A stretch of DNA of 32,333 nucleotides from an uncultured Acidimicrobiales bacterium (GTDB lineage: Bacteria > Actinomycetota > Acidimicrobiia > Acidimicrobiales > AC-14): the NCBI GenBank assembly GCA_902805665.1, contig CADCTB010000030.1:1-32333 (forward strand), in the 5' to 3' direction. The notes under the pieces are model-generated. The model did not search any database, was not told the DNA's origin, and worked only from the letters and a program-made list of their open reading frames with translations. Shown here in pieces: positions 1 to 32,333 of this stretch (position 1 is the stretch's first letter; the number at the start of each line of letters is the position of its first letter). The position numbers were made by a program, and so were the translations under genes.

Positions 1-525
1 CGGAGCGGGACTCGGCGCAGGGACCGGAGCAGCCGGCGGCGCGGGGGGAGGAGCGGCGGCGGCCGGACGCTGGATGCTGGGCGGCGGCGGCAGCCGGCGG
101 GGCGGGGGCGGCTGGCTGGGCGAGCCGGGCTCGGGCTGCTCGCTGGCCGGGCGGCTGGTGATCAGCCGGTGCTGCGGGTCGGCGGGCCGCTCGTAGGGGA
201 CCTCGGCCGGTGCAGGGGCGGGCGGCGCAGTCGCCCGGCCACCAGTGTCGGGCGCTGAAGCGTCGACCGGGCCAGGTCCGGGGCTGGCGGCAACCGGCTC
301 GGCCTTCTTGCCTCGCCGGCCGGGGGCCTCGGGCTCGCTGGGGGAGACATCCCGCCGGAGCCCCTCACGGTCGGCCTTGCGGCGGACGCGATCGGCCTGG
401 GCGTCCTCGATGCTCGAGGAGTGGCTCTTCACCCCGATGCCGAGCGCGATGCAGAGATCGAGCGTCTCTTTGTTGGTGAGCCCCAATTCCCGGCCCAGCT
501 CGTAGACCCTGATCCTCTGTGCCAA
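1..525 (-). CDS. infB: Translation initiation factor IF-2, N-terminal part (cut by window edge)
   Basis: IF-2 is the GTPase that brings initiator tRNA to the 30S subunit and promotes subunit joining. Only about 175 N-terminal residues are present. They open with the IF2_N-type motif (RIRVYELGRELGLTNKE, then ALGIGVKSHSSSIED), a small helical module typical of the family. A Pro/Ala/Gly/Arg-rich linker follows to the window edge; the GTPase domains lie outside. I place the start at a TTG (525-523), which gives the family-like beginning LAQRIRVYEL and has AAAGGA 12 bases upstream. An in-frame GTG at 555 is the alternative, and a stop lies just before it. It is the last visible gene of the rimP-nusA-ylxR-infB operon. 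Identity is secure; the start is less so. Confidence 0.93.
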   Translation of the reverse strand, partial: MAQRIRVYELGRELGLTNKETLDLCIALGIGVKSHSSSIEDAQADRVRRKADREGLRRDVSPSEPEAPGRRGKKAEPVAASPGPGPVDASAPDTGGRATAPPAPAPAEVPYERPADPQHRLITSRPASEQPEPGSPSQPPPPRRLPPPPSIQRPAAAAPPPAPPAAPVPAPSPAP

Positions 526-570
526 CTGGCGAATCCGTCCTTTCCCGGCTCCCACCGGTTACTTCGTTTT

Positions 571-620
571 ATGGCGGCTCTCCGCCGACTGCATCATCTA
601 TGGCGGCACTCCGCCGACTG
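571..620. repeat. 29-bp-period direct repeat of a small hairpin between ylxR and infB
   Basis: A 21-base unit at 571-591 recurs at 600-620 with one mismatch. Each copy holds a perfect 5-bp stem with a 4-base loop: GGCGG-CTCT-CCGCC at 573-586 and GGCGG-CACT-CCGCC at 602-615. A third degenerate remnant (CGCCGACT, 638-645) abuts the ylxR stop. The unit lies in the infB leader, so it may affect processing or translation of infB mRNA. No T-tract follows, so it is not a classic terminator. The repeat is seen directly; any function is inference. Confidence 0.7.
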
Positions 621-644
621 GTACTCCGACGGCTGCGCGCCGAC

Positions 645-911
645 TCAGCTATCTAGTCTCCCACGCTCGGCGAGTATCGTCCGGACCTCGTCCAGCGCGT
701 GGCCGTGAACGGTGGTCCGCAGCGCCCGGTCGAAGGCCTTGCGGCGCTCGGCGGCGTCGACGCACGCCGGCGATCCGGCGCAGACCCACGCGCCCCGTCC
801 TGGTCGGGTCCGGCCGACGGCGAGCCCGCCGCCGGGCTGGGCCACCACCCGGACCAACTCGTCCGGGGACGCCACCCGCCGGCAGCCGACGCAGGTTCGC
901 AGCGGCGCTAT
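645..911 (-). CDS. ylxR: YlxR family (DUF448) nucleic-acid-binding protein
   Basis: This small basic protein is conserved between nusA and infB in many bacteria and is thought to bind RNA or nucleoid DNA. The family hallmark is visible: RTCVGCRR at the N-terminus, then DELVRVV and the GRGAWVC motif, with a C-terminal AFDRAL stretch. Length is about 88 residues, normal for the family. No ATG, GTG or TTG lies upstream of RTCVGCR before the frame leaves nusA homology. The candidate starts are ATA at 911, whose ATAG overlaps the nusA stop and has GAGGAG 8 bases upstream, or CTG at 902. A GTG at 875 would delete the conserved cysteine motif. I annotate from the ATA as the longest family-consistent reading. 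The exact start is doubtful; identity is firm. Confidence 0.82.
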
Positions 912-2137
912 GCGGAGGTCTCCTCGGGTTGGGACGACGGGTCGGTGCCGGCCTGCGCGGTGCCGGCCTGCTCGGCGGCCGGCGCGGTGCCGGCCTGCTC
1001 ACCTGCCGGTGGGGTCGCACCGTCGGCCTCGGCCGGGGTGGCGTACTGCTCGGCGGACACGCCCTCGCCGCCCTCGGCCGGCTGCCAGACCATCTCGCCG
1101 GCCTCGTTGGTGAGCCACTCGCCCTCGGCCCACTCCTCGCCGGCGTACCCGGCTTCCTCCTCGGCCAGCTGGCTCTCGCTCTTGATGTCGACCCGCCAGC
1201 CGGTGAGCCGGGCGGCCAGGCGGGCGTTCTGGCCCTCCTTGCCGATGGCCAGCGACAGCTGGTAGTCGGGGACGATCACCTCGGCCGTGCCGGTCTCCTC
1301 GTCGATCCGGACCTCCTTGACCCGCGCCGGCGACAGGGCCTTCATCACGAACTCCGACGGGTCCTCGGAGAAGGGGACGATGTCGACCTTCTCCCCCCGC
1401 AGCTCGTTGACCACCATGCGCACGCGGGCGCCCCGGGCGCCGACGCAGGCGCCGACCGGGTCGACGTTGTGGTCGTTGGACCACACCGCGATCTTGGTGC
1501 GGTGCCCCGGCTCCCGGGCCACGGCCTTGAGCTCGACCACGCCGTCGGCGATCTCCGGGACCTCCAGGACGAACAGCTGCTTGATCAGACCGGGGTGGGT
1601 GCGGCTGACGACGATCTGCGGGCCCTTCGTGGTCTTGCGCACCTCGACGATGTAGGCCTTGAGCCGGGCGCCGTGCTCGTAGCGCTCGTAGGGCACCTGC
1701 TCCGCCTGGGGCAGCAGGGCCTCGACCCGGCCGAGGTCCAGCAGGGTGTAGCGCTGGTCGTTCTGCTGGATGATGCCGGTGACGATGTCGCCCTCGCGGC
1801 CGGCGTACTCCTCGTACTTCATCTCCCGCTCGGCCTCGCGGATGCGCTGGAGGATCACCTGCTTGGCCGTCTGGGCTGCGATGCGCCCGAAGTCGTCAGG
1901 GGTGTCCTCCCACTCACGGACGACGTTCCCGTCGTCGTCGAGCTCCTGGGCGTAGACGTGCATCTCCCCGGTGTCGGGGTCGATGGTGACGAAGGCCTCC
2001 TCGGCCGCCTTGGGCATGCGCTTGTAGGCGGAGACCAGGGCGTTGGCCAGGGCCTCGAGCAGGGTGTCGACGGAGACGCCCTTCTCCCGCTCGATGACCT
2101 GGAGGGCTTCCATGAGCTCGAAATTCGCTGCAGTCAT
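908..2137 (-). CDS. nusA: Transcription termination/antitermination factor NusA
   Basis: NusA binds RNA polymerase and nascent RNA to control pausing, termination and antitermination. The 409-residue protein starts [12 protein letters not shown] and carries the N-terminal polymerase-binding domain (about 1-125). An S1 domain follows (about 130-200, with [11 protein letters not shown]), then two KH domains including [14 protein letters not shown] and [15 protein letters not shown]. The last 60 or so residues form an acidic, Ala/Glu/Thr-rich tail containing repeated AGTA units; such tails vary in actinobacteria. Its ATG overlaps the rimP stop as ATGA (2134-2137), implying translational coupling. 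Its stop TAG lies within the probable ylxR start ATAG. Confidence 0.97.
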
Positions 2138-2625
2138 GATGCTCGTCCGATCTTCTTCTTGGCCTGCGTCTTCTTCGCGCCCGTCTGCCAGACGAACACG
2201 GTGTGGGCTCGTTCGATGTCGCCGTAGGGCAGGCGCCGGCCGGCGACGACCACGCCCTCCTCGTCGGCGGTCTCCAGCACGCCGTCGACCCTTCGCTCCC
2301 CTTCCGTGCCGGGGCGGGTCTTGACCGCCACCTGGGTGCCGACGAAACGTCGGAAGTGCTCGGGCGTGCGCAGCGAGCGCTCGATGCCCGGGCTGGACAC
2401 CTCCAGCGTCGTGCGGTCGCCGATGAGGTCGGTGCTGTCGAGCAGGTCGGAGACGATCCGGGTGGCCGCGGTCACGCCCTCGAGGTCGACACCGCCCGCC
2501 AGCAGGTCCACGGTCACCCGCAGGACGCTCGCCTGGCGCTCGACGTCGACCAGCTCGAAACCGGCGGCGGTGAGAGAAGGCTCGACCACTTCGCGGACGC
2601 GTTCGTGCTCCGGCCGGTCGGTCAT
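2134..2625 (-). CDS. rimP: Ribosome maturation factor RimP
   Basis: RimP is needed for late 30S subunit assembly in the cytoplasm. The 163-residue protein begins MTDRPEHERVREVVEPSL and contains GFELVDVE in the N-terminal domain, then the family signature VSSPGIERSLRTPEHF, and an SH3-like C-terminal domain. Length is normal. The ATG at 2625 follows AAAGGAGGG at good spacing, which decides the start over in-frame codons further upstream. It is the first gene of the operon with nusA, ylxR and infB. A hairpin followed by a T-rich tract lies between a likely promoter and the gene, so expression may be attenuated. Confidence 0.95.
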   Translation of the reverse strand: MTDRPEHERVREVVEPSLTAAGFELVDVERQASVLRVTVDLLAGGVDLEGVTAATRIVSDLLDSTDLIGDRTTLEVSSPGIERSLRTPEHFRRFVGTQVAVKTRPGTEGERRVDGVLETADEEGVVVAGRRLPYGDIERAHTVFVWQTGAKKTQAKKKIGRAS

Positions 2626-2645
2626 TCTTCTCCCTCCTTTGCTGG

Positions 2646-2675
2646 GCAAACAAAAGCGTGGGCCCTGCCCACGCT
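2646..2675 (-). terminator. Terminator-like hairpin in the rimP leader (possible attenuator)
   Basis: On the minus strand a 9-bp perfect stem with a 3-base loop (2675-2655) is followed by TTTTGTTTG (2654-2646). This is the shape of an intrinsic terminator, placed about 20-50 bases upstream of the rimP start. Leader terminators before rimP-nusA operons are known in other bacteria and fit autoregulation by NusA. Structure is seen; the regulatory role is inferred. Confidence 0.6.
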
Positions 2676-2712
2676 CGGTCACCACCCAATGTCGACGACA
2701 GATTCAGCGGAC

Positions 2713-2718
2713 AGCATA
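2713..2718 (-). promoter_or_regulatory. Possible -10 box for rimP operon
   Basis: TATGCT on the minus strand lies about 40 bases upstream of the leader hairpin. A clear -35 element at the right spacing is missing (a TTGCCG-like element is only about 13 bases away), so this is a weak call. Confidence 0.25.
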
Positions 2719-2817
2719 GCGCCAGACATGGCGGCAAAAGGGCTCAGCGCCCGCGCCGCCCGCCTGGCAGGCGGATGCGGCCTGGCGTTCATCCGTGTGC
2801 GGTCTGCGCCCTCTGTC

Positions 2818-2823
2818 TATGAT
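2818..2823 (+). promoter_or_regulatory. Possible -10 box for the beta-helix gene
   Basis: TATGAT, preceded by TGTC, lies 50 bases upstream of the beta-helix start codon and matches a vegetative -10 element. No convincing -35 element is visible. Confidence 0.35.
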
Positions 2824-2873
2824 GCCTTCCGGCGCGCGCGGCACACCAGGCGCCGATTCCGAAAGGCGGGGCA

Positions 2874-3857
2874 ATGAACCTCTACCGGCGCACCCTCATC
2901 TACTCGTCCGCTCTGGCCCTGGTCGCCACCACGCTGGTCGTGGGCGCCGGTCCGGCCTCTGCGGCCCACGTGGCCTGCGGCCAGACCATCACGGTCAGCA
3001 CCACGCTCGACAGCGACGTGGGCCCGTGCTCGACCGGTCTCACCATCGGGGCCAACAACGTCACGCTCGACCTGAACGGCTTCACCCTGAGCGGCACACC
3101 GGCCACGGGAGACGGCCCAGGCGTGGACATCACCGGTCGCACCGGCGTCACGGTGAGGAACGGCACCATCACCCAGTTCGACGCAGGAGTTGCGATCACC
3201 GGCGGCTCCGGCAACACCGTCACCTACCTGCGGCTGCTCGACAACCGCGGCAGCACGGCCACCGACTTCGGCGACGGCGTGGCCGTCTTCAACAGCACCG
3301 GCAACACGATCAGCTACAACCAGGTTCGCAACAACGGCCCCTACAGCGGCATCTCCCTGATCAGGTCGTCGAACAACCTCATCGAGCACAACCAGATCAC
3401 CGGCAACAACATGGCCACCAACAACACGTCCGGCATCCGGGTGGAGAATGTGGGCACCGCGGCGTCGAACGCCAACACCATCCGGTACAACCTGGTGCAG
3501 GGCAGTGGGCTCGACGGTATCCAGCTGTTCGCCCGGGCGAGCGACAACAGGGTCCACAACAACTCGGTCCTGCAGAACAACCGGGACGGGATCACCGCTT
3601 TCGCCGGCGCCAGCCGCAACATCATCGAGGACAACCAGACCCGCTTCAACGGGTTCGGCCCGATCCCCGGCAACGGGATCTTCATCCGCAGCGCAGTGGG
3701 GACCGTTCCGGCTCCGGCGAACAACATCATCCGGCGCAACGTGTCCACCAACAACGCGGTGTTGGACCTGCGGGACGGCACGCCCAACTGCGGCACCAAC
3801 GTGTGGTCGGCCAACCAGGGGAACACCGGAACCCCACCCTGCGTCTTCAACCCGTAG
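2874..3857 (+). CDS. Secreted right-handed parallel beta-helix protein
   Basis: The 327-residue protein starts with a Sec signal peptide: basic MNLYRR, a hydrophobic core, and a cleavage site near ASA-AH at about residue 33. The mature part is built of repeated rungs rich in NN, NxI and GI motifs (for example NNVTLDLNGF, GNTISYNQVRNN, SNNLIEHNQI, RNIIEDNQT). This is the pattern of NosD/pectate-lyase-like right-handed beta-helices. Two cysteines near the N-terminus and two near the C-terminus could cap the helix with disulfides. No catalytic lyase motif is evident, so it may bind or cleave polysaccharide, or be structural. AAAGG precedes the ATG. The ABC pair begins 49 bases downstream on the same strand, so co-transcription is possible. 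Confidence 0.82.
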   Translation: MNLYRRTLIYSSALALVATTLVVGAGPASAAHVACGQTITVSTTLDSDVGPCSTGLTIGANNVTLDLNGFTLSGTPATGDGPGVDITGRTGVTVRNGTITQFDAGVAITGGSGNTVTYLRLLDNRGSTATDFGDGVAVFNSTGNTISYNQVRNNGPYSGISLIRSSNNLIEHNQITGNNMATNNTSGIRVENVGTAASNANTIRYNLVQGSGLDGIQLFARASDNRVHNNSVLQNNRDGITAFAGASRNIIEDNQTRFNGFGPIPGNGIFIRSAVGTVPAPANNIIRRNVSTNNAVLDLRDGTPNCGTNVWSANQGNTGTPPCVFNP

Positions 3858-3906
3858 TCCCGGCAGTGCCGGAGGCTGACCACCGGCGCTAAGGCATGCT
3901 GGTCGG

Positions 3907-5745
3907 ATGGACCAACCCACGTCCCGGGAGGAGCTCGTCGCCACCCTCCGGGGCGTGGTGCTGGTGGCCCGGTCCGCACCGGTCCTCGCCGCCGCCCTGC
4001 TGACGACGACGGTGGTTTCGGGAGGCGCACCGGCCCTGGCCGTGGCCGGGACCGGCCGCTTCCTGGCCCAGCTTCCCGAGGCCGTCCGGCTGGGCAGCGG
4101 CTCCGCACCCGGGCGTGAGGTGCGCTCGGCCCTGTTGCTCATCGGCGCCGCCGTCTTCGTGAGCCAGGTGGTCGGGCCGATCCAGCAGGCGGTCCTCTTC
4201 GGCCTGCAGCGGAAGTTCGAGGCCTACCTGTCCCGGCGGTTGATGTCGGCCACGGTCGCGCTGCCGGGGCTCGCCTACTTCGAGGATCCGGAGTTCCGGG
4301 ACGAGCTGGCGGTGGCCCACTGGATCGGGTTCGGGCCGGTCCACACCCTGCAGTTCCTCACCCAGGTCTTCCAGCAGCTGTCCCAGCTCCTGGCCATGGC
4401 CGCCGTCGCCGCCACCTACGCGGGCTGGGTGCCGGTGCTCGTCGTGCTGTCGGCCCTTCCCGGCGGCTTGGCGTCGTGGCGGCTGGAGTCGATCACCGGG
4501 ATGGCCCGCTGGCGCCGGTCCGAGGAGACCCGCCGGGCCGACTACTACCGCAACCTGGCCCTCCAGCTGGAGTCCGGCAAAGAGCTGCGCATCTTCTCGC
4601 TCCGGGAGTGGGCCCGGGCCCGCCAGGCCCGTCACTGGCTGGCCGGGATCACCGAGGTGTTCACCTTGCGCCGCAAGGGCTTGGGTGCGGTGCTGTGGCT
4701 CCACGTCCTTGCCGTCATAGGGCTGGCCGTCGCCTACGTGGCCATGCTGCGCAGCACCATCGACGGCGGCACCTCGGTGGGCCGGTTCACCGCCGCCTCG
4801 ATCGCCGCGGTGGGCCTCTCGACCACGGTCGTGGCCCTGTTCCGCGAGGCGGCCCGGGCCCGCCGCAGCAGCTTCTACCTGCCTTCGGCGATCCGGGTGC
4901 TGGGCCTGGCCAAGGCCGACCCCCGGCTGGAGATCGGCGGCTCGATGCCGGCCCGTCAGGAGGCCCGCACCGGCATCCGCTTCGAGGGGGTGAGCTTCGT
5001 CTATCCGGGCACCGAGCGGAGGGTCCTCGACCGGCTCGACCTCGACATCGAGGCCGGCACCTCGGTGGCCCTCGTCGGCGAGAACGGCGCCGGCAAGACG
5101 ACGCTGATCAAGCTCCTGTGCCGCTTCTACGACCCCACCGAGGGCCGGATCACCGTCGACGGGGTCGACATCCGGGAGCTGGAGCTCGACGACTACCGCA
5201 CCCGCCTGGCGGTGATCTTCCAGGACTTCGTCCACTACCACCTGGCCGCCCGCGACAACGTGGGCTTCGGCGCGCTCGGGTCTGCCGGGGACGACCACAT
5301 GCTGCGAGAGGCCGCGGCCCGGGTGGGGATCCTCGAACAGCTCGACGAGCTGCCCGACGGCTGGGACACCCCTTTGGCCCGCGAGTTCGGCGGGGTCGAC
5401 CTGTCGGGGGGCGAGTGGCAGCGGGTGGCTCTGGCCCGGGCGATGATGGCCCAGATCGGCCGCGACGCCGACCTGCTCGTGCTCGACGAGCCGACCGCCA
5501 GCCTCGACGTCCGGGTGGAGAACGAGCTGTACGGCCACTTCGCCGACCTGAGCCGGGGCCGGACCACCCTGCTGGTGTCCCACCGGTTCTCGACGGTGCG
5601 CATGGCCGGGCGCATCGTCCTGCTCGCCGGAGGCCGGGTGGTCGAGGACGGAAGCCATGCCGACCTGGTCGCCGCCGGAGGTCGCTATGCCGAGCTCTAC
5701 GAGGTCCAGGCCTCCCATTACCGCCTGACCGGGACCCTCGAATGA
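3907..5745 (+). CDS. ABC transporter, fused permease/ATPase, subunit 1
   Basis: This is a 612-residue half-transporter of the exporter type: an N-terminal transmembrane domain (about 20-330) and a C-terminal nucleotide-binding domain. The ATPase motifs are complete: Walker A GENGAGKT (391-398), Q-loop IFQDF, signature LSGGE (about 499-503), Walker B LLVLDEP with D527/E528, and switch histidine H559. Exporters with this layout move peptides, lipids or antibiotics; the substrate here is unknown. Its TGA overlaps the ATG of the next gene (ATGA, 5742-5745), and the two proteins are similar in length and sequence, so they probably form a heterodimer. No strong Shine-Dalgarno precedes the start. 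Confidence 0.93.
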   Translation: MDQPTSREELVATLRGVVLVARSAPVLAAALLTTTVVSGGAPALAVAGTGRFLAQLPEAVRLGSGSAPGREVRSALLLIGAAVFVSQVVGPIQQAVLFGLQRKFEAYLSRRLMSATVALPGLAYFEDPEFRDELAVAHWIGFGPVHTLQFLTQVFQQLSQLLAMAAVAATYAGWVPVLVVLSALPGGLASWRLESITGMARWRRSEETRRADYYRNLALQLESGKELRIFSLREWARARQARHWLAGITEVFTLRRKGLGAVLWLHVLAVIGLAVAYVAMLRSTIDGGTSVGRFTAASIAAVGLSTTVVALFREAARARRSSFYLPSAIRVLGLAKADPRLEIGGSMPARQEARTGIRFEGVSFVYPGTERRVLDRLDLDIEAGTSVALVGENGAGKTTLIKLLCRFYDPTEGRITVDGVDIRELELDDYRTRLAVIFQDFVHYHLAARDNVGFGALGSAGDDHMLREAAARVGILEQLDELPDGWDTPLAREFGGVDLSGGEWQRVALARAMMAQIGRDADLLVLDEPTASLDVRVENELYGHFADLSRGRTTLLVSHRFSTVRMAGRIVLLAGGRVVEDGSHADLVAAGGRYAELYEVQASHYRLTGTLE

Positions 5746-7580
5746 GCCCGCCTCGCGCCACCCCCATCACACCGGAACGGCCGGTCTCCGGCGCCTTCGG
5801 CCGGTCCATGCGGGTCTACCGGGTCATCCTCGGCCTGGCCTTCGAAGCGGCCCGCGGGAAGGCGGTGGCCCTCTTCGCGTTCGCGGCCGTGTTCGGGATG
5901 TTCGGGGCCATCACCGGCCTGGTCACCAAGCTGGTGGTCGACGCCCTGTCGGGAGGCGACCCCGGGCGGGCCATGGCCATCGGCGTCGGGTACCTCTTGC
6001 TTGTCGGTGCCACCGGGCTGGTCGACGACGTCGCCGCCCTGCTCCAGTCCGACCTCGGCGAGCGGACCAGCCACGCCGTCGAGCAGAAGCTGATGACCGT
6101 TTCCTCGGCCGCGGCCGGCCTCGAGCACCTGGAGCGGCCCGAGTACGCCGACAAGGTGAAGCTGGTCCGGGATCGCAGCTTCATCCCCTACTTCGCCTTC
6201 ACCAACCTCAACTCGTTCTCCTCGATCTTCTTCGGCCTGGTTGCCGCGGTGGTGCTGCTCGGCTTCGTCCACCCACTGCTCAGCGTGCTTCCGGTGGTGG
6301 TGGCCCCCGGGGTGGTCGTGCAGTTCAAGAACTATCGGAAGCACTTCGTCCGCCACGACGCCACCGCCCTCGACGAGCGCCTGGCCCGCCACTATCTGGA
6401 GCTGGCCACCGAGCCGGCGGCCGCCAAGGAGATCCGGTTGTTCGGGCTCGGCCCGCACCTGATCGAGCGCCACCGCAAGATCACCGACGCGTACAACGGG
6501 ATGCTCTTCCGCGACCAGCTGCACCGGTCCTGGGCCGGGGTGGCCGCCGGCGCGCTGTACGGGGCCGCGCTGGCGGGCGCCATCGCCTTCGTCGGCTGGC
6601 TGGCCCTCGACCGGCGGGCGACGTTGGGCGACGTCGCCCTGGTGGTCCAGGTGGCCCGGATGGCGATCGGCCAGGTCCAGAGCGCGGCCCGCCAGGCCGC
6701 GTGGCTGGCTGAGCTGTCCTTCGTGGGCGAGCGCTATCTGTGGCTGTTGGACTACCGCCCCACCGTGGCGGTGAAGCCGGCCGCCGAGGCCGCCCCAGTC
6801 CCCGACCGCGTCGAGCAGGGCATCGCCTTCGACCATGTGTCCTTCACCTATCCCGGCACCGACGAGCCGGTGCTCACCGACATCTCGCTGTTCCTACCGG
6901 CCGGCACCACCGTCGCACTGGTCGGGGAGAACGGGGCGGGCAAGACCAGCCTGGTCAAGCTCCTCTGCCGCTTCTACGACCCCACCGAGGGCCGGATCAC
7001 CGTCGACGGCACCGACCTGCGCGACCTCGACCTCGACGCATGGCGGGCCCGAACCGGCGCCGCCTTCCAGGACTTCGTGCACTTCCAGCTGGTGGCCAGC
7101 GAGGCCGTCGGCGTCGGAGACCTTCCGGCCATCGACGACCTCGAGCGGGTGGGGGCCTCCGCCCGCCAGGCCGGCGCCGACCGGGTGATCGACCGCCTGC
7201 CCGACGGCCTGGACACCCAGCTCGGGCGCTGGTTCGAAGGCGGCGTCGACCTGTCCGAGGGTGAATGGCAGCGGGTCGCTCTGGCCCGGGGCCTCATGCG
7301 GCCGTCGCCCGCGCTGCTGGTCCTCGACGAGCCCACGGCCAGCCTCGACCCCCGGGCCGAGCACGAGGTCTTCGCCACCTTCGCGGCCATGACGCGCCGC
7401 AAGGGGGGTGACAGCCCCATCACCGTCCTCGTGTCGCACCGGTTCTCGACGGTGCGCATGGCCGATGTGATCGTGGTCCTCCACGACGGCCGCATCGAGG
7501 AGCAGGGCTCGCACGACGACCTCCTGGCCACCGGCGGCCGCTACGCCGAGCTGTTCCGCCTGCAGGCCTCCCGGTACTAG
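5742..7580 (+). CDS. ABC transporter, fused permease/ATPase, subunit 2
   Basis: This 612-residue half-transporter is paralogous to its upstream neighbour. It has a hydrophobic N-terminal domain (first helix about 25-50, ALFAFAAVFGMFG) and a C-terminal ATPase. Walker A is GENGAGKT (395-402, K401), the Q-loop is AFQDFVHF, Walker B is LLVLDEP with D529/E530, and H566 is the switch histidine. The signature is LSEGE (504-508) instead of LSGGE, a change also seen in asymmetric heterodimeric exporters. The true start is the ATG at 5742; the reading frame is open far upstream only as an overlap with subunit 1. No immunity or peptide-precursor gene is recognisable nearby, so the cargo stays unknown. 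Confidence 0.93.
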   Translation: MSPPRATPITPERPVSGAFGRSMRVYRVILGLAFEAARGKAVALFAFAAVFGMFGAITGLVTKLVVDALSGGDPGRAMAIGVGYLLLVGATGLVDDVAALLQSDLGERTSHAVEQKLMTVSSAAAGLEHLERPEYADKVKLVRDRSFIPYFAFTNLNSFSSIFFGLVAAVVLLGFVHPLLSVLPVVVAPGVVVQFKNYRKHFVRHDATALDERLARHYLELATEPAAAKEIRLFGLGPHLIERHRKITDAYNGMLFRDQLHRSWAGVAAGALYGAALAGAIAFVGWLALDRRATLGDVALVVQVARMAIGQVQSAARQAAWLAELSFVGERYLWLLDYRPTVAVKPAAEAAPVPDRVEQGIAFDHVSFTYPGTDEPVLTDISLFLPAGTTVALVGENGAGKTSLVKLLCRFYDPTEGRITVDGTDLRDLDLDAWRARTGAAFQDFVHFQLVASEAVGVGDLPAIDDLERVGASARQAGADRVIDRLPDGLDTQLGRWFEGGVDLSEGEWQRVALARGLMRPSPALLVLDEPTASLDPRAEHEVFATFAAMTRRKGGDSPITVLVSHRFSTVRMADVIVVLHDGRIEEQGSHDDLLATGGRYAELFRLQASRY

Positions 7581-7697
7581 CGCCAGTTCGAACCGGTGAC
7601 GAAACGCGTCGCCCTGACGACCTCAGGTGTCGCCGGTTGCCGAGAAGCCTCAAGTCGGCGGGCCCGGGAGCCCGGCGTCATGGGGCAGGATCCTCCC

Positions 7698-8312
7698 GTG
7701 AGCACCCCCGTCTACCTCGAGGTCGGATCCAAGAAGGTCTTCGCCTGCTCGCTCGACTGGCCGGGCTGGTGCCGGTCGGCCAAGACCGAGGAGCAGGCGC
7801 TGGAGTCGCTCGCGGCCTACGCGGAGCGGTACCGGCCGGTGGCTGACGAGGCCGGCGTGCGCTTCCCGAAGTCCGTGGCCCGCGACTTCGACGTGGTGGA
7901 GCACGTGAAAGGCGACAGCGGCACCGAGTTCGGCATCCCCCACGTGCCCGCCGGTGCCGACGCCACCCCGCTCACCAAGGCCCAGGCCGAGCGCCTGGCC
8001 ACGCTGGTCCAAGCGGCGTGGACGGTCTTCGACCGGGTGGCGGCCTCGGCCCCCGCCGAGCTGCGGAAGGGCCCTCGGGGCGGTGGTCGCGATCGCGACA
8101 AGATCGTGGCCCACGTGCTCGACGCCGAGAAGGGGTACTTCAGCATGGTCGGCGTGAAGGACGGGCGCGACGCCTTCCTCGACGCCCTCGGGGCCGCCCG
8201 CCAACCCCAGCCCGAACTGACAAAGAAGAGCTGGCCGTGGCGGTACACGGCCCGGCGGGTGGCCTGGCACGCCCTGGACCACGCGTGGGAGATGGAGGAC
8301 CGCGCCGAGTAG
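7698..8312 (+). CDS. Conserved protein of unknown function with a DinB-like C-terminus
   Basis: The 204-residue cytoplasmic protein starts at GTG 7698 (VSTPVYLEVG), which has AGGA 7 bases upstream; an ATG at 7680 would add six residues. The N-terminal third (VFACSLDWPGWCR, then EEQALESLAAYAERY) resembles a small sheet domain like those of HicB-type proteins. The C-terminal half has helices with DKIVAHVLDAEKGY and ARRVAWHALDHAWEMEDR, recalling DinB/YfiT-like four-helix metal-binding folds. Both resemblances are from visual pattern only. I do not know its function. It lies 117 bases after the ABC pair, and that gap holds nothing recognisable. Confidence 0.72.
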   Translation: MSTPVYLEVGSKKVFACSLDWPGWCRSAKTEEQALESLAAYAERYRPVADEAGVRFPKSVARDFDVVEHVKGDSGTEFGIPHVPAGADATPLTKAQAERLATLVQAAWTVFDRVAASAPAELRKGPRGGGRDRDKIVAHVLDAEKGYFSMVGVKDGRDAFLDALGAARQPQPELTKKSWPWRYTARRVAWHALDHAWEMEDRAE

Positions 8313-8325
8313 CCGCGACCGCGGG

Positions 8326-8754
8326 TCAGCGCCGGCTCTCGACCCACGCGTTGGCGGCGGCGGCGACGATCAGGGCGACGACCAAGGGGCCGCCGAACAG
8401 CACGACCAGGCCGCCACCGATGTTGGCCCCGATGCCGCCGCCGGTGACGACCCGCCACCCGGCCCCGACGACGGCGCCGGCTGCGCACAGGGGGAGCACG
8501 GTCGCCGACCACTCCCGGCGCACCCGGCCCCGGTAGAGGGCGTGGCCCAGCACGGCGGCGCAGACCACCACGAGCACCACCGCCAGGCCGCCGACCACTG
8601 CCTCGACCACGGGCGGGAGCTCGATGGGTCGGACCATGTAGTCCAGGTCGTCGAACCCCTTTGAGGAGACGTCGCCCACCGCCCACCACACCGAGACGGG
8701 CGTGGCCAGCACCAGGGTCGCTGCCGCGGTGACATGGCGGGCCCTCTCGTCCAT
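8326..8754 (-). CDS. Small integral membrane protein, function unknown
   Basis: The 142-residue protein has four likely transmembrane segments (about residues 8-28, 50-72, 83-103 and 112-136), with a short charged loop (SSKGFDDLDY) after the first. The ATG at 8754 lies 2 bases past the stop of the upstream gene on the same strand, so the two are probably co-translated. Nothing in it identifies a family for me. Confidence 0.62.
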   Translation of the reverse strand: MDERARHVTAAATLVLATPVSVWWAVGDVSSKGFDDLDYMVRPIELPPVVEAVVGGLAVVLVVVCAAVLGHALYRGRVRREWSATVLPLCAAGAVVGAGWRVVTGGGIGANIGGGLVVLFGGPLVVALIVAAAANAWVESRR

Positions 8755-8756
8755 GG

Positions 8757-9764
8757 TCACCGTCCGCGGGCCAGCAGCTCGGCGAGAGCCACGATCTGGC
8801 CGGCATCGAGGCCGGGCCTGGTCGACGTGCCGCCGCCGTATATCTCCACCGGACCGATCCGGGTCTCCACCCATGCGCCCCTTGTCCGGCTGGACCCGGT
8901 GTCCCCGACCAGGAAGTACCGGTCGCCCTCGCGACCTTCGTCCGTCCGGCGGTCCTCGTAATACACCCTGGGCTCGTCGGCGGTGACGACGCTGAAGCCG
9001 CCCTTGTCGACGTCGCTGTACCTGCAGACCCGGTCATCGGCGGACGGCTGCACCTTCGTCACTGACGGCACGACCCGCTTCGCGTCGGCCAGGGGCAGCA
9101 GGCTGCAGATCTCGGCCCCGGACGCGGGCAGGCGGGCCGGTGGGAGCAGGGAAGGGCTGGCCGGGTCGAAATGGCGGAGGCAGTGGAGGTTGCGCTGGCG
9201 CAGGGACGCTCCCTCCGGCCCCTGCGCCGGCCGGTCCGGAGCCTCACCCGTGAGAAGGACGAGCAGGCCGCGCTTCTGACTTGCGGGCGGCGGGCGCTCC
9301 AGATATCCGTACACCAGCAGGGTGGCGGGCCGACCGGCGACCACCCGCGTCAACGTGACACTGGTGGAGCGCAGGGAGAACGAGCATCGGGTCTCGACCA
9401 GCTGCCAGCCGGTCGCCTCGGCCCGGGCCCGGACGGCTTCAACCGCGTCACCCGGCTCCCCCGTGAGCGTGAAGAGCCGACGGATCTCCGTCGGCTGCTC
9501 GGCGTTCCACCAATCCTTGCCGGCCGGCACCTCGCGTGCGCGGCGCGGCCGGGTGCTCGGCGCCCGGAAGTCGAGCACCGGCTCCCGGCGCAAGGCCCGC
9601 AGCTCCCGCCGGCCCTCGGCGGAGGAGTCCCGCCCGAAGCCTTCGAGCGGGCTGAGCGGGTACCCCACCTCGTAGCGGACGAGTGCACCGACGGCGGCCA
9701 GGAAGACGAGCACCGCGGCGCACGCGACATTGCGGATCCGCGGTTGGTTCATGGTTTCCACCAT
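8757..9764 (-). CDS. Membrane-anchored extracytoplasmic protein, DUF3558-like C-terminal half
   Basis: The 335-residue protein has an N-terminal anchor helix (about 10-30, VACAAVLVFLAAVGALV) with no lipobox, then an extracytoplasmic region. The first half includes a stretch with GDAVEAVRARAEATGWQLVE. The second half has EICSLLPLADAKRVVPS followed by VCRYSD, the Cys-spaced pattern seen in actinobacterial DUF3558-type surface proteins. That resemblance is from pattern only. Two ATGs compete: 9764 (MVETMN) and 9752 (MNQPRI), the latter with GGTGGA upstream. It precedes and nearly touches the membrane protein gene, suggesting a two-protein membrane unit. Function unknown. Confidence 0.66.
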   Translation of the reverse strand: MVETMNQPRIRNVACAAVLVFLAAVGALVRYEVGYPLSPLEGFGRDSSAEGRRELRALRREPVLDFRAPSTRPRRAREVPAGKDWWNAEQPTEIRRLFTLTGEPGDAVEAVRARAEATGWQLVETRCSFSLRSTSVTLTRVVAGRPATLLVYGYLERPPPASQKRGLLVLLTGEAPDRPAQGPEGASLRQRNLHCLRHFDPASPSLLPPARLPASGAEICSLLPLADAKRVVPSVTKVQPSADDRVCRYSDVDKGGFSVVTADEPRVYYEDRRTDEGREGDRYFLVGDTGSSRTRGAWVETRIGPVEIYGGGTSTRPGLDAGQIVALAELLARGR

Positions 9765-9785
9765 GACCCTGCCGGGCGCCCCTTC

Positions 9786-10490
9786 CTATCCGGGCTTGCC
9801 CCCACGGCGGGCCAGGATGTTCAGGCGCACGTAGTCGATCTCCGGGCCGGGGAGGCCCTCGGCGACCTGGCGGACGAAGCCGGCCCGCTCCACCACGGGC
9901 CGGCGGTCGAGGTGGGCCCGCAGGATCACCGTGGCGAGGAACGTCTCCATCGGCTCGCCCGGCTCGATCCCTGTCGGCTCGTCGTGCAGCCAGGCCTGCA
10001 CGTCGACGAAGCCGGCGGCGCCAAGTCGCGCAGTGGTCTCCTCGGGCGTGGCGAAGGTCCACGGCCCCGGCCAGCTCTCCCCCAGCTCGGCCACCACCTG
10101 CCGGACCGAGGCGATGTTCCCCGCGCCGCCACACTGGGCCACCAGCCAGCCGCCCGGGCGCAGCACGGCGGCGAGGTTGGCGAACAGGGCGTCGTGGTCG
10201 GAGACCCAGTGGAACGTGGCCGTGGAGAAGACCGCGTCGACCTTCCCGTCGAGCGGCAGCGGACGGCCGAGGTCGCACTCGACGAACGCCACCCGATCGC
10301 CGAAGCGCTCGAGCCGCCTGCGGGCCTCGGCCAGCATGGACGGAGCGGCGTCGGCGGCGATGACCCGGCCGTGCGGCAGCCGCTCGAGCAGCTGCTCGGT
10401 GACCCGCCCGCTCCCGCAGCCGGCGTCGAGCACCGTCTCGTCACCGGTCAGGGCGAGCCGGTCCAGCACCCCGGTCCCCCACCGGGTCAT
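9786..10490 (-). CDS. SAM-dependent methyltransferase (class I, trans-aconitate methyltransferase-like)
   Basis: The Rossmann methyltransferase motifs are clear: motif I VLDAGCGSGRVTEQLL, the acidic end of strand 2 in VIAADAAPSMLAEARRR, FVECDLG, and the post-motif TATFHWVSDHDALFANLAAVLRPGG. This matches small-molecule methyltransferases related to Tam; the substrate cannot be told. The ATG at 10490 is the first canonical start, but the reading continues upstream with DWDGFTYDRIADP, a stretch conserved in this family. That extension has only a GTA at 10547 as a candidate first codon, 5 bases after AAGGAG. The true protein may therefore be about 19 residues longer. It follows ispG by 53 bases, or almost directly if the longer form is used. 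Confidence 0.88.
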   Translation of the reverse strand: MTRWGTGVLDRLALTGDETVLDAGCGSGRVTEQLLERLPHGRVIAADAAPSMLAEARRRLERFGDRVAFVECDLGRPLPLDGKVDAVFSTATFHWVSDHDALFANLAAVLRPGGWLVAQCGGAGNIASVRQVVAELGESWPGPWTFATPEETTARLGAAGFVDVQAWLHDEPTGIEPGEPMETFLATVILRAHLDRRPVVERAGFVRQVAEGLPGPEIDYVRLNILARRGGKPG

Positions 10491-10543
10491 GGGATCGGCG
10501 ATCCGGTCGTACGTGAAGCCGTCCCAGTCCCGGGGGTCCCGGC

Positions 10544-11761
10544 CTACGTCAGCTCCTTGCGGATGATGTCGACCCGCTGGCCGACTGCGTTGGGGTCGTC
10601 GCCCTGGTCGGCCAGAAGGATGGCCCGGTTGCGCTCGGCCTCCTCGACCGCGCCGACGTCGGCGGCGGCGATGCGGGCCTCGGCCCCCTCGGCCACCAGG
10701 CGCTCGGCCTCCTCGACCAGGGCGGTGACCATGTCGGCCTCGGGGACGACCCGGATCATCTGGCCCTTGACGAACAGGTGGCCCTTGCCGTTGCCGGCCG
10801 CGATCCCCAGGTCGGCGCTGCGGGCCTCGCCCGGGCCGTTGACCACGCAGCCCATCACCGCCACCTGGATGGGCAGCTTGCGGTCGGCCAGGGCGGCCTC
10901 GGCCTCCTTGGCCACCCGGATGACGTCGACCTCGGCCCGCCCGCACGACGGGCAGGCGATGAGGTCAACCGTCTTGCGGGTACGCAGGCTGAGGGCCTCG
11001 AGCAGCTGGCGGCCGGCCCGGGCCTCTTCCACGGGGTCGGCGGTGAGGGAGTACCGGATGGTGTCGCCGATGCCCTCCGACAGGAGGGTGGCGATGCCGG
11101 CGGTGGCCTTCACCAGCCCGGCGGGCGGCGGTCCGGCCTCGGTGACCCCCAGGTGCAGGGGGTGGTCGGTGACCTCCGACAGCTGGCGGTAGGCCTCGAT
11201 CATGAGGGGGACGTTCGACGCCTTCACCGAGATCTTGACGTCGTGGAAGTCGACCTCCTCGAAGTAGGCGAGCTCCCGCTGGGCGGACTCCACCAGCGCT
11301 TCAGGGGTGGCCCCGCCGTGCTTGGTGTACAGGTCGGGATCGAGCGAGCCGGCGTTGACCCCGATGCGGATCGGGACGCCCCGGGCCTTGGCCTCCTCGG
11401 CCACCAGCTTGATCTGCTGCGGCTTGCGGATGTTCCCCGGGTTCAGGCGCAGGCAGGCCACACCGGCGTCGAGCGCGGCCAGCGCCAGGCGGTACTGGAA
11501 GTGGATGTCGGCCACGATCGGCACCGGCGAGCGGGGAACGATGGCGGCCAGCCCCTCGGCCGCCTCGGGCTCGTTGCAGGTGCAGCGCACGATGTCGGCT
11601 CCGGCCGCAGCCAGGGCGTAGATCTGGGCCAGGGTGCCTTCGACATCGGCCGTCTTGGTGATCGTCATCGACTGCACCGACACCGGCGCGTCCCCACCGA
11701 CGACGACCGAGCTGGACGCCCCCTTGAGGGTGACCTGGCGGGTGAGCCGGCGAGGAATCAT
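10544..11761 (-). CDS. ispG: 4-hydroxy-3-methylbut-2-en-1-yl diphosphate synthase (flavodoxin/ferredoxin)
   Basis: IspG converts methylerythritol cyclodiphosphate to HMBPP in the MEP isoprenoid pathway, using a [4Fe-4S] cluster. The 405-residue protein has the TIM-barrel domain starting near VSVQSMTITKTADV. The cluster ligands are C270 and C273 (CPSCGR) and C305, with E312 in GCVVNGPGEA as the fourth ligand known for the family. Length is that of the short bacterial type. The ATG at 11761 (MIPRRLTRQV) is chosen over upstream codons that add a non-conserved lead. It follows rseP and shares the cluster with dxr, so two MEP steps are encoded here. Confidence 0.96.
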   Translation of the reverse strand: MIPRRLTRQVTLKGASSSVVVGGDAPVSVQSMTITKTADVEGTLAQIYALAAAGADIVRCTCNEPEAAEGLAAIVPRSPVPIVADIHFQYRLALAALDAGVACLRLNPGNIRKPQQIKLVAEEAKARGVPIRIGVNAGSLDPDLYTKHGGATPEALVESAQRELAYFEEVDFHDVKISVKASNVPLMIEAYRQLSEVTDHPLHLGVTEAGPPPAGLVKATAGIATLLSEGIGDTIRYSLTADPVEEARAGRQLLEALSLRTRKTVDLIACPSCGRAEVDVIRVAKEAEAALADRKLPIQVAVMGCVVNGPGEARSADLGIAAGNGKGHLFVKGQMIRVVPEADMVTALVEEAERLVAEGAEARIAAADVGAVEEAERNRAILLADQGDDPNAVGQRVDIIRKELT

Positions 11762-11797
11762 GGGTCCAGTATGGGCGCCGGCGACGCGGTAGCCGGC

Positions 11798-11834
11798 CAC
11801 GAGGGGGGCCCGGTGGTGCGGGCGCCCCCTCGTG
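11798..11834. terminator. Strong GC hairpin between rseP and ispG
   Basis: An inverted repeat pairs CACGAGGGGG (11798-11807) with CCCCCTCGTG (11825-11834), and an inner GCCC/GGGC extends the stem. It lies just after the rseP stop on the minus strand. No T-tract follows, so it may act as a processing or partial termination site rather than a full intrinsic terminator. Confidence 0.5.
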
Positions 11835-11849
11835 CGTCCGGGCGGCTAC

Positions 11850-13133
11850 CTACTGGAACGGGTTGGCCACGGGCTTGACGATGTCGAGGTAGATCGACGT
11901 GACCCCGATCAGGACCAGGATGAGGATGACCGCGGCGGCCACGGGCATCATCTTGCCCACGTCGGCCTGGTAACGGCGGCCGCCCCGGGAGCGCAGGCGC
12001 TCGTAGGTGCCGATGGCCACGTGCCCGCCGTCGAGGGGCAGGAGGGGCACCAGGTTGAACACCCCGATGAAGATGTTCAGCAGCACGAGCAGGTAGATCA
12101 CGTTGAACAGGCCGCTCTCGGCGGCCTGCCCGGCGATGCGGGCGACCCCGACCACGGACACGAACCGCTGGTCGTCGCCTGCGGCCGGCGTCTTGTTGCC
12201 GGCGTTGGTGAGCTGGCCCGCGTAGTCACTCAGCGCTCCGGGCGAGAAGAAGGAGCCCAACGCCTTGACCGAGCCGGTGGACAGCGCCCAGATGTCGCTC
12301 ACGGCCCGACCTGACGCGGCGAGGGGGTTGAGGCGCTCCACCGTGGGCTTGGGGCTGACGCCGATGAAGCCCCGGGTCTCACCGTCGGCCTCCAACGTGG
12401 CCGGAGTGGCCGTCAGCGTGAGCCGAGCACCTTCACGCTCGACGACGAAGTCCACCGGACGCCCGGGGTTGGCCCGGATGATGGGGGGCACTTCGTCCCA
12501 GTTGGTGACGGGCGTGCCGCCGACCGACACGATCCGGTCGCCCACCTTGAATCCGGCGTCGACGGCCGGGGCGGCCCCGGTGTCGAGGCGGCTGATGCTG
12601 CCGACGTTGAGGCTGGGGTTCTCGTAGTTGGGCACCCCGACTGCGCTGAGCAGCAGGACCAGCAGCAGGAAGGCCATGGTGAAGTGGGTGGCGACGCCGG
12701 CCATGGCGACCAGCATCCGCTTGGGGTAGGACGCCTGGCGGTAGGTGCGGGGCTCGTCGGCGGGATCGATGTCGCGCTCGAGGTTGCTCATCCCGATGAT
12801 CTTCACGTAGCCGCCGAAGGGGATGGCCTTGATGCCGTACTCGGTCTCGCCCTTGCGGATGGACCACAGGCGGGGGCCGAAGCCGAAGAAGAACTCGGTG
12901 GCCTTCATGCCCGACCACTTGGCGGCCACGAAGTGGGCGGCCTCGTGGATCATGACGACGGCGACCATGGCGATGCAGAAGGCGACGACGGGGAACGTGC
13001 CGGTCATGACCGACAGGGTGATCCCTCCGGCCATGATCCCGAACAGCATGGCCAGCTTGCGCCTTTCGGCGCGCTGGACATCAGGGTCGGGCATCACCTT
13101 TTCGTCGATCGTCGGGGTGGTGGTCTGGGTCAA
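11850..13133 (-). CDS. rseP: Site-2 protease family membrane zinc metalloprotease (RseP/Rip1-like)
   Basis: This is an intramembrane M50 protease that cleaves transmembrane substrates such as anti-sigma factors. The 427-residue protein has the HExxH motif as HEAAH (63-67) in the first helices. A single PDZ domain follows at about 195-270 (DAGFKVGDRIVSVGG), and the second active-site motif is NLVPLLPLDGGH (360-371), giving the third zinc ligand D368. Transmembrane helices lie at about 28-60, 130-155, 335-365 and 395-418. The start is TTG at 13133, overlapping the dxr stop as TTGA; an ATG at codon 14 (MPDPDVQ) is the alternative. Its position after dxr matches the common bacterial order. Substrates are not evident here. 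Confidence 0.94.
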   Translation of the reverse strand: MTQTTTPTIDEKVMPDPDVQRAERRKLAMLFGIMAGGITLSVMTGTFPVVAFCIAMVAVVMIHEAAHFVAAKWSGMKATEFFFGFGPRLWSIRKGETEYGIKAIPFGGYVKIIGMSNLERDIDPADEPRTYRQASYPKRMLVAMAGVATHFTMAFLLLVLLLSAVGVPNYENPSLNVGSISRLDTGAAPAVDAGFKVGDRIVSVGGTPVTNWDEVPPIIRANPGRPVDFVVEREGARLTLTATPATLEADGETRGFIGVSPKPTVERLNPLAASGRAVSDIWALSTGSVKALGSFFSPGALSDYAGQLTNAGNKTPAAGDDQRFVSVVGVARIAGQAAESGLFNVIYLLVLLNIFIGVFNLVPLLPLDGGHVAIGTYERLRSRGGRRYQADVGKMMPVAAAVILILVLIGVTSIYLDIVKPVANPFQ

Positions 13134-14293
13134 GCTGCTGCGCTCCGTTCTACGACCCGCCTTGCTTGTTCCCGCGCTTGCCGGTCCGCGTCAAGTACAA
13201 CGTCGACGGTCACCGGCTCTGTTCCATGATGCCGCACCAGGGTCTCTTTGACTACATCGGCAATCGACTTCCACGGGATGAGCCTTTCCAGGAACGCGGC
13301 AACTGCAACTTCGTTTGCCGCGTTCAACCAGGCCGGCATGGTGCCCCCTTCGCGGCCGGCCTCGTAGGCCAGTCCGAGGCACGGAAACGCCTCCCGGTCG
13401 GGGGCCTCGAAGTCGAGGCGGCCCACGTCCGACCAGTCGAGGGCTCCGAAGGCCACCTCGCCGCGGTCCGGGTGGGCCAGGGCGTAGGAGATGGGCAGGC
13501 GCATGTCGGGCTGGGACAGCTGGGCCACGGTGGACCCGTCGGTGAACTCCACCATGGAGTGGACGATCGACTGGGGGTGCACGACCACGTCGATGCGGTC
13601 GTACGCCACCCCGAACAGCTCGTGGGCCTCGATCACTTCCAATCCCTTGTTCATCAGCGTCGACGAGTCCACAGTGATCTTCGGGCCCATGGCCCAGGTC
13701 GGATGAGCCAGGGCGTCGGCCACCGTCACCGAGGCCAGCTCGGCGGCGGTGCGCCCCCGAAAGGGCCCGCCGCTGGCGGTGAGCACCACCCGGGCCAGGC
13801 GTTCCAGACCGCCCGAGCCCAAGGCGGCCAGGCACTGGTGCACCGCGGCGTGCTCCGAGTCGACCGGCAGGATCTCGGCGCCGGGCGTGGCCCGGGCCCG
13901 CTGGACCACAGGGCCGCCGGCGATCAACGACTCCTTGTTGGCCAGAGCCAGGCGCCGCCCGGCCTCCAGGGCGGCCAGTGTCACCGGCAGCCCGGCGAAG
14001 CCCACGACGCCGTTGACCACCACCTCGGCCTCCCGGGCGATGGCGGCCAGGGCGTCGGGGCCGGCCCAGACCTCGGTGCCCTTCGGCACCTCAGCCTCCA
14101 GCTCGGCGGCCAGGGACGCATCGGCGATGGCCACCCGCTCGGGGCGGACGGCATGGGCCTGGGCGGCCAGCAGCTCCACCGACGTTGCCGCCCCCAGGGC
14201 GACGATCCGGTAGCGGCCCGCCTCGGCGGCCACCACCTCCAGGGTCTGCGTGCCGATCGAGCCGGTGGACCCGACGACACTGATGGTCTTCAA
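13130..14293 (-). CDS. dxr: 1-deoxy-D-xylulose-5-phosphate reductoisomerase
   Basis: Dxr carries out the NADPH-dependent conversion of DXP to MEP, the committed step of the MEP pathway. The 387-residue protein has the nucleotide-binding GSTGSIG (8-14) and LANKESLIAGG. Metal ligands are D145 and E147 (PVDSEH) and E219, with N215-K216 in the MNKGLEVIEA motif. The start is a TTG at 14293, 4 bases after the cdsA stop and without a visible Shine-Dalgarno, so translation is probably coupled to cdsA. Its stop overlaps the rseP start. All key residues are intact. Confidence 0.96.
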   Translation of the reverse strand: MKTISVVGSTGSIGTQTLEVVAAEAGRYRIVALGAATSVELLAAQAHAVRPERVAIADASLAAELEAEVPKGTEVWAGPDALAAIAREAEVVVNGVVGFAGLPVTLAALEAGRRLALANKESLIAGGPVVQRARATPGAEILPVDSEHAAVHQCLAALGSGGLERLARVVLTASGGPFRGRTAAELASVTVADALAHPTWAMGPKITVDSSTLMNKGLEVIEAHELFGVAYDRIDVVVHPQSIVHSMVEFTDGSTVAQLSQPDMRLPISYALAHPDRGEVAFGALDWSDVGRLDFEAPDREAFPCLGLAYEAGREGGTMPAWLNAANEVAVAAFLERLIPWKSIADVVKETLVRHHGTEPVTVDVVLDADRQAREQARRVVERSAAA

Positions 14294-14297
14294 GAGG

Positions 14298-16430
14298 TCA
14301 GACCAGCAACGACCAGAGGTAGTACGTGGCCGGGATCACGAACAGCAGGGCATCGATCCGGTCGAGCACCCCGCCGTGGCCGGGCAGCAGCTTGCCCATG
14401 TCCTTCACGCCCAGGTCGCGCTTGATCATCGACTCGCACAGGTCGCCCAGGGGGGCGGCGATGGCGACGACCACACCGAGCCAGAACGCCTTGCCGACGT
14501 CCCAGGGGCCGATCTGGCTGACCACGAGCAGGCCGACGGCCACCGAGGCGAGGACGCCGCCCACCAGCCCCTCGAAGGTCTTGTTCGGCGACAGTTCGGG
14601 GGCCAGCGGCGTCTTGCCCATGTACTTGCCGACCAGGTAGGCCCCGATGTCGTGGGCGGCGGTGACGATGACGGCACCGAGCAGGATGCCCACCCCCTCG
14701 CCTCGGGGGACCCGGAGGAACAGGGCGGCGAAGCTGCCCAAGAAGCCCACGTAGACGAAGGCGAAGAGGGTCACCGCGATGTTCATGGTGGGCTTGGCGT
14801 GGACCACGCCGGCCAGGTACCAGAGGAAGCTGAAGATCACCATGAGGGTGAGGACGAGCGGGAAGGCGGCCTCGCCCCGCCAGTACGCCCCCGCCACCAT
14901 CGACGCACACCCGACGAGGCCCAGCAGGGTGGCCGGCTGGTAGCCCCGGGTGCGCAGGGACTGGAACAGCTCCGCCGCGGCCATGGTGACCGCGGCGAGG
15001 ACGATGATCAAAAGGGCGCGAGGGCCGATGGCGGTCGCCGCCAGCACCACTCCGGCGACGATGACCCCCGTGACCACCCGGGTCGAGATGTCGGTACCAC
15101 CCTCTCCGCCTGATCCTCCCGGGCCACCGGCGGGGGCGACGGGGCCGGCGCGGCGCGACCCGCCACGGGGGGCCTGACCGCGGGGCTTGCGGGTGGGACG
15201 GACCTGAGTGGCCGTGCCCCTGGCCTGGCCCACCGCCGCCGGCACCGGCGCCGCCGCCTCGTCGTCGAAGGAGAAGAGGTCGCCCTCCCCGCCCTGCTCC
15301 GGCTCGTCGCGGAGGGCGCCGAGGCGGGCCTCACGGTCGTCGAGGACGGTGTCGTGAAAGTCGGCTTCGTCCCAGTCGGCGGGCTGGTCCCGCCAGCGAG
15401 GACCGGTGGACAGCGCCGACCAGGCGCTCAATTCGTCGTCAGCGGCCGCTTCCGGCGCAGGGCCGTCGGCCAGGATGCGCGGCACCTCGCCGCTGGGCGG
15501 CTCCGTCCAGTGGGGCAGCGACATGGTGGGCGGGCCGTCGGACGCGCCCGATGCCGCCGCCGGTCGGGGCCCACGGACGTCATCCCGCTCCTCGAAGAAC
15601 TCCCAGGAATCTCCGTCTTCCTCGCCCACCGGCCTCCCTCCACTGGTGCTACCGGTCAGGCGGTCCCAGTCCGATTGGGGCGATGCTGGCCCCGGCGCTG
15701 CTCCGGGAAGGCTACGCCCTTCGGCCGAGGGGCGGCTGCGGGCCGGGGGGCCGACGTTGCCGCCGAGACCCGACGCCACCGCCCACTCGCCGGAGTTGGA
15801 GGTCAGTGGGTGGTCCCGGGTGATCTCCCGCAGCTCGGGCGGAGGCGCCGCAGCCGGGGAGCGCGGTGGTGCGCCGGGCAAGTCCGTGTCGGGCGCCACC
15901 GGCGCCTGGGCCTCGGCCTCGGCCTTGGCCGCGGCCGCCACCAGCTCCTCGAAACGACCCGGCGCGGCGGTGGGCACGACCGGCGGGTCCCAGAACCCGC
16001 CCGGGTCGTCGGAGCGCGAGGGCTTGGAGTCGAAGGCGCCCGACCACGACGGCGCCGCGGTGCCGGGCGGGTCGAGGCCCGGCGCCGGTGCCTCGGTGGG
16101 AGGGGGCACCGGCGGCGGCGGAGGCGGAGGGGGCGGCACCACGGGCGGCTTGGCCACCGCGGCCGGGTCAGACCCGGGAAAGCGCAGCGACGGATGGGGG
16201 CCCGATGGCGCTTCGGGCACGTCACCGAAGCGGGGGGCGTCGTCGGGGACGCGGGGCGAGACCTGCCCGGCCTCGATGGCCGCCGCCGCCTCCTCGGCAC
16301 CGATGATCCTCACACCCTCGGCCGCAGGCCGGGGACCGCGCGTCACTCCCGACCAGGCCGGGCCTGGGTTGGTGGAGAGAACGTCTTCCTGCGCTGCCTC
16401 TGTGCGGTCGTCGGTCTGGAATTCGTCCAA
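14298..16430 (-). CDS. cdsA: Phosphatidate cytidylyltransferase with a long disordered N-terminal extension
   Basis: CdsA makes CDP-diacylglycerol from phosphatidate and CTP for phospholipid synthesis at the membrane. The catalytic membrane domain spans about residues 450-710, with several helices and the family signature SMIKRDLGVKD...LLPGHGGVLDRID near the C-terminus. Ahead of it lie about 450 residues rich in Pro, Ala, Gly and Asp, including a run of nine prolines (about 99-107). This roughly triples the usual length. Ordered-looking islands occur in it: VRIIGAEEAAAAIEAGQV (about 40-57), DSWEFFEERDD (about 274-284) and MSLPHWTEPPSGEVPRIL (about 303-320). The TTG start at 16430 has a perfect AGGAGG 8 bases upstream, so the extension is very likely translated. 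The gene sits 38 bases after frr. Confidence 0.93.
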   Translation of the reverse strand: MDEFQTDDRTEAAQEDVLSTNPGPAWSGVTRGPRPAAEGVRIIGAEEAAAAIEAGQVSPRVPDDAPRFGDVPEAPSGPHPSLRFPGSDPAAVAKPPVVPPPPPPPPPVPPPTEAPAPGLDPPGTAAPSWSGAFDSKPSRSDDPGGFWDPPVVPTAAPGRFEELVAAAAKAEAEAQAPVAPDTDLPGAPPRSPAAAPPPELREITRDHPLTSNSGEWAVASGLGGNVGPPARSRPSAEGRSLPGAAPGPASPQSDWDRLTGSTSGGRPVGEEDGDSWEFFEERDDVRGPRPAAASGASDGPPTMSLPHWTEPPSGEVPRILADGPAPEAAADDELSAWSALSTGPRWRDQPADWDEADFHDTVLDDREARLGALRDEPEQGGEGDLFSFDDEAAAPVPAAVGQARGTATQVRPTRKPRGQAPRGGSRRAGPVAPAGGPGGSGGEGGTDISTRVVTGVIVAGVVLAATAIGPRALLIIVLAAVTMAAAELFQSLRTRGYQPATLLGLVGCASMVAGAYWRGEAAFPLVLTLMVIFSFLWYLAGVVHAKPTMNIAVTLFAFVYVGFLGSFAALFLRVPRGEGVGILLGAVIVTAAHDIGAYLVGKYMGKTPLAPELSPNKTFEGLVGGVLASVAVGLLVVSQIGPWDVGKAFWLGVVVAIAAPLGDLCESMIKRDLGVKDMGKLLPGHGGVLDRIDALLFVIPATYYLWSLLV

Positions 16431-16468
16431 AAGTGGACCCTCCTGCGTTCCTTTAGAGTCAGCCGTTC

Positions 16469-17026
16469 CTAGACTTCGAGCAGCTCTTGCTCCTTGCGCC
16501 CCAGCACCCGGTCGATCTCGGCGACGTACTCGTGGGTGAGCTTCTCGAGCTCCTTCTCGGCCCGGTCGAGCTCGTCCGCCGAGATCTCGCCTTCCTTCTC
16601 GAAGGCCTCGAGCTCGTGCCGAGCCGCCCGCCGCAGGTTCCGAATCGCAATCCGGCCCTCTTCGGCCTTGTGCTTCACCACCCGTACCAAGTCCTTGCGT
16701 CGATCCGTCGTGAGCTGCGGAAACACAAGGCGTATCACCTGACCGTCGTTGGATGGGGTGATACCCAGGTCGGAATGCATGAGGGCCTTCTCGATGGCCT
16801 TCATGGAGCTCTTGTCGTATGGGGCCACCACCAGCACCCGGGGCTCGGGCACGTTGAACCCGGCCAGCTGCTGCAGCGGCACCTCGGCGCCGTAGTAGTC
16901 GACCTTGATCTTCTCCACCAGGGCCGGCGTGGCCCGCCCGGTGCGGACGGTGGAGAAGTCGGCCGAGGTGTGGCTCACCGCCTTCGCCATCTTCTCGGTG
17001 GTCTCGAGCAGGACATCTTCGATCAT
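16469..17026 (-). CDS. frr: Ribosome recycling factor
   Basis: RRF, with EF-G, splits post-termination ribosomes. The 185-residue protein has normal length and the family hallmarks: FSTVRTGRATPALVEKIKVDYYG near the N-terminus in two adjoining motifs, QLAGFNVPEPRVLVV, and the C-terminal helix-forming VVKHKAEEGRIAIRNLRR. The ATG at 17026 follows AAGGAGG at 7 bases. This start overlaps, as ATGA, the stop of a 22-codon micro-ORF produced by a 65-bp tandem duplication of the frr initiation region. Its expression may depend on that leader. Confidence 0.97.
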   Translation of the reverse strand: MIEDVLLETTEKMAKAVSHTSADFSTVRTGRATPALVEKIKVDYYGAEVPLQQLAGFNVPEPRVLVVAPYDKSSMKAIEKALMHSDLGITPSNDGQVIRLVFPQLTTDRRKDLVRVVKHKAEEGRIAIRNLRRAARHELEAFEKEGEISADELDRAEKELEKLTHEYVAEIDRVLGRKEQELLEV

Positions 17027-17091
17027 CCGGCGACCTCCTTCGGACGTTCGCCCGATGAGTGCTGGTCGGATCGGCCTCCCGGGCCGATCAT
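17023..17091 (-). CDS. Micro-ORF 2 (22 aa) coupled to frr
   Basis: The reading frame begins ATG ATC GGC at 17091 after AAGGAGG and encodes MIGPGGRSDQ, HSSGERPKEVAG. Its TGA (17025-17023) overlaps the frr ATG as ATGA. It differs from micro-ORF 1 only in the last residue. The peptide resembles nothing I know. The good Shine-Dalgarno and exact coupling make translation plausible; it could equally be a by-product of duplicating the frr start region. Confidence 0.4.
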   Translation of the reverse strand: MIGPGGRSDQHSSGERPKEVAG

Positions 17092-17156
17092 CGGGCGACC
17101 TCCTTCGGACGTTCGCCCGATGAGTGCTGGTCGGATCGGCCTCCCGGGCCGATCAT
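17088..17156 (-). CDS. Micro-ORF 1 (22 aa) upstream of frr
   Basis: The frame starts at ATG 17156, 6 bases after AAGGAGG, and encodes MIGPGGRSDQ, HSSGERPKEVAR. Its TGA (17090-17088) overlaps the ATG of micro-ORF 2, forming a chain ORF1-ORF2-frr with a period of exactly 65 bases. It lies 22 bases after the pyrH stop. No homology is recognised. It may act as a translated leader; this is inference. Confidence 0.4.
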   Translation of the reverse strand: MIGPGGRSDQHSSGERPKEVAR

Positions 17157-17178
17157 CGGCGACCTCCTTCGGAGGTTG

Positions 17179-17901
17179 TCATGACACAAGCGTACCGATT
17201 GGCTCGCCCTCGAGGGCGCGGCGGATGTTGCCCGGCCCCATGAGGTCGAACACGACGATCGGCAGCTTGTTGTCCATGCAGAAGGTGATGGCGGTGGAGT
17301 CCATGATCTTGAGACCACGCTTCAGCACCTCGATGTACTCGACCTCGGCGAACTTCACCGCTTCGGGGTTGAGCAGCGGGTCGTCGTCGTAGACGCCGTC
17401 GACCCCCGAATGGGTGCCCTTCAGGATGGCCGACGCCCCGATCTCGGCCGCCCGGAGGGCAGCCGTGGTGTCGGTGGTGAAGAAGGGGTTGCCGGTGCCG
17501 CCGGCCAGGATGACCACCCGGCCGGTCTCCAGGTGGCGCTGGGCCCGCCGCCGGATGTAGGGCTCGGCCACCTGCGCCATCTGGATGGCGGTCATGACCC
17601 GGGTGGGCTCGCCGATGTGCTCCAGGGCGTCCTGGAGGGCCAGGCCGTTGATGACGGTGGCCAGCATGCCCATGGTGTCGGCCTGGGCCCGGTCCATCCC
17701 GGCGCCGGCGCCGGCCATGCCCCGCCAGATGTTGCCCCCGCCGACCACGATGGCGATCTCGGTGCCGAGGTCTCGGCGGACCTCGGCCACCTCGGACGCG
17801 ATACGGGCGACCGTGGGCCCGTCGATCCCGAATCCGGTGGTGGGATCGGCGAACGCCTCACCCGACAGCTTGAGTACGACCCGGCTCCAGTTGCCCCGCA
17901 T
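17179..17901 (-). CDS. pyrH: UMP kinase
   Basis: PyrH phosphorylates UMP to UDP with ATP in pyrimidine nucleotide synthesis and belongs to the amino-acid kinase fold. The 240-residue protein has [10 protein letters not shown] at the N-terminus, the glycine-rich [11 protein letters not shown], the UMP-binding region with [20 protein letters not shown], and [15 protein letters not shown]. Length is normal for the hexameric bacterial enzyme. The ATG at 17901 follows AGGGCGGGC and is 7 bases after the tsf stop. It sits between tsf and frr as in most bacteria. Confidence 0.97.
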
Positions 17902-17908
17902 GCCCGCC

Positions 17909-18703
17909 CTACCGGCCGATCACGACCTGGGCGAAGCGGGTGATCTTGGCGTCGCCCAGGAGCTGGGCGATGCTGACCTTGTTGTCCTTCACGAAGTCCT
18001 GGTCGAGGAGGACGTGCTCCTTGAAGAAGCCCTTGAGCCGGCCCTCGACGATCTTGGGCAGGGCGGCCTCGGGCTTCCCCTCGTTGCGGGTGATCGACTC
18101 GAGGACCTGACGCTCCTCGGCCACCCGATCCTCCGGCACCTCGTCGCGCGACAGCCACTGGGGCTTGCTGAAGGCGATGTGCAGGGAGAGCTCGCGGGCC
18201 AGGCTCTCGTCGCCGCCGGCGAGCTCCACCATCACCGCGTTGACGCCCCACCCCGCGGGCTTGTGGACGTAGGTGTCGAGGACTGCGCCCTCGGGCGCCT
18301 CGTAGCGGACCACCCGGCCCACTGCGATGTTCTCCTTGAGGGTGATGCGCAGGTCGTCGACCTCGTCCTGGGCGGCCGCCACCGCCCCCTCGCCGTCGGC
18401 GACGACGGCGCCGGCCAGCTTCTCGAGGAGGGCGTTGAACTCGGGCGACTTGGCCACGAAGTCTGTCTCGGAGTTGAGCTCCACCATGGCCGCGGTGTTG
18501 CCGGCGCGGGCGATGGTGACGGCACCCTGGGTGTTCGCCCGGTCCGAGCGCTCGGCGGCCTTGCTCAGGCCCTTCTCCCGCAGCCAGGTGATGGCCTTCT
18601 CGAAGTCCCCGTCGTTCTCCACGAGGGCTCTCTTCGCGTCCATCATGCCGACGCCCGTGGTCTTGCGGAGCCTCTGGACGTCGCCTGCGCCGAAGTCGGC
18701 CAT
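17909..18703 (-). CDS. tsf: Elongation factor Ts
   Basis: EF-Ts is the guanine nucleotide exchange factor for EF-Tu. The 264-residue protein begins with a UBA-like domain containing [19 protein letters not shown], then has the EF-Tu-contacting motif [15 protein letters not shown], and the C-terminal [16 protein letters not shown] and [10 protein letters not shown] segments. Length is normal. Its ATG shares a base with the rpsB stop (TGATG at 18701-18705), so the two are tightly coupled. Confidence 0.97.
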
Positions 18704-19788
18704 CAGGCGTCTCCGGGGACGGTGGAGGTCGCGTCAGTGGTGCCAGTGTCGGTGGAGGACGCCACCGGTGCCTCGACCGGCGGAGCCTCGGCGGGTGCCG
18801 GGGACTCGGCGGGCGGCGCCTCGGCGGGGGGCGCCTCCACGGCGGGGGGCGCCTCGGCGGCGGGGGGCGGGCCCCCGGCAGGAGGCGCGGTGTCGGTGAT
18901 GTCGCTCGCGGCCTCGGGGCCGCGCCGTGAGGAGGCCAGTCGGGCCTCGCGCTCCTGGGCCTGGAGGGCGGCCTGGCGACGGGCCTCGGCCTGCTGCTGG
19001 GTGCGACGGGCCTCGGCCTCGGGGTCCACCGGTGCGGGCGCCGCGGCCTGGCGGGGCGGGGCGGCCGCGGCGGCCGCTGCCGCCCGGTTGGCGTTCTTGC
19101 GGGAGGCGATGAACTTGCCCTCCTCGACCGCGTCGGAGATCACCCGGCACATGAGGGTGCCGGCCCGGATGGCGTCGTCGTTCCCGGGGATGACGTACTG
19201 GATCAGGTCGGGGTCGCAGTTGGTGTCGACGACGGCCACGATCGGCATCCCGAGCTTGTTCGCCTCGGTGACGGCGATGTGCTCCTTCTTGGTGTCGATG
19301 ATGAACACCGCGTCGGGCATGCGGTTCAGGCCCCGGATGCCGCCCAGGTTGCGCTGCAGCTTCTCCAGCTCCCGGCTGAGGATGAGCGCCTCCTTCTTCG
19401 GCATGGCCTCGAAGTCGCCCGCCTCCATCATGCGCTCGTACTCCATCATCTTCTTCACCCGGGCGCTGATGGTGGTGAAGTTGGTGAGCATCCCGCCCAG
19501 CCAGCGCTCGTTCACGTACGGCATGCCGCACTTGTTGGCCGCGTCGGCGATGGGGTCCTGGGTCTGCTTCTTGGTGCCGACGAACAGGATGGTGCCGCCG
19601 TTGGCCGCCATGTCACGGACGAAGGTGTAGGCGGCCTCGATCCGGACCAGCGTCTGGTTCAGGTCGATGATGTAAATGCCGTTGCGCTCGCCGAAGATGA
19701 ACCGCTTCATCTTCGGGTTCCAGCGCCGGGTCTGATGACCGAAGTGGACCCCGGCCTCCAGCAGTTGCTTCATGGTGACGACAGCCAC
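18703..19788 (-). CDS. rpsB: 30S ribosomal protein S2 with a long Ala/Pro/Glu-rich C-terminal tail
   Basis: S2 binds the 30S head-body junction. The conserved core (residues 1-232) starts [23 protein letters not shown] in two motifs and includes [31 protein letters not shown] and [17 protein letters not shown] tail of about 127 residues follows: a run of eight alanines, a charged Gln/Arg/Glu helix-like stretch (about 265-290), then repeated [10 protein letters not shown] units. Most S2 proteins end near residue 250-300. The GTG at 19788 is chosen because AGGAG lies 7 bases upstream and it gives the family-typical N-terminus. Confidence 0.95.
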
Positions 19789-19908
19789 GCGAGTTCTCCT
19801 CTCCCATCGGTTGACGAGCCCTGGCCGCCGCGCCCCGCGAGGGGCGACCGTGGGACAGCGGGCAGGGAGGTTCGGATCCACCTCGGAGGAGGCGGATGCG
19901 CCACTCTA
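19789..19908 (-). promoter_or_regulatory. rpsB leader with GC hairpin and possible -10 box
   Basis: The minus-strand leader carries a perfect 6-bp stem with a 4-base loop (19831-19846) about 45 bases before the start, and AGGAG just ahead of GTG. TAGAGT (19908-19903) is a weak -10 candidate with no clear -35. Leaders of S2 genes are often sites of autoregulation by S2; whether this one is cannot be told. The rest of the gap to 19994 holds a GCCCAC/GTGGGC inverted repeat (19935-19957) after the upstream gene. Confidence 0.3.
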
Positions 19909-19994
19909 TCGTCACCCCGCCTCATCGGAGGGGGGCCCACCGGCTCCGTGCGTGGGCTACCGGCGGGGGAGGGCCGGCGCGACCGGCGACGGAC

Positions 19995-21143
19995 TCACCA
20001 GGCCGGCCCGACCTCGACGGTGTTCACCGGCGCCTCGCGGACGGTGGTGACGAGCAGCCCACCCGGTCCCGTGGCCAGGCCGCTGACCCGGCCGGCCGGA
20101 GGGCGCAACAGCTCCGTCGCCCGTCGCGGGCCGGCGAAGAGCACCCGTCCGTCGTCGAGGGGAAAGGCGTAGCTGCCCTCCGGCCCGAGCGCCGGGCCTC
20201 CTCGCACCGCGGCGCCGTCGCTCGTCACCTGCCACGTGCGCCGGCCGGTGGCGGCATCGAGCAGATCGAGCCCGCCCAGGCGGTGGGCCACCAGGACGGA
20301 CCGGGCGTCGACGACGAGCGGCGGCACCTCGGCCGACCCCGCGCCCTCCACCGGCGTGCGCCAGCGCGGCTCGCCGGAGCTCATGGCCAGTGCGTGGGCG
20401 GCGAGGTCTCCCGCCACCGTCACCGCCGTGCCGCTCGGCGTGACCGTCGGGGCGCTGATCCCGCCGCCGGGAAGGGGCACGGCCCAGCGCTGTCGCCCGG
20501 TGGAGGCCTCGACTGCGACGGCGCCCCCGGTGCGCCGGTCGGCCCGGTCCCAGGTCACCACCACCGTGGTGCCGTCGGTGGCCGGTGGTCCGAGCGAGGG
20601 CCCCGGGAGGGCAGCCCTCCAGGCGACCTTCCCGTCGGCGAGGTCGAAGGCGATCACCGTTCCCTCCCAGGTGGAGGCCACCGCCAGGCGGCCGGCGATC
20701 ACGGGGGTATTGACCCGTTCGGCCACTGTCGCGTCCCAGATCTTGGCGCCGTCGGACCGGCGGAACGCAGCCATGCCGTCGTCGGTGGCCGCCACGACCG
20801 CCTCCGGAGTCAGCCGCGGGGCGACATCGCGCAGGCCCAGCCGGTACCCGTCCCACATGAGCCGGCCGTCGGCGTCGAGGAGCACGAGATGCTGATGGCC
20901 ATAGGTGAACGCGATCTCCCGGTCGTCGGCCGCGGGCATCCCGATCCAAGCCGGTGGCGGCGCGGTCCAGGCCCACCCGTTCCCGGCCGGGGTGGCGTCG
21001 GATCCGGGCCGGGAGGCGTTGCCTTCACCGCCCTGGGCGCTTGGCGGCGGCCCGCCTCCGCCCGGGCCGGCGGAACGGCAACCGGCGGCGGCCAGCAACG
21101 CCAGGAGGCACAGGATGCGGGCGAGGCTAACGAGGCTGGTCAT
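19995..21143 (-). CDS. PQQ-like beta-propeller lipoprotein
   Basis: The 382-residue protein has a lipoprotein-type signal with LLAAAGC (C22 as the acylated cysteine), then a Gly/Pro/Ser-rich linker to about residue 55. Propeller blades follow, with repeats such as LVLLDADGRLMWDG, AAFRRSDGAKIWDA, VIAFDLADGKVAWRA, AVEASTGRQRWAV and LDLLDAATGRRTWQV. This is the PQQ-enzyme/BamB-like repeat pattern. No PQQ dehydrogenase catalytic motif is seen, so a binding or scaffold role at the outer face of the membrane is more likely. The ATG at 21143 follows AGGAGG at 7 bases. It overlaps the end of the LytM/lipase gene by 17 bases, suggesting the two act together. Confidence 0.83.
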   Translation of the reverse strand: MTSLVSLARILCLLALLAAAGCRSAGPGGGGPPPSAQGGEGNASRPGSDATPAGNGWAWTAPPPAWIGMPAADDREIAFTYGHQHLVLLDADGRLMWDGYRLGLRDVAPRLTPEAVVAATDDGMAAFRRSDGAKIWDATVAERVNTPVIAGRLAVASTWEGTVIAFDLADGKVAWRAALPGPSLGPPATDGTTVVVTWDRADRRTGGAVAVEASTGRQRWAVPLPGGGISAPTVTPSGTAVTVAGDLAAHALAMSSGEPRWRTPVEGAGSAEVPPLVVDARSVLVAHRLGGLDLLDAATGRRTWQVTSDGAAVRGGPALGPEGSYAFPLDDGRVLFAGPRRATELLRPPAGRVSGLATGPGGLLVTTVREAPVNTVEVGPAW

Positions 21144-22806
21144 GGTCGTACCTCCTGGGAACGGTGGGACTGGGAAGCGCATCGTTGATCTTGCGGTCGA
21201 CCGCCCGGCCGCCGGCCCAGGCTGCGGCGCCGATGGTGGTCTCGGCGGAGTAGATGAAGCCGGACACTGCGGCGTCGGCCATGGCGTCGGCGAACGTCTG
21301 GCACGTGGGAGCCAGGCCGGCCAGGCCGAGGGCGATCTCCCGCCGGGCCTGTGAGGACCCGGGAAGGTTGCCATGGTCGTTCAGGTGCCCCGGCGCCGAG
21401 ACCGTCACGTTCTTCGCCCCGGTGAGCACCGTCTGGCCGGCAGGCACAGCGAGGTCCTCGCGGGCGGCGATGGACGTCGCCTTCACGCCGGGCGGGAGGG
21501 ACTTGCGGCTGAGCCGGGCCAGGAACTCCGAGTGCTCGGCCATCTGCTTCACCGACATCCCGCCCAGCTCGACCTGGTCGGGGAGGGCGGCATGGGCGCC
21601 GGTGATCATGACCTCACCAGGCGTGGTGTGGCCGAACATGGCCAGCCCCGTGGCGGCGGGGGCCCCCTTGTGTGGGCTGCCGAGGGTGACCAACGAGTTG
21701 ACCTCGGGCAGGCGGGCATCGGTGGGCTCGGCCTCATCGGTCAGCGCCGTCCGGGCCACCAGCCCGCCCTGGGAGTGGGCGATGACATCGACGGGCACCC
21801 CCGGGTTCTCCGCCTCCAGGCGGGCGAGCAGCTCCCGTAGGCGGCGGGCCGACGTGCGGATGTCGGTGGTGGTGTCGGCCACGCCGTAGGGGTTCTCGGT
21901 GGTCGTGCCGCCCTTGTAGGAGAAGCGGACGTCGTCGGCGCGCGCATAGCCCAGGGCGGCGGCGTCGACGTCGTCTATGGCGCCGTTGTCGCTGGTCGAG
22001 CCCAGCCCGGCCACCCGGACGAGGATGTGGCGCTCCTGCAGCCGCGGAGGCGGGACCGACTCCGACGTGCAGGTCTCCCGGGCCTTCCACCACGCATGGG
22101 CGGCGGAGGCGAAACGGGCGTAGTGGGCCGCCGGCTGGAGCGCCCGGGCGTAGTGCAGGGCTCCAAGGGCTTCGTCGAAGGTCTGGCTGATGGCTCCTTC
22201 GGCCGCCTCGACCAGCCGGTCGCGGGCCCAGTCGGCCGCCGCCGCGCCGCCCGCCACGGCCCGGCCCGCCCAGCCCTGGAACATGCGGGCCACACCGGCC
22301 CGCTCCTTGGCCTCGGTCTGCGGGCGCCGCAGCTCCTCGGGAACCAGGTGCACCTCGGGTGGGCCGCCGCCGAAGAGCTCGGCCGGGTCGAGGTAGGCAT
22401 CGCCGGCCCGAACGCCGAAGTGGAACCGGGCCTGGGTGGTCCCGAGCGTCTGGCCCTGCTTGACCTTGTCGCCCCGCTTGACGCCGACCAGGGCCAGGAA
22501 CGAATAGCTGGTCCGGAGCCCGTCGTCGTGGAGGACGACGACATGGAGGCCGTCGGCGACCGGCCCGGCGAAGACCACCTCGCCTGCGGCCGACGCCGCG
22601 ACCGGCGTCCCCGGCTCGGTGGCGTACTCGAGACCACGGTTGCCGGCGTTCCAGTTCGCCGGGGGAGCACGGAACGCGTCGACGATCGGCGCGTCGACCG
22701 GAGGCCGGTAGGTGACCGGAGTGGCAGGAGCGGCGGTGCCGGCTGACGCGGGTGCGGACGCGGCGAGCGCGACGAGTATGGCCAGCACGACGGCCAACCG
22801 GCGCAT
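21127..22806 (-). CDS. Secreted fusion of a degenerate LytM (M23) domain and an alpha/beta hydrolase (lipase-like)
   Basis: A Sec signal peptide (residues 1-22, ending ASAG) precedes a LytM-like domain at about 35-146. The zinc site looks lost: the first His is N56 (GNRGLEYATEPGTPV, with E60 for the usual Asp), and the HxH motif reads R127-F-H129. Such domains act as regulators or binders, as in EnvC. A helical linker (about 150-250) leads to a hydrolase domain with LVRVAGLGSTS, the nucleophile elbow AHSQGG (S345), and a late GHLNDHG that may supply the catalytic His. It may remodel or release envelope lipids; the substrate is unknown. Actinobacteria commonly have an M23 gene between whiG and rpsB; the fused hydrolase is the unusual part. 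The next gene overlaps it by 17 bases. Confidence 0.85.
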   Translation of the reverse strand: MRRLAVVLAILVALAASAPASAGTAAPATPVTYRPPVDAPIVDAFRAPPANWNAGNRGLEYATEPGTPVAASAAGEVVFAGPVADGLHVVVLHDDGLRTSYSFLALVGVKRGDKVKQGQTLGTTQARFHFGVRAGDAYLDPAELFGGGPPEVHLVPEELRRPQTEAKERAGVARMFQGWAGRAVAGGAAAADWARDRLVEAAEGAISQTFDEALGALHYARALQPAAHYARFASAAHAWWKARETCTSESVPPPRLQERHILVRVAGLGSTSDNGAIDDVDAAALGYARADDVRFSYKGGTTTENPYGVADTTTDIRTSARRLRELLARLEAENPGVPVDVIAHSQGGLVARTALTDEAEPTDARLPEVNSLVTLGSPHKGAPAATGLAMFGHTTPGEVMITGAHAALPDQVELGGMSVKQMAEHSEFLARLSRKSLPPGVKATSIAAREDLAVPAGQTVLTGAKNVTVSAPGHLNDHGNLPGSSQARREIALGLAGLAPTCQTFADAMADAAVSGFIYSAETTIGAAAWAGGRAVDRKINDALPSPTVPRRYDHDQPR

Positions 22807-22922
22807 GGAGACCCCCAGGAACGGGTGAACCGTTGGGGGGAAGGGAGCGCCGGCCGCTCACTCACGAGCGCGCAGCCGAACTGGTGGAACTCTACCGTGG
22901 GAGGTGAGACAGCGCCAGAGGC

Positions 22923-22939
22923 CGTGAAAACATTTCACG
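22923..22939. promoter_or_regulatory. Perfect dyad in the whiG-LytM/lipase gap, operator-like
   Basis: CGTGAAA-ACA-TTTCACG is a 7-bp perfect inverted repeat with a 3-base centre, A/T-rich against its surroundings. It is flanked by two copies of GCGCCAGAGG (22912-22921 and 22960-22969). It lies about 30 bases upstream of a weak -10 candidate (TAGAGT, 22894-22889) for the LytM/lipase gene. A repressor or activator site is the likeliest reading, but a short hairpin is also possible. Confidence 0.4.
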
Positions 22940-22959
22940 CCGGGAGCGCTGGAACATTC

Positions 22960-22972
22960 GCGCCAGAGGCGC
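22960..22972. terminator. Short hairpin after the whiG-like gene
   Basis: GCGCC-AGA-GGCGC forms a 5-bp stem with a 3-base loop, 8 bases past the sigma-factor stop on the minus strand. No T-tract follows. It could be a weak terminator or processing stem. Confidence 0.3.
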
Positions 22973-22980
22973 GGGAGGAA

Positions 22981-23763
22981 CTATCGGGTGGAGCTCACCG
23001 TGGGGTCGGACAGCTTGGAGCGCAGCTGGATGACCGCCTTGGTGTGGATCTGGCACACCCGGCTTTCGGTGATCCCGAGGATGCCCCCGATCTCACCAAG
23101 GGTCAGGCCCTCGTAGTAGTAGAGGGTGAGGACGATCTTCTCCCGCTCGGCCAGACGGTTGATGGTCTGGGCGAGGATCTGCTTGGTCTCCTCGACCTCG
23201 AACGCCCCGACGGGGCCCAGCCCGGCGTCGGGAATGGTGTCGCCCAGGGTCACCGACTCGCTGCGATCAGCACCGACCGAGACCGTCTCCTCGAGTGCCA
23301 CCAGACCGAAGAAGGAGATCTGGGTGAAGACGTCCTGCAGCTCGGCCTCGGTGGTGCCGAGCTCCTCGGCGACCTCGGCATCGGTGGGCGTGCGCAGGAG
23401 CTCGTGCTCGAGCTTGGTGTAGACCTTCTCGACCGCCCGGGCCTTGGCCCGCAGCGAGCGCGGGACCCAGTCGATAGACCGCAGCTCGTCGATGATCGAG
23501 CCCCGGATCCGGGACATGGCGTAGGTCTCGAACTTGAAGCCCCGGGCCGGCTCGAACTTGTTGATGGCGTCGATCAGGCCGAACATGCCGTAGCTGACCA
23601 GGTCGGCCTGCTCGATGCTGTTGGGGAGGCCGGCGGACAGACGCCCGGCCACGTACTTCACCAGGGGCGAGTAGTGGACGACGAGACGGTTCCGGTCCTC
23701 CATCGAGCCCGTGGACTTGAAGTCCTCCCAGAGCTTGGTGATGGCGGCCGACTGGGGTTCCAC
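22981..23763 (-). CDS. whiG: RNA polymerase sigma factor, FliA/WhiG family
   Basis: This is a group 3 sigma-70 factor of 260 residues. Region 2 is complete: RNRLVVHYSPLVKYVAGRL, then DLVSYGMFGLIDAINKFEP and FKFETYAMSRIRGSIIDELR. Region 3 follows (RTPTDAEVAEELGTTEAEL). Region 4 contains LTLYYYEGLTLGEIGGILGI and ITESRVCQIHTKAV, the -35-binding helix-turn-helix. The gene order xerC-sigma-M23-rpsB matches streptomycete whiG, where it controls sporulation genes; in motile relatives the same family drives flagellar genes. No anti-sigma gene or flagellar gene is in the window. The start is GTG at 23763, 6 bases after the xerC stop. A FliA/WhiG-type promoter upstream of 31247 is a candidate target. 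Confidence 0.92.
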   Translation of the reverse strand: MEPQSAAITKLWEDFKSTGSMEDRNRLVVHYSPLVKYVAGRLSAGLPNSIEQADLVSYGMFGLIDAINKFEPARGFKFETYAMSRIRGSIIDELRSIDWVPRSLRAKARAVEKVYTKLEHELLRTPTDAEVAEELGTTEAELQDVFTQISFFGLVALEETVSVGADRSESVTLGDTIPDAGLGPVGAFEVEETKQILAQTINRLAEREKIVLTLYYYEGLTLGEIGGILGITESRVCQIHTKAVIQLRSKLSDPTVSSTR

Positions 23764-23769
23764 GCGCTC

Positions 23770-24636
23770 CTACGCTCGGGGGTGAGTGGCGTCGTACACC
23801 GTACGTAACCGCTCCTTGCTGACATGAGTGTACAACTGGGTGGTCGCCAAGTCCTCGTGGCCCAGCAGCTCCTGGACGGCGCGAAGGTCGGCGCCACCAT
23901 CGAGCAGGTGGGTGGCGAACGTGTGCCGGAGGGCGTGGGGGTGGGTGGGCGACGCGGATCGGCGGTCGAGGATGCGCCGGACGTCGCGAGGCGACAGCCG
24001 GCGACCGCGCCGGTTCAGGAACAGCGCGTCGTCTGGCGTCTCGGGCCCGACCATGGCGGCTCGGCCGGCCTGCACCCACACCCGCACGGCCTCGACCGAC
24101 GACTCGCTCATCGGCAGCTGGCGCTGCTTGGCCCCCTTGCCCCACACCAGCAGCTGGCCCCGGACCAGGTCGACGTCGGCCGGGCGGAGCCCGCACAGCT
24201 CCCCGACCCGCAGGCCGCTGCCGTAGAGCAGCTCGAGCACCGCCCGGTCGCGCCGGCCGACCGGCCCATCGTCGGGGCCCTCCGCCAGCAGGCTCTCCAG
24301 CTCCTCGGTCTTCAGCACGTGGGGCAGGCGACCGTCGCCCCGAGGGGCGGCGAGGCGGCGGGACGGGTCGGATGCCAGCACGCCGGTGCGGGTGAGCCAG
24401 CCGAAGTACCGGCGGAGGGCGGCCGCCTTGCGGGCGATGGACCGCTTGGCCATCCGCCGGGTGGTCAGGAAGCTGAGGTAGCGGCGCAGGACCAGTCGGT
24501 CGATGCCCTCGGGCCCTACCATCCCGGCTCGCTCCGCCCAGGTCACGAAGTCCCGCACATCGCGCCGGTACGCGCTGACGGTGTTGGCGGACAGTGAGGA
24601 GAGCGAGCGCACGAACCCGTCCTGCTCCCATGCCAT
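23770..24636 (-). CDS. xerC: Tyrosine recombinase, XerC-like
   Basis: The 288-residue protein has the N-terminal SAM-like core-binding domain (LSANTVSAYRRDVRDFVTW) and the C-terminal catalytic domain. The six catalytic residues are present: R143 (GSGLRVGEL), K167 (VWGKGAKQRQLP), H234 and R237 (HALRHTFATH), H260 (LLGHEDLATTQLY) and the nucleophile Y269. Size and place next to dprA and the sigma gene fit the chromosomal dimer-resolution recombinase family rather than a phage integrase. I chose ATG 24636 (MAWEQDG) because homology begins there; upstream codons only add a basic lead. The stop is 6 bases ahead of the sigma start. Confidence 0.92.
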   Translation of the reverse strand: MAWEQDGFVRSLSSLSANTVSAYRRDVRDFVTWAERAGMVGPEGIDRLVLRRYLSFLTTRRMAKRSIARKAAALRRYFGWLTRTGVLASDPSRRLAAPRGDGRLPHVLKTEELESLLAEGPDDGPVGRRDRAVLELLYGSGLRVGELCGLRPADVDLVRGQLLVWGKGAKQRQLPMSESSVEAVRVWVQAGRAAMVGPETPDDALFLNRRGRRLSPRDVRRILDRRSASPTHPHALRHTFATHLLDGGADLRAVQELLGHEDLATTQLYTHVSKERLRTVYDATHPRA

Positions 24637-24714
24637 GGCCTCCCACGGTACCTCCGGCCACCTCGAGTGAGGAGGAATGGTCGCCGGACCACGACTCCTG
24701 GGCACTCGACCGGC

Positions 24715-25827
24715 TCAGGTGGCCCGTTCCCACCAGCCGGCCCGCTCGACCACCCACCCACCGGCCTGCAGGCGGGCGAGACCGACGCTGATCTGGCCGG
24801 GGCTGTGCCCACTGCGGGCGCACAGGTCGTCGAAGGTGGCCGGCTCCCAGGCCAGCGCCTCCAGCACCGGCGCCTCCTCGGGGCCGGGCTCCGGCCGCAG
24901 GTCGGCGGGCGCCTGGGGCACGGTGGACAGGCCGAGGGCCACCAGCACGTCGAGCGCGTCGCGGACCGGATGGCAGCCGTCGGCCAGCAGGCCGTTGGTG
25001 TAGGAGGAGACCGGGCTGCGCACCGATCCCGGTACCGCCATCACCACGCGGTCACGGACCATGGCCGCCTCGACGGTGTGCCTGGAGCCGCCTTTCTCAG
25101 CCGACTCGACGACGACAACCACCTCGGCGAGAGCGGCGATCACCCGGTTGCGGACGGGGAAGCGCCACGGCTCCGGCCGGGCACCCAACGGCGCCTCGCT
25201 CAGCAACAGGCCGGCGCCGGCGACCTGCTCCCACAGCGCCCGGTGCGCAGGTGGGTAGACCACGTCGAGCCCGCTCCCGACGACGGCCACCGGAGGCGCG
25301 CCGCAGGACGCCAGCGCACCCCGATGGGCGGCCCCGTCGACGCCGAGCGCCAGCCCGGACACGACCCGGATGCCGCTCGACGCCAGGTCGCGGCCCAACT
25401 CGAAGGCGACGTCGCGCCCGTACCGGGTGCAGCGCCGGGTGCCCACGATCGCGACGCGGCGGCCATCGAGAGCAGCAGTGTCTCCCCTGGAGAACACGAT
25501 GGCCGGAGGTTCCAGGTCGAGGTGGAGCTCGGCGGGGAACCCGGGACCCCCCGGCAGCGACACGGCCACGCCGGCGCGCTGGTGCGCGTCCCAGGTGCCG
25601 GCCACCGACACCTTCCGGGCCGCGACCCGCCACAGCGCCGCGGTTCCCGCCGGGTCCGGCCGGCAGGTCAGGGCCACGACCGGGCGGGAGCAACCGCTGC
25701 CCGCGGCGATGTGCGCCCAGGCCTCCTCGGGTGCCCATACGCCGAGGACGGCACGCAGCCGGGCCGGGCCCATGCCCGGCAGCCCGGCCAGAGCGGCAGC
25801 CCATCCCTCAGGGGGGACCTCGGTCAT
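24715..25827 (-). CDS. dprA: DNA-processing protein DprA
   Basis: DprA loads RecA on incoming single-stranded DNA during natural transformation and is widely kept beyond competent species. The 370-residue protein has a helix-hairpin-helix-like start (LAGLPGMGPARLRAVLG). Its Rossmann-like core has RRVAIVGTRRCTRYG, VVSGLALGVDGAAHRGAL (156-172), VVGSGLDVVYPPAH, and FPVRNRVIAALAEVVVVVES. A winged-helix C-terminus (FDDLCARSGHSPGQISVGLARLQAGG across two motifs) closes it. The ATG overlaps the comM stop as ATGA (25824-25827). The reading frame stays open far upstream only as overlap with comM. Confidence 0.95.
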   Translation of the reverse strand: MTEVPPEGWAAALAGLPGMGPARLRAVLGVWAPEEAWAHIAAGSGCSRPVVALTCRPDPAGTAALWRVAARKVSVAGTWDAHQRAGVAVSLPGGPGFPAELHLDLEPPAIVFSRGDTAALDGRRVAIVGTRRCTRYGRDVAFELGRDLASSGIRVVSGLALGVDGAAHRGALASCGAPPVAVVGSGLDVVYPPAHRALWEQVAGAGLLLSEAPLGARPEPWRFPVRNRVIAALAEVVVVVESAEKGGSRHTVEAAMVRDRVVMAVPGSVRSPVSSYTNGLLADGCHPVRDALDVLVALGLSTVPQAPADLRPEPGPEEAPVLEALAWEPATFDDLCARSGHSPGQISVGLARLQAGGWVVERAGWWERAT

Positions 25828-27341
25828 GCCGCGGCCTCCGCGGGCGCCAGTTCGGCCCGGAGGCTGAGAGCCAGGCACACGTGTGCCTCGTCGACCGGCC
25901 CCGACAACCCGCCGAGGTCGGCGATGGTGCGGGCCACCCGCCGGATCCGGTGCACCCCCCGGGCGCTGAGGAGGCCCGAGCGCAACCGGTGCTCGAGCAC
26001 ACGGGACGCACCGGAGGTGAGCGGGGCGAGCGCATCGAGGCCCGACGCCGGCAACTCCGCGTTGCAGCGGACGCCCCGCTCGAGAGCCAGCTCCCGGGCC
26101 GCTGCGACCCGGGCGGCAACCGGCGCGCTCCCCTCCCCCGGCGGCCCGCCCATGACCGACGCGGCATCGGGCCGGCTGACCAGCACCCGCAGGTCGAAGC
26201 GGTCCAGCAGAGGCCCCGACAACCGCCGGTTGTAGCGCTGGCGGGCGGCCTGCGGGCACCGACACGCGCCAGTGCCCGAACCGCCCTCCCCGCACGGGCA
26301 CGGGTTGGTGGCCCCGACCAGCAGGAACCGAGCCGGGAACGACACTGTGGCCCGGGCCCGGCACACCCGGACCACGCCCTCCTCGATCGGCTGGCGGAGC
26401 GCGTCGAGCACGGCGGCGGGGAACTCGCACATCTCGTCCATGAAGAGGACGCCGCAATGGCTCAAGCTGATCTCACCGGGCCGCATGTAGCCCGTACCGC
26501 CGCCGATCAGGGCCACCGCCGACGCCCCGTGGTGCGGCGCCCGGAACGGCGGCCGGACCACCAGGCCGCCGGGCGGCAGGGCCACGGCTGCGGCCGAGTG
26601 GATGCGGGTGGCGGTGAGGGCGTCGTCGCCCTCCAGCGGAGGCAGCAGCCCGGGCAGGCGGCGGGCGAGCATGGTCTTGCCCGCGCCCGGCGGGCCGGAC
26701 AGCAGAAGGTGATGGCCGCCCGCGGCCGCCACCTCCACCGCCGTCCGGCCCACCGCCTGGCCGCGCACGTCGGCCAGGTCGGGCAGGGACGCCGGCTCGG
26801 GCGGCACAGGCGCCGCCGCCGGCGGGTCGGGCCACGGAGCATCGCCCCGGAGGGCGGCCAGCAGCTCGGTCAGTGTCCCGGCCACCCGGACCTTGTGGCG
26901 CCCCACCACGCTGGCTTCGGTGAAGCAGTCAGGTGGGACGACCACCACCCGGGTGGAGAGCGCGGCCACCAGCGGGACGATGCCCGGCACCCGGCGGATC
27001 GACCCGTCGAGGCCCAACTCCCCGATGAACCCGCAGCCGGCGACCGCCTCGGCCTCCAGCTGGTCCGACGCCACGAGCAGGCCGACGGCGATCGGCAGGT
27101 CGAGGCCCGCGCCACCCTTGCGCACGCTCGAAGGGGCCAGGTTGACCGTGACCCGCTTCAACGACCATGGAAGCCCGCTGGACAGCAGCGCGGCCCGCAC
27201 CCTGTCGCGCGACTCCCGGCACGACGCATCCGGGAGGCCGACGACGGTGAAGCAGGGCAGCCCGTTGGACACGTGGACCTCGACGGCCACAGGGGTGCCT
27301 TCGACGCCCAGCAGCGTGGCTGACGGGATGGTGGCGATCAC
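25824..27341 (-). CDS. comM: Magnesium-chelatase-like AAA+ ATPase ComM (YifB)
   Basis: ComM-type proteins are hexameric helicases that aid branch migration of integrating DNA. The 505-residue protein has an N-terminal Lon-S5-like domain (SVRKGGAGLDLPIAVGLL, ELGLDGSIRRVPG), then the AAA+ core with Walker A GPPGAGKT (216-223), Walker B GVLFMDEM and the arginine region LSGPLLDRFD. A four-cysteine insert CPCG...CRCP is typical of the family. The start is GTG 27341 with AGGAG 5 bases upstream. It leads the comM-dprA-xerC-sigma series and is divergent from the rpiB unit. Confidence 0.95.
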   Translation of the reverse strand: MIATIPSATLLGVEGTPVAVEVHVSNGLPCFTVVGLPDASCRESRDRVRAALLSSGLPWSLKRVTVNLAPSSVRKGGAGLDLPIAVGLLVASDQLEAEAVAGCGFIGELGLDGSIRRVPGIVPLVAALSTRVVVVPPDCFTEASVVGRHKVRVAGTLTELLAALRGDAPWPDPPAAAPVPPEPASLPDLADVRGQAVGRTAVEVAAAGGHHLLLSGPPGAGKTMLARRLPGLLPPLEGDDALTATRIHSAAAVALPPGGLVVRPPFRAPHHGASAVALIGGGTGYMRPGEISLSHCGVLFMDEMCEFPAAVLDALRQPIEEGVVRVCRARATVSFPARFLLVGATNPCPCGEGGSGTGACRCPQAARQRYNRRLSGPLLDRFDLRVLVSRPDAASVMGGPPGEGSAPVAARVAAARELALERGVRCNAELPASGLDALAPLTSGASRVLEHRLRSGLLSARGVHRIRRVARTIADLGGLSGPVDEAHVCLALSLRAELAPAEAAA

Positions 27342-27448
27342 GGACTCTCCTCGTAGTTGGACCAGATGGACCGGATGAGGAGGGCCGTGCGCCGGCCGCT
27401 CGAGCGAGCTGATTGGAGCATACCGAGGGCCTGGGACAGAATCCCGGG

Positions 27449-27562
27449 GTGGGTTTCAACCCCTTCCGCCAGCAGCGCCGCCGATCGACCGACTACATCA
27501 TGGTGGCCGCCGCATTCGCGGTCGTCGCCCTGCTCTTGATCTGGGCTGCGTTCCCCCGATGA
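27449..27562 (+). CDS. 37-residue single-pass membrane protein, unknown
   Basis: The frame opens at GTG 27449 (VGFNPFRQQRRRS) and ends at TGA 27560-27562. A very basic N-terminus (QQRRR) precedes one transmembrane helix (about residues 17-34, IMVAAAFAVVALLLIWAA), predicting an N-in orientation. It lies 107 bases from divergent comM and 13 bases ahead of rpiB, so it likely heads the rpiB transcript. The codon pattern is GC-rich at third positions like the neighbours. The Shine-Dalgarno is weak. I know no function for it. Confidence 0.6.
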   Translation: MGFNPFRQQRRRSTDYIMVAAAFAVVALLLIWAAFPR

Positions 27563-27575
27563 GGAGCCGCTCAGC

Positions 27576-28046
27576 ATGAGGATCGCCGTCGCCGCCGACC
27601 ACGCCGGATACCGCCTGAAGACAGTCGTCGCCGCCCACCTGGCCGACGGAGGCCACGAGGTGGTCGACATGGGCACCGACTCCGAGGAGTCGGTGGACTA
27701 CCCGCCGTTCTGCGCGGCCGCCGGCCGGGCGGTGGTCGACGGAATCGCCGACTTCGGCATCGTCATCGGGGGGAGCGGTCAGGGCGAGCAGATCGCGGCC
27801 AACAAGGTCATCGGCGTCCGCGCCGCCCTGTGCCACGACGAGTTCACCGCCCGCATGGCCCGCATGCACAACAACGCCAATGTGCTGGCGTTCGGGGCCC
27901 GGGTCCTGGCCGACGCCTACGCCCTCATGGTCGTCGACCTCTTCCTCGGCACCGAGTTCGAGGGCGGGCGCCACCAGCCCCGCATCGAGCAGCTGGCCGC
28001 CATCGAGCAGCAGGAGTGCGAGAAGCGGGGCGCACCACCCGCCTGA
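27576..28046 (+). CDS. rpiB: Ribose-5-phosphate isomerase B
   Basis: RpiB interconverts ribose-5-phosphate and ribulose-5-phosphate in the pentose phosphate pathway. The 156-residue protein has the substrate motif AADHAGYRLK (residues 6-15), VDYPPFC, IGGSGQGEQIAANKV as the phosphate loop, and LCHDEFTARMARMHNNANVLAFGAR. The GSGQGEQIAANK form is typical of actinobacterial enzymes, in which a Glu takes the role of the usual Cys base. The ATG at 27576 has GAGGAG 9 bases upstream. Length is normal. Confidence 0.95.
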   Translation: MRIAVAADHAGYRLKTVVAAHLADGGHEVVDMGTDSEESVDYPPFCAAAGRAVVDGIADFGIVIGGSGQGEQIAANKVIGVRAALCHDEFTARMARMHNNANVLAFGARVLADAYALMVVDLFLGTEFEGGRHQPRIEQLAAIEQQECEKRGAPPA

Positions 28047-28095
28047 CGCTCCGTGGTGTCATACTCACCCAAGGCGAGCACAGGAGGCGGGACAG

Positions 28096-28692
28096 ATGCG
28101 AAGGCGTACTGCGGCGCTGATGGTGGCGGTCATGGCCTGGGGCGTGTCGACGACGGCCGTGGCCCAGACCACCACGACGTCGAGCTCCACCAGCAGCTCC
28201 ACCACATCCACGTCGACGATTGCCACGACCACCACCACCCTCGCGAATCCGTGTGTCGGGCAGCCGTGCACCGCCCGACCGCCGGACGCCTTCGTGGCCG
28301 GCGTCAACGGCGAGGTCCGCCTCGACGGCGGCAGCTTCTGCTGGAGCAGCCCGGCGCCCGACGCAAACGGGAACTTCGTCGGACTGTGCGCCGACACGCT
28401 GCTCCGCGACCCCGACGCCGTCCTGGTCGTCCGGGCGGGCGAGACGCTCACCCTGCGGTTTGCCACCGCCATGTCGCCGACCTTCGTGCAGCTCGAGAGG
28501 GGCGGGCAGACCACGGCGCTCACGCCCGGCAACCCGGTGCGGTTCGGCGCCGACCTGCCGGTCGGGAGCCACGTCGTCCGCTTCTTCACCCGCTGGCTGC
28601 AGGGTGACATGAGCTACAACGTGCGCCTCGACGTCCGGGCCACCGGAGCGCCGGCCACCCCGACGAGGGGCAGGATCGCCCTCACGGGCTGA
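28096..28692 (+). CDS. Secreted protein with Ser/Thr-rich linker, unknown function
   Basis: The 198-residue protein begins with a Sec signal peptide (RRRTAALMVAVMAWGV, cleavage near AVA-Q at about 23). A Thr/Ser stretch of about 25 residues follows, likely an exposed linker open to glycosylation. The globular part starts with NPCVGQPCTARPPDAF and has VRLDGGSFCWSS, GLCADT and a beta-rich end (SHVVRFFTRWL). Four cysteines could form two disulfides. AGGAGG lies 8 bases before the ATG. It follows rpiB by 49 bases. No family is recognised. Confidence 0.72.
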   Translation: MRRRTAALMVAVMAWGVSTTAVAQTTTTSSSTSSSTTSTSTIATTTTTLANPCVGQPCTARPPDAFVAGVNGEVRLDGGSFCWSSPAPDANGNFVGLCADTLLRDPDAVLVVRAGETLTLRFATAMSPTFVQLERGGQTTALTPGNPVRFGADLPVGSHVVRFFTRWLQGDMSYNVRLDVRATGAPATPTRGRIALTG

Positions 28693-28719
28693 TCACCGGC
28701 TGATTGCCGTCTGGGACCC

Positions 28720-29064
28720 TCAGAACGCCCCTTCGAGCACCTCGATCTCGCCGGCCAGCACCGAGGCGACGTCGAAGCGGATGTCGGTCGGCCGCATGGG
28801 CGCATCCTCCAGCCAGCGGGCGGCCAGATGGCGCACGCGCACCTGCTTGTCCCGGGAGACGGCCTCGACCGGTGCGCCGAAGGCGTCCGAGGACCGCGTC
28901 TTCACCTCGCAGAACACGAACGTGCGGCCCCGGCGGACGATCAGGTCGAGCTCGCCCGTCCGGCACCGCCAGTTGCGGGCCACGACCTCGTAGCCCTGGG
29001 CCTCGTACCAGGCGGCTACGGCGTCCTCGCCGCTGGCCCCCAGCGCCCGGCGAGCCTGTGTCAC
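28720..29064 (-). CDS. yraN: UPF0102 family endonuclease-like protein YraN
   Basis: The 114-residue protein shows the family pattern: GEDAVAAWYEAQGYEVVARNWR, then the restriction-endonuclease-like core with GELDLIVRR and FVFCEVKTRS (the Asp and ExK-type residues), and IRFDVASVL. Its biological role is unsettled; the fold is that of Holliday-junction resolvase-like nucleases. The start is GTG 29064. It lies 13 bases after the DUF2469 gene, as is usual in actinobacteria, but comM does not follow directly because plus-strand genes are inserted. Confidence 0.9.
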   Translation of the reverse strand: MTQARRALGASGEDAVAAWYEAQGYEVVARNWRCRTGELDLIVRRGRTFVFCEVKTRSSDAFGAPVEAVSRDKQVRVRHLAARWLEDAPMRPTDIRFDVASVLAGEIEVLEGAF

Positions 29065-29077
29065 CTGCTCAGCGGTC

Positions 29078-29386
29078 TCACGGATCGTTGCGGATCTTCT
29101 CGATGTTCACGTCCTTGAACGTGACGATGCGCACCGACGACACGAACCGGGCCGGGCCCGGTCGGTAGATGTCCCAGACCCAGGCGTCCTTGAGCTCGAG
29201 CTCCAGGTGGCTGCGCCCCCCGTTGGCCCCGTCGTCGTCGTGCAGCTTCATGTCGACGGTGTTGGCCAGGTAGAAGCGGCGCTCGGTCTCGACGACGTAC
29301 CCGAAGAGGGGCAGGACGTCGCGGTACTCCTTGTACAGCTGGAGCTCCATCTCGGTCTCATAGCGCTCCAGGTCCTCTTCGCTCAT
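29078..29386 (-). CDS. DUF2469 family protein
   Basis: This 102-residue protein is the conserved actinobacterial DUF2469 type: SEEDLERYETEMELQLYKEY, then VVETERRFYLANTVD, DAWVWDIYRP and RIVTFKDVNIEKI. No molecular function is established for the family. The ATG at 29386 gives the typical beginning; a GTG three codons upstream is an alternative. It usually neighbours rnhB and yraN, but here lepB lies directly upstream with no rnhB between. Confidence 0.9.
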   Translation of the reverse strand: MSEEDLERYETEMELQLYKEYRDVLPLFGYVVETERRFYLANTVDMKLHDDDGANGGRSHLELELKDAWVWDIYRPGPARFVSSVRIVTFKDVNIEKIRNDP

Positions 29387-29414
29387 GACCGCCACTGTAC
29401 GACCGAACCGCCGG

Positions 29415-30026
29415 TCAGAGGAACGACGTGTGGTCGAGGGGCCAGACCCGGGCGAAGGCCCGGCCCACCACCGTCGACCGGGGGACCGGCCCGAAGATGC
29501 GGCTGTCCGAGGAGTTCGACCGGTTGTCGCCCATCACGAAGACGGTCTCGGGCGGGACGACGACCGCCGGGAAGTCATTGGTGGCGACTCCGGGCGGCAG
29601 GTAGGGCTCGACCAGCTCCAGCCCGTCGACGAGCACCTTGCCCTGGTGGCCTTCGACCCGCTCACCGGGCAGGGCCACCACCCGCTTGATGTACTCGTCG
29701 GTGGAAGGCGGCGACAGGCCGATGGACTGGATCACGCTGCGGAACGCCTGCTCGAGAAGTGGTGAGGTGTCCTCCTGCTCATCGCCGGGGGCGTCGAAGA
29801 CCACGATGTCGCCCCGCCGGGGGTCGTGGAGGCGGTAGGACACCTTGGAGACGACCACGCGGTCGTTGATCTGCAGCTGGGGCAGCATCGAGCCCGACGG
29901 GATGTAGAACGCCTGGGCCACGAACGTCTTGACCACCACGGCGATGACCAGGGCGGTCACCACCAGCACCGCTATCTCCCTGACAAAGGCGACGAACGTC
30001 CACCGTTCCCGATCGGAGTCGACCAC
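29415..30026 (-). CDS. lepB: Signal peptidase I
   Basis: LepB removes signal peptides from exported proteins, several of which are encoded in this window. The protein of about 203 residues has one N-terminal transmembrane helix (about 17-33) and the Ser-Lys dyad: S46 in IPSGSM and K114 in YIKRVVALPGE. Box E, GDNRSNSSDSR, is intact. The start is uncertain: GTG 30026 is the best candidate, with GGAG directly before it. The frame has no clear ATG before the conserved helix. It follows rplS by 23 bases. Confidence 0.93.
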   Translation of the reverse strand: MVDSDRERWTFVAFVREIAVLVVTALVIAVVVKTFVAQAFYIPSGSMLPQLQINDRVVVSKVSYRLHDPRRGDIVVFDAPGDEQEDTSPLLEQAFRSVIQSIGLSPPSTDEYIKRVVALPGERVEGHQGKVLVDGLELVEPYLPPGVATNDFPAVVVPPETVFVMGDNRSNSSDSRIFGPVPRSTVVGRAFARVWPLDHTSFL

Positions 30027-30049
30027 CTCCGACGCTAGAGCAGGGCCGC

Positions 30050-30400
30050 TCACCTGACGGTGCGCTTCTCCTTGATCTTGGCCTTCTTCCCGATCCGGTC
30101 GCGCAGGTAGTAGAGCTTGGCCCGCCGCACGTCGCCCAGCCGGTCGACGTCGATCTTGGCGATGATCGGCGAGTGGACCGGGAAGGTGCGCTCCACGCCG
30201 ACGCCGAAGCTGATCTTGCGGACGGTGAAGGTCTCTCGCACGCCCGAGCCCTGGCGGCGGATGACGACCCCCTGGAAGACCTGCACCCGCTCCCGGTTCC
30301 CCTCCACCACCCGCACGTGGACCTTGAGCGTGTCGCCCGGGCCGAATTGGGGGATGTCGTCGCGAAGGCTGTCGCGATCGACGAGATCGGTGGGGTTCAT
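30050..30400 (-). CDS. rplS: 50S ribosomal protein L19
   Basis: L19 sits at the 30S-50S interface. The 116-residue protein contains the hallmarks [41 protein letters not shown] and the family C-terminus [21 protein letters not shown] in adjoining motifs. Length is normal. The ATG overlaps the trmD stop as ATGA (30397-30400), implying coupling. Confidence 0.97.
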
Positions 30401-31170
30401 GGCGCGCTCGACTCCTGCGACGGGTCTTCCGGGGACAGGCCATGGTACTCCGACCACCCCAGGACCTCCAGCAGGGCGGTCTCCTCGGCGCTGAGGCCAC
30501 CCCTCGCCTCGATCAGATCGGGTCGACGGGCCACCGTGCGGGCCAGCGCCACGGCGCGCCGCCACCGGGCCACCCGGGCGTGGTCGCCGGAGCGCAGCAC
30601 CTGCGGGACCACCCACCCACGGAAGTCCGCCGGACGGGTGTACTGGGGGTGCTCGAGCAGCCCGTCGACGAAGGACTCCTCGCCGGCCGACGCCTCGTTC
30701 CCCATCACCCCGGGCACCAGGCGGGTCACCGCCTCCACGATCACGAACGCCGCCGCCTCGCCACCGGCGAGCACGAAGTCGCCGATGGAGAGCTCACCGT
30801 CGACCAGGTGCCGGCGCACCCGCTCGTCGACGCCCTCGTAGCGGCCGCACAGGAGCGAGAAGCCGGGCCCGCCGGCCAGCTCGACGGCCACTTCCTGGTC
30901 GAAACGGCGACCGCCCGGATCGAGCAGGAACAGGGGGCGTTGAGGTTGCACCGCCTCGACCGCCCGGAAGACCGGCTCGGGCGACAGGACCATGCCCGCG
31001 CCGCCTCCGAACGGCGAGTCGTCGACCGACCGGTGACGGTCGGTTGTGTGGTCCCGGAGGTCGTGGACCCGTACGTCGACCAGTCCCCGCTCCCGCGCCC
31101 GGCCCAAGAGGCTTGCCGACAGCGGCGCCTCTAGTATCTGCGGCAGGGCGGTGAAGATGTCGATCCGCAT
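30397..31170 (-). CDS. trmD: tRNA (guanine-N1-)-methyltransferase TrmD
   Basis: TrmD makes m1G37 in tRNAs and prevents frameshifting. The 257-residue protein has [12 protein letters not shown] at the start, the [17 protein letters not shown] loop, the SPOUT knot motifs [13 protein letters not shown] and [13 protein letters not shown], and YTRPADFRG with the catalytic Asp. The ATG at 31170 follows GGGGCGAC. It heads the trmD-rplS-lepB group; rimM, ffh and rpsP, often adjacent, are not upstream here, where a divergent lipoprotein gene lies. Confidence 0.96.
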
Positions 31171-31184
31171 GTCGCCCCAGTTTC

Positions 31185-31212
31185 TACAGCGGCGGTCCGG
31201 ATGTGCCGATAA
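31185..31212 (+). promoter_or_regulatory. FliA/WhiG-type promoter ahead of the lipoprotein pair
   Basis: A perfect GCCGATAA -10 box (31205-31212) is preceded at 16 bases by TACA (31185-31188), one base off the TAAA -35 core of FliA/WhiG promoters. It ends 34 bases before the GTG start of the lipoprotein gene. The match is seen in the sequence; control by the whiG-like factor at 22981 is inferred. Confidence 0.5.
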
Positions 31213-31246
31213 GGGACACAGCATCCATAGGCGAGAGGAACCTCAC

Positions 31247-32110
31247 GTGCGGACCCGATTCTCCATCCTGATTCCTACAGTCGCGCTCGCAGCCGCCCTG
31301 ACGGCCTGCGGGGACAGCGGGCCGAGCAAGACCGACTTCGCGACCAAGGCCGACGGGTCCTGCGCGGCGGGCAACACCGCCATCTCGAGCGCGGCCAAGC
31401 CCACCAACGCCCCCCAGGTGGCGACCGCGGCGGGCACCGCCGTCTCCACCGTCGACGGCCAGGTGGCCATGCTCCGGGCCATGAAGATGCCCGGCGGCAA
31501 GGACAAGGCGCAGGTGGAAGGGGTCATCGCCGCCATCGGCGAAGTCAGCGCCCCCACCAAGGCGCTCCAGGACGCGGCGGCCAAGAACGACGACGCGGCC
31601 ATGGCCAAGGCCGGCGCCGAGATGCAGACCAAGGTCGACGCCGCGGCCACGTCGGCTCAGACCTTCGGCCTCACTCAATGCGGCACCGGCCTCAAGCCCG
31701 CCGTGGCCAATCTGTTCGAGGGGACCAAGTCGGTGGTCAAGAGCTCGTACGTCACCAAGTCCGAGACGCTGTGCCGCGACGCCTACCGCAAGTCCGACGC
31801 CATCGCCGCCCCCGGCAACTCCCTGACCTCCGTCGCCCGGTACCTCGACGCCTTGGTGGTCATCTCCACCAAGCTGGGCACCGACCTCAGGGCCATTCCC
31901 ACCCCTCCGGGCGACGAGGGGACGGTCGGCGAGTTCGTCACCGCCCTCGAAGCCCTCAACGGCAAGATGAAGGACGCCAGTGCGGCGGCCAAGGCCAACA
32001 ACCCGCGGCTCATGATCGCCCTCTCCGACGAGCTCGACGTGGCCACGACGGCCCTCAACGCCAAGCTCGACGCCTACGGCCTCAAGACCTGCGGCACCGC
32101 CGGCATATGA
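31247..32110 (+). CDS. Lipoprotein with two internal repeats
   Basis: The 287-residue protein starts at GTG 31247, 6 bases after AGAGGAA. A signal with lipobox LTAC gives C21 as the acylated residue. The mature part consists of two similar, Ala-rich, mostly helical repeats (about 29-147 and 166-284). Each begins TK(A/S)x..C and ends (F/Y)GL..CG, with cysteine pairs C39/C145 and C176/C282 that could form one disulfide per repeat. No family is recognised; the fold may be a helical bundle at the cell surface. Its TGA overlaps the ATG of a paralogous gene. A WhiG-type promoter lies upstream. Confidence 0.8.
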   Translation: MRTRFSILIPTVALAAALTACGDSGPSKTDFATKADGSCAAGNTAISSAAKPTNAPQVATAAGTAVSTVDGQVAMLRAMKMPGGKDKAQVEGVIAAIGEVSAPTKALQDAAAKNDDAAMAKAGAEMQTKVDAAATSAQTFGLTQCGTGLKPAVANLFEGTKSVVKSSYVTKSETLCRDAYRKSDAIAAPGNSLTSVARYLDALVVISTKLGTDLRAIPTPPGDEGTVGEFVTALEALNGKMKDASAAAKANNPRLMIALSDELDVATTALNAKLDAYGLKTCGTAGI

Positions 32111-32333
32111 GCCGGCGGCTGGGGTGGCCGGCGCTCGGTGCTCTGGCGCTGGCCACCGCCCTGACGGCCTGCGGGGACAGCGGGCCGACCAAGGCGGACT
32201 TCGTGGCCAAGGCCGACGGGTCCTGCGCGGCGGGCAACACCGCCATCTCGAGCGCGGCCAAGCCCACCAACGCCCCCCAGGTGGCGACCGCGGCGGGCAC
32301 CGCCGTCTCCACCGTCGACGGCCAGGTGGCCAT
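31344..32333. repeat. 127-bp identical direct repeat in the two lipoprotein genes
   Basis: Positions 31344-31470 and 32207-32333 match base for base at an offset of 863, and the match is cut only by the window edge. Upstream the alignment continues at the same offset (from about 31295/32158) with a few changes. This points to recent duplication or gene conversion. Confidence 0.9.
32107..32333 (+). CDS. Paralogous lipoprotein, N-terminal part (cut by window edge)
   Basis: The ATG at 32107 overlaps the upstream stop as ATGA. The first 75 codons encode a signal with lipobox LTAC, then CGDSGPTKADFVAKADGSC and on, nearly the same as the first repeat of the upstream protein. From 32207 to the window end (127 bases) the DNA is identical to 31344-31470. 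The signal-peptide part differs, so the copies are not a simple whole-gene duplication. The rest is outside the window. Confidence 0.8.
   Translation, partial: MSRRLGWPALGALALATALTACGDSGPTKADFVAKADGSCAAGNTAISSAAKPTNAPQVATAAGTAVSTVDGQVA

Follow-up and report, generated by a model that had tools for sequence, protein, structure and literature searches.

A short intergenic sequence in front of a tandem pair of lipoprotein genes in an uncultured Acidimicrobiales bacterium raises the question of which sigma factor reads it and which set of genes it would join. We analysed the contig that carries it over its full 32,333 nt (the window; contig C30 of genome G000) together with two congeners (G001 and G002) and further relatives. 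Sequence comparisons lead us to read the site as probably a WhiG promoter that drives a lipoprotein operon and belongs to a regulon of signalling and envelope genes; it is not a motility promoter in the window's genome. A check of the window's sequence bears out what an earlier note had described, namely TACA (31185–31188), 16 bases and then GCCGATAA as a perfect −10 box, correctly placed and oriented before the GTG at 31247 (Table 1). The promoter-like site ends 34 nt upstream of that start, points towards the lipoprotein gene and lies outside trmD. The note's choice of TAAA as −35 consensus did not hold up: inspection of eight GCCGATAA places in the genome led us to replace it by CTCAAG, the main form in the host's family, and TACAG, one base off TAAAG and two off TCAAG, fits neither exactly. 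Counted from TACAG, the distance to the −10 is N15, the spacing that prevails among matches in that family.

Table 1. Features of the lipoprotein/trmD locus and the sigma factor gene (positions in the window)
Feature	Position	Strand	Basis and remarks
−35-like element TACAG	31185–31189	+	Sequence; the form usual in the genome is TCAAG
TCTACAGCGG block	31183–31192	+	Invariant across three congeneric genomes (alignment)
−10 element GCCGATAA	31205–31212	+	Exact; GCCGATAA in G001, GCCGACAG in G002
Ribosome-binding block GGCGAGAGGA	31230–31239	+	Invariant across three genomes
Lipoprotein A1, 287 aa, lipobox LTAC	31247–32110	+	Translation, orthologues, predicted structure
Lipoprotein A2, start overlaps A1 stop (ATGA), runs off contig	32107–32333	+	Translation
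trmD, divergent	30397–31170	−	PF01746, 195.6 bits
Possible trmD −10, TAGAAA (TAGACA in both congeners)	31181–31186	−	Upstream sequences; inferred
Sigma factor WhiG	22981–23763	−	NF004935, 343.5 bits (cut-off 343); WhiG of 6pfj, 298 bits

Taken alone, the −10 is not striking within 32 kb, since at least one GCCGATAA turns up in 17 of 100 shuffles (one in the window, 0.18 expected), and the 3.52-Mb genome holds eight, fewer than the 15 of a reversed control. The combination TACA-N14..17-GCCGATAA occurs once genome-wide (reversed control, 0). At two other GCCGATAA places before genes, one of them a lipoprotein gene, the −10 is preceded by TCAAG at a distance of exactly 15 bases. Allowing up to two mismatches, TCAAG-N15-GCCGATAA has 94 matches in the window's own genome against 18 for the reversed pattern. 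That control does not correct for codon bias, and TCAAG and GCCGA are frequent in coding frames, so we turned to a spacing test instead. Exact TCAAG-N10..20-GCCGATA has 61 matches in ten genomes of the host's family, 51 of them at N15 and the other ten scattered (three at N14, two each at N16 and N18, one each at N10, N12 and N20). The motif family TCAAG-N15-GCCGATA is real, and the host's family probably uses it as a promoter.

All 15 sites with at most one mismatch in the window's genome were examined; 11 lie outside predicted genes and point at a gene, ten with a predicted start 7–113 nt downstream and one (L028) with a start identified by eye. Another stands 46 nt upstream of a start and overlaps the tail of the gene before it, and three fall within predicted genes. 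Among the 79 two-mismatch sites, 36 were inspected besides the window site (14 fetched in contig order, 22 among the 24 top matrix scores of the remainder), and 16 of these lie outside predicted genes. The intergenic share of fetched sites is 17/21 in G001 (24 present), 8/9 in G002 (13 present) and 9/10 in a further relative, G006 (16 present), a share biased by the fact that these sites were mostly chosen by eye, passing over those with the look of in-frame codons. The gene predictions come from a home-made codon model rather than annotation, and this model places the G002 lipoprotein site in a spurious long frame. For six own-genome targets (L021, L022, L024, L026, L027 and L030), the G001 counterpart has a site of its own as well; the target on contig C199 (L031) has a counterpart with a site in G006 and, by eye, in G002. 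A perfect TCAAG-N15-GCCGATAA also spans an ATG (ATGGCCGATAA) in all three congeners (L018 on G000:C73, G001:C35:6801 and G002:C69:44411), which may be due to chance in coding sequence or mark a promoter located within the start of a gene.

The likely own-genome targets include, by domain scan, a receiver-PAS-histidine kinase, an ECF sigma factor, an FG-GAP protein and an fn3 protein, with further candidates in an Hpt protein and a STAS-like protein (Pfam matches just below cut-offs) and an Excalibur lipoprotein. These other likely targets fall under signalling and secreted proteins. In a scan of 14 non-pilus targets neither GGDEF nor EAL domains turned up, but eight of these targets are truncated where the fetched stretch stops, and domains may have been missed there. 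Motif density is 1.73 per Mb in 73 genomes with a WhiG-class match (best match at least 235 bits) and 1.20 per Mb in 42 without (rank test p 0.008, no kinship correction; three of the 118 genomes, with split, ambiguous sigma genes, left out), a weak difference, confounded by kinship and coding-strand words, that we do not use as proof. A possible natural control is family f3, of which three genomes (G011, G069 and G108, best FliA/WhiG match 197–205 bits) hold 1, 1 and 0 sites at 0–1 mismatch, compared with 13–24 in genomes of genus g1.

We built a weight matrix from 45 intergenic sites (11 from G000, 17 from G001, 8 from G002 and 9 from G006), leaving the window site out. It gives the window site 18.3, the best score on both strands of the window (runner-up 12.4), and of 300 dinucleotide-shuffled versions of the window, 3 contain a site scoring at least 18.2. 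Among 133,062 own-genome positions not fetched for the motif, two reach 18.2: the window site and the C199 site. The window site nevertheless scores below the lowest leave-one-out training score (19.0), and TACAG is found in none of the 45 training sites (44 TCAAG, one TAAAG), which had been picked with at most one mismatch. In the congeners, the corresponding sites score 15.8 in G001, the best on its stretch, and 11.1 in G002, third on its 19.5-kb stretch. By these scores the window site has a good −10, good spacing and good placement, but an atypical −35.

The FliA/WhiG-family sigma factor that the earlier note had seen in the window is present, and it is nearer WhiG than FliA as judged by profile and chain comparisons. 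It passes the NCBI WhiG equivalog cut-off narrowly, and also those of the FliA/WhiG family and the FliA subfamily (NF005413, 229.8 versus 201); its nearest solved relative is the WhiG of 6pfj (Table 1), the best FliA chain reaching 157 bits. Adjoining whiG, a single frame (21127–22806, minus strand) encodes M23 peptidase and alpha/beta-hydrolase (PGAP1-like) domains, and by eye a similar gene adjoins whiG in G001 and G002. A DNA pattern for the RsiG motif hits six places in the genome (control, 5), one of which lies in a 178-aa protein on G000:C22. This RsiG homologue matches the RsiG/AmfC chain of 6pfj (phmmer 4.1e-13) and the RsiG chains of 7lq2–7lq4 (6.4e-5 to 1.3e-4). Its first motif, EDRVSYLRRMIQGRLD, is complete (E-X3-S-X2-R-X3-Q-X3-D) and its second imperfect, with F in place of Q (E-RKV-S-TS-R-RGL-F-GRI-D). 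The RsiG/AmfC-like anti-sigma gene (L165, minus strand) directly adjoins a glycosyltransferase-like gene, which we take to resemble mshA.

A homologue of the A1 lipoprotein occurs in 8 of 118 genomes searched, the window's own included. The three genus members G000, G001 (64% identity) and G002 (70%) carry it in linkage with trmD; it lies on a separate contig from trmD in G006, G016, G019 and G023, and is present in G109, which was not part of the trmD search. Across the three linked upstream regions TCTACAGCGG, GCCGA-A and GGCGAGAGGA are invariant, and spacer and leader have largely diverged. Both congeners have WhiG, and the motif, whose absence before orthologues in sigma-keeping relatives the earlier note had raised as a test, is kept in each of them: exactly in G001 and as the weak GCCGACAG site in G002. 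The more distant homologue in G023, from another family, has GCCGATAA before its start and nothing −35-like at N15 (matrix score −0.3), and no good site was found upstream of the homologues in G006 and G019. With WhiG and an RsiG homologue present, a spacing and −10 that fit the motif family, and a footprint in the congeners, a WhiG-type promoter is well supported.

What the promoter would serve is an array of lipoproteins. A1 matches no Pfam family and, among NCBIfam models, only the LIC11966 surface-protein family under its cut-off (24.3 versus 40). Its predicted structure (pLDDT 88) consists of two tandem helical bundles, for which Foldseek gives no match at E ≤ 0.001 and a second structure comparison gives only four-helix bundles of the b562 type and membrane receptors (Z about 10–11); as this range is common for helical bundles, we draw no function from it. 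A2 is 89% identical to A1 over 64 aa, and its remainder probably lies at G000:C199:3-689. Contig C199 opens inside an A-type gene (80% identical to A1) and continues with lipoprotein B, an ABC ATPase, an FtsX/MacB-type permease, an SGNH lipoprotein and a DUF72 gene. We infer the C30–C199 joint; the 40 bases that close C30 are found again at the start of C199, and A1 holds the identical 40 bases too. G002 carries, on one contig, trmD, A, B and then the same downstream genes in the same order as C199 (MacB/FtsX-type ABC transporter, SGNH lipoprotein; named from the domains on C199). Within the window, a stretch of 127 bases is identical between A1 (31344–31470) and A2 (32207–32333), where it reaches the last base of the contig; it is a sign of recent duplication or gene conversion, and this repeat is probably why the contig ends at 32333. 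G001 has four tandem lipoproteins in the order A-B-A-B (G001:C172; L213 8845–12329), with other genes behind them; the leader and start of the first gene recur at the third without the promoter, and the site stands before the first A alone.

The earlier note had proposed the lipoproteins as motility-regulon members, and a flagellar (FliA) promoter would share the −10 consensus (PMC8325347, in the portions available) and could look to a sigma factor that passes the FliA subfamily cut-off. Flagellar FlhA, however, has no match in G000 (96% complete) and is absent from 9 of 10 relatives searched, and the sigma factor is nearer WhiG; the source bacterium seems to lack flagella, and the absence of FlhA led us to rule out the flagellar reading, which we regard as extremely improbable. 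Nor is a pilus reading supported for the window's genome, where PilT stays below its cut-off (best 54.7 bits versus 319.1; 7 of 11 genomes pass). The pilus-cluster stretches of G001 (which ends with its contig), G002 and G006 hold no site above 14.2, although the pilin site of G004, counted as a site, also scores just 14.2. In G004 (G004:C116; L211 3873, 6512 and 8205), CTCA-N17-[GA]CCGA[TA]A precedes a pilin gene, pilT and a second motor-like gene, the last matching pilT_fam under its cut-off (175.9 bits), and in G003 one site precedes the gene just before pilT. The note's other word, developmental, is plausible in the sense of a WhiG- and c-di-GMP-controlled change of lifestyle.

The neighbouring trmD gene suggests other accounts of the conserved block. 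It could be the −10 of a nearly leaderless trmD promoter, with the lipoproteins using an ordinary promoter and GCCGATAA coincidental: trmD opens a minus-strand gene run here, whose promoter has to lie within the 76-nt gap or close by, all three congeners keep the block unchanged and equally far from the trmD ATG, and TCTACAGCGG, longer than a −35, may serve trmD through TAGAAA/TAGACA, which sits 10 nt before that ATG and overlaps the WhiG-type −35. Yet the block is absent before trmD in 26 of 29 loci (in many, by eye, another gene ends in front), the hexamer lacks the final T of a sigma-A −10, a simple scan finds no sigma-70 site, and the conservation of GCCGA at exactly N15 is left unexplained; we consider this account unlikely. 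An arrangement compatible with the WhiG promoter has the WhiG-type −35 and a trmD −10 overlapping, so that two polymerases exclude each other. The elements do overlap, at 31185–31186, and the conserved block extends past the −35 in both directions, but the trmD element is weak, which leaves the arrangement conceivable and rather doubtful. The low score and GCCGACAG in G002, together with the atypical −35, might instead mark a relic or decoy, a former WhiG promoter now without function; against this, none of the three genomes has lost the −35 block or GCCGA, though their spacers and leaders have largely diverged, and we think it quite improbable.

Under the WhiG promoter that we favour, RNA polymerase with WhiG would read the −35 TACAG and the −10 GCCGATAA, 15 bases apart, and start a transcript at about 31218–31220. 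The transcript would span the tandem lipoproteins and, across the contig break, probably the MacB/FtsX-type ABC transporter and the SGNH-hydrolase lipoprotein. At high c-di-GMP, RsiG would hold WhiG inactive; a drop in c-di-GMP would free WhiG, and the lipoproteins would be expressed alongside some twelve or more further targets, which include signal-transduction and secreted proteins.

This kind of promoter is itself already known. WhiG uses the flagellar consensus, and twin-motif RsiG is reported in three of four Acidimicrobiales (PMC8325347, in the portions available). In Rubrobacter, the one case outside Streptomyces worked out within the literature found, WhiG promoters were located through TAAA/GCCGATAA, and for 12 of the 20 a mapped start site follows closely downstream (same portions of PMC8325347). 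So far as those portions go, our system resembles it in having WhiG, an RsiG, a GCCGATAA −10 and targets in a bacterium outside Streptomyces, and the sites on type IV pilus genes in G003 and G004 recall its type IV pilus cluster. It differs in its CTCAAG −35 in place of TAAA, in an RsiG homologue of one complete and one imperfect motif rather than the single-motif form, and in the absence of GGDEF/EAL from the targets scanned. Streptomyces WhiG, which acts in sporulation (6pfj/6pfv), and its RsiG/AmfC are the nearest solved relatives; its known targets, going by the available part of PMC4255298, are the whiH/whiI pair, a pair that does not figure among the targets identified here through motif sites and domain scans. 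FliA/SigD flagellar promoters share the −10 consensus and a near −35 (TAAA), in contrast to a window genome without flagellar FlhA. The FliA-family promoters of Actinoplanes missouriensis, CTCA-N15-17-GCCGAA, have a CTCA-type −35 like that of the host's family, and differ in being linked to flagella and zoospores. On a CTCA-type consensus, the literature searched held nothing relevant. WhiG is widespread but intermittent in actinobacteria, morphologically simple ones included, where its role is largely open according to the available part of PMC4255298. The literature searched, with subscription papers mostly outside it and some sources present in part (PMC8325347, PMC4255298, PMC13232838 and PMC10733313 included), yielded no account of WhiG targets in Acidimicrobiia.

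What emerges is a first, DNA-based sketch of the genes that WhiG may control in Acidimicrobiia. With a sharp N15 peak and targets common to several genomes, this regulon can be tested directly across an entire uncultured family. If the overlap with a trmD −10 is true, WhiG occupancy at the lipoprotein/trmD locus would also block the trmD promoter. The distribution of sites suggests that, within one family, the switch has moved between pili and envelope/signalling genes.
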